NCBI GenBank assembly: GCA_947501445.1
Contig: CANMVS010000026.1
Span: 1 to 64,000 of the forward strand
From: an uncultured Rhizobiaceae group bacterium
GTDB taxonomy: Bacteria > Pseudomonadota > Alphaproteobacteria > Rhizobiales > Rhizobiaceae
DNA length: 64,000 nt
Direction: 5' to 3'
Shown: in pieces, positions 1 to 64,000 of the stretch
Position numbering within the stretch: the stretch's first letter is position 1
Layout: each line of letters opens with the position of its first letter
Position numbers and translations under genes: made by a program
The notes under the pieces: generated by a model
What the model was told of the DNA's origin: nothing
The model's input: only the letters and a program-made list of their open reading frames with translations
The model's database searches: none

Positions 1-142
1 CATCTCAAAAAGGGCGAAAAACAGACGCAAACACCCCGCAGGACCGGGCTTAAAACAACAAAACCTTTTTACATCAACAGCATAGACAGATGGGCGTTAT
101 GAAACAGGATTGTAGTATGCAGCCTTGGCGACATCTCTATTC

Positions 143-1372
143 TTACGGGCTCGGGCGAGTACCAAGACGCACAAGGAGATTTGCAACAATCATAAGAACG
201 CCTGCAGACACAAAAGCCAGTTGCATCCCGTTGGAAACCGCCAAAGGTGTGGCATTGTTCACTGCAGTTGTTCCCATGCCAAACGCGAAAACAGCCCCCA
301 GTCCGGATGCCCCGACAACCAACCCAAGGTTTCGTGAAAGACCCAGCAGACCGGCGATGACACCGCGCTGACTGTCTTTGACATTTGTCATGACTGCTGT
401 GTTGTTTGCCGCCTGAAACAACTGGTGTCCGGGCGTTAGGATGGCAATAGCGATCAGATAGCCCACGATACCAAAAGTGTCCGGCAGGATGGCGAGGGCG
501 AATGCCCCGAGTGTCACAGCAATAACGCCGATTTGAATGATACGCGTTGACCCATATGTATCTACAAACCGACCTGACGGAACGCCGCAGACTATCGAGA
601 TTACTGGTCCCGCGGACATTGCCAGACCGACGGTTGCGGCGCTGAGACCAAGCGTGAGACCGAGATAGAAGGGACCGACCACAAGTGTTGCCATCATCAC
701 AGCAGCCACAAAAAGATTGACGATTAATGCCGGCATCAATTCTTTGTTGCAGAGCATACTGATCTGCAGCCTTGGAAGTTCTGCATCAGCGCGGTTTGTT
801 GGTAGGAATATATACGCCAGGACAAAGCCGGTGAGACCGAACGGAACGAGAATCAGGAACACAGCCGGCCAATTGGCAATCGATACCAGGAAACCGCCGA
901 GTGATGGGCCGAGCGCAGTTCCGAGCGCAGACATTGTACCGAGGAGACCCATAGTGCGCCCGATCCGGTTTTTCTTTGCGGTCGCCTGCACCAGAGCAAT
1001 GGTAAGTGTCATCAAAAATGCTGCAGCTACACCCTGTAGTGCGCGTGCTGCAATCAACGCCGGAAGATTGTAGGCAAGTCCACAAAGTAGCGATGCAAGG
1101 GTAAAAAGCCCCATGCCGTACAGGAACATCCGCTTCAACCCAAACCTGTCACCAAGGCGACCAACCATTACCACCGACAAAGTGAGTGCGACCAGATAGG
1201 CAGTGACCACCCACTGAACGCTGTGGAAGGGCACAGCCAGATCAATCGAAAGCGTCGGAAGCGCGACATTGGCTATGCTGGTTCCCAGGGATGCCAGCAT
1301 CATTGACAAGGCGAGTGTCAGAATGGGGAGTGCATTTTTTATGCGGTTTATTGGAGAATTGATTTGATCCAT
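143..1372 (-). CDS. MFS transporter, drug-efflux type
   Basis: A 409-residue integral membrane protein of the major facilitator superfamily, expected to export small molecules by proton antiport at the inner membrane. About 12 hydrophobic helices are visible, and the cytoplasmic loop after helix 2 holds the family motif GRLGDRFGLKR near residue 70. The opening helices (LASLGTSIANVALPTL) resemble DHA2-type pumps, although those usually have 14 helices and about 470 residues, so the subfamily is uncertain. It is transcribed away from a MerR regulator, and a promoter with MerR geometry lies just upstream, so induction by that regulator is likely. The substrate cannot be inferred. Confidence 0.85.
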   Translation of the reverse strand: MDQINSPINRIKNALPILTLALSMMLASLGTSIANVALPTLSIDLAVPFHSVQWVVTAYLVALTLSVVMVGRLGDRFGLKRMFLYGMGLFTLASLLCGLAYNLPALIAARALQGVAAAFLMTLTIALVQATAKKNRIGRTMGLLGTMSALGTALGPSLGGFLVSIANWPAVFLILVPFGLTGFVLAYIFLPTNRADAELPRLQISMLCNKELMPALIVNLFVAAVMMATLVVGPFYLGLTLGLSAATVGLAMSAGPVISIVCGVPSGRFVDTYGSTRIIQIGVIAVTLGAFALAILPDTFGIVGYLIAIAILTPGHQLFQAANNTAVMTNVKDSQRGVIAGLLGLSRNLGLVVGASGLGAVFAFGMGTTAVNNATPLAVSNGMQLAFVSAGVLMIVANLLVRLGTRPSP

Positions 1373-1409
1373 GTGATCATCTGCCTTGCAAAATTCGCTG
1401 TTGGAGATA

Positions 1410-1440
1410 TACCTACCACTTCAAGTCAACTTGAGGTCAA
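1410..1440 (-). promoter_or_regulatory. MerR-type promoter and operator for the MFS gene
   Basis: On the minus strand a -35 TTGACC (1440-1435) and a -10 TAGGTA (1415-1410) are separated by 19 bp. This over-long spacer is the hallmark of MerR-activated promoters. The near-perfect dyad CTTCAAGT-CA-ACTTGAGG (1419-1436) sits in that spacer and matches 16 of 18 positions of the SoxR-box type sequence. It faces the MFS gene and ends 7 bp before the MerR start codon, so the regulator probably also controls itself. Confidence 0.7.
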
Positions 1441-1442
1441 GC

Positions 1443-1880
1443 ATGAAATTGTTGGACATAGGTGAGGTTAGTAAGCGCACTGGATTGCCTCCCTCGGCGT
1501 TGCGCCATTACGAGGAGATCGGGTTAATCTCGTCGGTGTGTCGCAACGGCCTCAGACGACAATTTGCACCTGAAATCCTGACGCAGCTGGCTTTGATATC
1601 AATGGGTAAGGCAGCCGGGTTCAGCCTTGATGACATCGCCAGAATGTTTGGCGACAATGGACAACCCGAGCTACCTCGCGAATTTTTGCATCAAAAGGCA
1701 GATTCATTGGATCGGCGGATAAAGGAGATGAAAGCAATGCGCGATGTGGTGCGGCATGTGGCAGACTGTCCGGCACCAACGCACATGGCGTGTCCGACGT
1801 TCCGGCGGCTCGTTGCTCTTGCGGCAAGCCGTGGACGTATCTCTAAAAATCCCGGACGCAAGAAATCCGAATTTCAATAA
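1443..1880 (+). CDS. MerR-family transcriptional regulator
   Basis: The protein has 145 residues. Its N-terminal winged helix-turn-helix (LDIGEVSKRTGLPPSALRHYE) is followed by a dimerisation helix (about 75-110) and a short tail, CPAPTHMACPTF, with two cysteines and a histidine. The spacing differs from the CxxCxC cluster of SoxR, so an iron-sulfur sensor is not supported even though the operator resembles a SoxR box. The ATG at 1443 is chosen because the HTH begins immediately after it; an in-frame TTG at 1386 would add a tail unlike the family and would run through the operator. It diverges from the MFS pump it probably activates. Confidence 0.8.
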   Translation: MKLLDIGEVSKRTGLPPSALRHYEEIGLISSVCRNGLRRQFAPEILTQLALISMGKAAGFSLDDIARMFGDNGQPELPREFLHQKADSLDRRIKEMKAMRDVVRHVADCPAPTHMACPTFRRLVALAASRGRISKNPGRKKSEFQ

Positions 1881-1925
1881 AATCCGCATTGCGGTTGTTG
1901 GAGATAGTCCGATTTTCCACCAAAC

Positions 1926-2016
1926 CCAAACCGTTTCACGTTTTGTCAGAAAGGGGGCAACGGTGTTGGCCTGTGATTTTGTTGATACATTCAGGATTTG
2001 CCGGTGCCGTCAAAAT
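1926..2016 (-). repeat. Dispersed two-hairpin intergenic repeat, copy A (degenerate)
   Basis: Read on the minus strand this matches the repeats at 17940, 40004, 45368 and 54663. It keeps the core TGTATCAACAAAATCA and the right end GACAAAACGTGAAACGG. Both terminal hairpins are eroded. It lies between the convergent MerR and hydrolase genes and overlaps the end of the hydrolase. Confidence 0.75.
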
Positions 2017-2894
2017 AGAATTGCTCTGAGAAATTGCAAAACCCGAACAAACGCGTTCTTGCGCGCTTCCTTGTTTGTGCCAATCAACGGAAAACTGCCA
2101 TCCGCCAATTCTGGTTGGCTACGTCTTTGGAGCCGAAGATTGGCAGTGTCAAACGAGTGGGCTGCGTCAGGATAGACGACAATATTTACGGGTTCTCCAC
2201 GATTCCGGGCTGCCTGGATAAACTGCTCACATGGTTCCGAAGGGGTCCAGTTGTCCCTGGCACCTTGCAAAACAATCAAGGGAGAAACGGTCGACCATGT
2301 TCCGGGTTCCACCTCGGTGAATGGCTTTGACTGAAACCGATCACTACAGGCACTTGGATAGAAAGCTATTGCAGCTGCAAAATCGTTTGCCGGAGGTGGT
2401 TCTGGTCTGCCAATGCTTTTGGTTGCAATGCTCAAAAGCGTTATTCCTCCGCCCTGCGACCAGCCCATAAGGGCAATTTTGTCAGGCACAATGTCAGGTC
2501 TCGATTGAAGATACTGTAAACCGGAATAGGCATCACCCGGGCGTTGGAAATACATGGTCTTGCGGCGTTCGCTCCTCCCGCATGTGGAGCCAAAGCCTCT
2601 TGGTGTGGCGCTGTCGATAGCCAACACTGCAATTCCTTCAGAATTCAGGTAACGCATCCATGCGGAATATTTTGCAGACAAACTCCCGCTAATGCCAATT
2701 CCGCTACAGCCGTGCAGAAACACTGCCGCCGGGTAGGGAGGGGTAATATTTGGTCTTGCAAAATAAGCGGTCAGTTCGAGCTGGCTTGAACCAGTTTTAA
2801 AATAGACCTTTTCAATCTCGGATGACCATGCTGAATGGCACAGAAAGACAAAGGGAAGTGCAGCAAGCCAATATCGGATTGTAGAAAAAACCAT
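2010..2894 (-). CDS. Exported dienelactone hydrolase-family alpha/beta hydrolase
   Basis: An alpha/beta hydrolase of the dienelactone hydrolase family, predicted to cleave an ester or similar bond in the periplasm. From the proposed ATG at 2894 it has 294 residues. A signal peptide covers about residues 1-24 (STIRYWLAALPFVFLCHSAWS). The catalytic triad is visible: Ser146 in GWSQGGG, Asp214 in GARDNWTP and His246 in DAAHSF. An upstream in-frame ATG at 3146 would add 84 residues of unrelated sequence ahead of the signal peptide, so the shorter start is preferred, although its ribosome site (GGAG one base from ATG) is poorly spaced. The last codons overlap a dispersed repeat, so the C-terminus may have been altered by it. 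Substrate unknown. Confidence 0.75.
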   Translation of the reverse strand: MVFSTIRYWLAALPFVFLCHSAWSSEIEKVYFKTGSSQLELTAYFARPNITPPYPAAVFLHGCSGIGISGSLSAKYSAWMRYLNSEGIAVLAIDSATPRGFGSTCGRSERRKTMYFQRPGDAYSGLQYLQSRPDIVPDKIALMGWSQGGGITLLSIATKSIGRPEPPPANDFAAAIAFYPSACSDRFQSKPFTEVEPGTWSTVSPLIVLQGARDNWTPSEPCEQFIQAARNRGEPVNIVVYPDAAHSFDTANLRLQRRSQPELADGSFPLIGTNKEARKNAFVRVLQFLRAILF

Positions 2895-3226
2895 GCTCCA
2901 TAATAGGCGATACGTGTTCCCGGGGGAATTAGGTTCACGATGGCGGTTCGGTGTTTGGTTAGCAATACCAACTTCCCGGCAAAACCTTACAAACGGATAG
3001 CCAAATCCGGTGCGTTTTGACTGTGAATATAACGATGGACAATCTGAGGATCCGGCATTTTGTGCCCAATTCAGCCGGTCATCCTGGCTTTTATTTTTCC
3101 AGATGAGATGAGTCCTTGCGACAATATTATTCTTTCCCATAGACAAATGAATAACGGGTGACAGGTCCCGGTGACTATGCCAGATTGCGATGATTGGCCG
3201 ATATTCGGTCCTGGACCGTTACATCA

Positions 3227-4438
3227 ATGTCTGATCTTTTTGACAATATTTCCGATTGGCTTTTGCAACAGGCCCTGAGCGATGACGACATATCAGTCAC
3301 CGTGGGCGGTTTGGCGATGCGCCTGCAGGATGGTGGTATTCCAATCGCCCGCATCAGCATGGGCCGATCCGTATTGCATCCGGTCATCGCATTGATCAAC
3401 CTGCAGTGGAACAGCAAAACCGGCCTCGTGCAGATGGAGACAGTACCGCGTAAATCTGTCACTTCGACATTTATGGAAGGCAGCCCGTTTGGCGACTTTG
3501 CACGTGGTTCTGCAGAACAGATCGTTGCTGATCTGAAGGATCCTGACGACGTCAAAAAATATGAGATGTTTCAGCGGCTGGCAGATGATGGCATGACGGG
3601 CTACGTCGCATTTGTCCGCCATTTCGGGCGTGAGCAGGCGGTCTTTTCAGAAACCACAGGCAGTGTTCGCGGTGCGAATGTGTCTTTTGCGACACGACGG
3701 TTTTCCGGTTTCAGTCAATCAGATATTGATGGACTGGAACGATTGGTGTCCGCCCTTTGCGTATGCACGCGGGTCGACAACGACAGATTTCTCGCCAAGA
3801 ACATGTTCGAAACATATCTTGGCCGGATCTCCGGTGATCAGGTGCTGGGCGGCCGGGTTGAGCGCGGCGATGGTCGGCAGATTGATTGCGCCATTTTCTA
3901 TTCTGATCTGCGTGGCTCGGTCGCCCTGTCTCAGCAACTTGATATTCATCCCTATCTGGACGCGGTAAATACCTATTTTGACTGTACGGTGAACGCCGTT
4001 ACAGACCATGGCGGCGAAGTATTGAAACTGATTGGCGACGGGGTTCTGGCAATATTTCCGTTTGACGATAAAACACGTCCCCGCGAAAATATGTGTGCTG
4101 CGGCATTGGCAAGTGCACAGGAGGCTTTCGCCCGTGCAAACCACGCGAACAAATTGCGGGCACAAGATAATTTGCCGACGCTCGAATTTGGTGTGGCTTT
4201 ACATGTCGGCAAGGTGATCTATGGCAATGTGGGTACGGAAAAACGGCTGGACTTTACCGCCACGGGCCCTGCGGTGGGTCTGGCAGCACGGGTCGAGGCT
4301 TTAACCAGAGAACTGGAAACGCCGCTGCTTGCCACCAAAGAATTTGCTGATTGCTGCCCCGGCCATGCCACCAGCATGCCCGCGCAATCGATCAGGGATT
4401 TTACTGATCCTGTCGATCTGGTTCGCTACGAAATCTGA
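3227..4438 (+). CDS. Class III adenylate/guanylate cyclase
   Basis: A soluble protein of 403 residues. The N-terminal half (about 1-200) is an uncharacterised sensory region of the type found in rhizobial cyclases. The C-terminal half (about 215-390) is a class III nucleotide cyclase. The two metal-binding aspartates are present, Asp227 in FYSDLRGS and Asp271 in LIGDGVLAIF, as is the substrate-side KRLDF motif. The transition-state Asn of the VNxAAR motif reads VGLAAR (Gly351), so catalysis may be weak or altered, while Arg355 is kept. The ATG at 3227 is preferred over an in-frame TTG at 3194. It stands alone with no clear operon partner. cAMP is the likelier product, but specificity is not certain. 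Confidence 0.8.
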   Translation: MSDLFDNISDWLLQQALSDDDISVTVGGLAMRLQDGGIPIARISMGRSVLHPVIALINLQWNSKTGLVQMETVPRKSVTSTFMEGSPFGDFARGSAEQIVADLKDPDDVKKYEMFQRLADDGMTGYVAFVRHFGREQAVFSETTGSVRGANVSFATRRFSGFSQSDIDGLERLVSALCVCTRVDNDRFLAKNMFETYLGRISGDQVLGGRVERGDGRQIDCAIFYSDLRGSVALSQQLDIHPYLDAVNTYFDCTVNAVTDHGGEVLKLIGDGVLAIFPFDDKTRPRENMCAAALASAQEAFARANHANKLRAQDNLPTLEFGVALHVGKVIYGNVGTEKRLDFTATGPAVGLAARVEALTRELETPLLATKEFADCCPGHATSMPAQSIRDFTDPVDLVRYEI

Positions 4439-4594
4439 CCAGCGCTTCTCGGCAAAGATTCTAATCAGCCAGTCAGTTAACGTTGCTGCCTGAAGTGATC
4501 CCTGGATCCTCTGTCATTAAATAATCCTTCTCCATTCAGCACAGAACTGCAGCGGTTCACCAGAATGACAAAGGACAAGATTCAAAATGAGCTC

Positions 4595-4634
4595 TTGTTA
4601 CCGGTAACAATTGTGTTATTGTGACCGGTAACAA
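4595..4634 (+). promoter_or_regulatory. Tandem LacI-family-type operators of the sugar ABC operon
   Basis: Two 16-bp palindromes sit directly upstream of the first gene. TTGTTACCGGTAACAA (4595-4610) is perfect and TTGTGACCGGTAACAA (4619-4634) has one mismatch; their centres are 24 bp apart. The second ends three bases before the ribosome-binding GGGAGG. The core TGTTACCGGTAACA resembles operators of LacI-family sugar repressors such as enterobacterial GntR. No LacI-type gene is present nearby, so the repressor must act in trans. Confidence 0.75.
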
Positions 4635-4646
4635 TTGGGAGGAAAC

Positions 4647-5735
4647 ATGCCGAGAATTCGTCTTGAAGGTCTGGTAAAGCGCTATGGTGCGGTTCAGGTC
4701 CTGCATGGAATCGATCTGGAAATGGACGAAAACGAGTTCACTGTTTTCGTAGGGCCATCGGGATGCGGTAAATCCACAACCCTGCGCATGATCGCCGGGC
4801 TGGAGAGCGTGAGCGAAGGCGAGATTTATATTGATGAAAAACCCGTCAGTCATCTGGAGCCCAAGGCACGTGATCTGGCAATGGTATTTCAGGACTACGC
4901 GCTTTATCCGCATATGAATGTTGCGCGAAACATGTCGTTTGCCCTGCGGCTGCAACGACGACCGAAAGCCGAAATTGAACAAAAAATTGCAGCGGTTGCC
5001 GAGACGCTTGGTCTCACACCCTTTCTGGAACGCAAGCCGGCGGAACTGTCCGGTGGTCAACGCCAGCGTGTCGCCATGGGTCGCGCATTGACGCGTGACA
5101 GCAGCACGTTTCTTTTTGATGAACCACTATCCAATCTGGACGCCAAGCTGCGCGGTCAAATGCGCGCGGAACTGGCATTGATGAGCCAGCGGGTCAAAAA
5201 GAACATGATCTATGTGACCCATGACCAGATTGAGGCCATGACGCTCGCTGATCGCATCGTCGTTATGAATGGTGGCTACATTCAGCAGCAAGGCACGCCG
5301 GAACAGCTTTTCAAGAACCCGGTCAACAAGTTCGTTGCTGGTTTTTTGGGCATGCCGCCGATGAATTTTCTCGATGGTGAACTGACGCACCGCGATGGGA
5401 CAATGTTTGTTTCAGGCAACGGTTTCGATGTTCGTTTGACGCAGGCACGCAGCCAAAGTCTTCAACACGTCGCGTCGAAAGAGGTCGTCCTGGGCATCCG
5501 TCCTTCCGATCTCAGCCATGACGAAAAAGCGCCGGAAGATCGATCCCTGTCTCTGGGCATTGTCGTGTCGGAATATGTCGGCGCGCAAACCGTCTTGTTG
5601 TGTGATTGCGGCGGCCAGAAAATTGAAGTCGAGTTGAAATCGGAAACGCCTGTTCGAGCACAGGGCAATATGCGTTTCAGCATAAACCCTGAGGGCATCC
5701 ACCTGTTCGATCGGCAGAGCGAGATCGCACTGTAG
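4647..5735 (+). CDS. Sugar ABC transporter ATP-binding protein (UgpC/MalK type)
   Basis: ATPase of a CUT1-type carbohydrate importer, 362 residues. Walker A (GPSGCGKST), Q-loop, signature (LSGGQRQR), Walker B (TFLFDEP) and H-loop (YVTHDQ) are intact. The C-terminal part (about 240-362) is the OB-fold regulatory domain typical of MalK/UgpC. The ATG at 4647 follows GGGAGG with good spacing; an in-frame TTG at 4635 lies inside an operator and is rejected. It is the first gene of a five-gene operon in the order ATPase, binding protein, permease, permease, cytochrome b561-like. The tandem palindromes immediately upstream predict repression in the absence of the substrate, whose identity is unknown. 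Confidence 0.9.
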   Translation: MPRIRLEGLVKRYGAVQVLHGIDLEMDENEFTVFVGPSGCGKSTTLRMIAGLESVSEGEIYIDEKPVSHLEPKARDLAMVFQDYALYPHMNVARNMSFALRLQRRPKAEIEQKIAAVAETLGLTPFLERKPAELSGGQRQRVAMGRALTRDSSTFLFDEPLSNLDAKLRGQMRAELALMSQRVKKNMIYVTHDQIEAMTLADRIVVMNGGYIQQQGTPEQLFKNPVNKFVAGFLGMPPMNFLDGELTHRDGTMFVSGNGFDVRLTQARSQSLQHVASKEVVLGIRPSDLSHDEKAPEDRSLSLGIVVSEYVGAQTVLLCDCGGQKIEVELKSETPVRAQGNMRFSINPEGIHLFDRQSEIAL

Positions 5736-5765
5736 TACCAAAATGTAGTTTTCAAGGAGGAAACA

Positions 5766-7094
5766 ATGTCGAAAACAATGAAACGAACTGCCATGGCATT
5801 TATGGGGGCAATGTTGGCCAGCACGGTCGCTTTTGCCAACCCCTATGAGCCCTATGCCGATACAACGCTGGTTGTGAACTTCCCGGCGCATCCCCATTAT
5901 GATGCTGTGATGAAAGTCCTGCCGGAATTTACCAAAGAGACCGGTATCAACGTTGAAGTTGATCAGCTTCAGTATCTGAAAATGCGCGAAAAACAGACCC
6001 TTGAATTGACCAAAAACAAGGGTGACTATGATCTGCTTGCCTATGTTGTCTTTTCCAAGGCCGATTATGTCTACGCCGATCAGTTGGAAAATCTGGCCCG
6101 CTATTTCATGAATCCGAAGCTGGCCGATCCGAATTATGAGGCCGACGATCTGATTGAGGGCTATGTCGCCAATATTGGCGTTGCCGGTGGTGACAAGGGC
6201 TATCTGCCCGGTGCAACCGGCTCCCTGTTCGGTCTGCCTTTTGGTTCCGAAACATCCATTCTTGGCTACCGCACGGACATCTTTGAAAAGCACGGCCTCA
6301 AGGTCCCGGCGAACTATGAGGAACTGCTCGAGTTGGCCTGCAAAATTCCGCAGCTTGAGCCAGGCATGGGTGGCCTTGCCTCCCGCGCGGCATCCGGCCA
6401 TCACGCAAGCCACGCCTTTCTGTTGCACCTTGCACCTTTGGGCGGTCGTATCTTCGACGACAACTGGAACCCGATTGTGAACAATGAGCAGGGTGTTGAG
6501 GCAGCAAATGCGTTGAAGACCATCGTCGATTGCGGCACGGAAGGCGCTGCGGCGTTCGGCTTTGCAGAAGCCGGGGCGTCTTTCCTGCAGGGCACATCTG
6601 CAATGTTCCTGGATTCCACCGTGTTTGCCGGTCAGGTGAACAATCCGGAAAAATCCAAGGTCGTTGGCAAGGTTGCGTGGGCACCGCACCCCGTTGGCGT
6701 TCGCGCTGGTTCGCAAACGGGTGGTTTTGGCATCGGTATTCCAAAGAACGCGCAGAACAAGGAAGCAGCGTTCCTGCTGATGCAGTGGTTGACGTCCAAA
6801 AAAGCCGACAAGCTGATCGCCATGGCTGGTGGGAACCCGTCGCGGTATTCCACGCACGCGGATGCCGAGGTAAATGAGAAATTTCCGCATATGGCAACCT
6901 TTGGTGAAGCATTGAAAAATGCTGATCCGGACTGGCGTCCGATCATCCCGGTCTGGGGCAAAATCAACGCAGATCTGGGCACCACATTGTCCAAGGTTCT
7001 GACCGAGGATGCCGACGTTCAGACATCGCTCGACGGTGTTGCAGAACGCGCCCGTGCGATCATGGATGATGCCGGTTACTACACCTGGCAGTAG
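5766..7094 (+). CDS. Sugar ABC transporter substrate-binding protein
   Basis: Extracellular solute-binding protein of family 1 (CUT1), 442 residues. A classical signal peptide of about 25 residues ends at AFA-NP. The mature protein delivers a carbohydrate or polyol to the permease pair encoded downstream. A strong ribosome site (AAGGAGG) precedes the ATG. A perfect hairpin follows the stop codon, an arrangement that in ABC operons usually protects the binding-protein part of the message so that more of it is made than of the permeases. The ligand cannot be told from the sequence. Confidence 0.88.
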   Translation: MSKTMKRTAMAFMGAMLASTVAFANPYEPYADTTLVVNFPAHPHYDAVMKVLPEFTKETGINVEVDQLQYLKMREKQTLELTKNKGDYDLLAYVVFSKADYVYADQLENLARYFMNPKLADPNYEADDLIEGYVANIGVAGGDKGYLPGATGSLFGLPFGSETSILGYRTDIFEKHGLKVPANYEELLELACKIPQLEPGMGGLASRAASGHHASHAFLLHLAPLGGRIFDDNWNPIVNNEQGVEAANALKTIVDCGTEGAAAFGFAEAGASFLQGTSAMFLDSTVFAGQVNNPEKSKVVGKVAWAPHPVGVRAGSQTGGFGIGIPKNAQNKEAAFLLMQWLTSKKADKLIAMAGGNPSRYSTHADAEVNEKFPHMATFGEALKNADPDWRPIIPVWGKINADLGTTLSKVLTEDADVQTSLDGVAERARAIMDDAGYYTWQ

Positions 7095-7104
7095 GCCAAC
7101 AATC

Positions 7105-7129
7105 GTGCCCCGCATTTTCTGCGGGGCAC
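7105..7129 (+). terminator. Intercistronic hairpin after the binding-protein gene
   Basis: GTGCCCCGCA (7105-7114) pairs perfectly with TGCGGGGCAC (7120-7129) across a 5-nt loop. No strong T-run follows, so it is more likely a message-stabilising or attenuating hairpin between binding protein and permeases than a full terminator. Confidence 0.75.
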
Positions 7130-7168
7130 AGTTTCGCAACAGTTTTTAAAGTGTAGAGACCCGACCTG

Positions 7169-8095
7169 ATGAGTATCGCAACCAGAGCGAACCGGCTGAC
7201 CCCCTATATCTTCATGGCGCCTGCCGTTGTGGTCCTGGTGTTCGCACTGCTCTATCCCATCGGCTATATGATCTACGCCAGTTTTCTGGACTGGAGCCCG
7301 AGCCAACGCATTGGCGAAGCGGAATTTATTGGTTTTCGCAACTACATTAATCTTGCTGGTGACGCTGCCTTTCGTGAAAGCTTCTGGGTCACGATCAAAT
7401 TTGCGGCAATTGTCGTAACGCTCGAAATGGTCATTGGTGTTGGCTTGGCCCTTTTGCTGGACCGTAACATCAAGGGCATGTCCGTCCTGCGCACTATATT
7501 CATTCTGCCAATGATGATCGCACCCATCGTTGTGGGTCTGATGTGGCGCTACATGTACCACCCGACCGTCGGTATCTTTAATCGCACGCTCAAGGGCATG
7601 GGGTTTGAAGAGGGCATTCCATGGCTTTCCGATGGCACCTGGGCATTCGCTGCCGTGGTCATTGCGGATGTGTGGCAATGGACACCATTTATCTTCATTT
7701 TGTCACTGGCAGCGATGCAGTCCTTACCGCGCTCAGCGCTGGAGGCAGCCGATATTGACGGCGCAACGGAAATGCAGAAGATCTGGATGATCAAGCTGCC
7801 CCTGATGATGCCGGTGCTGATTGTCACGCTGCTGTTGCGCCTTATCGATGCGTTCAAGGTTCTTGAGGTAATTTTGGTGCTGACCAACGGCGGCCCCGGC
7901 CTGTCGACTGAAATTCTGGCACTGCGCATCTTTCGTACAGCCCAGGAGTTTCAGGAACTGGGTGAAGCTGCGGCGATGTCGAACGTCCTGCTCATATTGC
8001 TCATGGTGCTGACGATCGGGATGTTCATCTACAACAAACTCCAGGAAGCGCGCGCAGCGGCAATGCGTGCCAAAGCCAACGCAACAGGTTCATAA
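7169..8095 (+). CDS. Sugar ABC transporter permease (MalF type)
   Basis: Inner-membrane subunit of the CUT1 importer, 308 residues with about six transmembrane helices starting at PYIFMAPAVVVL. The EAA loop that docks on the ATPase is seen as EAADIDGATEMQKI near residue 193. It follows the binding-protein gene after a 74-bp gap containing a hairpin, and its stop codon overlaps the next start (TAATG), so translation of the two permeases is coupled. Confidence 0.9.
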   Translation: MSIATRANRLTPYIFMAPAVVVLVFALLYPIGYMIYASFLDWSPSQRIGEAEFIGFRNYINLAGDAAFRESFWVTIKFAAIVVTLEMVIGVGLALLLDRNIKGMSVLRTIFILPMMIAPIVVGLMWRYMYHPTVGIFNRTLKGMGFEEGIPWLSDGTWAFAAVVIADVWQWTPFIFILSLAAMQSLPRSALEAADIDGATEMQKIWMIKLPLMMPVLIVTLLLRLIDAFKVLEVILVLTNGGPGLSTEILALRIFRTAQEFQELGEAAAMSNVLLILLMVLTIGMFIYNKLQEARAAAMRAKANATGS

Positions 8096-8967
8096 TGGCG
8101 CTCAAAAACGAAAAACAGAACCCGGCATTCTATGCGCTTATCGCAGCGCTGATTGTCATGTCGGTTGGTCCGATCGTGCTGATGCTGGCAACCTCGTTCA
8201 AAACCAATGTTGATGTCTATGATGCATCCGTTTCGGCGTTCTTCTTTGCACCCACAATCGCCAACTACGAGACGGTGCTGTGCAATGTCCTGTGGTACGA
8301 GCCAGCCCATGTTGACTACTGCAACCCGACGTTTGGTCGCGCATTGGGCAATTCCATTGTTGTCGCCCTTGTCTCAACCGGATTGACACTGGTGATTGGC
8401 TGCATGGCGGCCTATGCGCTGGTGCGCTTCAAGTTCATGGGACGCGGGACAGTGTCCATGACAACTTTGCTCATGCGCATGGTTCCGCCGGCGGTCCTGC
8501 TGGTGCCGGTGTTTGGCATCTGGACATTCCAGTATCATCTGGACGGTACCCGGCTGGGGATCATTCTTGTCTATACCGCGATGAACCTGCCGTTTGTGAT
8601 CTGGATATTGCAAAGCTTCATTGTTCAGGTTCCGATCCAGCTGGAAGAGGCTGCGCGTATGGACGGTGCAAACCCCATGCAGGTGTTTTTTCTGGTGGTC
8701 ATGCCGATCATCAAACCGGGGCTTGCCGCTGCTGCCATTTTCACCTTTCGCATTGCGTGGAATGAATTCCTGCTGGCCAATGCCCTGCTGGATCGCAATA
8801 CACGCACAGTGCCGGTCACTATCGTCAATTCGATTACCGAATATGACATCAACTGGGGTGTGATCATGGCCACGGGGATGCTGCTCGCCATTCCACCCGT
8901 CATCTTCACATTTGTGGCGTCCAAGCAGATTATCACCGGCATGACTGCAGGGGCGGTCAAGGGCTGA
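8095..8967 (+). CDS. Sugar ABC transporter permease (MalG type)
   Basis: Second inner-membrane permease of the importer, 290 residues with six predicted helices. The EAA motif is [14 protein letters not shown] near residue 184, and the C-terminus ends with the GAVKG typical of MalG-type proteins. It overlaps its neighbours at both ends: TAATG with the first permease, and its TGA overlaps the ATG of the b561-like gene. All three are therefore expected to be made together. Confidence 0.9.
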   Translation: MALKNEKQNPAFYALIAALIVMSVGPIVLMLATSFKTNVDVYDASVSAFFFAPTIANYETVLCNVLWYEPAHVDYCNPTFGRALGNSIVVALVSTGLTLVIGCMAAYALVRFKFMGRGTVSMTTLLMRMVPPAVLLVPVFGIWTFQYHLDGTRLGIILVYTAMNLPFVIWILQSFIVQVPIQLEEAARMDGANPMQVFFLVVMPIIKPGLAAAAIFTFRIAWNEFLLANALLDRNTRTVPVTIVNSITEYDINWGVIMATGMLLAIPPVIFTFVASKQIITGMTAGAVKG

Positions 8968-9707
8968 TGCTGGAATGGCTGTTGCTTCCCATCGATGCGA
9001 CGCGAGGCCATGATATTGGCTTTGCCATGTCCTGGCATGCGCGACTGATGGTGATCAGTTGGGGTATGCTGACCCCGGTGGCGGTGCTGGTCGCGCGATT
9101 CTACAAGATCACACCAAACCAGAACTGGCCGCATGAACTGGACAATCAGTTCTGGTGGCGGTTCCATCTTTACGGTCAGCTTGGTTCGGCCTGTATTGCC
9201 GTTGTCGCGCTTGTTTTCATCCTTGTATCGTCCCAAAATACCGGTCAGTCGCTGCTTCATTTGTGGTTGGGGTACACGGTTTTGACCCTTGGGGGGCTTC
9301 AGTTGTTGTCGGGTTTTTTGCGCGGCAACAAGGGTGGACCAACAGATGTTTCAAAGGACGGCAGCTGGTCGGGCGATCATTATGATATGAGCCGCCGCCG
9401 CCGCCTGTTCGAGACGCTTCACAAGGGAGTTGGATATATTGCCCTGGCACTGATTATTGCGGCCATAGTATCGGGTCTATGGACCGCCAATGCACCGGTC
9501 TGGATGTGGATAGGTCTTTGCGGCTGGTGGCTGGCGCTGGTGTTATTTGCCGCACTGTTGCAACAACAGGGCCGTGCCACTGACACCTATCAGGCGATCT
9601 GGGGACCAGATACAATTCACCCCGGTAATCGCATGCCAAAGCGCGGCATTGGAACAGTGAGACCGTCACATCACGAAGCCTCTGACCCACAACGGGCAGG
9701 AAAGTAA
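8967..9707 (+). CDS. Cytochrome b561-domain membrane protein
   Basis: A 246-residue membrane protein with about five hydrophobic helices. Four histidines lie at matching positions in successive helices: His24 (SWHARLM), His67 (RFHLYG), His98 (LLHLWLG) and His152 (LHKGVGY). This is the haem-ligand pattern of the b561/DOMON superfamily, so it probably carries two b haems and moves electrons across the membrane. Its start overlaps the stop of the sugar permease, placing it firmly in the ABC operon. That is an unusual partner; it may pass electrons to or from a periplasmic sugar oxidoreductase, but this is inference. No fused DOMON or catalytic domain is present. Confidence 0.75.
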   Translation: MLEWLLLPIDATRGHDIGFAMSWHARLMVISWGMLTPVAVLVARFYKITPNQNWPHELDNQFWWRFHLYGQLGSACIAVVALVFILVSSQNTGQSLLHLWLGYTVLTLGGLQLLSGFLRGNKGGPTDVSKDGSWSGDHYDMSRRRRLFETLHKGVGYIALALIIAAIVSGLWTANAPVWMWIGLCGWWLALVLFAALLQQQGRATDTYQAIWGPDTIHPGNRMPKRGIGTVRPSHHEASDPQRAGK

Positions 9708-9725
9708 GGCGCAGTTGCGTTGGTT

Positions 9726-10433
9726 TTACACCGGGGCCGGATAAAAGGACGCCTTTCCCCGATCCAGATAGGCCATCAGGCTGGCGTTATCGTTGATCGC
9801 GTGGCTGAGCTGCGTTGTTGCAGGCGTTGCGGCAGCAGCACGCAGCATCGCAACGACTGTCGCATCGGCTGCCGTTGGCTGATCACCAAACAGGAATGAT
9901 TTGTCACCCAGCACATCAATGACAGCCTGCACATCACACGCGGCACGTTCAAAGCGTTCTTGCGCAGAATGACGGCCCATGCCGTGGCCCCTGGTCTGGT
10001 TGATGGCCTGTTTTCTGACCTGGCGGGTAATAAATCCATTCATCAAGGGCGGAAGATTGGGGAAATAGGCTTTTTTGATTTGCACCCAATTGGCATCATT
10101 GATCCACCGGTCGCAGACAATGGCAAAATAGAAATGCTCTTCCATCATGCGGATCATCGCGCGAGAAACCGCGCGTTGCGCGCTGTCCAGACCGGCATCA
10201 AATTCGGCATTGCATGTTTCTTCCAGGTAGGAGCGTATCTGATCGCTGTCAGGGATCTGCAGATTGTTGTCGTGAAGTACGGGGAGTTTCTGTTTCGGCG
10301 CCTTGCGCGGGTCGCTGGAAAAAACCGGCGTCCACCGGGCGCCCGCCATTTCCAGCAGGCACATGATTTTAACGCAAAACGGGCTGTCACTGGGTTCGCC
10401 AAAATTGCCGGGGTAGGTCATCAGTTTCATCAT
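9726..10433 (-). CDS. Glutathione S-transferase family protein
   Basis: A 235-residue protein with a thioredoxin-like N-terminal domain (about 1-80: SPFCVKIMCLLEMAG, then LPVLHDN and the cis-Pro region, then PDSDQIRSYLEE) and an all-helical C-terminal domain (FGDQPTAADATVVAML). This is the layout of GSTs, closest in appearance to the failed-axon-connections/metaxin-like branch common in alphaproteobacteria. Ser or Cys of SPFC could serve as the glutathione-activating residue. It is divergent from a WYL-type regulator with a shared 70-bp promoter region. Substrate unknown. Confidence 0.8.
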   Translation of the reverse strand: MMKLMTYPGNFGEPSDSPFCVKIMCLLEMAGARWTPVFSSDPRKAPKQKLPVLHDNNLQIPDSDQIRSYLEETCNAEFDAGLDSAQRAVSRAMIRMMEEHFYFAIVCDRWINDANWVQIKKAYFPNLPPLMNGFITRQVRKQAINQTRGHGMGRHSAQERFERAACDVQAVIDVLGDKSFLFGDQPTAADATVVAMLRAAAATPATTQLSHAINDNASLMAYLDRGKASFYPAPV

Positions 10434-10479
10434 TGCAGGTTCCTTTCCTCATGGTCGGGAATGCTATAAAACACACCTG

Positions 10480-10496
10480 CTGACAGTTTTTGTCAG
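10480..10496. promoter_or_regulatory. Palindromic operator between the GST and WYL-regulator genes
   Basis: CTGACA-GTTTT-TGTCAG is a perfect inverted repeat 7 bp before the regulator's start codon and within the shared intergenic region. Its position fits autoregulation by the adjacent HTH/WYL protein and control of the divergent GST gene. Confidence 0.55.
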
Positions 10497-10503
10497 TAGG
10501 AAC

Positions 10504-11229
10504 ATGATTGATTGTCGTATGAGCAGAAGCGAACGATTATTACAGTTGATGCAGTGTCTGCGCACCCTGCGACCACCGGTTCGGGCACAAGATCTGGCCC
10601 GGGAACTGCGTGTTTCCATGCGCTCAATCTATCGCGACATCGACACATTGCGCTCATCCGGTGCGATCATCGACGGTGAAGCAGGCTTTGGTTACACACT
10701 TGAAGAAGACCCGGCGCTGCCACCCATGATGTTCAGCCGCGATGAGATGGAAGCACTGGTTCTGGGCCTGCGTGAGGTCAATGAGGTTGCTGACCCGGTG
10801 TTGGCGGCGGCGGCGCGCGATGCACTGAGCAAGGTCAAAGCCAGTCTGCCGGAGCGAATGCGCATGCAATTCGATCACGCGGTTCTTCATGCAAAACGGT
10901 TTCACAAAAGGCCGGAAATCACCATAGATGTTGCCGCACTCAGACGCGCTGCCCGCGAGGAACTGGCCATTGATATTACCTATGGTGATTTCAATGAGAA
11001 GATCAGTGAACGCCGTGTGCTGCCCTTGGCAATCGTCTTCATGGATCGCGGTCTGGCATTGCTGGCCTGGTGCAAACTGCGTCAGGACTACCGGGTGTTC
11101 CGCATAGATCGCATTGCATCATTACTGATCAGTGATGAGGGTTTCCGCCCCCGCCGGGTCCATATGCTGCGTGAATTTCAACTGCAGCTGGACGCTCAGG
11201 CCCGGCAGGCACGCGCTGAACAACCTTAG
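10504..11229 (+). CDS. YafY-type HTH/WYL transcriptional regulator
   Basis: A 241-residue cytoplasmic regulator. Residues about 7-65 form a DeoR/HTH_11 winged helix (LLQLMQCLRTLRPPVRAQDL, then MRSIYRDIDTLRSSG). Residues about 140-225 form a WYL ligand-sensing domain. WYL proteins of this length commonly repress themselves and a divergent neighbour, here the GST gene. An alternative ATG at 10519 would remove five residues; the first ATG has the better-placed AGGA. The effector is unknown. Confidence 0.85.
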   Translation: MIDCRMSRSERLLQLMQCLRTLRPPVRAQDLARELRVSMRSIYRDIDTLRSSGAIIDGEAGFGYTLEEDPALPPMMFSRDEMEALVLGLREVNEVADPVLAAAARDALSKVKASLPERMRMQFDHAVLHAKRFHKRPEITIDVAALRRAAREELAIDITYGDFNEKISERRVLPLAIVFMDRGLALLAWCKLRQDYRVFRIDRIASLLISDEGFRPRRVHMLREFQLQLDAQARQARAEQP

Positions 11230-11372
11230 GCTATGCTCCGGATAGATCGAACTATTCTTTAGGATAGGCATGCGCTCCTATGCGCCGCTTTCTAGTCTTT
11301 ATCTGCTCTGCAAACCGCATTTATTAGCCACATATATCTCTCATCAAAAGAAATCGTGAGAGGACATCCAAA

Positions 11373-12578
11373 ATGAAAAATATTCTAATCCTTGGTGGGG
11401 ACGGTTTTTGTGGCTGGCCAACTGCTCTGCATCTGAGCCAGCAAAAGCACCGTGTTACAATCGTTGACAATCTATCCCGCCGCCAGATTGATGTGGAACT
11501 TGGCGCCGACAGCCTCACGCCAATCGCGTCGATGGAGGACCGTCTGGCAGCCTGGCAGGACGTTGGCGGAACACCCATAGGATTTGCCAATATTGATTGC
11601 GCCAATGAATATGACCGCCTGCGTGACCTGATTGCCGAGTTGCGTCCTGATACGGTCATTCAGTTTGCCGAGCAACGTGCTGCGCCCTATTCCATGAAAG
11701 ATGCGGCGCGCAAGATTTACACCGTCAACAACAATATCAGTGCCACGCACAATGTGCTCGCAGCGATAACCGAGCTGGCACTTGAGGTCCATGTTGTGCA
11801 TCTGGGGACGATGGGCGTTTATGGCTACGATGGCGACGGACTGGAAATTCCCGAAGGTTATCTGGATGTCTATGTGCCTGGTGAAAACCGGGAGATATTC
11901 CGTCGGTCGATTCTGTATCCGACAAATCCGGGCAGTGTCTATCATATGACAAAGTCCATGGATCAGCTGATGTTTCAGTTCTATGCAAAGAATGATCGTT
12001 TGCGCATAACTGATCTTCATCAGGGTATTGTCTGGGGTACGCAGACAGAAGAAACCCGGCTGCATCCGGATTTGATCAACCGTTTCGATTATGATGGTGA
12101 CTACGGCACGGTCCTCAATCGCTTTTTGATGCAGGCTGCTGTCGACCATCCGCTCACTGTGCATGGTTCCGGAGGTCAGACACGGGCATTCATCAATATT
12201 CAGGATACGGTTCGCTGCCTGGCGCTGGCCGTGGATAATCCGCCGGTGGCCGGTTCGCGGGTCAAGATCATCAATCAGATATCCGAATGTCATCGCGTGC
12301 GCGATCTGGCACGGATTGTCAGTGAAGTGACCGGCGCGCAAATCGCCTTTGTCGACAATCCTCGAAATGAAGCTGCCGAAAATGATCTTAGCGTCAGCAA
12401 CCGTACATTCATTGATCTTGGACTTGAACCCATCACACTGGAGAAAGGTCTGTTGAATGAAACGCTGGAGATATCCCGTAAATATGCCGACCGATGCCGT
12501 ACAGACATGATCCCTTGCGTGTCCACATGGACAGACAAACAGCGCCCGGGTCTTGTTGATGACGTCGTCGCGGCCTGA
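11373..12578 (+). CDS. sqdB: UDP-sulfoquinovose synthase (SqdB/SQD1-like)
   Basis: An extended-SDR nucleotide-sugar enzyme of 401 residues. It has the NAD-binding GGDGFCGWPTALHLS (8-22) and the SQD1-type blocks SLTPIAS, FAEQRAAPYSM and LGTMGVYG, with catalytic Thr146, Tyr190 and Lys194 (YHMTK). SQD1 enzymes convert UDP-glucose plus sulfite to UDP-sulfoquinovose, the donor for sulfolipid and for some sulfonated glycans. The match over the whole length, including GGQTRAFINI, makes the assignment firm at family level. No sulfolipid glycosyltransferase (SqdD/SqdX) is adjacent. A strong hairpin and then three envelope-polysaccharide genes follow instead, suggesting the sulfoquinovose may go into a glycan. 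It is preceded by an AGAGGA ribosome site. Confidence 0.85.
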   Translation: MKNILILGGDGFCGWPTALHLSQQKHRVTIVDNLSRRQIDVELGADSLTPIASMEDRLAAWQDVGGTPIGFANIDCANEYDRLRDLIAELRPDTVIQFAEQRAAPYSMKDAARKIYTVNNNISATHNVLAAITELALEVHVVHLGTMGVYGYDGDGLEIPEGYLDVYVPGENREIFRRSILYPTNPGSVYHMTKSMDQLMFQFYAKNDRLRITDLHQGIVWGTQTEETRLHPDLINRFDYDGDYGTVLNRFLMQAAVDHPLTVHGSGGQTRAFINIQDTVRCLALAVDNPPVAGSRVKIINQISECHRVRDLARIVSEVTGAQIAFVDNPRNEAAENDLSVSNRTFIDLGLEPITLEKGLLNETLEISRKYADRCRTDMIPCVSTWTDKQRPGLVDDVVAA

Positions 12579-12589
12579 TGAACGCGCCA

Positions 12590-12623
12590 GCGGTCCCGAA
12601 TCTTTTCGGGGCCGCGTCCTTTT
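12590..12623 (+). terminator. Hairpin terminator or attenuator after sqdB
   Basis: GCGGTCCCGAA (12590-12600) pairs with TTCGGGGCCGC (12605-12615) through one G-U, with a 4-nt loop, and is followed by CCTTTT. Only 22 bp separate the T-run from the next start codon, too short for a separate promoter. Partial read-through into the BcsB-like gene is therefore more likely than full termination. Confidence 0.7.
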
Positions 12624-12645
12624 GTGACAAATTCGGAGTTCTACA

Positions 12646-14241
12646 ATGCGTCTGATAGGTATCGGTTTATTGGCATTTGTTCTGGCTGCCGCAGCAATCA
12701 CGCTCTCCTACCTTGATGTCTGGCAGCGCGGCACGCGTGCGGTCTCCGAGTTGGCTTTAGGGCCGCAGTTGGTGTTTGAAAGCCAGGCTGCCCAGATGAA
12801 ACCAACCGCTGAATTTGATTATGCAATCAGTCGTGCCAGCCCGCGAAAAGCGATGATCCTGTCCGGGGTACCGTCCTATCAATCGGCTGTGTTTCCAATA
12901 CCTGTTGACGTGGACGTTGTTTCCGGTTTTCTGCGCATTGATGCAACCATGCAGGTCCTCAATGGCGTTGAAGGTGCATTGCGTGTCAGCATCGACAATT
13001 CAAAACGGGGTGAAATTCTGCTGCGTCCGGGCGAGATCCAGCGGTCGCTGAAGATACCGCTTTTGCCGGAAGAATTGCTGGCGGGACAAGTCCCCGTGTC
13101 TTTCAGCCTTCAAGGACGCGGTTCTGCGGCACAGTGCGTTCGCGATGACGGTATCGGTGCAGTGGTCGAAATTGAACAAACCAGTGCAGCTCACATCCAG
13201 ACGAATGAGGAATTGAAAACAATAAAGGATCTGGTTGCATCATGGGGAGATGTCGTTCGTATCGGCTGGCCGGACTGGCTTGATTCTGCTGAACGGCCGC
13301 GTCGGATCGCGCTCGGTGCGGCTCTCATGGAACAGGGCTACCACGTCGTGTTTCACAATGGCCCGGAAAGCGAGGCACTGACAACAACACAGTTGCGCAG
13401 CATCCTCGATGGGCAAGCCGACATTCAATCGGCCCTTCCTCTGGATCATCCGTCCTGGCCGCTCGCCATCGCGGCTTCCGGACAAAATGCCGGTGCACGT
13501 TGGTTCGACCATCAAACAACCTGGCGCAGCCAATATGATCTTCAGCAGTTTGACGGCGCAGAAATGGCCTCCGCCCTGCAGCTCGAACTTGCCCTTGGCT
13601 TCCTCCCACCGGAGGCTACATGGACAATATCGGCTACCCTCAATGGCCATCTGATCCACAGCCAGGCGGTTCCTGGTGATGCACGTGAATATGTGTCCAC
13701 CATTGCTCTGCCTGCAGAACTCCAAAACCGCATCAACACCTTGGAAGTACAGGCAAGTTCTAGCCATAGCCTTGAAGGCGTTTGCAATCGGGAACCGGAC
13801 AATATTGCTGAAATGAAACCGCAAACCATGATCCTTGGTGGGGGGCCATCGGCACCGGACAATCTGGTTTCATTTCTCAGCGAGATTGAACAGACCAATG
13901 AAATGCGCATTGGCCTTGCTGACACCTTGAGTGCGGCTCAGGCAACCCATGCCACTGAAATTCTGGCGCGTATCGGACAGTTGTCCTCCGTCGATTTTGC
14001 GTCAGGTCAATCCAATGCCAATGCCAGTACTAACGTGCAAATAGTCAGCGGCTCTCAATTGGCAACCATGACACCTGATAGCGGAATTCGCCGTTGGGCC
14101 GTATGGACAGACAAGTCCGGCAGGACAATTGAAGCTTCGACGCTGAATGGCCTTGAAGACAGACAGCAACTCAGTGATGTGGCTCTGGCGGTTGTGATTG
14201 AAGTCGACGACCAGAGCAGTGGTTCGGACAGCAGTTCATGA
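12646..14241 (+). CDS. BcsB-like periplasmic polysaccharide-synthase partner
   Basis: A 531-residue protein anchored by one N-terminal helix (about 4-24) with the rest in the periplasm. Two beta-rich modules each resemble the carbohydrate-binding/flavodoxin repeats of BcsB, the cellulose synthase partner: about residues 75-250 (with VSFSLQGRGSAAQC) and about 310-420 (with ATLNGHLIHSQ and LEVQASS). Unlike BcsB it lacks a C-terminal membrane anchor and is shorter than the usual 700 or more residues. Its stop overlaps the start of a processive GT2 synthase (ATGA), so the two are translationally coupled. Likely role: guiding the growing polymer through the periplasm. The BcsB relationship is by pattern, not by alignment. 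Confidence 0.6.
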   Translation: MRLIGIGLLAFVLAAAAITLSYLDVWQRGTRAVSELALGPQLVFESQAAQMKPTAEFDYAISRASPRKAMILSGVPSYQSAVFPIPVDVDVVSGFLRIDATMQVLNGVEGALRVSIDNSKRGEILLRPGEIQRSLKIPLLPEELLAGQVPVSFSLQGRGSAAQCVRDDGIGAVVEIEQTSAAHIQTNEELKTIKDLVASWGDVVRIGWPDWLDSAERPRRIALGAALMEQGYHVVFHNGPESEALTTTQLRSILDGQADIQSALPLDHPSWPLAIAASGQNAGARWFDHQTTWRSQYDLQQFDGAEMASALQLELALGFLPPEATWTISATLNGHLIHSQAVPGDAREYVSTIALPAELQNRINTLEVQASSSHSLEGVCNREPDNIAEMKPQTMILGGGPSAPDNLVSFLSEIEQTNEMRIGLADTLSAAQATHATEILARIGQLSSVDFASGQSNANASTNVQIVSGSQLATMTPDSGIRRWAVWTDKSGRTIEASTLNGLEDRQQLSDVALAVVIEVDDQSSGSDSSS

Positions 14242-16079
14242 CATTGCTTGAACGCACGGATCAAAGATCAGAAATCACTTTTCTGTCGGTGGATAGCGCG
14301 CCGAAACGTTTTGCCGGCCTGGTGCCCCAGTGGCGGGCGCCAGCCATGCTGATTGTTTTCAGCGGCCTTTCTGTGACTTTGATGTGGATGATCAACCAGT
14401 CCTATCTTGCAGATATATTCCCCCATCATGATCTGGTGTTTTCCACCTATGAAGGCAAACATTCCATTGCGATCAGAATTTTTGTTTTGTCTTTCTTTGT
14501 TGCCTTCAGTGCCTTTTCTTCAGCAAGCCCGCTGGGTCGCGTCCTGTTCGGGCTGGATATGGTGGTTTCCTTTCTGCTGATTTGCACAATTCTGGATATT
14601 GCCAATGCGGTGTTGTTGCGCAATTTCGGGCTGTCATACTCTTTGCATTTTGCTGAAATTGCCAGTGGTCTGATCGGCTTTGTCATATTTTCTTTCAAAC
14701 TCTTGGAGCGCGGCAGAATGCCGGACAGGATCAGGGTGGAGCATCGGCCGGTCAAGATTGGCCGCGCTGTTGTGCGGTTGCTGGTCTGCATATCCATTGC
14801 GGCCATTGTGGCTCTCTACGTCGGCAGTCTTGATCTGGTTGCCGTGGCTTACCTGCGACAATGGACCCTGCTGGGTGGAATTGGTCCAGGTGTCTTTTTG
14901 TTTCTGCCGTGCCTTTTCGGTTCTTTGTACATTCTGGCCATTTATGACTGGCTTATAACAAAACGAGCCGATTTTCGGCCGCCCGTCAGCATCATTGTAC
15001 CGGCACACAACGAGCAATATATCATCGCCAATACCATCCGGGCGATGGACAGGGCCGCGCGTCATTATGGTGGTGATGTTCATATATTGATCATGAACAA
15101 TAATTCAGCTGATGACACAAAAGCCATTGCCGAACAGGCGTTGCAAGCCTGCACCAGCGCAAAAGGGACAGTGATCGATGTTCCCCGACCCGGCAAATCA
15201 AATGCCCTGAATGCCGGCCTTGATGCTGCGCAGACAGAATTTCTTGTTCGGGTGGATGCTGACACGCAGTTGGGTGAAGACAATCTGACACGCGCAATGC
15301 GTTACTTTACAGATCCTGCCGTAGGCGTTGTTGGCGGTGTTCCAGTTCCACCTGGAGGCGCGTTGTTTGATCGTGCAAGGCTGCTTGAAGTATTGGTCAA
15401 ACACGGCTTTTACTCGGTGGCCATGGGTGCGGTGAATGGAGTTGTTGGCATTCCTGGCATGTTTGTTGTCTATCGCACCGAACACCCGCGCTACCTTGGC
15501 GGATTTGTCGAAGGAATGAATGGTGAGGATACGGATATTTCGCTGCGCATCGGTGAATTGGGATACCATTCCGTTGTTGACCCGCGCATTCGTTATGTCT
15601 CGGAAGTACCGGCGAGTTACACCCACATGCGCGAGCAACGCATGCGCTGGTTCCGTTCCATTTATCATATCAGTTCGCGCTGCCGCGATCTCATTTACTC
15701 GGACTGCCTGTCACTGCGGGGCAAATTAATCCTGCCATATATGCTCATTAATTCCGCACGCCGGGCTATGTTGGTTCCACTGATTCTATTTGGTGCTTTT
15801 GATTTTTACTTCGGGTTTAACCCTCAAAGCCCACTTATCTGGCAGGCAATTGTCGCTGTCATGGTGGGTGCACCGGCAATTATGGCGGTTATGGCAGCCC
15901 TGCTCAACGGCATGCCAAAAGGGCTGCTGGCAATTCCGGAATATCTTACATTCAGGGTTTTACGCGCCTATTTCACCCTTGAATCCATGCTGAGTATTTC
16001 CATCAAGGAGGATCGTGAGAATCTGGCGAGAGCTTATTTGCGCAATATTGTTCCAAACAAACCGCAAAGAGTTGCCTGA
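14238..16079 (+). CDS. Processive family 2 glycosyltransferase (cellulose-synthase-like)
   Basis: A 613-residue membrane synthase. Six to seven helices occupy about residues 35-240, the catalytic domain spans about 248-475, and further helices follow. The catalytic motifs of processive GT2 enzymes are complete: PAHNE (255-259), DAD (340-342), GED (429-431, acceptor base) and QRMRW (467-471, the QxxRW that holds the acceptor chain). Such enzymes polymerise a sugar from a UDP donor and pass the chain through their own membrane channel. No PilZ domain is evident, so direct c-di-GMP control is not indicated. It is coupled to the BcsB-like gene by overlapping start and stop, and is followed by an outer-membrane barrel candidate. 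Confidence 0.85.
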   Translation: MTLLERTDQRSEITFLSVDSAPKRFAGLVPQWRAPAMLIVFSGLSVTLMWMINQSYLADIFPHHDLVFSTYEGKHSIAIRIFVLSFFVAFSAFSSASPLGRVLFGLDMVVSFLLICTILDIANAVLLRNFGLSYSLHFAEIASGLIGFVIFSFKLLERGRMPDRIRVEHRPVKIGRAVVRLLVCISIAAIVALYVGSLDLVAVAYLRQWTLLGGIGPGVFLFLPCLFGSLYILAIYDWLITKRADFRPPVSIIVPAHNEQYIIANTIRAMDRAARHYGGDVHILIMNNNSADDTKAIAEQALQACTSAKGTVIDVPRPGKSNALNAGLDAAQTEFLVRVDADTQLGEDNLTRAMRYFTDPAVGVVGGVPVPPGGALFDRARLLEVLVKHGFYSVAMGAVNGVVGIPGMFVVYRTEHPRYLGGFVEGMNGEDTDISLRIGELGYHSVVDPRIRYVSEVPASYTHMREQRMRWFRSIYHISSRCRDLIYSDCLSLRGKLILPYMLINSARRAMLVPLILFGAFDFYFGFNPQSPLIWQAIVAVMVGAPAIMAVMAALLNGMPKGLLAIPEYLTFRVLRAYFTLESMLSISIKEDRENLARAYLRNIVPNKPQRVA

Positions 16080-16152
16080 CACTGGAGCAATGCACTGCGA
16101 TGACGTATCCTGCACCCGACTCAAAATGCGGTGGAGTGAAAGGTAGTCATTG

Positions 16153-17088
16153 ATGAGGTTGTCTGTTCCCTTGCTGGCGGCTGTATTTGTTTTAATGCTG
16201 CCAACGGCTGAAGTTCTTGGGCAATCATTGACGGCATCGCAGGTTTTTTCGGTAGGGCAGGAGCCATTTACCGGGGATGATGGTTCATCGTCCTCCGCAG
16301 TCAGCGATCTGGAGACAAGAATTCACATGACCAGCGCGATTGCGTTCAGCAATCGTTTGGAAAACGGCAATATCCTTTCCCTCAGTCATGAATTTGACTA
16401 CGCCAACAGCCCCGAGAACAGCGCTCACGACCGGTTTACCTTCAACAATCGCTTCGACATTCGCAGAAATCTTGGATCGGCCAAAAAATACCAGATAAAA
16501 TTCGAGGGTCAGCAGACCTGGCAGCTTGATAATGAGCAGTATGTTTTTTTGCGCCACCGCCTGGGCACGCGATTGTCGGTGCGCCACAACCGAATGAATA
16601 CGACGTACTTTCGGCTGCGGGGCGGGTATCGTGATCAAAATGACGCACTTTTTGAGGGCTATGATCAAGCCGAACTCACAAGCGAATTGACGCATCAATT
16701 GCGCCCCTTTGGTGACCGGCGCGCCGTCACGGGGACGTTTTATGGCGACTTTCGTTTCGCTGATGATCTGAAATACAGTTACGACGAATTCGGTGTGCGG
16801 CTGGTGCTGAGATACCCGGTGAACAAGGATGTGGTCCTGTCAACGCGGCTGGTGGCATTTGAGCGTCACTATGATGCTGAATTCTCTGCAACTTACCCGG
16901 TTGTGCGTCGTGATGTTCGCACCATTGCAAAATTTCAGGCCGATTACCGTTTTAACGACCATCTTGGCGGATTTGCGTTTGTTGGTTGGGATCGCAATGA
17001 TTCAAATGTCCCGATACGCGCCTATGACGGGGCAATATTCGGCGTTGGTATGAAGATATCAGCTGATTTGTGGAAGCGTGGACGTTGA
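16153..17088 (+). CDS. Predicted outer-membrane beta-barrel protein
   Basis: A 311-residue protein with a signal peptide ending near residue 24 (EVLGQS). The rest is dominated by short amphipathic strands with alternating aromatic and polar residues (YQIKFEGQQTW, TTYFRLRGGYRD, VTGTFYGDFRF), and it contains no helix-like stretch. This is typical of an outer-membrane barrel of roughly 12-14 strands. No specific family is recognised. It follows the synthase by 73 bp in the same direction and could be the export pore for the polymer, in the role BcsC or AlgE has elsewhere. The ATG at 16153 is used; the TTG directly before it is an alternative. Confidence 0.6.
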   Translation: MRLSVPLLAAVFVLMLPTAEVLGQSLTASQVFSVGQEPFTGDDGSSSSAVSDLETRIHMTSAIAFSNRLENGNILSLSHEFDYANSPENSAHDRFTFNNRFDIRRNLGSAKKYQIKFEGQQTWQLDNEQYVFLRHRLGTRLSVRHNRMNTTYFRLRGGYRDQNDALFEGYDQAELTSELTHQLRPFGDRRAVTGTFYGDFRFADDLKYSYDEFGVRLVLRYPVNKDVVLSTRLVAFERHYDAEFSATYPVVRRDVRTIAKFQADYRFNDHLGGFAFVGWDRNDSNVPIRAYDGAIFGVGMKISADLWKRGR

Positions 17089-17313
17089 GCCGCCTGGCGG
17101 ATTTCCTGACACAACAGGGTCGTGTTACCTTGGCTTTGTGTAAAAATAATACCCACTGCCGCGTCCATCAATACTGCGCGTCTATAAATGATGATTAAAG
17201 GTTGCAATGAAACTGGCAATGCTCATACAGTTTAAGCCGTTAGATTTGTTTGGATTTATTGATCTTTGTTGAGGTGCCACATTGGCGATGCATCATCAGG
17301 ACCGGATGGTACA

Positions 17314-17931
17314 ATGAATATTCTTATCGCCGATGACCACGACCTGGTTCGTGAAGCCATAGCCAACTACCTTGAGTCGCAGGGCGGTATGGCCGTCGAT
17401 CTGGCTTGTGACCTTGATGAGGCCATCGTGTGTATTGACGGCCGTATTGGCGGCTATGACGTTGTACTGCTGGATTATGGTATGCCCGGTATGAATGGTC
17501 TTGAAGGTTTGCAAAAGGCCATCAATGCGCAACCGGGAAATCCCATCGCGTTGATTTCGGGTGTTGCTTCGAGAAGCGTTGCCGAGGAGGCTCTTGCGGT
17601 TGGTGCAGCAGGATTTGTTCCCAAGACACTGGGAATGAAATCGATGCTCAATGCGGTGCGGTTCATGGCAGCCGGTGAACAATATGCGCCTGCGAAGTGG
17701 ATGACACAGTCCGACGATGACAATGTCAGTGAACTGGCTGCACGCCTTTCCGAGCGCGAAAGACAGGTGCTTGAAAGACTTTGCCGGGGTGGTTCCAACA
17801 AGGAAATCGCCCGTGAACTGGACCTGCAGGAAGTCACGATCAAATTGCATGTCAAAACGCTATGCAGAAAGCTGCAGGCACGAAACCGAACACACGCGGC
17901 TATGATCGCCAGGGACGAAGGTCTGTTTTGA
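17314..17931 (+). CDS. LuxR/NarL-type response regulator
   Basis: A 205-residue two-component regulator. The receiver domain (1-120) has the phospho-acceptor Asp54 (VLLDYGMPGM), acidic pair Asp7/Asp8 and Lys in VPKT. The C-terminal LuxR-type helix-turn-helix (about 140-205) contains LSERERQVLERL and GGSNKEIARELD. The ATG at 17314 places the receiver at the N-terminus; an earlier in-frame TTG at 17266 is rejected. It lies convergent to a hybrid histidine kinase and next to the polysaccharide genes, so it may be the partner of that kinase and may regulate those genes. This is inferred from position only. Confidence 0.88.
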   Translation: MNILIADDHDLVREAIANYLESQGGMAVDLACDLDEAIVCIDGRIGGYDVVLLDYGMPGMNGLEGLQKAINAQPGNPIALISGVASRSVAEEALAVGAAGFVPKTLGMKSMLNAVRFMAAGEQYAPAKWMTQSDDDNVSELAARLSERERQVLERLCRGGSNKEIARELDLQEVTIKLHVKTLCRKLQARNRTHAAMIARDEGLF

Positions 17932-17939
17932 GCAATTCG

Positions 17940-18031
17940 GGTTTTGACAGCATCGGCAATGGCTGAATGCATCAACAAGGTCAAAAGCCGATACAGGTGT
18001 TCCGTTTCTGACAAAACGTTAAACGGTCTGG
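17940..18031 (+). repeat. Dispersed two-hairpin intergenic repeat, copy B
   Basis: Begins GGTTTTGACAGCATCGG, has the core GCATCAACAAGGTCAAAAG, and ends with the hairpin CCGTTT (18002-18007) / AAACGG (18021-18026) plus TCTGG. The left hairpin is degenerate. It starts nine bases after the response-regulator stop codon and fills the gap to the convergent kinase gene. Confidence 0.8.
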
Positions 18032-18059
18032 TGTATCTTTTTTGATCATCAGGGATGGG

Positions 18060-20636
18060 CTAGTCTTCATCGATTGTAGCTATATATTCTTCCAGCGTTT
18101 TTGTGACTTTGTCGGCAGATTCGGCAATGCCCTCAATAGCTGCCAAGGCATCGTCCATGCGCCCGGTCTTGCAGGCATTTTCTATGTCGGCAAGCTGCTG
18201 ATTGAGGTGCGTGGCACCAAGGATTGCTGCCGTTCCGGCAATCTTGTGAACGGCCAGCTTCAATGCGTCAAAAGCACGTTGTCTGGCAAGGATCTTAACA
18301 TTGATTATGCCTTCGTCAATTTCCTTCAAGGCCCTGATCAATGTGGCCCTGAGAACATCGGGTGAAAGCGTTGTTATCAGTTCATCCAGCACATCCAGAT
18401 CGATTGGATCTTCTAAGTGGTTTTTTACGACCCCGGTGGATAAAGTCGATGGATCATTATCATCCAGTTGCATCAACAACGCATTGAGCGTTGCCATGCG
18501 AATGGGTTTCGTCAGGCAATGCTGCATGCCGGTCTTGGCAAATTGCAATTGTTCCTCAGGCAGGACATGGGCGGTAAGGCCGATGATCGCTGTGTTGCGA
18601 CACGGACCGTTGCCGGATCGGATTGCTTTGGTGGCCTGCATTCCATCCATGCCGGGCATGCTGATGTCCATCAGGATCAAATCGAAGTGACTTTCCTGTG
18701 CCATGGCAACGCCCTCGTGCCCATCAATTGCTTCCGAGGTGCGATGACCTGCACTGCGCAACATTTCGTTGATAACAAACCGATTGGTCTCATTGTCTTC
18801 CACAATAAGAATATTGAGTTTTTTCACACTGGCCAATGTGTCATTGGCGCCGGTCGCGGGACCATCCTGGATATTTTTTGTGCCGGTTGCGTGTGGCAGT
18901 GTAAGCCTTACTGAAAACCGGCTTCCCTGTCCCGGCGTACTTTCCAGAAAAATCTCGCCATCCATTGCTTCTACCAGCCGTTTACAAACGGCCAAGCCCA
19001 GTCCTGTGCCGGTGACACGTCGGTTGTAGGATGCATCAACGGTCACGAAATCATCGAATATACGGCTTTGATCGTCGTGTGAAATACCAATACCCGTGTC
19101 ACTCACATGCATTTCAATCGTTGCGCTGTCCGGAAACTCCTGCAGCACATCCAGACCGATGGTAACCTTTCCCTGCGGTGTGAATTTCACTGCATTGCCA
19201 ACCAGATTCAACAGGATCTGACGAAGCCTGTGATTGTCTCCTGCCAACGGGTGGGCGGGTGTCTTTACCTTGGCGATAATACGCACGCCATGGGCCTTGG
19301 CCGCCGGGCGATTGACATCTGCAACACCGGCAACGAGAGCGCCGAAATCCAGAATATGACTGTCGAGACTGATCTTGCCCACTTCGATGCGTGCTATATC
19401 AAGTACATCATTGACATGCCGCAATAAAATTTCACCCGATGAGGTTGCAACATTGAGATATTGGCGCTGGCGCTCGACCAGGTCGGTCTGTTTGAGAAGA
19501 TCAAGCACACCGAGCAGCCCGTTAAGGGGCGTGCGCATCTCGTGGCTCATGACCGCTATGAAATCACTTTTCGCCCTGTCTGCGGCCAGAGCCTCGTCCC
19601 GGGCCTTGGTCAGGGCATTCTGGCCTTCAATGCGCTGCGATATATCACGAATATAGGCAATGAAAATTGACCCTGATTTGTCCAATGCCGAACCAATGGA
19701 CAATTCAACCGGAAATTCTGTGCCATCGGCGCGCATGGCGCTTAACTCGACCCGCCCCTGGTCGACGACACGTTTTTCTCCGGTATCGCGAAAGCGGCTC
19801 ATGCCAATGTGATGGGCCTCAAGATAGTGTTCTGGGACCAACAGCGACGCCATATCCGCACCCACGGCGGTTTTTCGCGCAAATCCAAAAACAGTTTCTG
19901 CCGCTTTGTTCATCTCGATGATGGTGCCTGCATCATTGATGACGACAATAGCGTCAAGCGAGGCGTTGATGGTCGACAATTGACGCGTACTGCTGTGTTG
20001 AATTTCCTCTGCCCGGCTTTTGGATACCCGGAACAGGCGATAAAGGATTGCCAGTGTGAACACCAGGAGCAAAATGAGAGCAAGGGCAATGAGAGAGGCC
20101 GTCAGCAGCAATTGCTCGAATTTGGCGCGATGTTCATCTGATGATTGTGCGTAAAGGGAAACTCCGGTGAGAGACAATTTGCGTGCGGTTTGTCTCAGAC
20201 CTGCAAGCGCACTGCTGATTTCAGGCAAAGCTGCCGCCAACGGATCATCTGCACCATCCACCAGGCCGACATATCGCTGTAGAAATGTGTCCAGCGCGTC
20301 AATATCCAGACGCACCTGCTCATTGTTTCGCAGTTCTGCAAATACACGTCCCTGAGACAATGTATTGATCCTGCTGTAGAGGATATCAAAACGCTCTCTT
20401 ACCTGATCAAGCGCACCGTTTTTCTCATCTGCTGTCAGCGTCGCGTTCGTCAGCATCAGTAAATCGACTTCAAGCTGCGCCAGCGTCCATTGAACATTGT
20501 CGTGCGGTGCCGAGCGCAAACTGGTTACGGCATTAAAAAGGCGATAGCCGTAACTGGCAACCAGCACAACGATAAGCAGTGTCGCGATGGCAAAGAGGAT
20601 GCGGTTCAACACACCGGGTCTGGAGAGGCTGATCAT
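18060..20636 (-). CDS. Hybrid sensor histidine kinase with PAS, receiver and Hpt domains
   Basis: A membrane-bound sensor kinase of 858 residues. In order: TM1 (12-34), a periplasmic helical domain (about 40-175), TM2 (178-201), PAS (about 215-335), HisKA with His365 in SHEMRTPLNG, HATPase (N-box Asn481, DTGIGI, GTGLGL), receiver with Asp657 (LILMDISMPGMDG) and Hpt with His797 (AVHKIAGTA). All phosphorelay residues are present, so phosphate can move His-Asp-His and then to a separate regulator. The likely acceptor is the convergent LuxR-type protein at 17314. The gene upstream in the same direction encodes a small exported molybdopterin-fold protein that could act as a periplasmic sensor partner. 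Confidence 0.92.
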   Translation of the reverse strand: MISLSRPGVLNRILFAIATLLIVVLVASYGYRLFNAVTSLRSAPHDNVQWTLAQLEVDLLMLTNATLTADEKNGALDQVRERFDILYSRINTLSQGRVFAELRNNEQVRLDIDALDTFLQRYVGLVDGADDPLAAALPEISSALAGLRQTARKLSLTGVSLYAQSSDEHRAKFEQLLLTASLIALALILLLVFTLAILYRLFRVSKSRAEEIQHSSTRQLSTINASLDAIVVINDAGTIIEMNKAAETVFGFARKTAVGADMASLLVPEHYLEAHHIGMSRFRDTGEKRVVDQGRVELSAMRADGTEFPVELSIGSALDKSGSIFIAYIRDISQRIEGQNALTKARDEALAADRAKSDFIAVMSHEMRTPLNGLLGVLDLLKQTDLVERQRQYLNVATSSGEILLRHVNDVLDIARIEVGKISLDSHILDFGALVAGVADVNRPAAKAHGVRIIAKVKTPAHPLAGDNHRLRQILLNLVGNAVKFTPQGKVTIGLDVLQEFPDSATIEMHVSDTGIGISHDDQSRIFDDFVTVDASYNRRVTGTGLGLAVCKRLVEAMDGEIFLESTPGQGSRFSVRLTLPHATGTKNIQDGPATGANDTLASVKKLNILIVEDNETNRFVINEMLRSAGHRTSEAIDGHEGVAMAQESHFDLILMDISMPGMDGMQATKAIRSGNGPCRNTAIIGLTAHVLPEEQLQFAKTGMQHCLTKPIRMATLNALLMQLDDNDPSTLSTGVVKNHLEDPIDLDVLDELITTLSPDVLRATLIRALKEIDEGIINVKILARQRAFDALKLAVHKIAGTAAILGATHLNQQLADIENACKTGRMDDALAAIEGIAESADKVTKTLEEYIATIDED

Positions 20637-20690
20637 GCCCTACTCTGATTGATTTGCTGCCAACTATCCAGCGCCAACCTGTGTGAAATG

Positions 20691-21206
20691 CTATTCCAGC
20701 ACATGGATTGATTTGAGCTGCCAAATACTGCGTGAATAGATGACCTCGCTGCGGTACTTGCGATGCTTGTCATATGGATAGATAATCCACAGGGGACCCC
20801 GCTCCCGCACAGACATTTTTTCTGAATTGAGATGATGCGCAATGATCGGCCCGTCGATGACAGCGTCCTCGATTGGGATGGTGACCTTATAGTCGTTGAT
20901 GGCGATAGCCTCAAGGGCGTTACCCCTGGCACCAACATGCTCCAGCAATGTCTTTAGACTGACACCGGAAAATTGATTTGTGCCGTCGGTCCATATCGTC
21001 GATGTGGAAATTTCTTCAACGGGCAAAGCCTCCAGCATCTCAATATCAAATGCTGCAGTTTTTCCCACATTGGTTTGCTCAATCGCACCGGTCACCGTCA
21101 GGATGACATCGCCTTGCGGTGCTGCAAGTTCTGCGGCTGCCCCATGGAATGGCAAAAACATTGTACATAGAACAATGATGGTTCGGGCGTGGGAAAATGC
21201 GCTCAT
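20691..21206 (-). CDS. Small exported molybdopterin-oxidoreductase-fold protein
   Basis: A 171-residue protein with a signal peptide (about 1-25, ending GAAAEL). Its body resembles the sulfite-oxidase-type molybdopterin-binding fold (VILTVTGAIEQTN, FSGVSLKTLLEHVGA, PLWIIYPYDKH). The mature part shows no cysteine able to coordinate molybdenum, so it is probably a non-catalytic or sensing relative. It lies 54 bp upstream of the hybrid kinase on the same strand. Pairs like this recur in alphaproteobacteria, which suggests the protein feeds a periplasmic signal to the kinase; that is inference. Confidence 0.7.
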   Translation of the reverse strand: MSAFSHARTIIVLCTMFLPFHGAAAELAAPQGDVILTVTGAIEQTNVGKTAAFDIEMLEALPVEEISTSTIWTDGTNQFSGVSLKTLLEHVGARGNALEAIAINDYKVTIPIEDAVIDGPIIAHHLNSEKMSVRERGPLWIIYPYDKHRKYRSEVIYSRSIWQLKSIHVLE

Positions 21207-21465
21207 AGCGGGTTCATCCGGGCTGGCATGGGCCGCATCCCGTTTCGCAATTGAAAATCGGAAAGCATTGACCAGGCGTGAAAGTCAAAGGGTCAAGGCC
21301 TTGTTTAACAGCAATATCGACCCGGTTCATGTTCTCTTCCGAGACACATCCTATCCTTTCGTATAGAACAGCTTTCTTGACCGAAGGACGACAGTTGGGT
21401 TCACCAACCGATGGTTTAAGCTTCGAACAACCGCATTCAAAACACCTGGTGACCGGCACTCACTA

Positions 21466-22383
21466 TCAATTGAGTTTCAAAGAACCGGAGCCCGCCGCGA
21501 TACTTTTTGTCACTGCCAGGCGTGATAATTTGTCCGGATGACGCATGATGTAGATGTGGCCAACATTGCCGTCCTCATCATAGGCAAAAGAAATTGCCGC
21601 ATGTGTCTGTTCTTCATCCTCGATCACCAATCCCAGCATTCCATTGATCATTTGCGTTGAAACACGCTTTTGAGACCAGGAATCCGAAAGCACCCTGGAT
21701 ATAAAGGCGCAGATGGTCTCCTGTCCCTCCAGGACTTCCCGCACAGCAATGACCTTTCCGCCACTGTCAGCCCGCAAATCTGCATCCGCCCGCAGCATTG
21801 TACCAAATGCACCGGTATCGCCCGTCAAAAGTGCCTGATGGAAGGCGTGCAGCAGATCACGCTGGTGTTGTTTTTCGGGAATGTGGCGGACGTTGTTTTT
21901 GGCGACGAATGCGCGGGCACGTGTGGCAAGTTTCCGACAATTTACCGGCGTCAGATTCAATATGGCAGCCACTTCATCAAAGGGTTTGCCAAAAATGTCA
22001 TGTAACAAATAGGCTGCACGCTCCTTTGGCGTCAAACGCTCCAGCAATAAAAGAAATGCGGTTGTCAACGAGGAGGCAATTTCCATCTGCTCCTCCGGGC
22101 TTGCTTCAAACGCCGTTTGGATCTGCTCTGGAATCCACTGTCCAATATAATCAACGCGTTTCCTTTTGGCAGATTTGATCAGATCAAGGCATCGGTTAGT
22201 GCACACCCGGGATAACCAGGCTGGCGGCGTTTCGATCCGGGGTCCGGTGTAGGAAATCCACTTCACATAGGTATCCTGCACCGCATCCTGTGCATCACTG
22301 ACAGAACCCAACAGGCGGTACGCGAGCCCCATAAGCTGGGGTCGCGTCGCCTCGAATATGGCGGTTTGATTTGTATCAGTCAT
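21466..22383 (-). CDS. ECF41-family RNA polymerase sigma factor with SnoaL-like domain
   Basis: A 305-residue ECF sigma factor with sigma-2 (about 10-75), sigma-4 (about 108-160) and a C-terminal SnoaL-like extension (about 172-285). Two ECF41 hallmarks are recognisable: YIGQWIPE (79-86, the linker between the sigma domains) and DSGGK (206-210, the DGGGK-type loop). In this family the extension replaces an anti-sigma factor by controlling the sigma factor in cis. The gene begins one base after the AhpD-like gene's stop, so they are translationally coupled. Two matching promoters lie upstream (23498-23524 and 22852-22878), predicting autoregulation. The start at 22383 is used; an upstream in-frame start inside the AhpD-like gene is rejected. 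Confidence 0.9.
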   Translation of the reverse strand: MTDTNQTAIFEATRPQLMGLAYRLLGSVSDAQDAVQDTYVKWISYTGPRIETPPAWLSRVCTNRCLDLIKSAKRKRVDYIGQWIPEQIQTAFEASPEEQMEIASSLTTAFLLLLERLTPKERAAYLLHDIFGKPFDEVAAILNLTPVNCRKLATRARAFVAKNNVRHIPEKQHQRDLLHAFHQALLTGDTGAFGTMLRADADLRADSGGKVIAVREVLEGQETICAFISRVLSDSWSQKRVSTQMINGMLGLVIEDEEQTHAAISFAYDEDGNVGHIYIMRHPDKLSRLAVTKSIAAGSGSLKLN

Positions 22384-22384
22384 A

Positions 22385-22819
22385 TCAATGTTTCGAAATT
22401 TGCACACGGTTCCAAAGGTTGATCATACCTATGTCCGTGGTGATTACGGTGATTTCATTGTCGGAATAATGCGCTCTCAAGTCGGCCCGAAGCGCGGCAT
22501 AATCAGTCCTTTCGTCAAGCACAGTCAAGGCTTCAGTCCAGGCGAGTGCTGCCTGTTCAGCCGCGGAAAACACATCCGCATGCCGCCAGACGACGACCTT
22601 GTCCAACTTGTCCTGTGTTACACCGGCCCTGCGCGCGTCATCGATGTGCATTTTGACACAATAGGCACATTGGTTGATCTGCGACGCCCGCAGTTCGATT
22701 AAAGTTGAAAGTGAGTGGGCCAGGCCATGCTCAGCCATCATCAGGTGGGTTTTACCCAGGTGCCCGATCAGCTTGGGGTCGTTCTTTTCATGGGTTAAAG
22801 GGGCGGTTGCGTTGGTCAT
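22385..22819 (-). CDS. Carboxymuconolactone decarboxylase/AhpD-like protein
   Basis: A 144-residue helical protein of the CMD/AhpD family with the redox motif CxxC (Cys51, Cys54) and His58 in NQCAYCVKMH. Such proteins act as peroxidase or disulfide-relay components. This is the classical gene partner of ECF41 sigma factors. The start at 22819 has the ribosome site AGGAT; an upstream extension to 22978 is rejected because it would run over an ECF41 promoter. It has its own ECF41-type promoter and also lies behind ridA. Confidence 0.88.
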   Translation of the reverse strand: MTNATAPLTHEKNDPKLIGHLGKTHLMMAEHGLAHSLSTLIELRASQINQCAYCVKMHIDDARRAGVTQDKLDKVVVWRHADVFSAAEQAALAWTEALTVLDERTDYAALRADLRAHYSDNEITVITTDIGMINLWNRVQISKH

Positions 22820-22851
22820 GGTTCTATCCTTTTTGTTGACTACAAAACGAT

Positions 22852-22878
22852 GACGCGCAGGGCCCATGCTTTGTGACA
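22852..22878 (-). promoter_or_regulatory. ECF41-type promoter of the AhpD-like/sigma operon
   Basis: Minus strand: TGTCACA (22878-22872), 16-bp spacer, CGTC (22855-22852). This is exactly the ECF41 promoter pattern. The -10 lies 32 bp before the start codon at 22819, giving a short leader. Confidence 0.82.
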
Positions 22879-22977
22879 TATCGCTGAACTTTTTTAACGG
22901 ATACATTTGACTATATTCCTTGCTCCATTGAGAGGCCGGGGTTTGGAACGGCGATGACCGCTCCAAACCAATCTTCA

Positions 22978-23457
22978 TCAGTCAAGAATGACGATGGCTT
23001 CGACCTCAAACAGCATCCCGTCGATGGCAAGCCTTGGTACGGGTACCAAAGTCTGAGCCGGAAGATGAGATCCGAATATTCTTTTTACCTCCTTTGCCAG
23101 GGGTTCCAGCATGGATTGGTCGTAGCCCACTAGGTAGGTGGTGATCTTTGCCACCTGGGAAGGTTTCGCGCCAACGCTCCTGATGGTCAGGTGCAAATTG
23201 GCAAAGGCCTGTATGATCTGCTCTTCCATCGATGCGCTGAATGTGCCGATTCCGGTGTCGGCGCCTTGCCCTGCGAGATAGGCCACTTTGCTGCCATCGC
23301 TTGCTATGACGGCATGGCTGAAGCCGAATGGCGCCGGATCCCACAATTGCGGTGGATTGATGATTTCCAGTCGGGTCGTCGTGTCTTCGGCAGTCGCGCT
23401 CGACAATGTCATAATCGTTAGAAGACTGCCCAGAAGGACTGAGTTGGAAAATTTCAT
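22978..23457 (-). CDS. Exported RidA-family protein
   Basis: A 159-residue protein with an N-terminal signal peptide (about 1-23, ending SATAED) followed by a YjgF/YER057c/UK114 (RidA) domain (FGFSHAVIASDGSKVAYLAG, ITTYLVGYDQSM). Classical RidA deaminates reactive enamine/imine intermediates in the cytoplasm. The conserved C-terminal Arg is seen in VPRLAI. Export would place this one in the periplasm and makes the usual role uncertain. It is the first gene of the ridA - ahpD-like - sigma cluster, behind an ECF41-type promoter. The start at 23457 follows AAGGAAG. Confidence 0.82.
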   Translation of the reverse strand: MKFSNSVLLGSLLTIMTLSSATAEDTTTRLEIINPPQLWDPAPFGFSHAVIASDGSKVAYLAGQGADTGIGTFSASMEEQIIQAFANLHLTIRSVGAKPSQVAKITTYLVGYDQSMLEPLAKEVKRIFGSHLPAQTLVPVPRLAIDGMLFEVEAIVILD

Positions 23458-23464
23458 TTTGCTT

Positions 23465-23494
23465 CCTTTGAGTTTTATCGGTTGCACTCAAAGG
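23465..23494 (-). promoter_or_regulatory. Possible ribosome-site-sequestering hairpin in the ridA leader
   Basis: On the minus strand CCTTTGAG (23494-23487) pairs perfectly with CTCAAAGG (23472-23465) around a 14-nt loop. The second arm contains the AAGG of the ridA ribosome site. The first arm lies at about the predicted transcription start of the ECF41 promoter, so whether the full arm is in the message is uncertain. Confidence 0.4.
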
Positions 23495-23497
23495 TAT

Positions 23498-23524
23498 GAC
23501 GCTGGTCATGCCAGACTTGTGACA
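23498..23524 (-). promoter_or_regulatory. ECF41-type promoter of ridA
   Basis: Minus strand: TGTCACA (23524-23518), 16-bp spacer, CGTC (23501-23498), identical in layout to the site at 22852. An imperfect palindrome GGTATGAC-GCTG-GTCATGCC (23493-23512) overlaps the -10 and spacer and could be a second operator or chance. Confidence 0.85.
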
Positions 23525-23680
23525 TGATTGAAATTTTGATGGCCAAGGAGCCATGCCTGGCTTTGGTTTGATCAGGAACCGCCAGTGCATGTACTCAACC
23601 GGCCTGCATGACGAAATTACTGTTACATCAGGGCCGCTCAAAATCACTGCGCCCGCCGTTAGTTTACGGGTCGTGCCCGC

Positions 23681-24301
23681 TCAGCTATGGGCAAAAATGT
23701 CTGTCTCACTCCAGCCAATCAGATCGAGTTTGGCGCGTGTCGGCAAAAATTTGAAACAGGCCAAGGCGTGGTCCGCGCGGCCATCGCGGTCAATTCGCAT
23801 CTGCAATTTGTCACGCAAGGCATGAAGATACAGCACATCGGACGCCGCATATTCAATCTGTGCCTTGGTCAGTTCGGCTGCTGCCCAGTCGGAGGACTGC
23901 TGCTGTTTTGAGATGTCGACTTCAAGCAGCTCACGCAGATTGTCCTTCAGGCCGTGACGGTCCGTATAGGTCCGGGTCAGACGCGAGGCGATCTTCGTAC
24001 AGAAAACGGGTTCGCAGGTCACACCAAATGTGTGGAAGAGCACGGCAATGTCAAAGCGACCAAAATGGAAAATCTTCGTCTTCTTGCGATCCTCTAGCAG
24101 CGCCAGCAGATTGGGCGCTTTTTTCTGACCTTTGGATATTTGAATGACGTCGGCGCTGCCGTCACCAGGTGAAAGCTGCACCACACAAAGCCGGTCGCGA
24201 TGTGGTTTCAATCCCAATGTCTCGGTGTCGATTGCAATGTCGCCACTGTAACGTGCGGCGTCCTGTTTGCTGATATCGCCCGTGTGAAACCGGATGGTCA
24301 T
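23681..24301 (-). CDS. RNase D-like 3'-5' exonuclease
   Basis: A 206-residue DEDD-superfamily exonuclease, expected to trim RNA 3' ends. The motifs are in order: DTETLG (Asp25, Glu27), GRFDIAVL near residue 85, and YAASDVLYL with the Tyr and Asp of DEDDy enzymes near the C-terminal third. It is about half the length of E. coli RNase D because both HRDC domains are absent, a form common in alphaproteobacteria. The start at 24301 is used; longer in-frame starts add an unconserved tail. It is a lone gene on this strand. Confidence 0.88.
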   Translation of the reverse strand: MTIRFHTGDISKQDAARYSGDIAIDTETLGLKPHRDRLCVVQLSPGDGSADVIQISKGQKKAPNLLALLEDRKKTKIFHFGRFDIAVLFHTFGVTCEPVFCTKIASRLTRTYTDRHGLKDNLRELLEVDISKQQQSSDWAAAELTKAQIEYAASDVLYLHALRDKLQMRIDRDGRADHALACFKFLPTRAKLDLIGWSETDIFAHS

Positions 24302-24528
24302 GTTCAATTCCTGCTTTGCATAATGCTCGCCCCGTATCTGCCGGGCGATGGGCAACCGACATAAAGCCTTCATTGCCGCCCGTCCAGCCGCTTGTTTGCT
24401 GATTCGAGGCGTACGTTGCACGGTATGGACGTTGTTCTTTCTTTGTTCTTGTTGTGCAACGCCAGATGGTATATGAATGGATCTGGTAGCGCCGAACGGG
24501 TGTCATCCTTAATCGGGTGGGTTTGTTG

Positions 24529-26061
24529 ATGGTTTCACGGGTTAGTACAGTTTCGTTTCAGGGGATCAGCGCCATTCCTGTCGATGTGCAGGTTATGGTC
24601 GCACCCGGCAAAATAGGCATGAATATTGTTGGCCTGCCGGACAAGGCAGTGGCTGAAAGCCGCGAGCGTGTTCAGGCAGCCCTGCATGCATCAGGCCTGT
24701 CACTGCCAGCCAAAAAGGTTACGGTCAATCTGGCACCGGCCGATCTGCCGAAGGAAGGCAGTCATTTTGATTTACCTATTGCCCTTTGCCTGATGGCTGC
24801 ACTGGGTGCGCTGCCTGCAGATGCGCTGGCCGGATATGTGGTTTTGGGTGAGCTGTCGCTGGATGGGTCTATTGCACCCGTGGCAGGTGTTTTGCCCGCC
24901 GCCATCAGCGCCAACGCCGAAAACAAGGGGCTGATTTGCCCACAGGCCAGTGGCTCGGAAGCCGCGTGGGCCAGTGCCGATCTTGATATTCTTGCGCCGC
25001 GCAGCCTGATTGCCATGGCGAACCATTTTCGTGGCACGCAGGTTCTGACACGACCGGAACCCGTGGTCCGCAGCCAGCCGGGTGATTTGCCGGACCTTGC
25101 CGATATCAAGGGACAGGAGACGGCCAAACGCTCATTGGAGGTCGCTGCTGCTGGTGGTCATAATCTTCTGATGTGCGGTCCGCCAGGATCCGGAAAATCA
25201 ATGCTGGCGGCGCGCCTGCCGTCCATATTACCACCCTTGTCTCCGGCAGAATTGCTGGAGGTCTCAATGATCCATTCCGTCTCGGGGCATTTGACCGGTG
25301 GTGAACTGTCAGATCGACGGCCCTACCGCGCGCCGCACCATTCCGCTTCCATGGCAGCTATGATCGGCGGTGGCATGCGGGCAAAGCCCGGGGAGGTGTC
25401 ATTGGCGCACAATGGTGTGCTTTTTCTGGACGAGTTTCCCGAGTTTACCCCACAGGTGCTCGATTCACTGCGCCAACCGCTGGAGAGCGCAGAATGTGTC
25501 ATCGCCCGCGCCAATCACCATGTGAGCTACCCGGCATCTATTCAGCTGGTCGCTGCCATGAATCCCTGCCGCTGCGGGATGGCTGGTGAGCCGGGGCATA
25601 CCTGCGCGCGCGGTACACGATGTCAGGCGGACTATCAGGCGCGCATTTCAGGGCCACTGCTGGACCGTATTGACCTGCGCATCACTGTGCCGTCGGTGAC
25701 AGCAATTGATTTGATCAAGCCGGGCATCAGTGAAAGCAGTGCAGTTGTCGCAGCACGGGTTGCCCGGGCCCGTGACATCCAGAAAGATCGGTTTATCGCA
25801 AGTGGCCATCCATCGGTTACCTGCAATGCACTATGTCCAACGGCGATGATTGAAACGATGGCAAACACGGATAGTGCCGGTCTTTCATTGCTGCACAATG
25901 CCGCTGAACAGAAGAAATTTTCTGCAAGAGCCTATCACCGGGTTCTCAAAGTCGCCCGTACACTGGCCGATCTGGATGGCTGTGATGAGGTGGGGCGAAT
26001 TCACATCGCCGAATCGATCTCCTATCGCCTTGCCGGCAACGGGCTTGCCGCCGCCGCCTGA
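24529..26061 (+). CDS. YifB/ComM-family Mg-chelatase-like AAA+ ATPase
   Basis: A 510-residue ATPase of the YifB/ComM family. ComM homologues are hexameric helicases that extend heteroduplex during natural transformation and recombination. The N-terminal Lon-protease-like domain (about 1-170: GLPDKAVAESRERVQAAL) is followed by a Mg-chelatase-type AAA+ core (Walker A GPPGSGKS, Walker B LFLDEFPEF) and a C-terminal domain. A zinc-type insert CRCGMAGEPGHTCARGTRC is present. The start ATG at 24529 is in the usual family position (MVSRVSTVSF); an upstream GTG at 24517 is possible. Gene symbol withheld because function here is not shown. Confidence 0.9.
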   Translation: MVSRVSTVSFQGISAIPVDVQVMVAPGKIGMNIVGLPDKAVAESRERVQAALHASGLSLPAKKVTVNLAPADLPKEGSHFDLPIALCLMAALGALPADALAGYVVLGELSLDGSIAPVAGVLPAAISANAENKGLICPQASGSEAAWASADLDILAPRSLIAMANHFRGTQVLTRPEPVVRSQPGDLPDLADIKGQETAKRSLEVAAAGGHNLLMCGPPGSGKSMLAARLPSILPPLSPAELLEVSMIHSVSGHLTGGELSDRRPYRAPHHSASMAAMIGGGMRAKPGEVSLAHNGVLFLDEFPEFTPQVLDSLRQPLESAECVIARANHHVSYPASIQLVAAMNPCRCGMAGEPGHTCARGTRCQADYQARISGPLLDRIDLRITVPSVTAIDLIKPGISESSAVVAARVARARDIQKDRFIASGHPSVTCNALCPTAMIETMANTDSAGLSLLHNAAEQKKFSARAYHRVLKVARTLADLDGCDEVGRIHIAESISYRLAGNGLAAAA

Positions 26062-26274
26062 CAGCAGCAGGCGCTCACAATTCATGCCAAAGGCATGCGG
26101 GCATGAAATGAACAAATCCCGCGTTCATTCGCGATCAGTTGAGCGAGACAGTCGACACCAAATTTTTCCTGCGTATAGTCATGGTCTGTATTCAATTGGG
26201 AGGACCCGGAGCTTTCCAACCTTTTTGGCCGGTCGGAAAAGAGGAATTGCTCTGGAGCGAAAGGACAGGGTGCG

Positions 26275-26526
26275 ATGAAAAAGTTGAAAGCCATTGTGGA
26301 CGAGGCAATGGAAGAATTGGACCCGGGGCTTTCAGATGATCAACGGGCAAGCGTTGCCCGTGTCTTGGAATCGGCCGTCATTCGCGGCATGCTGGAAGGT
26401 CAGCACCGCGCGGTTGATGCCTGCGGCGAATGTGAAGAGGCAGAGCAGGATATTGCCCACAAGATTGCCACAGCCATTCGCAGAAAAAATGACCTGATGA
26501 TTGCAAATCTGTCGAGCCTGCGCTGA
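26275..26526 (+). CDS. Small hypothetical protein, 83 residues
   Basis: Not recognised. The protein is acidic and mostly helical (MKKLKAIVDEAMEELDPGLS) with a Cys pair in ACGECEEAEQ and a basic segment near the end (ATAIRRKNDLM). It has an ATG start without a strong ribosome site and ends 13 bp from the convergent dut gene. The intergenic stretch before it (26062-26274) shows nothing else. Codon use looks like that of neighbouring genes, so it is probably real. Confidence 0.55.
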   Translation: MKKLKAIVDEAMEELDPGLSDDQRASVARVLESAVIRGMLEGQHRAVDACGECEEAEQDIAHKIATAIRRKNDLMIANLSSLR

Positions 26527-26538
26527 TTGCAGGCCTGC

Positions 26539-27021
26539 TCAGGTGTGGCCGGTGGACCCAAATCCGCCGCTGCCGCGATCTGTCTCGTCGGCCAGTGTGC
26601 GTTCTTCGATCACAGCCTGAACAACCGGGGCGATAATCATCTGCGCAATGCGCATGCCGCGTTCCACGATAAAGGCCGCGTCCGCATGATTGACAAGCAG
26701 AACCTGCACTTCGCCGCGGTAGTCACTGTCTATGGTACCGGGAGTATTGAGGCAGGTTATGCCGTTTTTCAGGGCCAGTCCTGAACGCGGTCTGATCTGG
26801 CCTTCAAAGCCCACCGGTATTTCAAATACAAAGCCAGTCGGCACCAGAACACGCTCGCCCGGATTGATGGCAATAGATGCGTCTTCGCCGTTTGCGGCCC
26901 GCAAATCCATCCCGGCTGCACCGGCGCTCTCATAGGCAGGCAGGGCCAGGTCATTGCCATGGGGTAGCCGAACCAGCCCAACAACCGGCGATGTCTGGTC
27001 CTTCAAATTTGTATCCGTCAT
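26539..27021 (-). CDS. dut: Deoxyuridine 5'-triphosphate nucleotidohydrolase
   Basis: Trimeric dUTPase, 160 residues, hydrolysing dUTP to dUMP and pyrophosphate, which keeps uracil out of DNA and supplies dTMP synthesis. The five motifs are present: [28 protein letters not shown] with the catalytic Asp, RIAQMII, and the C-terminal arm [10 protein letters not shown]. Length is typical. In Rhizobiales dut lies near coaBC and ubiB upstream of dnaA, as here. Confidence 0.96.
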
Positions 27022-27112
27022 GTGATCTCTTCCGCAGTATTCTATTCATCTCAATTGCAACGGTGCGCAACAGGCGCTAGAAGACCTGCAATTCAACAGG
27101 GTTTCCACCATC

Positions 27113-28702
27113 ATGGCCGATAATCTGGCACAGGCGGTCGCACGCCGACGCACGTTCGCTATCATTTCGCACCCGGACGCGGGTAAGACAACCCTTACAG
27201 AAAAACTGTTGTTGTTTGGCGGCGCCATTCAGCTGGCCGGGGAAGTCAAAGCCAAGAAAGACCGTATCCAGACCCGTTCGGACTGGATGAAGATCGAGCG
27301 CGACCGCGGTATTTCCGTGGTTACCTCCGTCATGACGTTCGAGTATGAGAACAATGTTTTCAACCTGCTTGATACACCGGGCCATGAAGATTTTGCTGAT
27401 GATACCTACCGCACATTGACGGCTGTCGACGCCGCCATCATGGTTATCGATGCTGCAAAGGGTATTGAGCCACGGACCCTGAAACTGTTTGAAGTCTGCC
27501 GACTGCGCGACATTCCAATTGTTACATTCGTCAATAAGATGGACCGCGAAAGCCGTGATCCATTCGAAATTCTGGACGAAATCGAAAACAAACTGGCGCT
27601 GGATACGGCACCAATGACCTGGCCGATTGGCCGTGGTCGGACATTTGCCGGCACCTACCATCTGGCACAAAATGCCGTCCGCCGTCACGATAGTGAACTG
27701 GAACCAACGCCGGTCGGCGGTCCCGAGGCAGATGGTGCTGCTGGATTATTGCCTGAAAATGATCGCGAGACCTTTATCGAGGAAGCCTCACTGGCCCGCG
27801 AAGCCTGCAGACCCTTCGACCTTGAAGCCTTTCGCGAAGGGCATTTGACACCGGTTTACTTCGGGTCCGCGTTACGCAATTTTGGTGTTCGTGATCTGAT
27901 CAATGCGCTGGGTAAATATGCACCGCAACCGCGCGCGCAACAGGCAGATACACGCCTTGTCAATGCGACGGATGACAAGATGACGGCCTTTGTATTCAAG
28001 ATCCAGGCCAATATGGACCCCAATCATCGCGACCGTATCGCTTTTGTGCGCGTTTGCTCCGGACGACTGAGACGCGGCATGAAGGCGCGGCTGTCACGGA
28101 CCGGAAAACTGCTGGGGCTGTCTGCGCCACAGTTTTTCTTCGCTCATCAGCGGCAATTGGCTGACGATGCCTTCGCCGGAGATGTGGTTGGCATACCCAA
28201 CCATGGGACATTGCGCATTGGCGATACACTCACCGAGGGCGAAGATATTGTTTTTCAGGGTGTGCCAAACTTTGCGCCTGAAATTCTGCGTCGGGTGCGG
28301 CTGGAAGATGCAATGAAAGCCAAAAAGCTGAAAGAAGCTTTACTGCAAATGGCTGAAGAAGGGGTTGTGCAACTGTTCTCACCGGAAGACGGATCACCGG
28401 CGATTGTTGGTGTTATCGGTGCGTTGCAACTGGATGTGCTCAAGGAACGTCTGCAGTCCGAATATGGCCTGCCCGTCAGTTTTGAGGCGGCTCGCTTTAA
28501 TCTGTGTCGCTGGATATCGGCTGAGAGCGAGGACGACGTTGACAAATTCGTCAATGCCAAACGCGGGGATATCGCCCGTGATCTGGACGGCAATGCGGTC
28601 TTTATGGCGACTGACGGTTTCTCGCTGAATTATGAATCCGAACGCTGGCCTGCCATTCGGTTTGCCCACATCAAGGAATATCACGCCGTCAAGGCGGCGT
28701 GA
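27113..28702 (+). CDS. prfC: Peptide chain release factor 3
   Basis: A translational GTPase of 529 residues that recycles release factors RF1/RF2 from the ribosome after termination. G-motifs are in place: G1 SHPDAGKTTL, G2 with RGISV, G3 DTPGHEDF and G4 NKMDRE. The RF3-specific C-terminal domain (about 390-529) is complete. The length matches E. coli RF3. The stop codon lies inside the second arm of a hairpin that separates it from the convergent pirin gene. Confidence 0.95.
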   Translation: MADNLAQAVARRRTFAIISHPDAGKTTLTEKLLLFGGAIQLAGEVKAKKDRIQTRSDWMKIERDRGISVVTSVMTFEYENNVFNLLDTPGHEDFADDTYRTLTAVDAAIMVIDAAKGIEPRTLKLFEVCRLRDIPIVTFVNKMDRESRDPFEILDEIENKLALDTAPMTWPIGRGRTFAGTYHLAQNAVRRHDSELEPTPVGGPEADGAAGLLPENDRETFIEEASLAREACRPFDLEAFREGHLTPVYFGSALRNFGVRDLINALGKYAPQPRAQQADTRLVNATDDKMTAFVFKIQANMDPNHRDRIAFVRVCSGRLRRGMKARLSRTGKLLGLSAPQFFFAHQRQLADDAFAGDVVGIPNHGTLRIGDTLTEGEDIVFQGVPNFAPEILRRVRLEDAMKAKKLKEALLQMAEEGVVQLFSPEDGSPAIVGVIGALQLDVLKERLQSEYGLPVSFEAARFNLCRWISAESEDDVDKFVNAKRGDIARDLDGNAVFMATDGFSLNYESERWPAIRFAHIKEYHAVKAA

Positions 28703-28704
28703 TA
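28679..28704. terminator. Bidirectional hairpin between prfC and the pirin gene
   Basis: TATCACGCCG (28679-28688) pairs perfectly with CGGCGTGATA (28695-28704) across a 6-nt loop. The prfC stop codon lies in the second arm, and the convergent pirin gene ends 6 bp further on. T-runs are weak. Confidence 0.6.
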
Positions 28705-28709
28705 TTCTG

Positions 28710-29615
28710 CTATCCCTTGATGAATGTGCCTGATTGCAGCTCGCGCACCGCCTGCATGAGTTCGGCCTGCGTATTCATCACAATGGGCCCATGCCAGGCA
28801 ACGGGCTCCTGAATGGGTTTGCCGCATACCAGCAAAAAGCGAATGCCCTCGGCTCCTGCCTGTACGGTAATCTCGTCGCCGGTATCAAATACAACCAGCG
28901 TGCGGTCACCGGATTGGTCGCGCAACAGCAGTTCTTCGCCGTCCAATTCCTTTTCAGTCAGCACGCCAAAGGGTTTTGACGCATCGGAAAATGTACCTGA
29001 TCCTGCAAAAATATAGGCAAATGCAGACCGGTACGTATCAATCGGAATTGTTTTGCGCTTGCCGGGCGGCACAGAAATATCCAGATAGACAGGGTCTGCT
29101 GAAACGCCATCGACAGGCCCTTTTTTACCCCAGAAACTGCCGCATACGATGCGCGCCATGGTGCCGTCGTCGTCAATCACTTCAGGGATCTCTGCCGCCT
29201 TGATGTCCTGATAACGCGGGTCTGTCATTTTCAGCGATGAGGGTAGATTGGCCCACAGCTGAAAGCCATGCATGCGTCCCACGTTGTCTCCCTGGGGCAT
29301 TTCCTGGTGCATAATGCCGCGCCCGGCGGTCATCCATTGCACATCGCCCGCGCCCAGTGAGCCACGGTTGCCCAGACTGTCGCCATGGTCGACCGTGCCG
29401 GCCAATACATAGGTGATTGTCTCGATGCCGCGATGCGGGTGCCATGGAAATCCGGGCAGAAAGTCACGCGGATTGTCATTGCGAAAATCATCAAACAAAA
29501 GAAATGGATCTGCCATTTCCGGGTCTGAGAACCCGAAGGCTCGATGCAGTTTGACACCGGCACCTTCCATTGTGGGCACCGCTGATGAAATCTGTTTGAC
29601 CGGGCGAATGGACAT
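28710..29615 (-). CDS. Pirin-family protein
   Basis: A bicupin of 301 residues. The N-terminal cupin carries the metal-binding set of pirins (PHRGIETITYVL, then QWMTAGRGIMHQE), as in YhhW-type quercetin dioxygenases and regulatory pirins. The start at 29615 follows GGAG; the in-frame extension to 29696 adds a hydrophobic leader not seen in the family and is considered spurious. It is convergent with prfC and follows an Lrp-family gene on the same strand. Whether it is an enzyme or a redox-linked regulator cannot be judged here. Confidence 0.88.
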   Translation of the reverse strand: MSIRPVKQISSAVPTMEGAGVKLHRAFGFSDPEMADPFLLFDDFRNDNPRDFLPGFPWHPHRGIETITYVLAGTVDHGDSLGNRGSLGAGDVQWMTAGRGIMHQEMPQGDNVGRMHGFQLWANLPSSLKMTDPRYQDIKAAEIPEVIDDDGTMARIVCGSFWGKKGPVDGVSADPVYLDISVPPGKRKTIPIDTYRSAFAYIFAGSGTFSDASKPFGVLTEKELDGEELLLRDQSGDRTLVVFDTGDEITVQAGAEGIRFLLVCGKPIQEPVAWHGPIVMNTQAELMQAVRELQSGTFIKG

Positions 29616-29708
29616 TGAACGCGCTCCTGTTACGGCGCTCAATATAGCAATGGTGAGAAGCAGAATAAGCACCGCAGCAGGTGACAGACCGTTCACTTGC
29701 TTCGTTCA

Positions 29709-30170
29709 TCAACCAATCGGCAGCGCAGTTGTATCCTTGATGTCTTCCATGACGAATGAGGCGTTGACGTCTGACAAAGGCACTTTGGCGATCAGCCGCT
29801 GATACAATCTGTCATAGGATTTTACGTCAGCCACCCGCGCCTTGAGCACATAGTCCAATTCACCGCTGGTGCGATGTACCCCGGTTATTTCCGGCAAGGA
29901 AATGACCGCCTGGCGAAAGGTCTCAAGCCATTGCGGGTCGTGGTTGGCCGTGCGGATGAAGATAAAAACAGCCAGACCACAGCCAACCTGTTCGGGATCA
30001 ATCAGCGCCACACGACCTTTGATGGCCCCGCGTTCTTCCAGTGCCTTCAATCGACGCCAGCATGCATTGCGCGAAAGGTGCACGCGTTCTGAGAGCGATT
30101 CGATGGACAAAGTACCGTCCTTTTGTAATTCGCCCAATATATGGTGATCAAATGCATCCATTTCTTTCAT
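29709..30170 (-). CDS. Lrp/AsnC-family transcriptional regulator
   Basis: A 153-residue regulator with an N-terminal winged helix (LSERVHLSRNACWRRLKALEE, about 20-45) and a C-terminal RAM/AsnC ligand-binding domain (about 65-145, GVHRTSGELDYVLKARV). Such proteins respond to amino acids. It is divergent from a small DUF6356-like gene across 109 bp, the probable site of its own operator. The target is not evident. Confidence 0.9.
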   Translation of the reverse strand: MKEMDAFDHHILGELQKDGTLSIESLSERVHLSRNACWRRLKALEERGAIKGRVALIDPEQVGCGLAVFIFIRTANHDPQWLETFRQAVISLPEITGVHRTSGELDYVLKARVADVKSYDRLYQRLIAKVPLSDVNASFVMEDIKDTTALPIG

Positions 30171-30279
30171 AATAGGGATGTTTATCCCAATTTTATGCTA
30201 TAATCCAGATTATTTGGGAAAAAATCCCGACGTGTATGTCGTATTCTGTCTGCAGAACAAAAATATAAGGGATAGTCAG

Positions 30280-30492
30280 ATGAAACCCGTAGCACGCTAC
30301 TTTACCGAACATCCACAATCCGTCGATGAAACCTATTTTGAGCATCTGCGTTTTGCCGGCAGTTTTTCTGCAAAGCTCTTTGCCGCAGGTCTTGCGGCGC
30401 TGGTTCACGCATTGCTGCCTTTCCTTTTTGAAAAGACCGCCAGCAATCTGATCAACGCCATGCATGCGCGCATGCACAACCGGAACGGTTGA
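30280..30492 (+). CDS. Small DUF6356-like protein
   Basis: A 70-residue protein (MKPVARYFTEHPQSVDETYF...) with a central hydrophobic helix (AAGLAALVHALLPFLF) and a conserved-looking Ser-Val-Asp/Glu-Thr-Tyr start. It resembles the short alphaproteobacterial DUF6356 family. The start at 30280 is chosen over an upstream one at 30178 because the family pattern begins there. It ends 6 bp before the amidotransferase gene, so the two probably form an operon. Function unknown. Confidence 0.7.
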   Translation: MKPVARYFTEHPQSVDETYFEHLRFAGSFSAKLFAAGLAALVHALLPFLFEKTASNLINAMHARMHNRNG

Positions 30493-30498
30493 CCGCCC

Positions 30499-31332
30499 AT
30501 GTGTCGTTGGGTGGCCTACCGGGGAAAACGTCGGTATCTGGAAGATCTGATTGCCTCTCCGGCACATTCGCTGATCAATCAGTCACAATGTGCAAATGAG
30601 GCAAAAGCGATCACCAATGGCGATGGTTTTGGTCTTGCCTGGTATGGTGAGCGTGATGAGCCTGGTCACTACCGTGACATTCTTCCGGCCTGGTCCGATG
30701 ACAATCTGACGTCCCTGTCGCGACAGATCGGTTCAAAGCTCTTTTTGGCCCATGTGCGCGCATCCACAGCTGGCCGGACCACGCGGGACAATTGCCATCC
30801 CTTTGTCAGCGGACGCTGGTCATTTATGCACAACGGGCAATTGGGCGATTTCGAGACGCTTGAGCGGCAACTGGAAGCGCGGTTGAATGACCGGCTCTAC
30901 AGTGAGCGCAAAGGGGCGACCGATTCGGAGCTGCTGTTTTTGCTGGCACTGGAATTCGGGTTGGATCAGGCGCCAAAAATGGCGATGGAAATGGCGTTGG
31001 GCACTGTTTTGGGTGAAGCGGAAAAACTGGGCCTGGAGCCGCTCATTCGCTTTACGGCGGCTTTTTCTGACGGGGAGGCACTCTATTGCATCCGCTATGC
31101 AACAGACCGCTGGGCACCAACACTTTATTCAGGTCCGCTCGGTCAAAGCACATCCGATTCTGCTGAGCCGGATGGCCTGAAACAAAGCTATTGTCTCGTC
31201 TCGGAGCCATTTGATCAGGAGATTTGCACCTGGTCGGAGATTCCGTCTGGCAGTTTTGTCACAATAAATGATCAGGGGCTTTCCATTGTGCCGTTCGTGC
31301 CATTGGTAAACGTTCATGCCATAGCCGTTTGA
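30499..31332 (+). CDS. Class II glutamine amidotransferase
   Basis: A 277-residue protein consisting of one Ntn-type glutaminase domain (GATase_6/YafJ-like). Cys2 is the N-terminal nucleophile (MCRWVAYRG). NGDGFGLAWYG, HVRASTAG and FMHNGQ are the substrate-pocket motifs. No synthetase domain is attached, so the acceptor is unknown; related proteins include the gamma-glutamyl hydrolase EgtC. Its 3' end overlaps the convergent coaBC gene by 19 bp. Confidence 0.9.
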   Translation: MCRWVAYRGKRRYLEDLIASPAHSLINQSQCANEAKAITNGDGFGLAWYGERDEPGHYRDILPAWSDDNLTSLSRQIGSKLFLAHVRASTAGRTTRDNCHPFVSGRWSFMHNGQLGDFETLERQLEARLNDRLYSERKGATDSELLFLLALEFGLDQAPKMAMEMALGTVLGEAEKLGLEPLIRFTAAFSDGEALYCIRYATDRWAPTLYSGPLGQSTSDSAEPDGLKQSYCLVSEPFDQEICTWSEIPSGSFVTINDQGLSIVPFVPLVNVHAIAV

Positions 31333-32708
31333 AACCTGTCTGCGATTTCCTGTGCCAATTTTGCGGCTACGGCCTGTTTGTCCATATCAGGCCAGTTCTC
31401 CACGCCGTTTTTTGAAACAACGCGTACCTGATTTCTGTCACCGCCCATGATGCCTGTGGATGGGGATACATCATTGGCAACGATCAGGTCCGCCCCTTTG
31501 CGCTCAAGTTTCGAACGGGCATTGTCAATCAGGTTTTGGGTTTCTGCAGCAAATCCGACCACCAGTGCCGGGCGCTGCTCATGGTGCCCGACGGTGCGCA
31601 GAATATCGGGGTTTTCCGTAAGCTGCAGGGCAGGGGGTGGCTGATCGGGCTGTTTTTTTATTTTTTCACCCGATTCACCGGAAGCCCGCCAATCGGCGAC
31701 GGCTGCAACCATCACGGCGATATCTGATGGCAGGCAATTCTCCACGGCGCTCAGCATGTCGCGGGCGCTTTCCACGTGGATTGTTGTGACGCCCTGTGGA
31801 TCGGCTATGGTCACTGGACCGGATATCAGTGTCACCTGTGCACCCAGTGCCGCAAGTTCAGCGGCGATTGCGTGGCCCTGCTTGCCCGACGAACGGTTGG
31901 CGATATAGCGCACCGGATCGATGGGTTCATGGGTAGGGCCGGATGTTACGACAGCCGAGCGTCCGGCAAGAGGTTTTGGGCGATCATCAAGCAGCCGCGC
32001 GGCGGCTGCCGCGATAGCCAGTGGTTCGGCCATGCGGCCCGCGCCTGCCTCACCGCTTTCAGCCATTTCACCGTGCGTGGGGCCAATAATGTGTACACCG
32101 TCCTCGCGCAGGTGCTGAACATTGCGTTGAACTGCAGGCGCTGCCCACATGACAGGGTTCATGGCTGGCGCAATCAGCAGCGGCCGGTCGCTCGCAAGAA
32201 TGATGGTCGATGCAAGGTCATCGGCCAGACCCAAAGCCATCTTGCCAATGAAATCAGCCGTGGCCGGGGCGACGAGGACCAGATCAGCCTCGCGCGCCAG
32301 CCTGATATGGCCGACGTCGTGCTCGTCCTCACGGCTGAACAGTTCGGTGTAAACCCTGTCCGCCGCCAGCGCGCCAACCGCCAGTGGCGTTACAAAGGCG
32401 CATGCGCCCCTGGTCATGACGGGGCGCACAAGAGCGCCGCGCTCGCGTAACCGCCGAATAAGATCAAGCGATTTATAGGCAGCAATGCCACCGGTAATGA
32501 TCAGCAGAATGCGTTTGCCTGACAAGGTGCCGGGGATGCTGTCAATGACCGGTGCAGGCAGCACCGTTGCTGCCGGTTCCGGTGATGCGGCAGAACCACG
32601 CAATAAAATACGCACCTCTTCTTCCATGGACCGGCCGTGTTGAGCTGCCCGCTCACGCAGCATCTGCTTGGTCGTATCGTCAAGATTTCGAATGGTAATG
32701 CTTGCCAT
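31314..32708 (-). CDS. coaBC: CoaBC with an N-terminal ribbon-helix-helix domain
   Basis: Bifunctional coenzyme A enzyme of 464 residues: CoaC (about 63-240, flavin-dependent phosphopantothenoylcysteine decarboxylase, GGIAAYKS and PAMNPVMW) and CoaB (about 245-464, phosphopantothenate-cysteine ligase, TSGPTHEPIDPVR, EKIKKQ). Ahead of these, residues 1-40 (ASITIRNLDDTTKQMLRER then HGRSMEEEVRILLRG) match the FitA/VapB ribbon-helix-helix DNA-binding domain of antitoxins, joined by a Pro/Ala-rich linker. The fusion is one uninterrupted frame with a good ribosome site (GGGAG) before the first ATG and no ATG nearer the CoaC part. The added domain could bind the coaBC promoter. The 3' end overlaps the convergent amidotransferase. 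Confidence 0.92.
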   Translation of the reverse strand: MASITIRNLDDTTKQMLRERAAQHGRSMEEEVRILLRGSAASPEPAATVLPAPVIDSIPGTLSGKRILLIITGGIAAYKSLDLIRRLRERGALVRPVMTRGACAFVTPLAVGALAADRVYTELFSREDEHDVGHIRLAREADLVLVAPATADFIGKMALGLADDLASTIILASDRPLLIAPAMNPVMWAAPAVQRNVQHLREDGVHIIGPTHGEMAESGEAGAGRMAEPLAIAAAAARLLDDRPKPLAGRSAVVTSGPTHEPIDPVRYIANRSSGKQGHAIAAELAALGAQVTLISGPVTIADPQGVTTIHVESARDMLSAVENCLPSDIAVMVAAVADWRASGESGEKIKKQPDQPPPALQLTENPDILRTVGHHEQRPALVVGFAAETQNLIDNARSKLERKGADLIVANDVSPSTGIMGGDRNQVRVVSKNGVENWPDMDKQAVAAKLAQEIADRFQTAMA

Positions 32709-32757
32709 GGAGGTCTCCCTGGCAGGACTCTATAACAATGATTGCAATGAAATCAAT

Positions 32758-34329
32758 TCACAATTGAAACGCAATATATACTGCAGTCAATGCAATCACC
32801 CAAAGCGCGATACGCCCGGATCTGGAATAATGCGCCTCAGCCTTGCCGATGGCTTTTGCCGTTTCCGCATCAAAGCGCAGGCCGTTGCGGCTCATCTGGT
32901 CCATTTCCTGCGACAGATTTTCTGCCCGCTGCGCCAATACGGGCGCCTGTTCAGCAAGTCGGGCGGCGGCGTGCAGCCCGTCGCGCACATCGGTGAGAAC
33001 ACGGGCCGGGCCAAGATTGCGCGCAATCCATTCGCCAACAACCGGTTCTGAGGCCTTCCACATGTTGAAGTTGGGGTTGAGCAGCCGAGAGACACCTTCC
33101 ACAACAACCATGGTCTTTTGCAACATGATCAGTTCGGGGCGGGTTTCCATGTCAAACAGCTCGGTTACTTCAAACAGCAGTGTCAAAAGCTTGGCCATTG
33201 AAATCGTTTCTGCCGACTGCCCGTGGATCGGTTCACCGATGGCACGAATTGCCTGCGCAAAGCTGGCAACATCGTGATGGGATGGAACGTAGCCGGCTTC
33301 GAAATGAACTTCTGCGACACGGCGATAATCGCGGCGGATAAAGCCAAACAGGATTTCGGCCAGAAACCGGCGTTCTTTTTTACCTAGCCGGCCAACTATA
33401 CCCATATCGACGGCAACGATCGTGCCATCCGGCGCGACAAACAGATTGCCCTGATGCATATCCGCGTGAAAGAACCCGTCGCGCAATGTATGGCGCAAAA
33501 ACGACTGTATGAGGACTTCGGAAAGTTTGACCAGGTCATGGCCTGCCTTTTCCAGTGCCGGCATGTCGGAAATTTTGTGACCGTACACCCACTCCATGGT
33601 GACCACGTCACGCCCGGTGCGTTCCCAGTCGACAGCTGGAACACGAAAGCCGGGATCCTCTTTGGTGTTTTCCGCAAGTTCCGACAGCGCTGCTGCCTCC
33701 AGCCGCAGATCCATCTCGATTTTTGTGGTCTGTTCCAGCGTACGCGCGATATCGACCGGCCGCAGCCGACGTGATGTTGGAATGAAACGCTCAGCCATTC
33801 GGGCGACAATGAAAAAGGCTTCCAGGTCGTGATAAAATCTGTTGCGGATGCCCGGGCGAACAACCTTCACGGCAACCTTGCGTCGCCCATTTTCATCCTC
33901 GACTTCCGCCGGATGCACCTGTGCAATGGATGCTGCGGCAATCGGGTCGCCAAATGAAACAAAGAGCGCATCAACAGACCGGCCTACCGATCCCTCGATC
34001 CGCTGCCGGGCATCATCCATTGGAAACGTGTCCATGCGATCCTGCAGCAGGGCAAGGTCAAGTGCCAGTGACTTGCCGACAACGTCCGGACGGGTGGCCA
34101 GGAACTGTCCGAGTTTGACATAGGAAGGGCCAAGACGTTCAACGGCGCGTGCCAGGCGTTCGGCGCGTTCAGTCTGCTGCGTTCTGCGCCGGGCGAGCAT
34201 AACGGCAATACGATGGGCAAACTTTGCCGGTCCGCGAAGGCCATCGACAGGCAGTGACGCAATCACCCCTTCACGGGCCATGACCCAACCGGCGCGCATC
34301 AATCTGAAATAGGCGGTAATATTATTCAT
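32758..34329 (-). CDS. ubiB: UbiB-family ubiquinone biosynthesis kinase-like protein
   Basis: An atypical kinase/ATPase of 523 residues required for ubiquinone synthesis, membrane-attached by a C-terminal helix (RIALWVIALTAVYIAF). The family signatures are present: the KxGQ motif in YVKLGQFLATR, the ATP-site Lys in RKVAVKVVRPG, the catalytic-loop HADMHQGN and VDMGIVGR. The start at 34329 is used; the upstream extension to 34407 is proline-rich and unlike the family. It lies 103 bp downstream of ubiE on the same strand and is followed by coaBC. Confidence 0.94.
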   Translation of the reverse strand: MNNITAYFRLMRAGWVMAREGVIASLPVDGLRGPAKFAHRIAVMLARRRTQQTERAERLARAVERLGPSYVKLGQFLATRPDVVGKSLALDLALLQDRMDTFPMDDARQRIEGSVGRSVDALFVSFGDPIAAASIAQVHPAEVEDENGRRKVAVKVVRPGIRNRFYHDLEAFFIVARMAERFIPTSRRLRPVDIARTLEQTTKIEMDLRLEAAALSELAENTKEDPGFRVPAVDWERTGRDVVTMEWVYGHKISDMPALEKAGHDLVKLSEVLIQSFLRHTLRDGFFHADMHQGNLFVAPDGTIVAVDMGIVGRLGKKERRFLAEILFGFIRRDYRRVAEVHFEAGYVPSHHDVASFAQAIRAIGEPIHGQSAETISMAKLLTLLFEVTELFDMETRPELIMLQKTMVVVEGVSRLLNPNFNMWKASEPVVGEWIARNLGPARVLTDVRDGLHAAARLAEQAPVLAQRAENLSQEMDQMSRNGLRFDAETAKAIGKAEAHYSRSGRIALWVIALTAVYIAFQL

Positions 34330-34432
34330 GGGGTGCGGGATCGTTCTGCGACAGTTTTCAATGGGCGGGCGGGGCAGACGAATGCCGGTCGGGCTGTTCT
34401 GCAACAAGGCATTTCAGGCTGGCTGTCCGCCA

Positions 34433-35209
34433 TCAAATCTTCCAACCCGAATGAAGGGCTGCGACCCCACCGGTGTAGTTTGTCCATTTGACACGCGAAA
34501 ATCCGCCCGTTGTTATCATCTGGGCAAAATTGCGCTGGTCTGGAAATTTCCGGATTGATTCCACCAGATACTGATAGGGTTCGCTGTCACCGGTTATCAG
34601 TTTTCCAAATTGTGGGATCGCCCTGAACGACCAGGTGTCATAGGCCTTTTCCAGCATCGGGATATCGACGTCGGAGAATTCGAGGCACAAAAGCCTGCCG
34701 CCGCGTTTGAGAACCCGGTAAGCTTCTTTCAGGGCGACATCGATGCGTGGCACGTTGCGAATTCCAAAGGCGATTGTATAGGCGTCAAAGGTGCCTGATT
34801 CAAACGGCAGGTCCTCGGCGTTGGCTTCCACAAAGGTCAGATTGTCAGCAATCTTTCTCTTGTGTGCCCGTTGCTGCCCGACCTCAAGCATTGAGCCATT
34901 TATATCCAGCACCGTGGCATGTGCCATGCGGCGAGAGGCATCGACAATACGAAATGCAATGTCACCAGTGCCACCAGCCACATCCAACACTTTGTATCCG
35001 GGTGCTTTGGGCGGATTGAGTGCAGCTATCATTGCATCCTTCCAGATACGGTGCATGCCAAAGGACATGACGTCATTCATGATGTCGTAGCGCTTGGCGA
35101 CACCGTGAAACACATCATTGACAAGGGCCTGCTTTTCGCCCTGGTTCACATCGACAAAACCGTAGGATGTTTCCATGCCACCAGAGGCAGATGTGCGCGC
35201 TTCAGACAT
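34433..35209 (-). CDS. ubiE: Ubiquinone/menaquinone C-methyltransferase
   Basis: SAM-dependent methyltransferase of 258 residues that adds the C-methyl group to the demethyl quinone precursors. SAM-binding [13 protein letters not shown], the downstream [15 protein letters not shown], and the UbiE signature [17 protein letters not shown] are all present. The ATG at 35209 follows GGAG. It is divergent from mutM and heads the ubiE - ubiB - coaBC strand block, as in other Rhizobiales. Confidence 0.96.
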
Positions 35210-35351
35210 TCAAATTCTCCGAGATCCAATTCGGCCGAAACAATAGCCCAAGGTGTTGCAATACGCTATCAGGCTTGTTCATATTGTGGTGCGGCAAAGT
35301 TGCGCCGCTTATAGGTCAAGTTCCCGCAAATTCCAAACGATCTGAGTGTCC

Positions 35352-36242
35352 ATGCCCGAATTGCCAGAAGTAGAAACTGTCCGCCGTGGCCTTCAGCCTG
35401 CCATGGAGGGAGCCAGTGTTGAGCGTCTTGAGCAACGGCGTGCTGATTTACGGTTTCCTTTCCCGGAGAATTTTAGTGACCGTGTGGAAGGCAGGCGTAT
35501 CGTTGCGCTAAAAAGACGGTCCAAATATCTGTTGATTCACCTGGATGATGAGGCGGTTCTGATTGCGCACCTGGGCATGTCCGGCTCATTTCATGTGGAT
35601 ATGAATGGCAAAGACGATACGCCCGGACAGTTTCATGTGGACCGCAACAAGGCTGAAAAACATGATCATGTGGTGTTTCACCTGGATGGTCCGGCAGGAA
35701 AGGCGCGGGTTGTCTATAATGACCCACGTCGCTTCGGCTTTATGTTGCTGACAACAGATGACGAACTGGAAGCGCATCCCTTTATCCGCGACCTGGGTGT
35801 TGAACCGGTAGGCAACGCATTGAATGCCGATTATCTGGCGACGCGTTTTTCCGGTCGTAAGGCGCCCCTGAAAGCCGCCTTGCTGGATCAGAAAATCATC
35901 GCAGGTCTGGGCAATATATATGTGTGCGAAGCTTTGTGGCGGGCCAAATTGTCTCCGCGTCGCAGCGCCGGGTCGCTGGTCAGCCCCAAGGGCAAGCCGA
36001 TTGCACGAGCCGAAGACCTGACGCTGGCGATTCGTCAGGTTATCGCGGCCGCCATTGATGCGGGCGGCTCATCATTGCAGGACCACCGCCAGACGGATGG
36101 CACACTCGGGTATTTTCAACACCGCTTCAATGTCTACGACCGTGAAGGCCAGCCGTGTTCGCGTGAGGGGTGTAGCGGCACTGTGGAGCGTATCGTACAA
36201 AGCGGGCGCTCAACTTTCTTTTGTGCATCTTGTCAGCGCTAG
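35352..36242 (+). CDS. mutM: Formamidopyrimidine-DNA glycosylase
   Basis: Base-excision repair enzyme of 296 residues that removes 8-oxoguanine and formamidopyrimidines and nicks the abasic site. The mature N-terminal catalytic Pro and Glu ([14 protein letters not shown]) are intact, as are the basic RRSKYLL region, the helix-2-turn-helix and the C-terminal zinc finger (Cys pairs in CSREGC and CASC). The start at 35352 is fixed by the requirement for the Pro after Met; an upstream in-frame start at 35346 would block catalysis. Confidence 0.96.
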
Positions 36243-36381
36243 ATTATTGGCCGTCAATTAAAGTCCGCGCGGTTTGAATCTTGCGGCCACCATGGTAAAG
36301 CCCTGTCCAAAATGGTCGGTGGCATTGTTGGATGACAACAGGCCACCTGATTTGTTGTTTGCGATGAAGAGGACACTGAAA

Positions 36382-37155
36382 ATGGCATATGAATGCATCA
36401 AGGTTGAGATACGCGGCGGTGTTGGTCTTGTGACGCTTGATCGGCCCGAGGCACTCAATGCACTTAATTCCACGCTCATGACTGAACTGCTGGATGCTGT
36501 TGAGACATTTGATCAGGATGCAAAAATTGGTGCCATTGTTATCACCGGATCTGAAAAAGCCTTTGCTGCGGGCGCAGATATCAAGGAAATGCAAAAGCTC
36601 AATTTCGTGGAAGCCTATATGGGCGATTTCATCGGCAGTTGGGACAAGGTTGGCCGTGCCCGCAAACCGATGATTGCGGCGGTGGCAGGCTATGCCCTTG
36701 GCGGAGGCTGTGAACTTGCCATGGCCTGCGATTTTATCATTGCCGCTGACAGCGCCAAATTCGGTCAGCCTGAAATAACCCTGGGCGTGATGCCGGGTTT
36801 CGGTGGAACCCAGCGCCTGACCAGAGCCGTTGGCAAAGCCAAGGCGATGGATCTGTGCCTGACGGGCAGAATGATGGATGCGCAGGAAGCCGAGCGGGCA
36901 GGACTGGTATCGCGCATTGTTCCGGCTGATGAACTGCTGCAGACAGCATTGGATGCGGCGGAAAAAATTGCCGGCTTCTCCACACCATCGGTGATGATGA
37001 CCAAGGAAAGTGTTGATCGTTCCTTTGAAGTCACGCTTGAAGAAGGGGTTCGATTTGAGCGCCGTGTCTTCCATTCGCTGTTTGCCACCGAGGATCAGAA
37101 AGAAGGAATGAGTGCTTTTGCAGAGAAACGCAAAGCACAGTTCAAGAACCGTTGA
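36382..37155 (+). CDS. Enoyl-CoA hydratase
   Basis: Crotonase-superfamily enzyme of 257 residues that hydrates trans-2-enoyl-CoA in fatty-acid beta-oxidation. The oxyanion-hole segments ([12 protein letters not shown] and [11 protein letters not shown]) and the catalytic glutamates ([12 protein letters not shown] and [16 protein letters not shown]) are those of short-chain (mitochondrial-type) hydratases. The start at 36382 follows AGAGG; upstream in-frame codons to 36274 are not family-like. Its location between mutM and rpsT is conserved in Rhizobiales. Confidence 0.92.
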
Positions 37156-37304
37156 CGCCAACGGACTTTCCGGCTATATGCCCGGCACGGATTTGGTGGC
37201 TCAGGTGGCCGCCGCAATTTTTTCTGCTCCTATCGTCCTGAACACGGGTAAACCAACCCGACGGTGAGATGTGGGGCTTTGCAAGAACGCGAAGAGAGAA
37301 TGAG

Positions 37305-37571
37305 ATGGCCAATACAGCTTCGGCAAAAAAAGCGACACGCAAAATCGCTCGACGTACAGAAGTAAACAAAACGCGCCGGTCGCGGGTACGTAGTTTCGTT
37401 CGTACGGTTGAAGAAGCAATTGCTTCCGGTGATCAGAGCGCAGCCGCTGAAGCGCTGAAAGCAGCGCAGCCCGAAATGATGCGCGCCGCCACCAAGGGCG
37501 TTATTCATCGCAACACGGTTTCCCGGAAAGTTTCGCGTCTTGCCAAACGCGTCAACGCCATCAGCGCCTAA
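37305..37571 (+). CDS. rpsT: 30S ribosomal protein S20
   Basis: An 88-residue basic helical protein that binds the 5' domain of 16S rRNA early in 30S assembly. The sequence ([20 protein letters not shown]..., [34 protein letters not shown]) is typical of alphaproteobacterial S20. The start at 37305 is preferred over an in-frame start 36 bp upstream. A terminator-like hairpin follows at 37710. Confidence 0.97.
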
Positions 37572-37677
37572 TTGCAATTAGATTGCAGTTGTTTAACAAA
37601 GGCGGCTTGATTCCAATCGGCTCTGCAGATTGAAGACATAGCGCCTTTGCTGGTGATGGAAATCCGGTAATTCCCCC

Positions 37678-37696
37678 ATTTCCTGAATCAGGAAAT
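37678..37696. repeat. 19-bp palindrome downstream of rpsT
   Basis: ATTTCCTGA-A-TCAGGAAAT is perfectly palindromic around one base and lies 14 bp before the rpsT terminator hairpin. It could be a protein-binding site or part of the 3' structure of the rpsT message. Confidence 0.5.
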
Positions 37697-37709
37697 TGAA
37701 AAATGCCTG

Positions 37710-37733
37710 AGCCTGGCCATTAGCCGGGCTTTT
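37710..37733 (+). terminator. rpsT: Rho-independent terminator of rpsT
   Basis: AGCCTGGC (37710-37717) pairs with GCCGGGCT (37723-37730), one G-U, 5-nt loop, followed by a short T-run. It lies 139 bp after the rpsT stop codon. Confidence 0.7.
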
Positions 37734-38440
37734 ATGATTCAATCAAATTTCTGTAATATTTCTGTAACAGGAAATTTGGCGGAATTCTCAAAAAAACAGA
37801 AAATATACATATAAAACAAATAGTTACTGGAGGTTGGGAATCCGCCAATTCACCTTTGGAAGACTCGTTGACCCAATTACGAGTCAAGCGATTTTTTTGT
37901 TTTTTTTGAATCTTGCAGCGCACCCGACCCGGCATTTTTAAAAAGCCGTTGATTCCAAATACGTTACCGGAAAGCGCACAGGTTGCGCGTTTACCGCAAG
38001 CCCCCATTGCGGTGCGTTGCGACAAGAAACTTCACATTTCCCGCCTTGACCTTCAGCCGTTGAGACTGCCTTAATGATCCTGCATTGAGGCCGCTAACAA
38101 CTCGTTCTGAATATCGGAACAGCCAATGAGACAATAGTTGTTCCGTTGTTTTCATCCTCAGTGCAGTGCTGAATTTCTGCAGCACGATCCATCTATTTTT
38201 CCCGGTTGTGGTTCGGGTGGGAATCCGGATGTGGGGACATCTATGCGCATTGCCTGACGGCAGCGCATGACCGGGTGCAAGTCACGCTAGTTGAACCCTG
38301 GTGTTCAATCGTGATGCGCGTATTGGCCAACGGCGAAGGAAAGGGAAGCAGGTATAGTGCCAGGAAACGGGTAGGTTTTCAAAAAAGATAAATCGGCCAT
38401 TCAGGTCGGATAATAATAATATTACAGGAGAAGGCCAAAA
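37734..38440. other. Long AT-rich intergenic region before dnaA
   Basis: About 700 bp without a credible gene. The left part (37734-37830) is AT-rich. A hairpin GACTCGT (37862-37868) / ACGAGTC (37879-37885) followed by long T-runs (37892-37908) looks like an isolated terminator and could end a small RNA or a short transcript. No exact DnaA box (TTATCCACA) and no cluster of near matches is seen, so an origin here is not supported. The dnaA leader ends with ACAGGAGAAGG. Confidence 0.5.
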
Positions 38441-39994
38441 ATGCAGGGAATTACAGGGGCGCCCGCGCGCACTCAGTTGCGTGAACCAATAACACAGGCG
38501 GCACCACCTACCACCAGCTTGGCCAAACCAACCATTGAGGCGGGGAAATCAAATATGGCGCATGATGTTCTCTTTGGCCGGGTACAGACCCGTCTGAAGG
38601 CACAGGTAGGTCTTGATGTTTTTTCAAGTTGGTTTGGCAGGCTCAAGCTAGACTCTGTTTCCAAAAGTGTTGTTCGTCTTTCAGTGCCGACAACTTTTTT
38701 GCGCTCGTGGATAAACAATCGGTATCTGGACGTGCTTACACAGCTTTTCAGTGAAGAAAATCCGGACATTCTACGCGTCGAGATTGTGGTGCGTTCAGCA
38801 ACGCGCGGTAACCGACTTATCCAGTCATCTGAAATTACTGATGTACAACAGTCCGGTGCACAGGCAACACCGCAGAGCCGCCCACCCACCATTGCACACT
38901 CAGTCGCCAAGGCGCAGAAAAATTACCTGCGCTCACCTGAAAAGGGTTCCGTCTCGGGCTCGCCGCTGGATGGACGCTATTCCTTTTGTGCCTTTGTTGA
39001 AGGGGCCTCCAACCGGGTCGCTCTGGCGGCTGCAAAAACCATAGCGGAAGCGGGCAGCAGTGCGGTGCGTTTCAACCCGTTGTTCGTTCACTCAAGTGTT
39101 GGACTCGGGAAAACCCATCTTCTTCAGGCAATTGCTCTTGCCGCCCATGAAAGTGAGCGCAAGCCGCGGGTGGTCTATTTGACTGCTGAATATTTCATGT
39201 GGCGTTTTGCGACCGCTATTCGCGACAATGATGCGCTTTCCTTCAAGGAATCACTGCGTAACATCGATTTGCTGATTATTGACGATATGCAGTTCCTGCA
39301 GGGAAAATCGATCCAGCATGAATTCTGCCACCTGCTTAATATGCTGCTGGATTCAGCCCGTCAGGTTGTCGTGGCAGCAGACCGGGCGCCCTGGGAGCTG
39401 GAATCACTGGACGCTCGGGTGCGTTCCAGATTGCAAGGTGGTGTGGCCATTGAGATGGAAGCGCCTGACTATGAAATGCGGCTTGAAATTCTCAAGCGCC
39501 GTCTGGCAGCAGCGCAGCAGGAAGATGGTTCGCTTGATATCCCCGAAGACATTCTTGTTCATGTCGCGCGCAATGTGACATCAAGCGGCCGCGAGTTGGA
39601 AGGTGCGTTCAATCAACTTCTGTTCCGCAGAACCTTTGAGCCAAGTCTGTCCATCGATAGGGTTGATGAACTATTGGGTCATCTGGTCAATGCAGGCGAG
39701 CCAAAAAGGGTGCGCATTGAGGATATTCAGCGTGTGGTTTCGCGGCACTACAATGTGTCCCGTCAGGAAATGATTTCCAATCGGCGTACACGCACAATTG
39801 TCAAACCCCGGCAAATTGCCATGTTCCTGGCCAAGACCATGACACCGCGGTCGTTTCCCGAAATCGGCAGACGCTTTGGCGGACGCGATCACACAACAGT
39901 GTTGCATGCTGTGCGTAAAATCGAGGGACTGTTGGAAGAAGACACCAAATTGTCCCATGAAGTCGAGCTGCTGCGCCGATTGATCAGCGAATAA
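38441..39994 (+). CDS. dnaA: Chromosomal replication initiator DnaA
   Basis: Replication initiator of 517 residues. Domain I occupies about 40-120 after a longer-than-usual N-terminal tail, domain II is a variable linker (about 125-170), and domain III is AAA+ (Walker [10 protein letters not shown], Walker [14 protein letters not shown]). Domain IV carries the DNA-binding signature [16 protein letters not shown]. The ATG has a strong ribosome site (AGGAGAAGG). The position rpsT - dnaA - dnaN - recF matches Brucella-like Rhizobiales. A dispersed repeat and then a strong terminator lie between dnaA and dnaN, so dnaN has its own promoter. An internal ATG near residue 39 is a possible alternative start. 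Confidence 0.97.
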
Positions 39995-40000
39995 GGCAAT

Positions 40001-40087
40001 TCAGGTTTTGACGGAATCGGCAAAACCTGAACGCATCAACAAAACTAAAGGTCGGCACCGTTTGCGACAAAACGTCAAACGGTCTGG
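40001..40087 (+). repeat. Dispersed two-hairpin intergenic repeat, copy C (best preserved)
   Basis: The left hairpin TCAGGTTTTG (40001-40010) / CAAAACCTGA (40021-40030) is perfect over 10 bp. The core ACGCATCAACAAAACTAAAG is followed by the right hairpin ACCGTTTG / CAAACGGT (40057-40064 and 40076-40083), perfect over 8 bp, then CTGG. The element begins 7 bp after the dnaA stop and ends 21 bp before the dnaA terminator. Confidence 0.88.
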
Positions 40088-40108
40088 ACAAAAAAGGCTC
40101 TACGGCCC

Positions 40109-40140
40109 GGGCTGTGCGTGATCGCACGGCCCTTTTTTTT
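40109..40140 (+). terminator. dnaA: Rho-independent terminator of dnaA
   Basis: GGGCTGTGCG (40109-40118) pairs with CGCACGGCCC (40123-40132), one G-U, 4-nt loop, followed by eight T. Confidence 0.92.
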
Positions 40141-40164
40141 GTAAAAGTGGCAAGCTTGTTTACT

Positions 40165-40217
40165 TTATCCCCAGAAAGCGCGTTTTTGTCGCTTGGCACG
40201 GGGCAAGCGCGCTTGCC
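40165..40217. promoter_or_regulatory. Near DnaA box and 16-bp palindrome upstream of dnaN
   Basis: TTATCCCCA (40165-40173) is one mismatch from the DnaA box TTATCCACA. GGCAAGCGCGCTTGCC (40202-40217) is a perfect palindrome. Both lie in the dnaN promoter region (40141-40360), which otherwise shows no gene. Control of dnaN by DnaA or another factor is possible. Confidence 0.35.
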
Positions 40218-40360
40218 TAAGCGGCGATGAATCTGTCATTTTGCTTGTTCGGAAAGCAAACTACCGGTAAGTCCTGATGAACCCGCTGACGGATGTTCAT
40301 TTGAGGATCTGTTAACCGGATGCCAGCGACAAGAAAAACAGGAATTTGGTGTAAACAACC

Positions 40361-41479
40361 ATGCGTGTGACAATTGAGCGTTCGAATCTGCTGAAATCAC
40401 TGAACCACGTCCATCGTGTCGTGGAACGGCGGAATACAATCCCAATTCTGTCCAATGTGCTGCTGAACGCAGATGGTGCGGCGCTGGACTTAAAAGCGAC
40501 GGACCTTGATCTTGAGATTACAGAGGCAACGCCAGCCAATGTGGAACAGGCCGGTGCAACCACCGTTCCTGCTCATCTGCTTTACGACATCGTGCGCAAA
40601 TTGCCCGATGGTGCGGAGGTTCTTCTGGCCGTGGATCCCGAAGGAGCCAGCATGACGGTGGCGTCAGGGCGATCCAAATTCACTTTGCAGTGTCTGCCGC
40701 AATCTGATTTTCCCGACCTTACAGCCGGTGATTTCAGCCATACATTTCGTCTGGCGGCAACAGATCTGAAAATGCTGATTGACCGCACGCAGTTTGCAAT
40801 TTCCACCGAGGAAACACGCTACTATCTCAACGGCATTTATGTGCACACAATTGAAGATGAAGGTTCATTGAAATTGCGCGCAGTTGCTACAGACGGCCAC
40901 CGGCTGGCACGTGCGGATGTGAATGCACCGTCCGGATCTGAAGGCATGCCGGGCATCATCATCCCCCGCAAAACAGTGGGCGAGCTGCAAAAGCTGGTTG
41001 ATGACCCCGATGTTGTCGTAACGGTTGAAGTATCGGAAGCCAAAATCAGATTTACAATCGGTGGCGTTTTGCTGACATCCAAACTGATTGACGGAACATT
41101 TCCTGATTATCAGCGGGTCATTCCTTCCGGCAATGACAAGGAGCTGCGGATCGACTGTGCGCCCTTTGCTTCAGCCGTCGATCGTGTCTCGACCATTTCT
41201 TCCGAGCGCGGCAGGGCTGTCAAACTGTCATTGGCTGATGGGCTCCTGACGCTGGCAGTCAACAACCCGGATTCGGGCAGTGCAACGGAAGAACTTGTCG
41301 TTGCCTATGAAAATGAAGCTCTGGAAATCGGCTTTAACGCCAAATACCTCCTGGATATCACCAATCAGTTCAGCGGCAATGAGGCAATCTTCATGTTCGC
41401 CGATTCCGGCTCGCCGACACTGGTGCGTGATATTGCTGAAGACAGTGCGCTCTACGTCCTGATGCCAATGCGCGTTTGA
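40361..41479 (+). CDS. dnaN: DNA polymerase III beta subunit (sliding clamp)
   Basis: Ring-shaped processivity clamp of 372 residues built from three similar domains (about 1-120, 130-250, 255-372). Typical segments are RNTIPILSNVLL, YYLNGIYVH, ATDGHRLA and the C-terminal YVLMPMRV. Length and ends match the family. It is preceded by its own leader after the dnaA terminator and followed 31 bp later by recF, so dnaN and recF are likely cotranscribed. Confidence 0.97.
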   Translation: MRVTIERSNLLKSLNHVHRVVERRNTIPILSNVLLNADGAALDLKATDLDLEITEATPANVEQAGATTVPAHLLYDIVRKLPDGAEVLLAVDPEGASMTVASGRSKFTLQCLPQSDFPDLTAGDFSHTFRLAATDLKMLIDRTQFAISTEETRYYLNGIYVHTIEDEGSLKLRAVATDGHRLARADVNAPSGSEGMPGIIIPRKTVGELQKLVDDPDVVVTVEVSEAKIRFTIGGVLLTSKLIDGTFPDYQRVIPSGNDKELRIDCAPFASAVDRVSTISSERGRAVKLSLADGLLTLAVNNPDSGSATEELVVAYENEALEIGFNAKYLLDITNQFSGNEAIFMFADSGSPTLVRDIAEDSALYVLMPMRV

Positions 41480-41510
41480 CATGGCATAATCGGGCCGGAT
41501 TATAAGCAAC

Positions 41511-42671
41511 ATGTCAGATGATCCGGCAAACAGGACCTATATCGAAAGCCTGAAACTCAGCGATTTTCGCAACTACAGTCAGCTTGCTCTCGAGCTGGAT
41601 GGTCGCCATGTTGTTCTGACCGGCGAAAATGGCGCCGGTAAAACCAATCTCATGGAAGCGGTTTCGCTGCTGTCTCCGGGCCGGGGTCTGCGTCGCGCGC
41701 CCTATGGCGATATACCCAGAGTTGGCGCTTCGAACGGCTTTGCGGTTTTTGCGGCTCTTCAGGGCATGGAAGGTCCGGTTGAAATCGGCACATCAGCAGG
41801 TGGTGATGCTGAAAATGCCTCTGGTGGTGGGCGTAAGCTGCGCGTCAATGGTGCCAATGCCCGCTCCAATGATGAATTGCTGGAACATTTGCGCATTGTC
41901 TGGCTAACCCCGGCGATGGACGGCCTGTTTACCGGATCAGGCGGTGACAGACGTCGTTTTCTTGATCGACAGGTTTTGTCTATCGACCCGACCCATGGCC
42001 GCCGTGTATTGGACTATGAACGCGCCATGCGCAGCCGTAACCGGTTGTTTTCAGAAGGGCGAATGGACCCGGTCTGGCTTGACGGTATCGAAGCGCAGAT
42101 GGCGGAATTGGGTGTTGCCATCGCCATGGCCCGACGTGAACTGGTGGCCATGCTTTCAAATCTGGTTGCCCATGCCCATGAAGACAGTCCATTTCCCCAG
42201 GCTGATGTTGCACTGGAGGATTTTGTCGCAGAACTTGGCGTGGATACCGCGGCCGAGCGGGAAGAAAAATTGACCGAGTTGTTGCGCCAGACACGTCCGC
42301 GTGATGCTGCTGCCGGAAGAACCCTGACCGGGCCGCACCGCTCTGATCTGATCATCCGACATCGTGCCAAGAATATGGACGCTGCCCGCTGTTCCACCGG
42401 CGAGCAAAAGGCGCTGCTGATTGGTCTCGTGCTTGCGCATGCGCGGCTGACCGGCAATATCTCCGGCCACCCGCCTTTGATGTTGCTGGATGAAATTGCG
42501 GCACATCTGGATGAAGGACGCAGATCAGCCCTGTTTGATCTTGTCGATGATATGGGCGGGCAGGCCTTTATGACCGGGACTGATCTTCAGATGTTTTCTG
42601 CCCTTGGCAATCGGGCGCAATTCTTTAATGTCGCCGACGGGACAGTGGTCACCCAATCGGCCGCTGGCTAA
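41511..42671 (+). CDS. recF: DNA replication and repair protein RecF
   Basis: SMC-like ATPase of 386 residues that helps load RecA at single-strand gaps. Walker A GENGAGKTNLMEAV, signature-region STGEQKALLIGL and Walker B LMLLDEIAAHLD are intact. An N-terminal addition (about 1-8) precedes the usual IESLKLSDFRNY start. A low-complexity Gly/Ala insert near residue 98 (AGGDAENASGGGRK) is a minor oddity. Confidence 0.96.
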   Translation: MSDDPANRTYIESLKLSDFRNYSQLALELDGRHVVLTGENGAGKTNLMEAVSLLSPGRGLRRAPYGDIPRVGASNGFAVFAALQGMEGPVEIGTSAGGDAENASGGGRKLRVNGANARSNDELLEHLRIVWLTPAMDGLFTGSGGDRRRFLDRQVLSIDPTHGRRVLDYERAMRSRNRLFSEGRMDPVWLDGIEAQMAELGVAIAMARRELVAMLSNLVAHAHEDSPFPQADVALEDFVAELGVDTAAEREEKLTELLRQTRPRDAAAGRTLTGPHRSDLIIRHRAKNMDAARCSTGEQKALLIGLVLAHARLTGNISGHPPLMLLDEIAAHLDEGRRSALFDLVDDMGGQAFMTGTDLQMFSALGNRAQFFNVADGTVVTQSAAG

Positions 42672-42737
42672 TCATTTTTTCCTGTCCGATCAAACCAATG
42701 GCACAGGCCTTGCCCGCTACAGACACTGGAGCACATG

Positions 42738-43505
42738 ATGAACAATGAGGCGCTTGAACCTGCTGAGCTTGAACGTTATGCCCGCCATATTGTTCTGGCG
42801 GAAATTGGCGGGCCCGGTCAGCAAAAGCTGAAAAGGGCCCGGGTCCTCATCATTGGTGCTGGTGGACTTGGATCGCCGGTTTTGCAGTATCTGGCGGCGG
42901 CTGGTGTCGGCACGTTGGGCGTTGTTGATGATGACACGGTTTCGCAGTCCAATCTGCAGCGCCAGCTCGTTCATGACACGGATGCTGTCGGCATGGCCAA
43001 GACTGCAAGTGCAGCGAAGGCGCTGGAACGCATCAATCCACATACGCAGCTTTGCTGTCACAATGTTCGGCTTGTGGCCGATAACGCAAAGGCAATCCTG
43101 TCAAATTATGACATCGTTGTGGACGGCTCGGACAATTTTGCCACCCGCTATCTGCTTGCGGATCTTTGTGGCGAAGAGAAAAAGCCTTTGGTCTCTGCAG
43201 CTGTGGGGCGTTTTGATGGTTCAATCACCGTACTGATGCCCTTTGCAACCAATGAGAATGGTCAACCCAACCCGTCCTATCGTGACCTGTTTCCCGAACC
43301 ACCACCCGATGGTCTGGTGCCGACCTGTGCCGAAGCCGGGGTTATTGGCGCATTGACCGGTGTCATTGGCACCCTTCAGGCCATGGAAGTCATCAAACTC
43401 ATAACCGGTATTGGTACACCTTTGATCGGACGCCTGCTGCTTTATGACGCGCTGGCAGCCCGGTTCGAAACCATCAACTACCAGGCGGCCAGAACAGAAA
43501 GTTAA
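42738..43505 (+). CDS. moeB: ThiF/MoeB/HesA-family adenylyltransferase
   Basis: E1-like enzyme of 255 residues that adenylates the C-terminus of a sulfur-carrier protein (MoaD or ThiS). The nucleotide motif GAGGLGSPVLQYLAAAGVG, the Arg-finger SNLQRQ, the adenylation Asp in VDGSDNFATRYL and the cysteine in PTCAEAGV are present. The two CxxC pairs that bind structural zinc in E. coli MoeB are absent, and there is no rhodanese domain. The ATG at 42738 gives a better spacing to GGAG than the one just before. It follows recF by 66 bp. Confidence 0.85.
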   Translation: MNNEALEPAELERYARHIVLAEIGGPGQQKLKRARVLIIGAGGLGSPVLQYLAAAGVGTLGVVDDDTVSQSNLQRQLVHDTDAVGMAKTASAAKALERINPHTQLCCHNVRLVADNAKAILSNYDIVVDGSDNFATRYLLADLCGEEKKPLVSAAVGRFDGSITVLMPFATNENGQPNPSYRDLFPEPPPDGLVPTCAEAGVIGALTGVIGTLQAMEVIKLITGIGTPLIGRLLLYDALAARFETINYQAARTES

Positions 43506-43532
43506 CCCGCTCTCCAGAATAGGCTCTAGTCC

Positions 43533-44534
43533 CTATGGTTGGCCAGGCAGCACACGGTCTGGCGGCCGGTGGCCATCAAACAGGGTCCTTATATTGATAA
43601 TGACCTTCTCGCCCATGTCGATGCGACCCTCAAGGGTTGCCGAACCCATATGCGGCAGGATCACCACTTTGCCCTGATTGGCAAGTTTGACCAGTTTGGG
43701 ATTGACGGCTGGTTCGTGTTCAAAAACGTCCAGCCCGGCGCCGGCAATCTTGCCTTCCTGCAGGAGTTTGATCAGTGCAACCTCATCAATAATGCCCCCA
43801 CGGGCTGTATTGACAATATAGGCTTCGCTGCGCAGCAGTGCCAGACGGCGTGCCGACAGAAGATGAAAAGTGCCCGGTGTCGATGGACAATTGACCGATA
43901 CAATGTCGACCCGTGCCAGCATCTGATCAAGGCTTTCCCAGTAGGTTGCCTCCAGTTCCTCTTCGGTGACCGGGTCCACCCGATTGCGGTTATGGTAGTG
44001 GATGGAAAGGCCGAATGCCCGTGCGCGGCGGGCAATCGCCGTGCCGATACGGCCCATGCCGACAATACCAAGTCGTTTGCCCCAGATGCGGTGACCCAGC
44101 ATCCAGGTTGGCGACCAGCCATTCCATTCACCATCATCGGTGAGGATACGCGCGCCTTCCGTCAAACGTCTGGGCACTGCCAGAATCAGCGCCATCGTCA
44201 TATCAGCGGTGTCTTCACTCAAGACATTGGGTGTATTGGTGACGGTGATCCCCTTGCGGGCCGCTGCATCAATATCAATATTGTCGGTGCCGTTGCCAAA
44301 ATTGGCAATCAGCTTGAGCTGATCGCCAGCCTGCTCGATCATCGCGGCGTCGATACGATCCGTGACAGTGGGCACGAGAACGTCAACCGTCTTCATGGCC
44401 GCAACCAGCTCGTGTTGGCTGCGGGCCTTGTCTTCAATATTCAATTGCGCATCAAACAGCTCGCACATGCGGGTTTCAACCGGCTCGGGTAGTTTGCGCG
44501 TCAGGAAGACCACAGGTCTTTTTTTATTCGGCAT
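43533..44534 (-). CDS. D-isomer 2-hydroxyacid dehydrogenase (glyoxylate/hydroxypyruvate reductase-like)
   Basis: NAD(P)H-dependent dehydrogenase of 333 residues. The Rossmann motif GIVGMGRIGTAIARR is in the middle, with catalytic Arg in NTARGGIIDE, Glu in DVFEHEP and His in ILPHMGSAT. The sequence is closest in appearance to GyaR-type glyoxylate reductases of Rhizobiales. It is convergent with moeB at 28 bp and stands alone on its strand. Confidence 0.9.
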   Translation of the reverse strand: MPNKKRPVVFLTRKLPEPVETRMCELFDAQLNIEDKARSQHELVAAMKTVDVLVPTVTDRIDAAMIEQAGDQLKLIANFGNGTDNIDIDAAARKGITVTNTPNVLSEDTADMTMALILAVPRRLTEGARILTDDGEWNGWSPTWMLGHRIWGKRLGIVGMGRIGTAIARRARAFGLSIHYHNRNRVDPVTEEELEATYWESLDQMLARVDIVSVNCPSTPGTFHLLSARRLALLRSEAYIVNTARGGIIDEVALIKLLQEGKIAGAGLDVFEHEPAVNPKLVKLANQGKVVILPHMGSATLEGRIDMGEKVIINIRTLFDGHRPPDRVLPGQP

Positions 44535-44777
44535 TTCCTCAAACGGCTCCTTGTTGAGAGCTCTTTAACCAAGATGTGACATTTTTGGGAAACAATTGCG
44601 GCCCACATGCACAGATTGTTTTTATCAGACGATTGCGTGAAGACAAAGAGAACTCGTGGTGCCGTGATGTGAATTTTACCGATTGTCCCGGCAATCATGG
44701 GTTTTTGTCATTTTCCATGTTGGGGAATGGTCGGAAAACGTGAAATGAAGCGGAATTTGCGGGGCGGGGAGAAACTG

Positions 44778-45350
44778 ATGGAGACTGCGATGATTGCGAA
44801 AACCGTCAACAGATTTTTAATGATATGTGTTGCGGCGGCCTGCCTGAGTGCATTTGGTCCTGATATGGCACCGATAGGTGCTCCGGCCTACGCCCAGAGC
44901 GCGGCAAAAGGGGCCAGCGGCCTGCCGTTGCCCAGATTTGTCAGCCTCAAGGCGCGGCGCGTTAATTTGCGAATCGGTCCCAGCCGTGATTACGCGGTGC
45001 AGTGGCTTTACACCCGCTCCGGCATTCCGATGGAGATCATTCAGGAATATGACCATTGGCGCCGGGTCCGTGACCCCGATGGAACCGACGGCTGGATCCA
45101 CAAGTCATTGCTAACCAGTGATCGCACTGCCGTCGTCGCGCCGTGGAAACGCGGCCAGGATCAGGTCTATGTCCATTTGCGTGCGCGGCCTCAAAAGGGC
45201 GCCCGCCTGCTTGCCAAACTGGAGCCGGGTGTTGTGGTGCAGATAGACGAATGCAACGGCAAATGGTGCCGTGGTGAGATCAAGGGTGAAGAAGGCTGGG
45301 TTGCGCAGGACGAAATCTGGGGTGCCTATCCGGGTGAGGCCTTCAAATAG
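44778..45350 (+). CDS. Exported protein with two bacterial SH3 domains
   Basis: A 190-residue secreted protein. A signal peptide (about 1-39: VNRFLMICVAAACLSAFG to AYAQS) is followed by two SH3b-type modules, about 50-105 (RRVNLRIGPSRDYAVQW, DGTDGWIHKSLL) and about 115-170 (DQVYVHLRARPQKGARLLA, KGEEGWVAQDEI). Such modules usually bind peptidoglycan or other envelope ligands. The start at 44778 follows GGGGAG; longer in-frame starts (44697, 44745) are possible but extend the signal region unusually. Probably a cell-envelope protein of unknown role. Confidence 0.82.
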   Translation: METAMIAKTVNRFLMICVAAACLSAFGPDMAPIGAPAYAQSAAKGASGLPLPRFVSLKARRVNLRIGPSRDYAVQWLYTRSGIPMEIIQEYDHWRRVRDPDGTDGWIHKSLLTSDRTAVVAPWKRGQDQVYVHLRARPQKGARLLAKLEPGVVVQIDECNGKWCRGEIKGEEGWVAQDEIWGAYPGEAFK

Positions 45351-45367
45351 CATGCCGCACACGTGAA

Positions 45368-45450
45368 TCCGGAATGCGTTAACAAAATCAAAGGTCAACA
45401 CCGTTGTTCCATTTTTGGCATAACGTGAAACAGGCGGTTTTCATCGCCTG
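45368..45450 (+). repeat. Dispersed intergenic repeat, copy D (degenerate)
   Basis: Keeps the core GAATGCGTTAACAAAATCAA and GGTCAACACCGTTGTTCC then TAACGTGAAAC of the family, but has lost the left hairpin. A separate perfect hairpin CAGGCG (45431-45436) / CGCCTG (45445-45450) follows at its right end. It lies 18 bp after the SH3 gene. Confidence 0.65.
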
Positions 45451-45618
45451 ATGACCGCCGCACAGACGCTGTTAATGCAATGTTAAGTTTCAAATGAAAA
45501 CTGATGCCATGCGAATTCTTACAGTTCGATTGGCATGGATCCATTCGGATGCATGCTCTCTATTGGTGGCACTGTTGCTGCCCGCTGCGTGTCGCGTGCC
45601 TGTCAGGGGTAGCGTATT

Positions 45619-46122
45619 TTGGCCTATATTCATCTTATAGAAGGTCCCGTCGGGGCTGGAAAATCAACCTTCGCTGCACAATTTTGCAAACAGCATGGCG
45701 TCCCCTCATTCATTCTGGATGACTGGATGGCAACGCTGTTTCGACCCGACCGCCCGAAGGACGACGTCCTGAAATGGTATGTGCAGCGCAAGGAGCGCTG
45801 TATTGAGCAAATATGGAAACAGGTATGTGGCCTGATGGCCGCTGACCTTGATGTGGTCCTGGAGCTGGGACTTGTTCAGCGCACAAGCCGCATGGCGTTC
45901 TACGACCGTATGAATTCTGCCGGATATCAATTCACGGTCTGCGTGCTCGACGCACCGCGCGGCGAAAGACGGGCGCGGGTTGCAAATCGCAACCGCGAAA
46001 AGGGTGAGACTTATGCAATGGATGTACCTGAGGCGATCTTTGAAATTGCCAGCGATCTTTGGGAGGCGCCCGATGCAGCGGAATGCCAGGGGCGGGACAT
46101 ACGGTTCATATCAACCGGATAG
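45619..46122 (+). CDS. P-loop kinase/ATPase (AAA_33 type)
   Basis: A 167-residue single-domain P-loop protein: Walker A GPVGAGKSTFA near the start, a DDWMATLF segment and a later RNREKG region like those of zeta-toxin or small-molecule kinases of the AAA_33 group. Translation probably starts at TTG 45619, since no ATG is available before the P-loop and a good GGGG-rich ribosome site lies about 10 bp upstream. Substrate unknown. It lies between a repeat-bearing intergenic stretch and the polyol genes, with no clear operon. Confidence 0.7.
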   Translation: MAYIHLIEGPVGAGKSTFAAQFCKQHGVPSFILDDWMATLFRPDRPKDDVLKWYVQRKERCIEQIWKQVCGLMAADLDVVLELGLVQRTSRMAFYDRMNSAGYQFTVCVLDAPRGERRARVANRNREKGETYAMDVPEAIFEIASDLWEAPDAAECQGRDIRFISTG

Positions 46123-46314
46123 GTGCGTCCTGTTGAGCCGTGCAGCGTATCGGTCTGTCAGGTGCAAGGTCTCAGCGGTGCAGCCGAAGCACATCAGATG
46201 TTCGGGCGGTCATTGCCGTCGAACGAGGGTAGGTCCGGCATAATCCGAGTTGATTCCCCAACCAATCCATCGCATCCTGCTGGTCCATGAACTCTAGCTC
46301 AACCTGGACAGTTA

Positions 46315-47025
46315 ATGCAGGCCTCAAATGTTGACCTCGTGATCTTCGACTGTGACGGCGTGTTGATCGATAGTGAGATACTCAGTGCTCAGACGCTGAT
46401 TGATCTGTTGCAGGAACTGGGAATCCACATCGATTTGGCCCATGTGCAACGCTGTTTTCTAGGGCGCAGTTTTCCAACTGTTGCAGGACTTATTCGCGAG
46501 CAGTTTTCCGTAGACCTGCCGCAGGGGTTTGAGCGCGATTACCGCCGCATATTGTTGAAAAAATTCGAAACCGAATTGCAACCAACGCCGGGCATAGAGG
46601 CGGTGTTGAACAATCTTGGGGTGCGCGCCTGTGTTGCGACCAGCAGCAGTCCGGAGCGCGCGTTGCGGTCGTTGGAGCTGGCGGGGCTGGCCGGTTACTT
46701 TGAAGGGCGGGTCTATACGGCCTCGATGGTTGCACGCGGCAAGCCCGCACCGGATCTGTTTTTGCATGTGGCAAGCTGTGAGAAGGTTGCACCCGGTCGT
46801 TGCCTGATCATTGAGGACAGCCTGCCGGGTCTTTCGGCCGCGCAGGCAGCCGATATGGCTGTGTGGCGCTACGTCGGGGCAAGCCATCTGAAAAACAATG
46901 CACAGGCGCTGATTGCCGAAAGTGGGCAAACTGTCCTATTTGAGTGTTGGAGCGCGTTTTTTCCCATGATGCCGTCGCTCCGGCGTGTGCAGGACAAGGT
47001 TGAATTGAATGGCCAGAACCGGTGA
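46315..47025 (+). CDS. HAD-family sugar-phosphate phosphatase
   Basis: A 236-residue HAD hydrolase of the beta-phosphoglucomutase-like subfamily. Motif I is IFDCDGVLIDSE (nucleophile first Asp), motif II ATSSSPERA, motif III Lys in GKPAPD, and motif IV IIEDSLPGL. It overlaps the SorC regulator by 17 bp and precedes the polyol importer. In related Rhizobiales/Rhodobacter polyol operons a HAD hydrolase of this kind is encoded with the importer and may dephosphorylate polyol or sugar phosphates. Confidence 0.85.
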   Translation: MQASNVDLVIFDCDGVLIDSEILSAQTLIDLLQELGIHIDLAHVQRCFLGRSFPTVAGLIREQFSVDLPQGFERDYRRILLKKFETELQPTPGIEAVLNNLGVRACVATSSSPERALRSLELAGLAGYFEGRVYTASMVARGKPAPDLFLHVASCEKVAPGRCLIIEDSLPGLSAAQAADMAVWRYVGASHLKNNAQALIAESGQTVLFECWSAFFPMMPSLRRVQDKVELNGQNR

Positions 47026-47965
47026 CAGTGAGACAAGCCGACTTGATGATGCGGCCCGTGCCGGCTGGCTCTATTATGTTGCCGGCAATACCCAGGATGA
47101 AATCGCCAAAAAACTTGGTGTCTCACGCCAGTCTGCGCAGCGGTTGGTATCGCTGGCGGTTAGCGAACGGCTGATCAAGGTGCGGCTTGATCACCCAATT
47201 GCGCGATGTATGGAGCTGGCAGCGGGCCTCAAGGAACGATTTGGCCTGCTGGGTTGTGAGGTTGTTCCAAGCGATCCGGAAGCACCTGCTTCCAATGTCG
47301 GTATTGCACTGGCCGGTGCAGCCGAGATGGAACGACACCTGAAATCCAATCATCCAAAAATCATTGCCATCGGTACGGGACGTTCGCTGCGCGCCTGTGT
47401 CGAACAGATGCCACCAATGGACTGCCCGCAACATCGCATTGTTTCGCTGCTGGGCAATATGATGTCTGATGGTTCGGCAACGGCGTACAATGTGGTTATT
47501 CGCCTGGCCGAACGCGCCAACGCCCGGCACTTTCCAATGCCCCTGCCTGTACATGCGCGCTCACTGGATGAAAAACGGGTGCTGCACAATCAGGAGCCGG
47601 TGCATAATATTCTTGAGCTGGCGCGGCAGGCGGATGTAACTTTTGTCGGCATTGGCGGACTGAGTGAGGATGCGCCGATCTTTGTTGATGGCTTTTTATC
47701 CCGCGATGACATCCGCACACTGGCCCGCGCTGGTGCCGTGGGTGAGATTACCAGCTGGATTTTCGACAAAAACGGTGCATTGATTGATGGTCTTATCAAC
47801 GATCGCGTTGCCAGTGCACCGCTGCGGCCGGGGCAGGAGAATCCGGTTATCTGCATTGCTGCCGGTGAGGCCAAGGCCAAGGCAATATTGGGTGCCATTC
47901 GCGGTAAATTGATCAATTGGCTGATCACCAATGAATCAACGGCAGAGCATTTGCTCAATGTTTGA
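47009..47965 (+). CDS. SorC-family polyol operon regulator
   Basis: A 318-residue DNA-binding regulator. The N-terminal HTH (ARAGWLYYVAGNTQDEIAKK, then SRQSAQRLVSLA) is followed by a SorC-type sugar-binding domain (about 60-318, GIALAGAAEMERHL, GIGTGRSLRACVEQ). SorC proteins sense sugars or sugar phosphates and control adjacent polyol or sugar operons. It overlaps the HAD gene and lies directly upstream of the sorbitol/mannitol importer promoter. An inverted repeat at its own stop codon could be one of its operators. Confidence 0.9.
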   Translation: MARTGDSETSRLDDAARAGWLYYVAGNTQDEIAKKLGVSRQSAQRLVSLAVSERLIKVRLDHPIARCMELAAGLKERFGLLGCEVVPSDPEAPASNVGIALAGAAEMERHLKSNHPKIIAIGTGRSLRACVEQMPPMDCPQHRIVSLLGNMMSDGSATAYNVVIRLAERANARHFPMPLPVHARSLDEKRVLHNQEPVHNILELARQADVTFVGIGGLSEDAPIFVDGFLSRDDIRTLARAGAVGEITSWIFDKNGALIDGLINDRVASAPLRPGQENPVICIAAGEAKAKAILGAIRGKLINWLITNESTAEHLLNV

Positions 47966-47969
47966 GCAA
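47951..47969. promoter_or_regulatory. Inverted repeat at the end of the SorC gene
   Basis: TTGCTCAA-TGT-TTGAGCAA, perfect over 8 bp, overlaps the SorC stop codon and lies about 85 bp upstream of the importer's -35. Either a SorC operator or a weak terminator; no T-run follows. Confidence 0.45.
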
Positions 47970-48053
47970 TAAGTCAAACTCCTTAATCTATTGATTTAAC
48001 GTGTATTTTCAGCATTCGTGTTGCCGGTGTGCGGTATGTGTGCAACTTTTTTG

Positions 48054-48103
48054 TTGACAGTTTCATGAAATCTGGTGAGTATTTGCCCTATCAACTAGCA
48101 AAT
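48054..48103 (+). promoter_or_regulatory. Promoter and operator of the polyol importer operon
   Basis: TTGACA (48054-48059), a 17-bp spacer and GAGTAT (48077-48082) form a plausible promoter. The inverted repeat ATTTGC (48081-48086) / GCAAAT (48098-48103) covers the expected transcription start, a good place for a repressor. Confidence 0.5.
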
Positions 48104-48127
48104 GCTCAGTGATTTTGGGAGGAATGA

Positions 48128-49438
48128 ATGAAACATCTCACGCGCGCACTTTTGGGTGCGTCCGCCCTGACGCTTGTTGCGACTGCCGTAATGGCGGAAA
48201 AATTGACGATCGCAACTGTCAACAATGGCGACATGGTCCGCATGCAAAAGCTTACGGACGATTTTACTGCGAAAAACCCTGACATCGAACTGGAATGGGT
48301 CACGCTGGAAGAAAATATTCTTCGCCAGCGCGTTACAACTGATATTGCCACCAAGGGTGGCCAGTATGATGTCATGACCATTGGTACCTATGAAGTGCCG
48401 ATCTGGGGAAAACAGGGCTGGCTGCTGTCGCTCAATGATCTGCCGGATTCCTATGACAAGGATGATCTGCTGCCGGCTATTCGTGGCGGATTGACCGTTG
48501 ACGGCGAACTTTATGCCGCGCCCTTTTATGGCGAGAGTTCCATGGTCATGTATCGTACGGACCTGATGGAAAAAGCCGGTCTGGAAATGCCTGATGCACC
48601 CACCTGGGACTTCATTGCCAAGGCTGCACGCGCCATGACCGACAAGGACAATGAAATTTATGGTGTCTGTCTTCGCGGCAAAGCTGGCTGGGGCGAGAAT
48701 GCGGCGTTCCTGACAGCGACGGCCAATTCTTTTGGTGCCAGATGGTTCGACATGGATTGGAAGCCACAATTTGATGGTGATGCCTGGAAAAATACACTGA
48801 ATTTCTACATTGATCTGATGAATGATGCAGGCCCTCCCGGGGCTTCATCCAATGGGTTCAATGAGAATCTGGCGTTGTTCCAGTCTGGTAAATGCGGCAT
48901 GTGGATTGATGCCACGGTGGCAGCATCCTTTGTAACCAACCCCAATGACAGCACCGTTGCTGACAAGGTTGGATTTGCACTGGCGCCTGACAATGGTCTT
49001 GGCAAACGCGGCAATTGGCTTTGGGCCTGGAGCCTGGCAATACCGGCCGGTACACAGAAAGCGGAGGCTGCAAAGAAATTTGTCGATTGGGCCACATCCA
49101 AGGAATATCTTGCGCTAGTTGCCGAAAAAGAAGGCTGGGCCAATGTGCCTCCAGGCACACGTACATCGCTCTATGAAAATCCGGAATATGCCAAAGTGCC
49201 ATTTGCAAAAATGACGCTGGAAAGCATCAACTCGGCAGACCCGAAAAACCCGACGGTTGATCCGGTCCCCTATGTTGGTGTGCAATTTGTGGCTATTCCC
49301 GAGTTTCAGGGTATCGCCACACAGGTTGGTCAGCAGTTCTCTGCAGCATTGGCCGGGACCATCAGTGCTGATGAAGCACTCGCCAATGCCCAGTCACTGA
49401 CTGAGCGTGAAATGAAAAGGGCAGGCTACATCAAGTAG
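48128..49438 (+). CDS. smoE: Polyol ABC transporter substrate-binding protein (SmoE-like)
   Basis: Family 1 extracellular binding protein of 436 residues with a signal peptide ending near residue 22 (ALTLVATAVMA-EK). The overall sequence (LTIATVNNGDMVRMQKLTDDF, TWDFIAKAARAMTDKDN) and the downstream sorbitol and mannitol dehydrogenase genes make a sorbitol/mannitol-binding protein by far the likeliest. A strong ribosome site GGGAGG precedes the ATG. A long perfect hairpin follows the stop codon, as it does after the other binding-protein gene in this window. Confidence 0.87.
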   Translation: MKHLTRALLGASALTLVATAVMAEKLTIATVNNGDMVRMQKLTDDFTAKNPDIELEWVTLEENILRQRVTTDIATKGGQYDVMTIGTYEVPIWGKQGWLLSLNDLPDSYDKDDLLPAIRGGLTVDGELYAAPFYGESSMVMYRTDLMEKAGLEMPDAPTWDFIAKAARAMTDKDNEIYGVCLRGKAGWGENAAFLTATANSFGARWFDMDWKPQFDGDAWKNTLNFYIDLMNDAGPPGASSNGFNENLALFQSGKCGMWIDATVAASFVTNPNDSTVADKVGFALAPDNGLGKRGNWLWAWSLAIPAGTQKAEAAKKFVDWATSKEYLALVAEKEGWANVPPGTRTSLYENPEYAKVPFAKMTLESINSADPKNPTVDPVPYVGVQFVAIPEFQGIATQVGQQFSAALAGTISADEALANAQSLTEREMKRAGYIK

Positions 49439-49450
49439 CACACCTCCCAG

Positions 49451-49486
49451 GAGGGGCTGGTTGCACAAGTCCAGCCCCTCTTGTTT
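49451..49486 (+). terminator. Intercistronic hairpin after smoE
   Basis: GAGGGGCTGG (49451-49460) pairs perfectly with CCAGCCCCTC (49471-49480) across a 10-nt loop and is followed by TTGTTT. Probably a stabilising or partial terminator allowing more binding protein than permease. Confidence 0.8.
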
Positions 49487-49609
49487 CCATCAGCCGCGCG
49501 TCCAATGGACGCAAGACTGCTCACCCGCTTTGGCTATGCGCTTCGATCTGCCGACAAAGGCCTATCGGGGTGCCGCTCCAGAGCCCCGCAACGAACCCGG
49601 TGCAGGATT

Positions 49610-50482
49610 ATGGCTACCACACACTCACGCGTTGCCGCGCGATTAATGCTGTCTCCCGCTGTCCTATTGTTGTTGGCATGGATGATCGTGCCGCTGACGA
49701 TGACAATCTATTTTTCGTTTTTGCGATACAATCTGCTGAGCCCCGGGATTAATGCCTGGGCCGGCTGGAGCAATTACCAATATTTTCTGACAGACCCGGC
49801 CTTCTTCGCGGCATTGACCAATACATTGTTGCTTGTCGTCGGCGTTTTGCTGATCACCGTTATTGGTGGCACGCTGCTGGCGCTGTTGCTTGACCAGCCC
49901 ATCTGGGGACAGGGCGTTGTTCGCATACTGGTGCTTGCACCGTTCTTCGTCATGCCCACGGTTTCTGCGCTGGTGTGGAAAAACATGTTCATGAACCCGG
50001 TCAATGGGCTCTTTGCCTATGCGGCCAAGGCTGTGGGACTGCAGCCGTTTGATTTTTTGGCCCACGCACCTTTGGCGTCAATCATACTGATTGTTGCCTG
50101 GCAATGGCTGCCCTTTGCAGCGCTGATTTTGCTGACCGCCCTGCAATCGATGGATCAGGAACAGATGGAAGCCTCGGAAATTGACGGGGCAGGTCCTTTC
50201 AGCCGCTTTTTCTACCTGGTATTGCCGCATCTTTCGCGGGCGATCACCGTGGTTATCCTCATTCAGACAATTTTTCTTCTGTCGATTTTCGCTGAAATCC
50301 TCGTCACCACCAATGGTGGCCCGGGCTATGCGTCCACCAATATAACCTATCTCGTCTATGCCCAGTCGCTGCTTCAGTTCGACGTGGGAGGCGGATCCGC
50401 CGGCGGCATTATCGCTGTCATTCTGGCCAATATCGTTGCGATTTTCCTGATGCGGATGATCGGCAAGAATCTGGAGGCGTGA
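49610..50482 (+). CDS. smoF: Polyol ABC transporter permease (SmoF-like)
   Basis: Inner-membrane permease of 290 residues with six predicted helices beginning LMLSPAVLLLLAWM. The EAA-type docking loop is ASEIDGAGPFSRFFYLVLP. The start at 49610 follows AGGAT and gives the family length; the open frame continues upstream to 49481 but that stretch is not family-like. It is followed 4 bp later by the second permease. Confidence 0.88.
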   Translation: MATTHSRVAARLMLSPAVLLLLAWMIVPLTMTIYFSFLRYNLLSPGINAWAGWSNYQYFLTDPAFFAALTNTLLLVVGVLLITVIGGTLLALLLDQPIWGQGVVRILVLAPFFVMPTVSALVWKNMFMNPVNGLFAYAAKAVGLQPFDFLAHAPLASIILIVAWQWLPFAALILLTALQSMDQEQMEASEIDGAGPFSRFFYLVLPHLSRAITVVILIQTIFLLSIFAEILVTTNGGPGYASTNITYLVYAQSLLQFDVGGGSAGGIIAVILANIVAIFLMRMIGKNLEA

Positions 50483-50485
50483 ATC

Positions 50486-51316
50486 ATGGCAAGAGCGATA
50501 TCCACCCGACGTCAGATCACAGTCACCATACTGGCCTGGGTAATCGGAATAACAATATTTTTTCCGATCCTGTGGACCATTTTGACGAGTTTCAAAACGG
50601 AGGCAGAGGCGATTGCCTCGCCACCATCCCTGTTCATGTTTGACTGGACCCTGGAAAACTACGGTGAAGTGCAGGAGCGATCCAATTACTTCCGGCACTT
50701 TTCCAATTCGGTCATCATCTCGCTGGGTTCAACCGTTCTGGGTCTGTTGATAGCGATACCGGCAGCATGGTCGATGGCATTTGTACCGGCCAAACGAACC
50801 AAGGACATCTTGATGTGGATGCTCTCCACCAAAATGTTGCCACCGGTTGGCGTGTTGATTCCCATCTATCTGATTTTTCGCGATACCGGCCTGCTGGATA
50901 CGAGAATCGGACTGGTGATTGTACTGACGCTGGTCAATCTGCCGATTATCACCTGGATGCTCTTTACATATTTTCGCGAAATTCCGGGTGAAATACTGGA
51001 AGCAGCCCGCATGGATGGCGCGATGCTTTGGGATGAGATTGTTCATGTGCTGACGCCCATGGCGATACCCGGCATTGCCTCAACGCTGCTATTGAATGTG
51101 ATTCTTGCGTGGAATGAGGCCTTCTGGACGCTCAACCTTACGGCGGCCAAGGCTGCACCACTCACCGCATTCATAGCCAGTTACTCAAGTCCTGAGGGGC
51201 TCTTTTACGCCAAACTTTCTGCCGCATCGACCATGGCAATTGCACCGATCCTGATTTTGGGCTGGTTCAGCCAGAAACAGCTGGTGCGCGGTCTGACATT
51301 CGGCGCAGTGAAATAG
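50486..51316 (+). CDS. smoG: Polyol ABC transporter permease (SmoG-like)
   Basis: Second permease, 276 residues, six helices. The EAA loop is [14 protein letters not shown], and the C-terminus ends in LTFGAVK, typical of MalG-type proteins. It pairs with SmoF to form the transmembrane path of the importer. The next gene, the ATPase, begins 9 bp downstream. Confidence 0.9.
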
Positions 51317-51324
51317 GATTGATC

Positions 51325-52326
51325 ATGGGAAGCATCAAACTCAACAAGGTCACCAAAAGCTTCGGTAGCACGCAGGTGATCCCGCCCCTCGATCTGGAAA
51401 TTCAGGACGGTGAATTCGTCGTTTTTGTTGGACCATCAGGATGTGGAAAATCAACCCTGCTGCGCCTCATTGCCGGCCTTGAGGATGTCACCAGCGGCAT
51501 GATTGAAATCAATGGTGTTGACGCAACGCAGACACCGCCATCCAAACGCGGCCTGGCAATGGTGTTTCAGTCCTATGCGCTTTACCCGCATATGTCAGTG
51601 CGCAAAAACATCGCCTTTCCGCTGAAGATGGCAAAACTTGCACCCGAAGAACGCGATCAAAAGGTCGAAAATGCAGCTTCTGTATTGAACCTGACGGATT
51701 ATCTTGACCGCAGACCGGGCCAATTGTCCGGTGGTCAACGCCAAAGGGTTGCCATCGGCCGTGCCATTGTGCGCGAGCCGGACGCCTTTTTGTTTGACGA
51801 ACCACTTTCAAACCTGGACGCGGCGCTGCGGGTCAACATGCGGCTGGAGATTTCCGAGCTGCATCAAACGCTGGCAACAACAATGATTTATGTGACCCAT
51901 GACCAGGTGGAAGCCATGACCATGGCGGACAAGATCGTTGTTCTCAATGCAGGCCATATTGCCCAGGTTGGTTCGCCGCTGGAGCTTTATCACAAACCCG
52001 CCAATGTTTTTGTTGCCGGTTTCATCGGCTCGCCAAAAATGAACCTGGTAACCGGTCCTGATGCACAGGCCATGGATGCTCATACGATAGGCGTGCGGCC
52101 GGAACATATTACCATTTCAGAAGGTGGCGGGACCTGGACCGGCAAGGTCGGTGTTTCAGAACATCTGGGCTCTGATACTTTCCTGCGGGTTAATGTCGAC
52201 GGTGTCGGCACGCTGACCGTTCGCGCCAGCGGTGAGGTCGCACTGCGTCACGGAGATAGTGTCTCACTGATACCGGAAGAAGGTAAGGTCCACCGTTTTG
52301 ATGCAGACGGGCTTGCCATGCAATGA
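51325..52326 (+). CDS. smoK: Polyol ABC transporter ATP-binding protein (SmoK-like)
   Basis: ATPase of 333 residues: Walker [12 protein letters not shown], signature LSGGQRQR, Walker B AFLFDEP, H-loop YVTHDQ. The C-terminal OB-type regulatory domain (about 240-333) is shorter than in the ATPase of the other operon. The ATG at 51325 follows AGGATTG; an in-frame TTG at 51319 is less likely. Its TGA overlaps the start of the dehydrogenase gene (ATGA). Confidence 0.9.
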
Positions 52327-53096
52327 AGCGACTTGCAGGCAAATCAGCACTTATCACGGGCTCTGCCCGCGGCATCGGCAAGACATTTGCCGAGGCCTAT
52401 GTCCGTGAGGGCGCCCGCGTTGCTATCGCAGACATTGATATCAAGCGCGCCCGCCAAACGGCACTTGAAATAGGATCAGCGGCTATCGCTGTTCAGGTGG
52501 ACGTGCGCGATCAGGGCTCGATTGACCGTTGCGTAGAGGAGGTCTGCTCACGGTTTGGCAGCATTGATATTCTGATCAATAATGCGGCACTTTTTGACCT
52601 CGCGCCCATTACGGAAATAACCAGAGACAGTTACGAACGGCTGTTTGCAATCAATGTGGGCGGTACGCTGTTCATGATGCAGGCTGTCGCCAAAAAGATG
52701 ATTGAGGCCGGACATGGCGGCAAGATTATCAACATGGCCAGCCAGGCCGGGCGGCGCGGGGAAGCATTGGTTGGTGTTTATTGTGCCACCAAGGCTGCCG
52801 TTATCAGTCTGACCCAATCTGCCGGACTGAATCTGATCAGCAGTGGCATCAATGTCAATGCAATCGCACCCGGTGTTGTCGATGGCGAACACTGGGAAGG
52901 TGTTGATGCGCTTTTCGCAAAACATGAGGGCAGGCCGCTTGGCGAAAAACGGCGACTGGTTGGCGAAGCTGTTCCCTATGGGCGCATGGGCACAGCCGAT
53001 GATCTCACCGGCATGGCTGTTTTTCTGGCCAGCAGCGACAGTGATTACGTGGTCGCCCAGACATATAATGTCGATGGCGGGAACTGGATGAGCTGA
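52323..53096 (+). CDS. smoS: Sorbitol dehydrogenase, short-chain type (SmoS-like)
   Basis: SDR enzyme of 257 residues that oxidises a polyol (sorbitol to fructose in SmoS enzymes) with NAD. The cofactor motif is TGSARGIGK, the NNAA motif is ILINNAALF, and the catalytic Ser/Tyr/Lys are in MASQAGRRG and YCATKAA. It overlaps the ATPase gene by 4 bp and precedes mtlK by 2 bp, as in the Rhodobacter and rhizobial polyol operons. Confidence 0.9.
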
Positions 53097-53098
53097 CC

Positions 53099-54610
53099 AT
53101 GACGATCAAATTGAATCAGCGGTCGTTGCCGGCACTGGCACATAATGTTTCCGTACCAACCTATGACCGGTCCCAATTATCGCCGGGTATTGTGCATATT
53201 GGTGTTGGCAATTTTCATCGGGCGCATCAGGCGATGTATCTTCATCGCCTGTTTGAGCTGGGCGAGGATCATGATTGGGCCATAATAGGAGCCGGGATAC
53301 GCCCAACAGATGCTGTGATGCGCGAAAAATTGCGGGAACAGGACTGGATGAGCACCATCATCGAGCTGCAGCCTGACAGTCTGACGGCAAGTGTAACCGG
53401 ATCGATGATCGATTTTCTCGAGGTTAATTCTGACGCAATAACCGAAACATTGGCTCAACCACAAATCCGTATTGTCTCGTTGACAATTACCGAAGGCGGC
53501 TACTTTGTTGATGCGACAACGGGTGGTTTTCAGGCCGGCCATGAGGATATGATTGCGGATTCCCAAAATCCCGTCACGCCAAAAACCGTGTTTGGAATTC
53601 TGCTTGCCGCTCTGACAAAACGTCGCGCTGCCGGACATGCTCCTTTCGCCATTATGTCCTGTGATAATCTGCCGGAAAATGGCATCGTTGCCCATCAGGC
53701 AACGGTAGGATTGGCGGCGATGATATCGACGGACCTGGCCAGCTGGGTGGAGGAAAATGTGGCCTTTCCCAACAGTATGGTGGACTGCATTACGCCTGCC
53801 ACGTCACAGCGTGAAATACAGACGGCTGCGCGGGAGTTTCACATTTCAGATGCATCACCCGTTGCCTGTGAACCGTTCCGTCAGTGGGTTCTGGAGGACA
53901 AGTTCCCGATGGGCCGCCCGGCCCTGGAGAAGGTCGGCGTTGAATTTGTCCGCGATGTGGCCCCCTATGAACTGATGAAACTGCGCATTTTGAATGGTGG
54001 ACATGCAGCCATCGCCTATCCGGCGGCACTCATGGGCATTGACTATGTGCATGAAGCAATGGCTGAGCCATTGATCGTGGGTTTTTTGAACCGGCTGGAG
54101 GAACACGAGATTATTCCCACGGTGCCACCCGTTGATGGTGTGGATTTTGATGCCTATTTTGAAACCGTAAAACAGCGGTTTTCAAATCCGACTGTGGGAG
54201 ACACCATACCGAGATTGTGTCTGGACGGGTCAAACAGGCAGCCGAAATTCATTTTGCCCACGGTTACTGATCGACTTGCTTCGGGCCTGCCCATCGGTGG
54301 GCTGGCGCTGGAAATAGCGCTGTGGTGCCGCTATTGTGCCGGTAGCAACGATGCAGGCGAAAACATCGACATTGTTGACGAACAGTCACAGCAACTAAAG
54401 GCAATGGCGCTGGAGGCGCGGTCGAATCCGGTCGCATTTTTGGCAATGGAAGAGATTTTTGGCGCGCTCGGTCGCCAGGATGTCTTTGTCCATTCGTTCA
54501 CGGCCTCACTGCAATCGCTGTGGAAAAACGGTACGCGCAGAACACTTGCTGCTTTCAATTCCGACATGGACGCGACACCTGCACCAGAACGCCAAGTGCG
54601 ACAGCACTGA
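53099..54610 (+). CDS. mtlK: Mannitol 2-dehydrogenase
   Basis: Long-chain polyol dehydrogenase of 503 residues that oxidises D-mannitol (and D-arabitol) to the ketose with NAD. N-terminal GVGNFHRAHQAMY is the cofactor-region signature. The polyol dehydrogenase core (KLRILNGGHAAIAYPAALMG) carries the catalytic Lys, Asn and His cluster. Length is typical. It is the last gene of the operon, followed by a dispersed repeat. No fructokinase gene is present in the operon, so fructose must be phosphorylated elsewhere. Confidence 0.93.
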   Translation: MTIKLNQRSLPALAHNVSVPTYDRSQLSPGIVHIGVGNFHRAHQAMYLHRLFELGEDHDWAIIGAGIRPTDAVMREKLREQDWMSTIIELQPDSLTASVTGSMIDFLEVNSDAITETLAQPQIRIVSLTITEGGYFVDATTGGFQAGHEDMIADSQNPVTPKTVFGILLAALTKRRAAGHAPFAIMSCDNLPENGIVAHQATVGLAAMISTDLASWVEENVAFPNSMVDCITPATSQREIQTAAREFHISDASPVACEPFRQWVLEDKFPMGRPALEKVGVEFVRDVAPYELMKLRILNGGHAAIAYPAALMGIDYVHEAMAEPLIVGFLNRLEEHEIIPTVPPVDGVDFDAYFETVKQRFSNPTVGDTIPRLCLDGSNRQPKFILPTVTDRLASGLPIGGLALEIALWCRYCAGSNDAGENIDIVDEQSQQLKAMALEARSNPVAFLAMEEIFGALGRQDVFVHSFTASLQSLWKNGTRRTLAAFNSDMDATPAPERQVRQH

Positions 54611-54662
54611 AGTATGGGGCAGCCCCGCAGGCAAATCTAAACAGGACAGGGTCCAAAGCAAC

Positions 54663-54759
54663 CCAGACCGTTTCACGTTTTGTCACAAACGGGACAATGG
54701 TGTCGGCCTTTGATTTTGTTGGTACATTCAGGTTTGCCGATTCCGTCAAAACCTGAATG
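54663..54759 (-). repeat. Dispersed two-hairpin intergenic repeat, copy E
   Basis: Minus-strand copy. One terminal hairpin is CATTCAGGTTT (54725-54735) / AAACCTGAATG (54749-54759), perfect over 11 bp. The core GTACCAACAAAATCAAAGG and the right end TGACAAAACGTGAAACGG are conserved. It lies 52 bp after mtlK. Confidence 0.85.
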
Positions 54760-54884
54760 GTTCTTGTGCCGTTGCGACCGCAACTGTGTCCACCATGCTA
54801 CAGACACCACAATCTTGGCCCGGTACATAGTTGCGCTAAAATCGGGTGCTTTACCTGCATTGGGTGATGCATATGGATGGAAAG

Positions 54885-55418
54885 ATGACACATCAGCTGG
54901 CTCTGTTCACTTTTGGCATATTCAGGGCGCCGTCAGATGACCCGGTGAACGATGGTTTTCATGAACGCAATGACCCGATACTGGAGCTTGTGGACACCGC
55001 GCCAGGGCTTGTTGCGCGCTCAGGTTATGAGGATGAGCCCGGGCCCGACCCATGGGGTGACCAGGTCTATCCGCGTTTTTATGAGGAGAAGGGCGATGGC
55101 TGGTGCCCAGCAACACTCTCGGTATGGCAGGATCTGGAATCGCCCATGGCATTTTCCTATTTTGGATTACATGCCGAGGCGCTGAAACATGCCCGTGAAT
55201 GGTTTCTCACGCCCCAATGGCCACCGCTGGCATTGTGGTGGATTGAGGCTGGCGCCTATCCCGAATGGAGCGACGCGGTTACCCGGCATGAGTTTCTGCA
55301 TGATCATGGTTCCACGCCCTTTGCATTCAACTTCAAACATCCGTTTGATGCGGTTGGTAAACCGGCGCAGATAAACCGGCAACGGGTAAAGGCGATTGTT
55401 GATCTGGTGAGCCCATGA
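54885..55418 (+). CDS. DUF3291-domain protein
   Basis: A 177-residue soluble protein matching the DUF3291 pattern: LALFTFGIF start, a central NDGFHER segment, SVWQDLESPMAFSYFGLH, and WWIEAGAYPEWSDAVTRHEFLHDHG. The family has a ferredoxin-like/monooxygenase-type fold and no known function. Start uncertain: ATGs at 54867, 54873 and 54885 and a GTG at 54846 are all in frame. The last is chosen because the family pattern begins right after it. It lies alone between the mtlK-side repeat and the helicase leader. Confidence 0.72.
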   Translation: MTHQLALFTFGIFRAPSDDPVNDGFHERNDPILELVDTAPGLVARSGYEDEPGPDPWGDQVYPRFYEEKGDGWCPATLSVWQDLESPMAFSYFGLHAEALKHAREWFLTPQWPPLALWWIEAGAYPEWSDAVTRHEFLHDHGSTPFAFNFKHPFDAVGKPAQINRQRVKAIVDLVSP

Positions 55419-55819
55419 AATTGTTCATCTGATGGTTGCGCTGCGAGCAAATGATTGGCCGACTTGACATTTGGGCAATAAAGGACCATTTACGCCTCAC
55501 ACGTCGTCTGGCTGCCGCGTGAGCAGCCCGCTTTGCCCAAATGATCGGATCACCGGCAAACTGGTACAAAGCGAAGATACGTCGCCTCTCCGGATGATTT
55601 TCATCATTGGGAGTTATTCTCCAAAAGTTCCCATCTCGCGCGGGGTTCTGACGATCTGCAAAGTCAATGGGCAATCCTGTTCAGACACAATGCCAGATCG
55701 CAACCGCACACGCAGTCATCCATGCTCAAAAGAGCGATGGAGAGCGCTGCTTGAAATTCGTTCATCCGCGTGAACGGGGTCAGTTGACGCCGCTTGCGCA
55801 GTTGCAAAGGCAAATTATA
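55419..55819 (+). other. Long structured leader region before the DEAD-box helicase
   Basis: About 400 bp without a credible gene. It contains a candidate structured RNA at 55468-55543 (listed separately), a nested hairpin ATGAT/ATCAT around 55599-55612, and a short purine-rich stretch (AAAGG) at the ribosome site of the helicase. The open frames here are weak and lack family matches. Confidence 0.5.
55468..55543 (+). ncRNA. Candidate structured RNA or 5' leader element
   Basis: CATTTGGGCAA (55468-55478) pairs perfectly over 11 bp with TTGCCCAAATG (55533-55543). Inside, CTCACACG and CGCGTGAG form a second imperfect stem around a 12-nt loop. The result is a closed two-stem structure of 76 nt. 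No T-run follows, so it is not a simple terminator. It could be a leader element of the downstream helicase or the remains of a small mobile element. No known riboswitch class is recognised. Confidence 0.4.
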
Positions 55820-57295
55820 TTGACTCAATTTGAAGCCCTGGGGCTTTCTGAACAAATCGTTAAATCCATTGATGCACTTGGATTTGATACACCCACGCCA
55901 ATCCAGAAACAGGCTATTCCGCTTGTTCTGCAGGGACGTGACCTGACAGGACTTGCCCAGACGGGCACCGGCAAAACCGCCGCTTTTGGCCTGCCACTGG
56001 TTCACCACCTTCTGGCTGAAAATGTTAAGGCAGCGCCGAAATCAGCGCGCGCACTTATTCTTGCGCCGACCCGTGAACTGGTCAACCAGATCGCCGAGAA
56101 CCTGCGCACCTATGTGCGTGGCACATCATTGCGCATTACGCTTGTCATTGGTGGTGCATCCATCAATACACAACGCAGAAACATGGAACGCGGTACCGAC
56201 ATATTGGTTGCCACACCCGGCCGCCTGCTCGATCTGGTTGATCGCAATGCTGTGCGCCTTGATAGCGCCAAATATCTCGTCCTTGACGAGGCTGATCAGA
56301 TGCTCGATCTGGGCTTCATTCATGCACTTCGTCAAATCGCAAAGCTGCTTGGCAAGCCGCGCCAGACCCTGTTGTTTTCGGCAACCATGCCAAAACAGGT
56401 CGAAACACTTTCGCGCGCCTACCAGATTGATCCGGTCCGTGTTGAAACCAACCCGCCCGGCCGTGCCGCCGACAAGGTCAATCAGTCCGTCCATTTTGTC
56501 AGTCAGCGCAACAAGACTGACAAGTTGAAGGATTGTCTGATTGAACGGCGCGATGACCTTTCACTGGTTTTTGCCCGCACCAAACACGGCGCGGAAAAAC
56601 TGATGAAACATCTGGTCGCCGCCGGATTCAAGGCAAGTTCCATTCATGGCAACAAGAGCCAGGGGCAGCGCGACCGTGCGATCAAGGCCTTCAAGGCTGG
56701 TGAAATCCGGATTTTGGTTGCAACCGATGTCGCAGCACGTGGCATTGATATTTCCGGTGTGACACACGTCTATAATTATGACCTGCCCGATGTGGCTGAA
56801 AGCTATGTACACCGGATTGGCCGCACGGCCCGTGCGGGTGCAGCCGGTGAAGCGGTTGCTTTTTGTTCGGCTGAAGAAATTCACCTTTTGCGGGCCATTG
56901 AAAACCTGATCGTGAGCGACATTCGCATCGCCAGTGGTGATGTCCCCGAAGAAGGACAGGCGGTCAAACGTCGCGGTCGTGGCGGCAATGGTCAGCGCAA
57001 CGGTGGCGGACGCAATGGTCAAAATGCCGGACCAAAACGCAATGGTCGTCCTGCCAAAGGTTCGAACGGCGGCGGACGGCGCAAAAGCGGTGAGGTTCGC
57101 GCTGGCGATGGCGATGCAGCCGCGCCGAAGAAGCACGGCCACATCAGCGCCAATACGAGCAAATCAAAGCCTGGCTTTGGCAAGGGTGGAAACGGCAATC
57201 GGCATAAACCTGCCCACGCCAACACCAACAACGGTCAACCGGCCGGTGCTGCGGGCAAACGCCGTCGTCCCCGGCGTAAACCAATCGCTGCCTGA
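55820..57295 (+). CDS. DEAD-box RNA helicase (RhlE-like)
   Basis: ATP-dependent RNA helicase of 491 residues. The helicase core (about 1-370) has the Q motif (LGFDTPTPIQKQAIP), Walker A AQTGTGKT, VLDEADQMLD, SAT, ARGIDISG and HRIGRTARAG. The tail (about 385-491) is a Gly/Asn/Arg/Lys-rich unstructured RNA-binding region (NGQRNGGGRNGQNAGPK). The likely start is TTG 55820 (LTQFEALGL), where the family begins and an AAAGG ribosome site is spaced correctly; an in-frame start at 55667 would add a non-family tail. Helicases of this type act in ribosome assembly and RNA turnover, often in the cold. Confidence 0.88.
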   Translation: MTQFEALGLSEQIVKSIDALGFDTPTPIQKQAIPLVLQGRDLTGLAQTGTGKTAAFGLPLVHHLLAENVKAAPKSARALILAPTRELVNQIAENLRTYVRGTSLRITLVIGGASINTQRRNMERGTDILVATPGRLLDLVDRNAVRLDSAKYLVLDEADQMLDLGFIHALRQIAKLLGKPRQTLLFSATMPKQVETLSRAYQIDPVRVETNPPGRAADKVNQSVHFVSQRNKTDKLKDCLIERRDDLSLVFARTKHGAEKLMKHLVAAGFKASSIHGNKSQGQRDRAIKAFKAGEIRILVATDVAARGIDISGVTHVYNYDLPDVAESYVHRIGRTARAGAAGEAVAFCSAEEIHLLRAIENLIVSDIRIASGDVPEEGQAVKRRGRGGNGQRNGGGRNGQNAGPKRNGRPAKGSNGGGRRKSGEVRAGDGDAAAPKKHGHISANTSKSKPGFGKGGNGNRHKPAHANTNNGQPAGAAGKRRRPRRKPIAA

Positions 57296-57321
57296 TTCGC
57301 ACAGCGATTTTTGAATTTTAC

Positions 57322-57342
57322 TTGCGGGCAATCGGCCCGCAA
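57322..57342. terminator. Hairpin between the helicase and LysR genes
   Basis: TTGCGGGC (57322-57329) pairs perfectly with GCCCGCAA (57335-57342) across a 5-nt loop, 26 bp after the helicase stop and directly adjoining the stop of the convergent LysR gene. Short T-rich sequence follows on the plus strand. Confidence 0.65.
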
Positions 57343-58236
57343 TTATTGCCCGGCTTGCCTGGAAATATCCGTCAGCCATTGCCTGAAAACAACGGCTGTG
57401 GGTTTTTGTGGTCGGGTCGTCGGCTGAAAGACAAAGTAGTGCTGCAGGCCCCTTGTCTGCAAGCCATCCAGACATGGCACCAACCCATAGGCGCGCATCA
57501 TGAAATCAGTCGCTGGCGCGCGTGCCAGGGCGGATCCGTAGCCTGTGGCGGCTAGCCCAAGTGCAACCACCGTATTGTCAACCACACGAAAGTCCGCTTC
57601 GCGCAGATCACCGGACATCCTGTTTTGCAGCAGCTGGAACCAACTGCTCTTGTGGGATGCTACCTCGATAAGCCTGAACTTCAGGAAATCGCTCAGACCG
57701 TTGATTTGAGAAGCAATTTCGGGGCGCGCCACCGGATAAATCATTTCTCCGAATAATCGCGTGGCATCCGCCGGAAAATCAGTCGATGATCCAAAGGCAA
57801 TTTGCAGGTCTGCGCCGGTGTTGGTGAAGTCCTGTGTTGCATTTCCGCTGGTCATTTGCACATGAATGCCGGGATGTGCGTGTTCGAAGTCTGATAAATG
57901 CCCGGGCAACCAGTTGGATGCCAGAACATTGACAACCTGAACATTAATTCGCTGAATTCCGCGGGTGCCGAAGAGCGCGGCTGCAGATGTTTCAACCGCA
58001 GCCAGTGACTGGCTGACGGTCGGCAGGAACGCGTGTCCTGCATCGGTAAGTATTACCCGCCTGGCCTCACGGATAAACAGAGGCCTGCCCAGATTTTCCT
58101 CCAGGGCCTTTACCTGCTGACTGACCGCTGCCGGGCTCATATTGAGCAATTCTGCTGCCCGCGCAAAACTCTCAAGACGGGCCGCCGCCTCGAATACCCG
58201 TAACCAGTTCAATGATGGGATGCGCCGAAAGGCCAT
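57343..58236 (-). CDS. LysR-family regulator (GcvA-like)
   Basis: A 297-residue LysR regulator. The N-terminal HTH contains LNWLRVFEAAARLESFARAA and SPAAVSQQVKALEE; the effector-binding domain covers about 95-297. It is divergent from the dioxygenase/HD-oxygenase pair with 134 bp between starts, the usual LysR arrangement for controlling the neighbour. The likely effector is the substrate or product of that pair. The start at 58236 is used; an upstream extension to 58347 would run through the promoter region. Confidence 0.9.
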   Translation of the reverse strand: MAFRRIPSLNWLRVFEAAARLESFARAAELLNMSPAAVSQQVKALEENLGRPLFIREARRVILTDAGHAFLPTVSQSLAAVETSAAALFGTRGIQRINVQVVNVLASNWLPGHLSDFEHAHPGIHVQMTSGNATQDFTNTGADLQIAFGSSTDFPADATRLFGEMIYPVARPEIASQINGLSDFLKFRLIEVASHKSSWFQLLQNRMSGDLREADFRVVDNTVVALGLAATGYGSALARAPATDFMMRAYGLVPCLDGLQTRGLQHYFVFQPTTRPQKPTAVVFRQWLTDISRQAGQ

Positions 58237-58370
58237 GGGTCTATCCTGAGTTCCTTTGGTTACCCTTGCGTCAGTATTTTTAGCACAAGTATAGCTTATG
58301 CTCACGTGAAATATTTCTGTCTGTACCTTCTGCGTCCTGACGCGCACATTGTTACTGAATGGAGATAATC

Positions 58371-59279
58371 ATGGTCGCATCATTGTCTGCTGGGCAGATC
58401 GCTCACTATCGGGAAAATGGTTTTGTCAGTCCGGTGCGTGTCTTTTCAAAGGGTGAGGCATCGCGGATCAGGCGACAGATCGAAGGACTGGAAAGGTCCC
58501 ACAGCAAGGGGGCAGGCGGTTATTCGCTCAATCAGCTTTTCCGCGTCAATGGCCAGGTCACCATCCCGCTCCTGGCGCAGATTGCGCAAACGCCGGCGAT
58601 CCTGGATGCTGTGGAAGCTGTTATTGGCCCGGATTTGCTGGTCTGGTCATGCGAGCTTTTCATCAAGGAAGCGGGCTCAAGCAAGGTTGTTTCCTGGCAT
58701 CAGGACCTGACCTATTGGGGCATGGGTGAGACAGATGAGGAATTGACCGCCTGGATTGCAGTTTCCGATGTTACTGAATTGGCCGGTTGCATGCGGTTTA
58801 TTCCAGGCTCCCACAAGCAGCCGATACAGCCGCATCATGATACATTTGACGCCGACAACCTGCTTTCACGGGGTCAGGAATTTGCCGGGGCTGTCGACGA
58901 GAGCAAGGCGTTTCCAAACACACTTCTGCCGGGTGAAATGTCACTGCATCATGGTCGATTGCTGCATGCATCCGGGCCAAACCAATCCATGGATAGACGC
59001 ATTGGCATGGCCATCAGATATGTAACACCCCATATCGACAAACAATCGACAACTACGGACTATGCAATGTTGGTGCGTGGTGCTGATCACGCACAAAATT
59101 GGACACATGTGCCGCCGCCGCAATCGATATTTGCGCCTTCATCACTGGCGCTCTACAATCGTATTCTGGATCATCAATCATCCGTTTTGGCGGCCGGAGC
59201 AGGTGAGTTCGTAGAACTATATGCGAAGGCAGCCGGTGACGTAGGCACCGAAGGTGATTTTGGAGGGGGAAACCAATGA
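58371..59279 (+). CDS. Phytanoyl-CoA dioxygenase-family 2-oxoglutarate oxygenase (PhnY/TmpA-like)
   Basis: Fe(II)/2-oxoglutarate oxygenase of 302 residues. The iron-binding HxD is His110-Gln-Asp112 in VSWHQDLTYWG. The distal His is probably His199 in RLLHASGPN, and the 2-oxoglutarate Arg is in MDRRIGMAIRY. Its ATGA overlap with an HD-domain oxygenase reproduces the PhnY/PhnZ and TmpA/TmpB pairs, in which the first enzyme hydroxylates an aminoalkyl phosphonate at C1 and the second cleaves the C-P bond. The ATG at 58371 follows GGAG. Other substrates remain possible. Confidence 0.8.
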   Translation: MVASLSAGQIAHYRENGFVSPVRVFSKGEASRIRRQIEGLERSHSKGAGGYSLNQLFRVNGQVTIPLLAQIAQTPAILDAVEAVIGPDLLVWSCELFIKEAGSSKVVSWHQDLTYWGMGETDEELTAWIAVSDVTELAGCMRFIPGSHKQPIQPHHDTFDADNLLSRGQEFAGAVDESKAFPNTLLPGEMSLHHGRLLHASGPNQSMDRRIGMAIRYVTPHIDKQSTTTDYAMLVRGADHAQNWTHVPPPQSIFAPSSLALYNRILDHQSSVLAAGAGEFVELYAKAAGDVGTEGDFGGGNQ

Positions 59280-59878
59280 AGACGGTAGAATTTGTGCAAA
59301 TGAAGGACGGCACCAAAGCGGACTATGAGCTGCTTGCCGAGCTGGAAAAACCGTATTACGCGTTGACCGCGGATCGGCTGCTCGAGGAGTTGCGCAAGCA
59401 AGATGACGGTGCGGTTTCTGGCTATAAAATCACCAGAATGGAACATGCTTTGCAATGTGCAACGCGTGCCTACCGGGACGGCGCTGATATCGACTGGGTC
59501 GTTGGCGCACTTCTCCACGACATCGGTGATGGGCTGGCGCCGCAAAACCATGATCGTTTTGCCGCAGAAGTAGTCCGACCTTTCGTGCGTGAAGAGGTTG
59601 CCTGGGTTGTTGAACATCACGGTATTTTTCAGGTGCTCTATTTTGGCCACCACTATGGTTGGGACCGCAATGCGCGCGAGCAGTTCAAGGACCATCCGTC
59701 CTTTCAGGCCTGTTCGGATTTTTGCGAGCGCTGGGATCAGTCCTCATTTGATCCCGATTACACATACGAACCACTGGAATTTTTCGAACCAATGGTGCGC
59801 CAGGTGTTTGCCAGAAAGGCCTATGATCCGGAAGTTATTCGCGAAGGCCATGCCGAAGGCCTGCCAGTACAGGTTTGA
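59276..59878 (+). CDS. HD-domain diiron oxygenase (PhnZ/TmpB-like)
   Basis: A 200-residue HD-domain protein. Likely metal ligands are His57 (RMEHALQCA), His81-Asp82 (LLHDIGDG), His114 (VVEHHG) and Asp154 (CERWDQ). That is the pattern of the mixed-valence diiron oxygenases MIOX and PhnZ rather than of simple phosphohydrolases. A Tyr at position 50 precedes the first His by seven residues, near where PhnZ-type enzymes carry a gating tyrosine. Coupled to the dioxygenase by a 4-bp overlap. Together they probably oxidise a small organic, possibly an organophosphonate. Confidence 0.75.
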   Translation: MKTVEFVQMKDGTKADYELLAELEKPYYALTADRLLEELRKQDDGAVSGYKITRMEHALQCATRAYRDGADIDWVVGALLHDIGDGLAPQNHDRFAAEVVRPFVREEVAWVVEHHGIFQVLYFGHHYGWDRNAREQFKDHPSFQACSDFCERWDQSSFDPDYTYEPLEFFEPMVRQVFARKAYDPEVIREGHAEGLPVQV

Positions 59879-59903
59879 TTTTCAGGTTCGCGCATTCATG
59901 CCT

Positions 59904-61289
59904 CTACCCCGCGGTGGCCGGCCTTCCGCCAGCACCGATACCTAACCGTGCCTGAAGTTCCTCGAGCGGGATGCCTTTTGTTTCAGGTGCATATTTGAGC
60001 GCGAAAACAACGGCCAGACAGCAGAACCCGGCAAAGAATGCAAATGTGGCGACGATACCGATCGCGGTACTGACGATGGGAAACAGAAACACAACCAGGA
60101 AGGTCATTGTCCAGTTCACCAGTTGCACCAGAGCCATGCCGCGTCCGCGCAGTTCTGTGGGAAAGAGTTCTGACATATAGACCCAGGGTCCTGGCCCGAT
60201 GCCGATGGAAAAGAAGATGATGAATGACCAGATGCCATAGAGCGCATACACATCGTCAGCTTTATTGTCGGTCCAAAGTACAAAGGAAATGACCGCAAGA
60301 CTGATGGCCGCACCGGCAAAGCTGATGATGAACAATTTGCGTCTGCCAACCCTGTCAATCAGAATGAGCGCAACAATGGTCGCCAGCACATAAATGACGC
60401 CAATGCCGACGGTGGCAGAAATCTGTGCCGTGACGGCGGAATAGTTCAATTGTTTCATCAGTTGCGGTGCGTAATAAACCACCACATTTATACCGCTGAG
60501 CTGCTGGAAAACAAAGGCAGTCATGCAGAACAGGGTAATGCGTCGGATGCCCGGTTGGAACAGATGCAACCAGCCGATCTCCTGTTCCCAGGCCTGATCA
60601 TCCTGAACCATTTCATTCATTGTCCGGTCAAGTTCCTGTTGTCCCAATTCCGGCTGCGTTTCTTTCAAAACACCAAGTGCGGCTGCCTGTTTGCCTTTCA
60701 TGACCAGCCAGCGCGGGCTCTCAGGCGCACTGCGCATGCCGAAAAACAATATGATTGCCGGAATGACAGCGATCAGAAACATCAGGCGCCAGCGCGCATT
60801 ATCAGAAGAGAACGGTCCAAGGTTTGCGGAATCAAAAATCAGGTCGGACAGATAGGCAATCAACGTGCCGATAATGATCATCAGTTGAAAGATCGCTACG
60901 GTTCGCCCCCGGATTGCCGGCGGCGACAGCTCGGACAGATATTGTGGTGTTACCAATGCAGAACAACCGATGGCAAAGCCGATCAGAATGCGTGTTCCGG
61001 TCAACATGACGACATTGAAAGACAGGCTGACAAGTACCGAACCGAAGACAAACAATACAGCACTGCCAATGAGCAGCAGGCGTCGCCCGTAGCGATCGCT
61101 CATCCCGGCGCCAAACAGCGCACCAAAGGCTGCGCCCAGTGGCACAGCGGCCGTCATCAGGCCTTCCCAAAAGGGTGTGAACTTGAACACATGCTGCATG
61201 AAAGGAAAGGCACCGGCGATTACGCCTTCATCGAAGCCGAACAAAAAGCCGCAGATTGCCGCCACCACCGCGATTTTTACAAGTAACAT
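59904..61289 (-). CDS. Sugar porter-family MFS transporter
   Basis: Twelve-helix proton:sugar symporter of the sugar porter family, 461 residues. The family signatures are DRYGRRLLLIGS (motif after helix 2), PESPRWLVMKG, QQLSGINVVVYYAP and PETKGIPLEELQA at the end. It is convergent with the HD-oxygenase gene at 25 bp and its promoter region carries a widely spaced inverted repeat. The transported sugar is not evident. Confidence 0.93.
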   Translation of the reverse strand: MLLVKIAVVAAICGFLFGFDEGVIAGAFPFMQHVFKFTPFWEGLMTAAVPLGAAFGALFGAGMSDRYGRRLLLIGSAVLFVFGSVLVSLSFNVVMLTGTRILIGFAIGCSALVTPQYLSELSPPAIRGRTVAIFQLMIIIGTLIAYLSDLIFDSANLGPFSSDNARWRLMFLIAVIPAIILFFGMRSAPESPRWLVMKGKQAAALGVLKETQPELGQQELDRTMNEMVQDDQAWEQEIGWLHLFQPGIRRITLFCMTAFVFQQLSGINVVVYYAPQLMKQLNYSAVTAQISATVGIGVIYVLATIVALILIDRVGRRKLFIISFAGAAISLAVISFVLWTDNKADDVYALYGIWSFIIFFSIGIGPGPWVYMSELFPTELRGRGMALVQLVNWTMTFLVVFLFPIVSTAIGIVATFAFFAGFCCLAVVFALKYAPETKGIPLEELQARLGIGAGGRPATAG

Positions 61290-61303
61290 ATGTTCTCAAA
61301 TCA

Positions 61304-61359
61304 ATACTGTTTCGTGTAAATTAGTTTAAGTGCATTTAAAAATAATATGCAAACAGTAT
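61304..61359. promoter_or_regulatory. Widely spaced inverted repeat upstream of the sugar porter
   Basis: ATACTGTTT (61304-61312) and AAACAGTAT (61351-61359) are perfect inverted copies with 38 bp between, in an AT-rich stretch just before the start codon at 61289. Two half-sites or two operators bridged by a regulator are possible. Confidence 0.4.
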
Positions 61360-61401
61360 CACTTGGGCTGACAGGCAAATTGTGTGTGAGTATCAATGGT
61401 T

Positions 61402-61570
61402 CTATTGTGTAGCAGGGTACTTTCCTTCAATGATTGAATAGAGAAAATCCCTCAACAGGCGCGCCCGTGTCAATTCCTGGTTCGAACGGTCCGGATAACA
61501 CGGCATCAATCTGATGGCCTGGCCAGACGTCAACAATTTGTTGCCACAATTGCGGTGTCCGCACTCGCCG
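61402..61570 (-). pseudogene. Possible remnant of a LysR-family gene
   Basis: On the minus strand a short frame reads KLLTSGQAIRLMP... and then YPDRSNQ, RARLLRDFL, which resembles the C-terminal end of a LysR effector domain (L-S-G, R-x-MP, YP-R, R-R-x-RDFL). No HTH or rest of the gene is found upstream in any frame. It may be a decayed gene next to the sugar porter. Weak evidence. Confidence 0.25.
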
Positions 61571-61787
61571 AATTTATTGGCCGGAAGTGATGGTATTCGA
61601 GCGGGACGATGGTTGTGGAACATCCATCGGTCGTGTTCTGACCTGTTTACAGCCGCACACGCTGGTATGCAGTAGACAGGTGTCATTGGCCTATACAAAA
61701 CAACGGCTCCGAAGCGCAGGGTGATAGCGGCTGTTTCATCCGGTCCCTTTTTAAAAAAAATACATGCGGCAACGGCAGAAAATAATT

Positions 61788-61814
61788 TGTCACACATTAC
61801 CTGTGTGCATTGTC
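61788..61814 (+). promoter_or_regulatory. ECF-type promoter of the second sigma gene
   Basis: TGTCACA (61788-61794), a 16-bp spacer and TGTC (61811-61814). This is one base from the ECF41 pattern seen exactly at 22852 and 23498. It lies 32 bp before the ATG at 61847, the same distance as at the AhpD-like gene. Confidence 0.55.
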
Positions 61815-61846
61815 TAAAGCTTCAGACAGGTAATCAGGACAGGATA

Positions 61847-62665
61847 ATGGCTGAGACACAGGACTGGAATGAATTGGCAAAGAAAGCCGGTGGAGGAGAC
61901 CGTCAGGCGCTGGAGGCAATTGTCCATGGTATGCAGGACCGTGTCCACCGCCTGGCCATGCGCATGCTGGTCAATCCGGATGATGCACTTGAGGCCACTC
62001 AGGAAATTTTGATCCTGGTGATCACCAGGCTTTCGACATTTCGCGGTGAAAGTGCTTTTGGCACCTGGGTCTATCGGGTTGCGACAAACTATCTGCTTAA
62101 TGCAAAAAAGATTGCCTCACGCGATCGCGGACTGACCTTTGACATGTTTGCAGCCGATCTTGAAGCCGGCCTGGTTGCTGACCCGGAGCCCTCGGCAGAG
62201 GACACCGTCATGCTGAATGAATTGCGTATAGCGTGCACCATGGCAATGCTGCTGTGCCTCGATCTCAAACACCGGATTGCCTATGTTCTTGGTGATATTC
62301 TCGAATTTGAGCATGCTGAAGCGGCACAGATACTCGACATTTCAGCGGTGAATTTTCGCAAACGGCTCTCGCGTGCCCGCCAGCAGATTCTGGCATTTAC
62401 AGCGCAGCGCTGCGGGCTTGCCAATGAGCAGGCAAAATGTTCATGCCCGCGACGATTGCCCGCCGCACTGGCGCAACATCGGGTAGACGCTGACTCAAAA
62501 TACCATTCCAGCCGTGAAGGCCCGACCTATGAAGACGTTGTGGCCAGCGTGAAGCGGGTTGAAGGTGACCTGCGTGGTCTCAAACTACAAGCCGCCATTC
62601 CGGATTATCCGTGCCCAACGGATCTTGGCGCACAGATTGCCCGTATTGTTGAAACCCGCTTCTGA
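61847..62665 (+). CDS. ECF RNA polymerase sigma factor with Cys-containing C-terminal tail
   Basis: A 272-residue ECF sigma factor: sigma-2 (about 10-80, DALEATQEILILVITRLSTF), sigma-4 (about 120-185, AEAAQILDISAVNFRKRLSRA) and an 80-residue tail beginning CGLANEQAKCSCPRRLPAAL. The Cys-x8-Cys-x-Cys set could bind metal or respond to redox. It differs from the ECF41 sigma in lacking a fused SnoaL domain, although a SnoaL-like protein is encoded just downstream. The ATG at 61847 follows AGGACAGGA; an upstream in-frame extension to 61721 would cover the promoter. Confidence 0.85.
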   Translation: MAETQDWNELAKKAGGGDRQALEAIVHGMQDRVHRLAMRMLVNPDDALEATQEILILVITRLSTFRGESAFGTWVYRVATNYLLNAKKIASRDRGLTFDMFAADLEAGLVADPEPSAEDTVMLNELRIACTMAMLLCLDLKHRIAYVLGDILEFEHAEAAQILDISAVNFRKRLSRARQQILAFTAQRCGLANEQAKCSCPRRLPAALAQHRVDADSKYHSSREGPTYEDVVASVKRVEGDLRGLKLQAAIPDYPCPTDLGAQIARIVETRF

Positions 62666-62778
62666 TCCATCTGCATAATTTGTTTTCAATTCTGATGCCG
62701 CGTGTATGGCAATGGCACGACCGTGTCTCCATTTTACCTCGCCCGGCAGGTCTCAAGAGTTTCAAAAGGAGAATAAAC

Positions 62779-63258
62779 ATGTCCCACACAACCCAAACTC
62801 TCAGCCTTGCAATTGCCTTGGTTCTATTGCCGTCACTGGCGCAAACAATGGAGAAATTGACCATGTCCGACACTCAAAAAGACATATTGGCAACGGTTGA
62901 ACATATGACGCAGGCCTTTCATCGCTCAGACATAGACGGTGTAATGGACAGCTACGAAGAAGAGGCGGTTGTCGTATTTGAACCCGGCCAGCCAATGACT
63001 GACCCGGCACGCATAAAGGAGATGTTTCAGGGTGCGTTTTCCCTGAATCCGCGTTTCGATTATAGCGGCCATGAAGTTTATGTAGCAGGAGATATTGCTG
63101 TACATTTCGCACCCTGGTCGATGAATGGAGCGACACCGGATGGTCAGAAAGTCAATCAAAGTGGCCTTTCGGTCGCTGTTTTGAGGAGACAGAACGATGG
63201 ATCCTGGCGCATGGTTATAGACAATCCTCACGGACAACGATTGATGCAACAGAACTGA
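62779..63258 (+). CDS. Exported SnoaL-like/DUF4440 protein
   Basis: A 159-residue protein with a signal-like N-terminus (SLAIALVLLPSLAQT). It carries a SnoaL/DUF4440 (NTF2-like) domain of about 120 residues (VEHMTQAFHRSDIDGVMDSY, GDIAVHFAPWSM, DGSWRMVIDNPHG). The family includes enzymes and ligand-binding proteins, so a function is not implied. The ATG at 62779 follows AAAGGAGAA. It is 113 bp downstream of the second sigma gene and probably in its operon or regulon. Confidence 0.8.
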   Translation: MSHTTQTLSLAIALVLLPSLAQTMEKLTMSDTQKDILATVEHMTQAFHRSDIDGVMDSYEEEAVVVFEPGQPMTDPARIKEMFQGAFSLNPRFDYSGHEVYVAGDIAVHFAPWSMNGATPDGQKVNQSGLSVAVLRRQNDGSWRMVIDNPHGQRLMQQN

Positions 63259-63358
63259 CGTCAAGGCGCACTCTTGCTTGCACAAGGTTGCATCGACCGC
63301 GCCATCAAAACGGGTTAACGTGGCGGCAACAGGCGTGTTGGCAAAGTGGAACGATCCT

Positions 63359-64000
63359 ATGGATGAAAGTCAGTATGGAGCCCGTGACAAGCGTGGATAC
63401 TGGAAGCCGGATGTACCGGTTGCCTATCCACCAGCCTTCGTATGGCCGTTGCAACCAAAGCGGTTTTTGACGTGGATTTTTGCTGTTCCGGGGTATTTGT
63501 TCCCCTGGAACGGCCTGTATTTTCTGATTACGCTCGGGTTCTGGTATTTCCTCACGCCATCGTTGGAAACCATGAAGACGCTGTCGCCAGGCTGGATCAC
63601 CTATCTGTTGCTCAGAAATGCGGCATTGGTCTTTGTCTTCGTTGGTGCCTGGCATGCATGGCTTTACATTGGTAAAAAACAGGGAACCAGTTTCAAGTTC
63701 AACGGCAATTGGCCAACCCGCACCAATCCTTCCTTTTTGTTCCGCTCGCAGACCCTGGACAATATGATCTGGACCTTCGCCAGCGCGGTACCCATCTGGA
63801 CTGCTTATGAAGTTCTGTCGTTGTGGTTATATGCAAACGGCACCGTGTTGGGGATGCAATTGAGTGCCAGTCCGGTCTATTTTGTCGTGCTGGCGCTGCT
63901 GATACCCGTTATCCGGGATGTCCATTTTTACTGCATTCACCGGCTTATCCACTGGCCGCCGCTATATCGTCGAATTCACAGTCTGCATCACAAGAACATT
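63359..64000 (+). CDS. Fatty acid hydroxylase/sterol desaturase-family protein (truncated by window end)
   Basis: The frame runs off the window after about 214 residues without a stop codon. Hydrophobic helices (FLTWIFAVPGYLFPW, YFVVLALLIPVIRDV) are followed by HFYCIHRLIHW and IHSLHHK, the first histidine boxes (HxxxH, HxxHH) of the membrane di-iron hydroxylase/desaturase superfamily. The expected third box lies beyond the window. The start is taken at ATG 63359; an in-frame GTG at 63320 is an alternative. It follows the SnoaL-like gene. Confidence 0.8.
   Translation, partial: MDESQYGARDKRGYWKPDVPVAYPPAFVWPLQPKRFLTWIFAVPGYLFPWNGLYFLITLGFWYFLTPSLETMKTLSPGWITYLLLRNAALVFVFVGAWHAWLYIGKKQGTSFKFNGNWPTRTNPSFLFRSQTLDNMIWTFASAVPIWTAYEVLSLWLYANGTVLGMQLSASPVYFVVLALLIPVIRDVHFYCIHRLIHWPPLYRRIHSLHHKNI

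Follow-up and report, generated by a model that had tools for sequence, protein, structure and literature searches.

A homologue of sqdB, the gene for UDP-sulfoquinovose synthase, is genuinely linked to genes for a GT2 polysaccharide synthase and a BcsB-like protein, beyond their adjacency in the stretch of DNA where they were noticed. That stretch, 64,000 nucleotides from an uncultured Rhizobiaceae group bacterium, is called the window here. SqdB probably supplies UDP-sulfoquinovose (UDP-SQ) to a synthase of the BcsA/BcsB kind, which would export a polysaccharide that contains sulfoquinovose (SQ) and is perhaps a homopolymer of it. The genes thus read suggest a sulfonated polysaccharide on the surface of certain marine bacteria and soil actinobacteria. 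A literature search found no description of such a sulfonated-sugar polymer system, and the first-pass annotation of the window had likewise known of none with this composition.

The features of the locus are listed in Table 1. That annotation had described four genes, for SqdB, the BcsB-like protein, the GT2 and a barrel, and these are found in the places and in the single direction it gave. The four-base overlap of the BcsB-like and GT2 genes is also there, at 14238-14241. The unit of sqdB, BcsB-like gene and GT2 gene is called the trio below.

Table 1 Features of the sqdB locus, in positions of the window.
Feature	Position	Strand	Basis
sqdB, UDP-sulfoquinovose synthase homologue, trio type	11373..12578	+	401 aa; SQD1 match, tree position
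Hairpin, terminator- or attenuator-like, between sqdB and bcsB	12590..12615	+	11-bp stem, then GTCCTTTTGT
BcsB-like protein, predicted periplasmic	12646..14241	+	531 aa; N-terminal membrane segment; PF03170 in relatives
GT2, processive-type polysaccharide synthase	14238..16079	+	613 aa; Pfam GT2 families, profile matches, catalytic columns
Predicted outer-membrane beta-barrel	16150..17088	+	312 aa; signal-like N-terminus; 20 aligned relatives from GT2 loci
LuxR-type response regulator, probable locus regulator	17266..17931	+	Response_reg + GerE
Hybrid sensor histidine kinase, probable partner of the LuxR-type regulator	18060..20636	-	HisKA, HATPase, receiver, Hpt domains
Small Oxidored_molyb-like protein, upstream of the kinase gene	20691..21206	-	PF00174, weak

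The gene clusters of the regulator and of the kinase recur in 21 and 22, respectively, of 39 alphaproteobacterial trio loci. The small Oxidored_molyb-like protein shares 50% identity over 119 aa with its counterpart in locus L005, and the cluster of that counterpart is found in 21 of the 39. The locus has a GC content of 52.2 percent versus 53.3 for the window, and GC does not mark it as foreign.

Adjacency of sqdB and GT2 in related genomes had been set beforehand as a test, and the two are adjacent in 59 of 80 GT2 loci. Wherever a locus holds both, sqdB is upstream of GT2 and on the same strand (66 of 66 loci). Next to this, 65 of the 66 have a BcsB-like match nearby and an open frame of 516-674 aa between sqdB and GT2. 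These loci are spread over Rhodobacterales, sphingomonads, Devosia and actinobacteria, which means two phyla. In three actinobacterial loci (L044, L050 and L053) bcsB and sqdB overlap by 4 bases. A chance neighbourhood of sqdB and GT2 is rejected, because order and strand are constant in all 66.

Co-occurrence was also counted per genome, with Fisher tests that treat genomes as independent and that include the centre genome in each sample. In an actinobacterial family sample, sqdB is present in 10 of 10 GT2-bearing genomes versus 4 of 141 others (p 8e-13), where four of the ten (G470, G473, G476 and G497) were known beforehand from an earlier search. The numbers for a class sample are 3 of 3 versus 25 of 334 (p 5e-4), and for a family sample 3 of 3 versus 52 of 118 (p 0.09). 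The class search scored at most 3 candidates per genome, so its 3 GT2-bearing genomes out of 337 may be an undercount.

When 42 GT2-bearing genomes drawn from the 80-locus set were searched whole (23 + 19), every one of them had sqdB. The 19 are genomes where the fetched GT2 locus came without a neighbouring sqdB; 17 of these are Maricaulales-type, and G497 also has a linked locus. Their 19 out of 19 is weak support, because a search for SqdX-like GT4 proteins, described below, shows most of it to be confounded.

Some observations count against the preferred explanation. Of the 80 GT2 loci, 21 lack a neighbouring sqdB: 18 Maricaulales-type loci, Pontivivens, one Trueperaceae and the second locus of one Rhodococcus. 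Genome G138 has a linked sqdB-GT2 locus with no BcsB match next to it. In genome G162, sqdB stands with a BcsB-like gene and a barrel, and GT2 was not found in the assembly. The trio SqdB proteins belong to multiple clades (5 label changes in the tree). In the window, finally, bcsB is set off from sqdB by a terminator-like hairpin.

This hairpin had been reported earlier and is indeed present. A strong hairpin lies within 100 bases 3' of sqdB at 24 of 37 loci examined. The folding of the whole 101-nt stretch around the window's hairpin is not unusually good (z -1.42), and the region holds 10 terminator-like sites versus 8.1 in shuffles, which is near-equal. Across related loci, a covarying RNA hairpin was observed between sqdB and bcsB. 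A scan of viral contigs for the hairpin-loop pattern returned 95 stretches, taken as chance.

The identity given earlier to SqdB holds up by homology. The protein matches Arabidopsis SQD1 (1qrr_A) with E 3.2e-96 over query residues 1-386, which makes it a full-length homologue of a solved enzyme. The signature of UDP-SQ synthases is given as [ST]MGxnYx3K in PMC8987622. The window's SqdB has it in the form of T146, M147, G148, Y190 and K194, and also keeps H191. Among 66 trio SqdB rows, T or S at 146 and G148, Y190 and K194 are found in all 66, and M147 in 65.

The score against the model NF041015 is 332.8 bits, below the cutoff of 575. Two controls of the sqdBDC type are also under it, the window genome's own at 341.7 and another at 333.9. 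None of the 9 SqdB proteins scanned, controls included, reaches the cutoff, a point against the preferred explanation, whose UDP-SQ assignments come from homology. The cutoff looks too narrow for this branch, because controls encoded together with sqdD and sqdC fail too. The idea that a score under the NCBIfam cutoff implies a different enzyme is weakened by the same controls.

SqdD and SqdX had been noted as absent. This is right for the stretch described, where the window's sqdB is not adjoined by sqdD and sqdC, but the genome does have SqdD: contig C11 carries a separate sqdB-sqdD-sqdC group, and the genome's sole SqdD match (E up to 1e-20) is there, beside the other sqdB. A genome without any sulfolipid genes is therefore rejected. 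The two SqdB proteins of this genome are 61% identical.

In the SqdB tree, the window's protein is found among roseobacter trio enzymes and outside the sqdBDC (sulfolipid) clade. All 47 SqdB rows with an adjacent SqdD are in one clade of 51, which has no trio members. The window falls among Rhodobacterales in the SqdB tree and in that of the GT2 alike.

The 58 sqdB copies of the family sample divide into 43 with sqdD/sqdC, 6 with a SqdX-like GT4 and 3 with GT2, which leaves 6 beside no such partner. The SqdX-like query is a GT4 found beside sqdB in 6 loci, and a candidate SqdX. GT4 proteins at least 46% identical to it are found in 23 of the 48 genomes that were tested in addition to the control: all 18 Maricaulales-type genomes (46-51%) and five others (46-53%), four of which have a GT2-linked sqdB. 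Because all 18 carry such a GT4, the unlinked sqdB of Maricaulales-type genomes could serve sulfolipid. In the Trueperaceae genome, a SqdX-like GT4 (34%) directly adjoins sqdB. In 13 of 27 genomes with a GT2-linked sqdB, searches turned up no SqdD (E up to 1e-20) and no SqdX-like GT4 (E up to 1e-25). Trio hosts where both searches came out empty include Sulfitobacter marinus DSM 23422 and Tateyamaria omphalii, the latter with two copies of the trio.

The GT2 carries the PAHNE, DAD, GED and QRMRW motifs ascribed to it. Across 28 aligned proteins, one of them the window's, no variation is seen at P255, A256, E259, D340-D342, G429-D431, Q467, R468, R470 and W471, and hardly any at N258; H257 and M469 are variable. 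Hydrophobic segments precede and follow the catalytic domain, and the family profile matches the structures of BcsA and hyaluronan synthase. The top NCBIfam model is PgaC (TIGR03937), at 75.4 bits versus a cutoff of 422.3, and the CelA/BcsA equivalog TIGR03030 scores 17.3 bits where 699.1 is needed. A Pfam scan found no PilZ domain in the GT2 at E up to 0.01, and phage records gave no match to the GT2.

Two earlier calls stand by way of relatives. Pfam gives no match for the window's BcsB-like protein itself, but 45 of 51 aligned proteins match PF03170 BcsB (E up to 0.1, best 2.5e-10). The window's protein has one hydrophobic segment, residues 1-27. The window's barrel protein similarly lacks a Pfam match, but some of its 20 aligned relatives match beta-barrel families weakly. 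Neither this protein nor its relatives match TPR. The listed start of the barrel gene is TTG, and its second codon is ATG. A barrel is near 8 of the 39 alphaproteobacterial trio loci by tblastn and near 6 by clustering, and is less tightly linked than sqdB, the BcsB-like gene and the GT2.

The predicted route to the polymer, its linkage, export and regulation included, would be as follows. SqdB would convert UDP-glucose and sulfite to UDP-SQ. The GT2 would extend a growing chain by SQ, with or without another sugar, and thread the chain through the inner membrane, on whose periplasmic side the BcsB-like protein would take it over. Release from Gram-negative hosts would be through the barrel or something that stands in for it. 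The adjoining two-component system probably governs expression. More tentatively, the product might be a beta-linked SQ homopolymer, comparable to a natural cellulose in which every sugar bears one sulfonate; Gram-negative marine bacteria and mycolic-acid actinobacteria would make it with a synthase core in common.

Could the window-type sqdB make SQDG, and merely stand beside an unrelated polysaccharide synthase? SQDG is the role described for SqdB in Rhodobacter (PMC11346425), and the 23 genomes with a SqdX-like GT4 fit as well. We give this very little credence: the window genome has a separate sulfolipid group, trio SqdB is outside the sulfolipid clade, gene order is kept across phyla, and 13 of 27 GT2-linked genomes gave no match to either transferase. 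SqdB might also be a lookalike with another product, such as a 5,6-ene made without sulfite, and the modified sugar in the polymer would then be a different one. Without sulfite, UDP-SQ synthase is described to work as a 5,6-dehydratase (PMC8987622). Given the 61% identity within the window genome and the signature residues common to trio and sulfolipid-type SqdB, this is quite unlikely.

On the side of the GT2, a non-processive enzyme that places SQ on a lipid or cell-wall carrier would sit well with hosts of very different envelopes. It is still unlikely, as QxxRW, GED, the flanking hydrophobic segments and the BcsB-like partner fit a processive synthase. A heteropolymer, where the backbone is or includes another sugar (glucose, GlcNAc) and SQ alternates or is minor, is a sub-case of the preferred explanation and rivals only the homopolymer. 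It is a real if doubtful possibility. The top NCBIfam model, although under its cutoff, is for a GlcNAc polymerase, and hyaluronan synthase, which matches the GT2 profile, uses two donors. Against it, no further sugar-nucleotide enzyme or glycosyltransferase is found among the named conserved clusters around GT2, which are only part of all clusters.

Most discussion of sulfoquinovose concerns its place as the sulfolipid headgroup of photosynthetic organisms. If the preferred explanation is true, heterotrophs including roseobacters and rhodococci are SQ producers, and a new source in the sulfur cycle. Roseobacters are already described as users of SQ (PMC10755693). The BcsA/BcsB type of machine would also extend to a strongly acidic sugar. 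A homopolymer would add a new class to the bacterial polyanions, and to organic sulfur a pool that has gone unrecognised. The three-gene unit makes the hypothesis directly testable.

Related systems are known. The PNAG synthase PgaC/IcaA provides the best-scoring NCBIfam model for the GT2, but the score is far under the cutoff, and there is no other Pga model among the NCBIfam matches listed for ten neighbourhood proteins.

Cellulose synthase consists of BcsA, a GT2, its partner BcsB and, in Gram-negatives, a separate outer-membrane barrel, BcsC, which has TPR repeats as well as the barrel. The trio resembles this in its membrane GT2 with DxD, xED and QxxRW blocks, its BcsB-family partner (by way of the aligned relatives) and the separate barrel in Gram-negatives. 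Unlike cellulose synthase, its GT2 has no PilZ match and has GED instead of TED, its BcsB-like protein has only an N-terminal hydrophobic segment, the barrel protein of the locus lacks a TPR match, and no GH8/BcsZ match is found among ten neighbourhood proteins scanned. In addition, sqdB belongs to the unit, bcsB comes before the synthase, and the trio also occurs in actinobacteria.

The UDP-SQ synthase of the sqdBDC operon in Rhodobacter and Sinorhizobium is a homologue and agrees with the trio enzyme in the signature residues. However, trio sqdB has no SqdD/SqdC neighbours and is in a different SqdB clade; it is accompanied by genes for a polymer synthase and a BcsB-like protein.

Finally, Agl3 of Sulfolobus acidocaldarius is described in connection with SQ in S-layer N-glycans (PMC8987622, PMC9549778), and there too UDP-SQ goes to an extracellular glycan and not to a lipid. 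That glycan is a protein-linked oligosaccharide of the archaeal N-glycosylation pathway, whereas the locus described here is predicted to make a synthase-dependent polymer.

The genes sqdB, a BcsB-like gene and a processive-type GT2 gene form a trio that recurs well beyond the window. The first-pass annotation had linked sqdB to the export genes by adjacency, and this link holds. A GT2 scan of genome contigs finds sqdB adjoining GT2 in 59 of 80 loci (the best 80 of 82). In all 66 trio loci examined, some from other searches and leaving out L088 (a second copy of locus L089), sqdB is upstream of GT2 on the same strand. A BcsB-like match is nearby in 65 of the 66, with a 516-674-aa open frame between sqdB and GT2; the exception is genome G138, where sqdB directly adjoins GT2. 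Proteobacterial hosts include Roseobacteraceae/Paracoccaceae, Novosphingobium, Erythrobacter and Devosia; actinobacterial hosts include Rhodococcus, Nocardia, Gordonia, Williamsia, Mycolicibacterium and Nocardioides. One contig (L081) is titled Rhodococcus sp. JCM 9791, yet the tree tool lists a cyanobacterial family, probably a label or assembly mix-up.

Co-occurrence was counted at thresholds of E 1e-60. The family sample (121 genomes) has GT2 in 3 and sqdB in 55; the class sample (337 genomes) has GT2 in 3, which may be a lower bound, and sqdB in 28. The genes are adjacent in 3 of 3 cases in each sample, genome G000 being counted in both. For an actinobacterial family (151 genomes) the numbers are 10 and 14; all 10 GT2 genomes have sqdB, about 2 kb upstream in 11 of 12 GT2 copies, and four genomes have sqdB without GT2. 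All 42 genomes searched whole for sqdB (23 + 19), drawn from those behind the best 80 of 82 loci, have it.

Coordinates of features in the window (positions alone) and in other loci (L numbers)
Feature	Position	Direction	Remark
WYL-domain regulator	10504-11229	same as sqdB	immediately 5' of sqdB
sqdB	11373-12578	same as next three genes	near end-to-end alignment with Arabidopsis SQD1
BcsB-like gene, 531 aa	12646-14241	same as sqdB	PF03170 BcsB in relatives
GT2, 613 aa	14238-16079	same as sqdB	several Pfam GT2 families matched
SVDSAP motif, GT2 residues 17-22	14286-14303		strongly conserved in 28 aligned GT2 proteins
Barrel, 312 aa	16150-17088	same as sqdB	relatives weakly match barrel families
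CUUGGAGG hairpin	L013:8364-8415		sqdB-bcsB gap
Rhodococcus plasmid trio	L085:7256-18771 (trio and flanking genes)		
Agrobacterium plasmid, distant sqdB and its surroundings	L115:563-7332		43% identity
Rhodobacteraceae bacterium M382 plasmid, other sqdB and its surroundings	L117:5995-9758		

In the window, the BcsB-like and GT2 genes overlap by 4 bases. The window BcsB-like protein alone has no Pfam match; 45 of 51 aligned BcsB-like proteins match PF03170. Within the SVDSAP motif, which is N-terminal to the first membrane segment, D19, S20 and P22 are invariant among the 28 aligned proteins. The WYL-domain regulator has no match in other loci in the tblastn table. The barrel is followed by genes for a response regulator, then a hybrid histidine kinase, then a small Oxidored_molyb-like protein. 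Among the best 80 of 82 loci, 39 are alphaproteobacterial trio loci: the kinase is present in 22 of these, the regulator and the small molybdopterin-type protein in 21 each, while 11 have a Sel1-repeat protein and 8 an RTX protein. The fetched stretches of 21 actinobacterial loci contain an alkylsulfatase-type gene (8), a SulP transporter (8) and a DUF389 gene (7). Two of these families, the SulP anion transporter and the alkyl-sulfatase type, flank the trio on the Rhodococcus plasmid.

The locus comes in two forms. The BcsB-like protein is about 515-565 aa in most alphaproteobacterial trio loci, and about 630-670 aa in most actinobacterial and Maricaulales-type loci, the latter being 18 GT2 loci where sqdB does not adjoin GT2. 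GT2 sequences of these last two groups join in the tree (SH-aLRT 99; long branches flagged). GT2 runs opposite to both the barrel and BcsB-like genes in most Maricaulales-type loci. By clustering, the barrel is near 14 of 18 Maricaulales-type loci, 6 of 39 alphaproteobacterial trio loci (8 of 39 by tblastn) and none of the actinobacterial loci, a distribution in keeping with a predicted outer-membrane role. Genome G162 has barrel, sqdB and a 659-aa BcsB-like gene consecutively, close to a contig end (L094); GT2 was not found in its assembly.

The best-supported reading, and a probable one, is that the trio unit makes a surface polymer containing sulfoquinovose (SQ). Its simplest form would be an SQ homopolymer, because the recurrent neighbours that were named include no recognisable further sugar-nucleotide gene or glycosyltransferase; this form is a tentative idea.

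An alternative, and an unlikely one, is that this sqdB serves sulfolipid (SQDG). The window's genome has a second SqdB on contig C11, with 61% identity to the first and 83-84% to four Sinorhizobium copies. Downstream of C11 sqdB come genes for a GT8 protein and an epimerase; the layout sqdB-sqdD-sqdC serves SQDG in Rhodobacter (PMC11346425). By family and gene order, the GT8 protein and epimerase would be SqdD and SqdC. SqdD and SqdX had been called absent in the first-pass annotation; this is true of the stretch that it described, but the genome does have SqdD, in the C11 group. SqdD is found in 3 of 29 genomes (G000, G111, G464), each time beside that genome's second sqdB, and in 0 of 19 further genomes searched. 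A GT4, which we take to be SqdX-like, adjoins sqdB in six family loci (L161, L165, L166, L167, L168, L170; 62-68% identical to the L167 GT4). In this family it seems to form a second sulfolipid-type arrangement, alongside sqdBDC. Among 49 genomes searched for this GT4, one a control, 23 of the other 48 have it at 46-53% identity (18 Maricaulales-type genomes, G099, G327, G162, G465 and G471), and eight more have weaker matches (31-34%). As all 18 Maricaulales-type genomes have it, their unlinked sqdB may make sulfolipid. The short flanks of fetched unlinked copies have no sqdD, GT2 or BcsB match, and the Maricaulis maris copy (L095), the one whose neighbours were viewed, stands alone. Of 27 genomes with GT2-linked sqdB and both searches, 13 have neither SqdD nor the SqdX-like GT4 (G138, G457-G462, G467-G469, G472, G473, G476).

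The SqdB tree, a quick one of 151 rows, places all 47 rows with adjacent SqdD in one clade of 51 (SH-aLRT 99) that contains no trio member. Of the 58 family-sample sqdB copies, 43 are with sqdD/sqdC, 6 with GT4, 3 with GT2 and 6 with none; 4 of these last 6 are in the sulfolipid clade. Trio SqdB is not one clade, because 5 label changes are needed. Window SqdB, and likewise window GT2 in its 87-row tree, is placed among Rhodobacterales (trio enzymes, for SqdB). Several long branches in each tree have an unsure position. The locus may have been gained horizontally; only 3 of 121 sampled family genomes have GT2.

A hairpin between sqdB and the export genes, noted earlier, is present in the window and terminator-like. 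A different hairpin occupies the sqdB-bcsB gap in 22 of 66 other trio rows searched, with a 13-bp stem and an invariant 8-base loop, CUUGGAGG, containing a Shine-Dalgarno-like GGAGG. It is paired in 90.9% of cells, versus 33-42% with the partner slid, and 11 of 13 pairs show both-side changes (covariation). The structure was drawn from the same sequences, so the slid-partner control is biased in its favour. With a covariance model it is detected in 23 of the 54 sources, always in this gap: L013 and 22 further roseobacter-type loci (e.g. L005, L011, L020, L091). Another three hits merely represent these sites read on the opposite strand. This hairpin was not found in the window, and the gap in four loci searched matches no Rfam family at threshold. 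In L044, L050 and L053 a 4-base sqdB/bcsB overlap replaces the gap. The hairpin is therefore no strong argument against an operon, and may set relative expression.

Other sqdB genes occur in other settings. On the M382 plasmid, one adjoins genes for a sulfotransferase and for phosphoadenylyl-sulfate reductase, which might supply sulfite, with glycosyltransferases nearby; this may point to an SQ glycan of a second kind. The Agrobacterium plasmid sqdB lies among glycosyltransferases and methyltransferases, a possible further SQ glycan context.

In the open-access literature searched, with subscription papers mostly outside it, no SqdB/BcsB/GT2 system was recognisable, nor any SQ polymer from a bacterial synthase. 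A profile of 28 aligned GT2 proteins matches the structures of BcsA and hyaluronan synthase.
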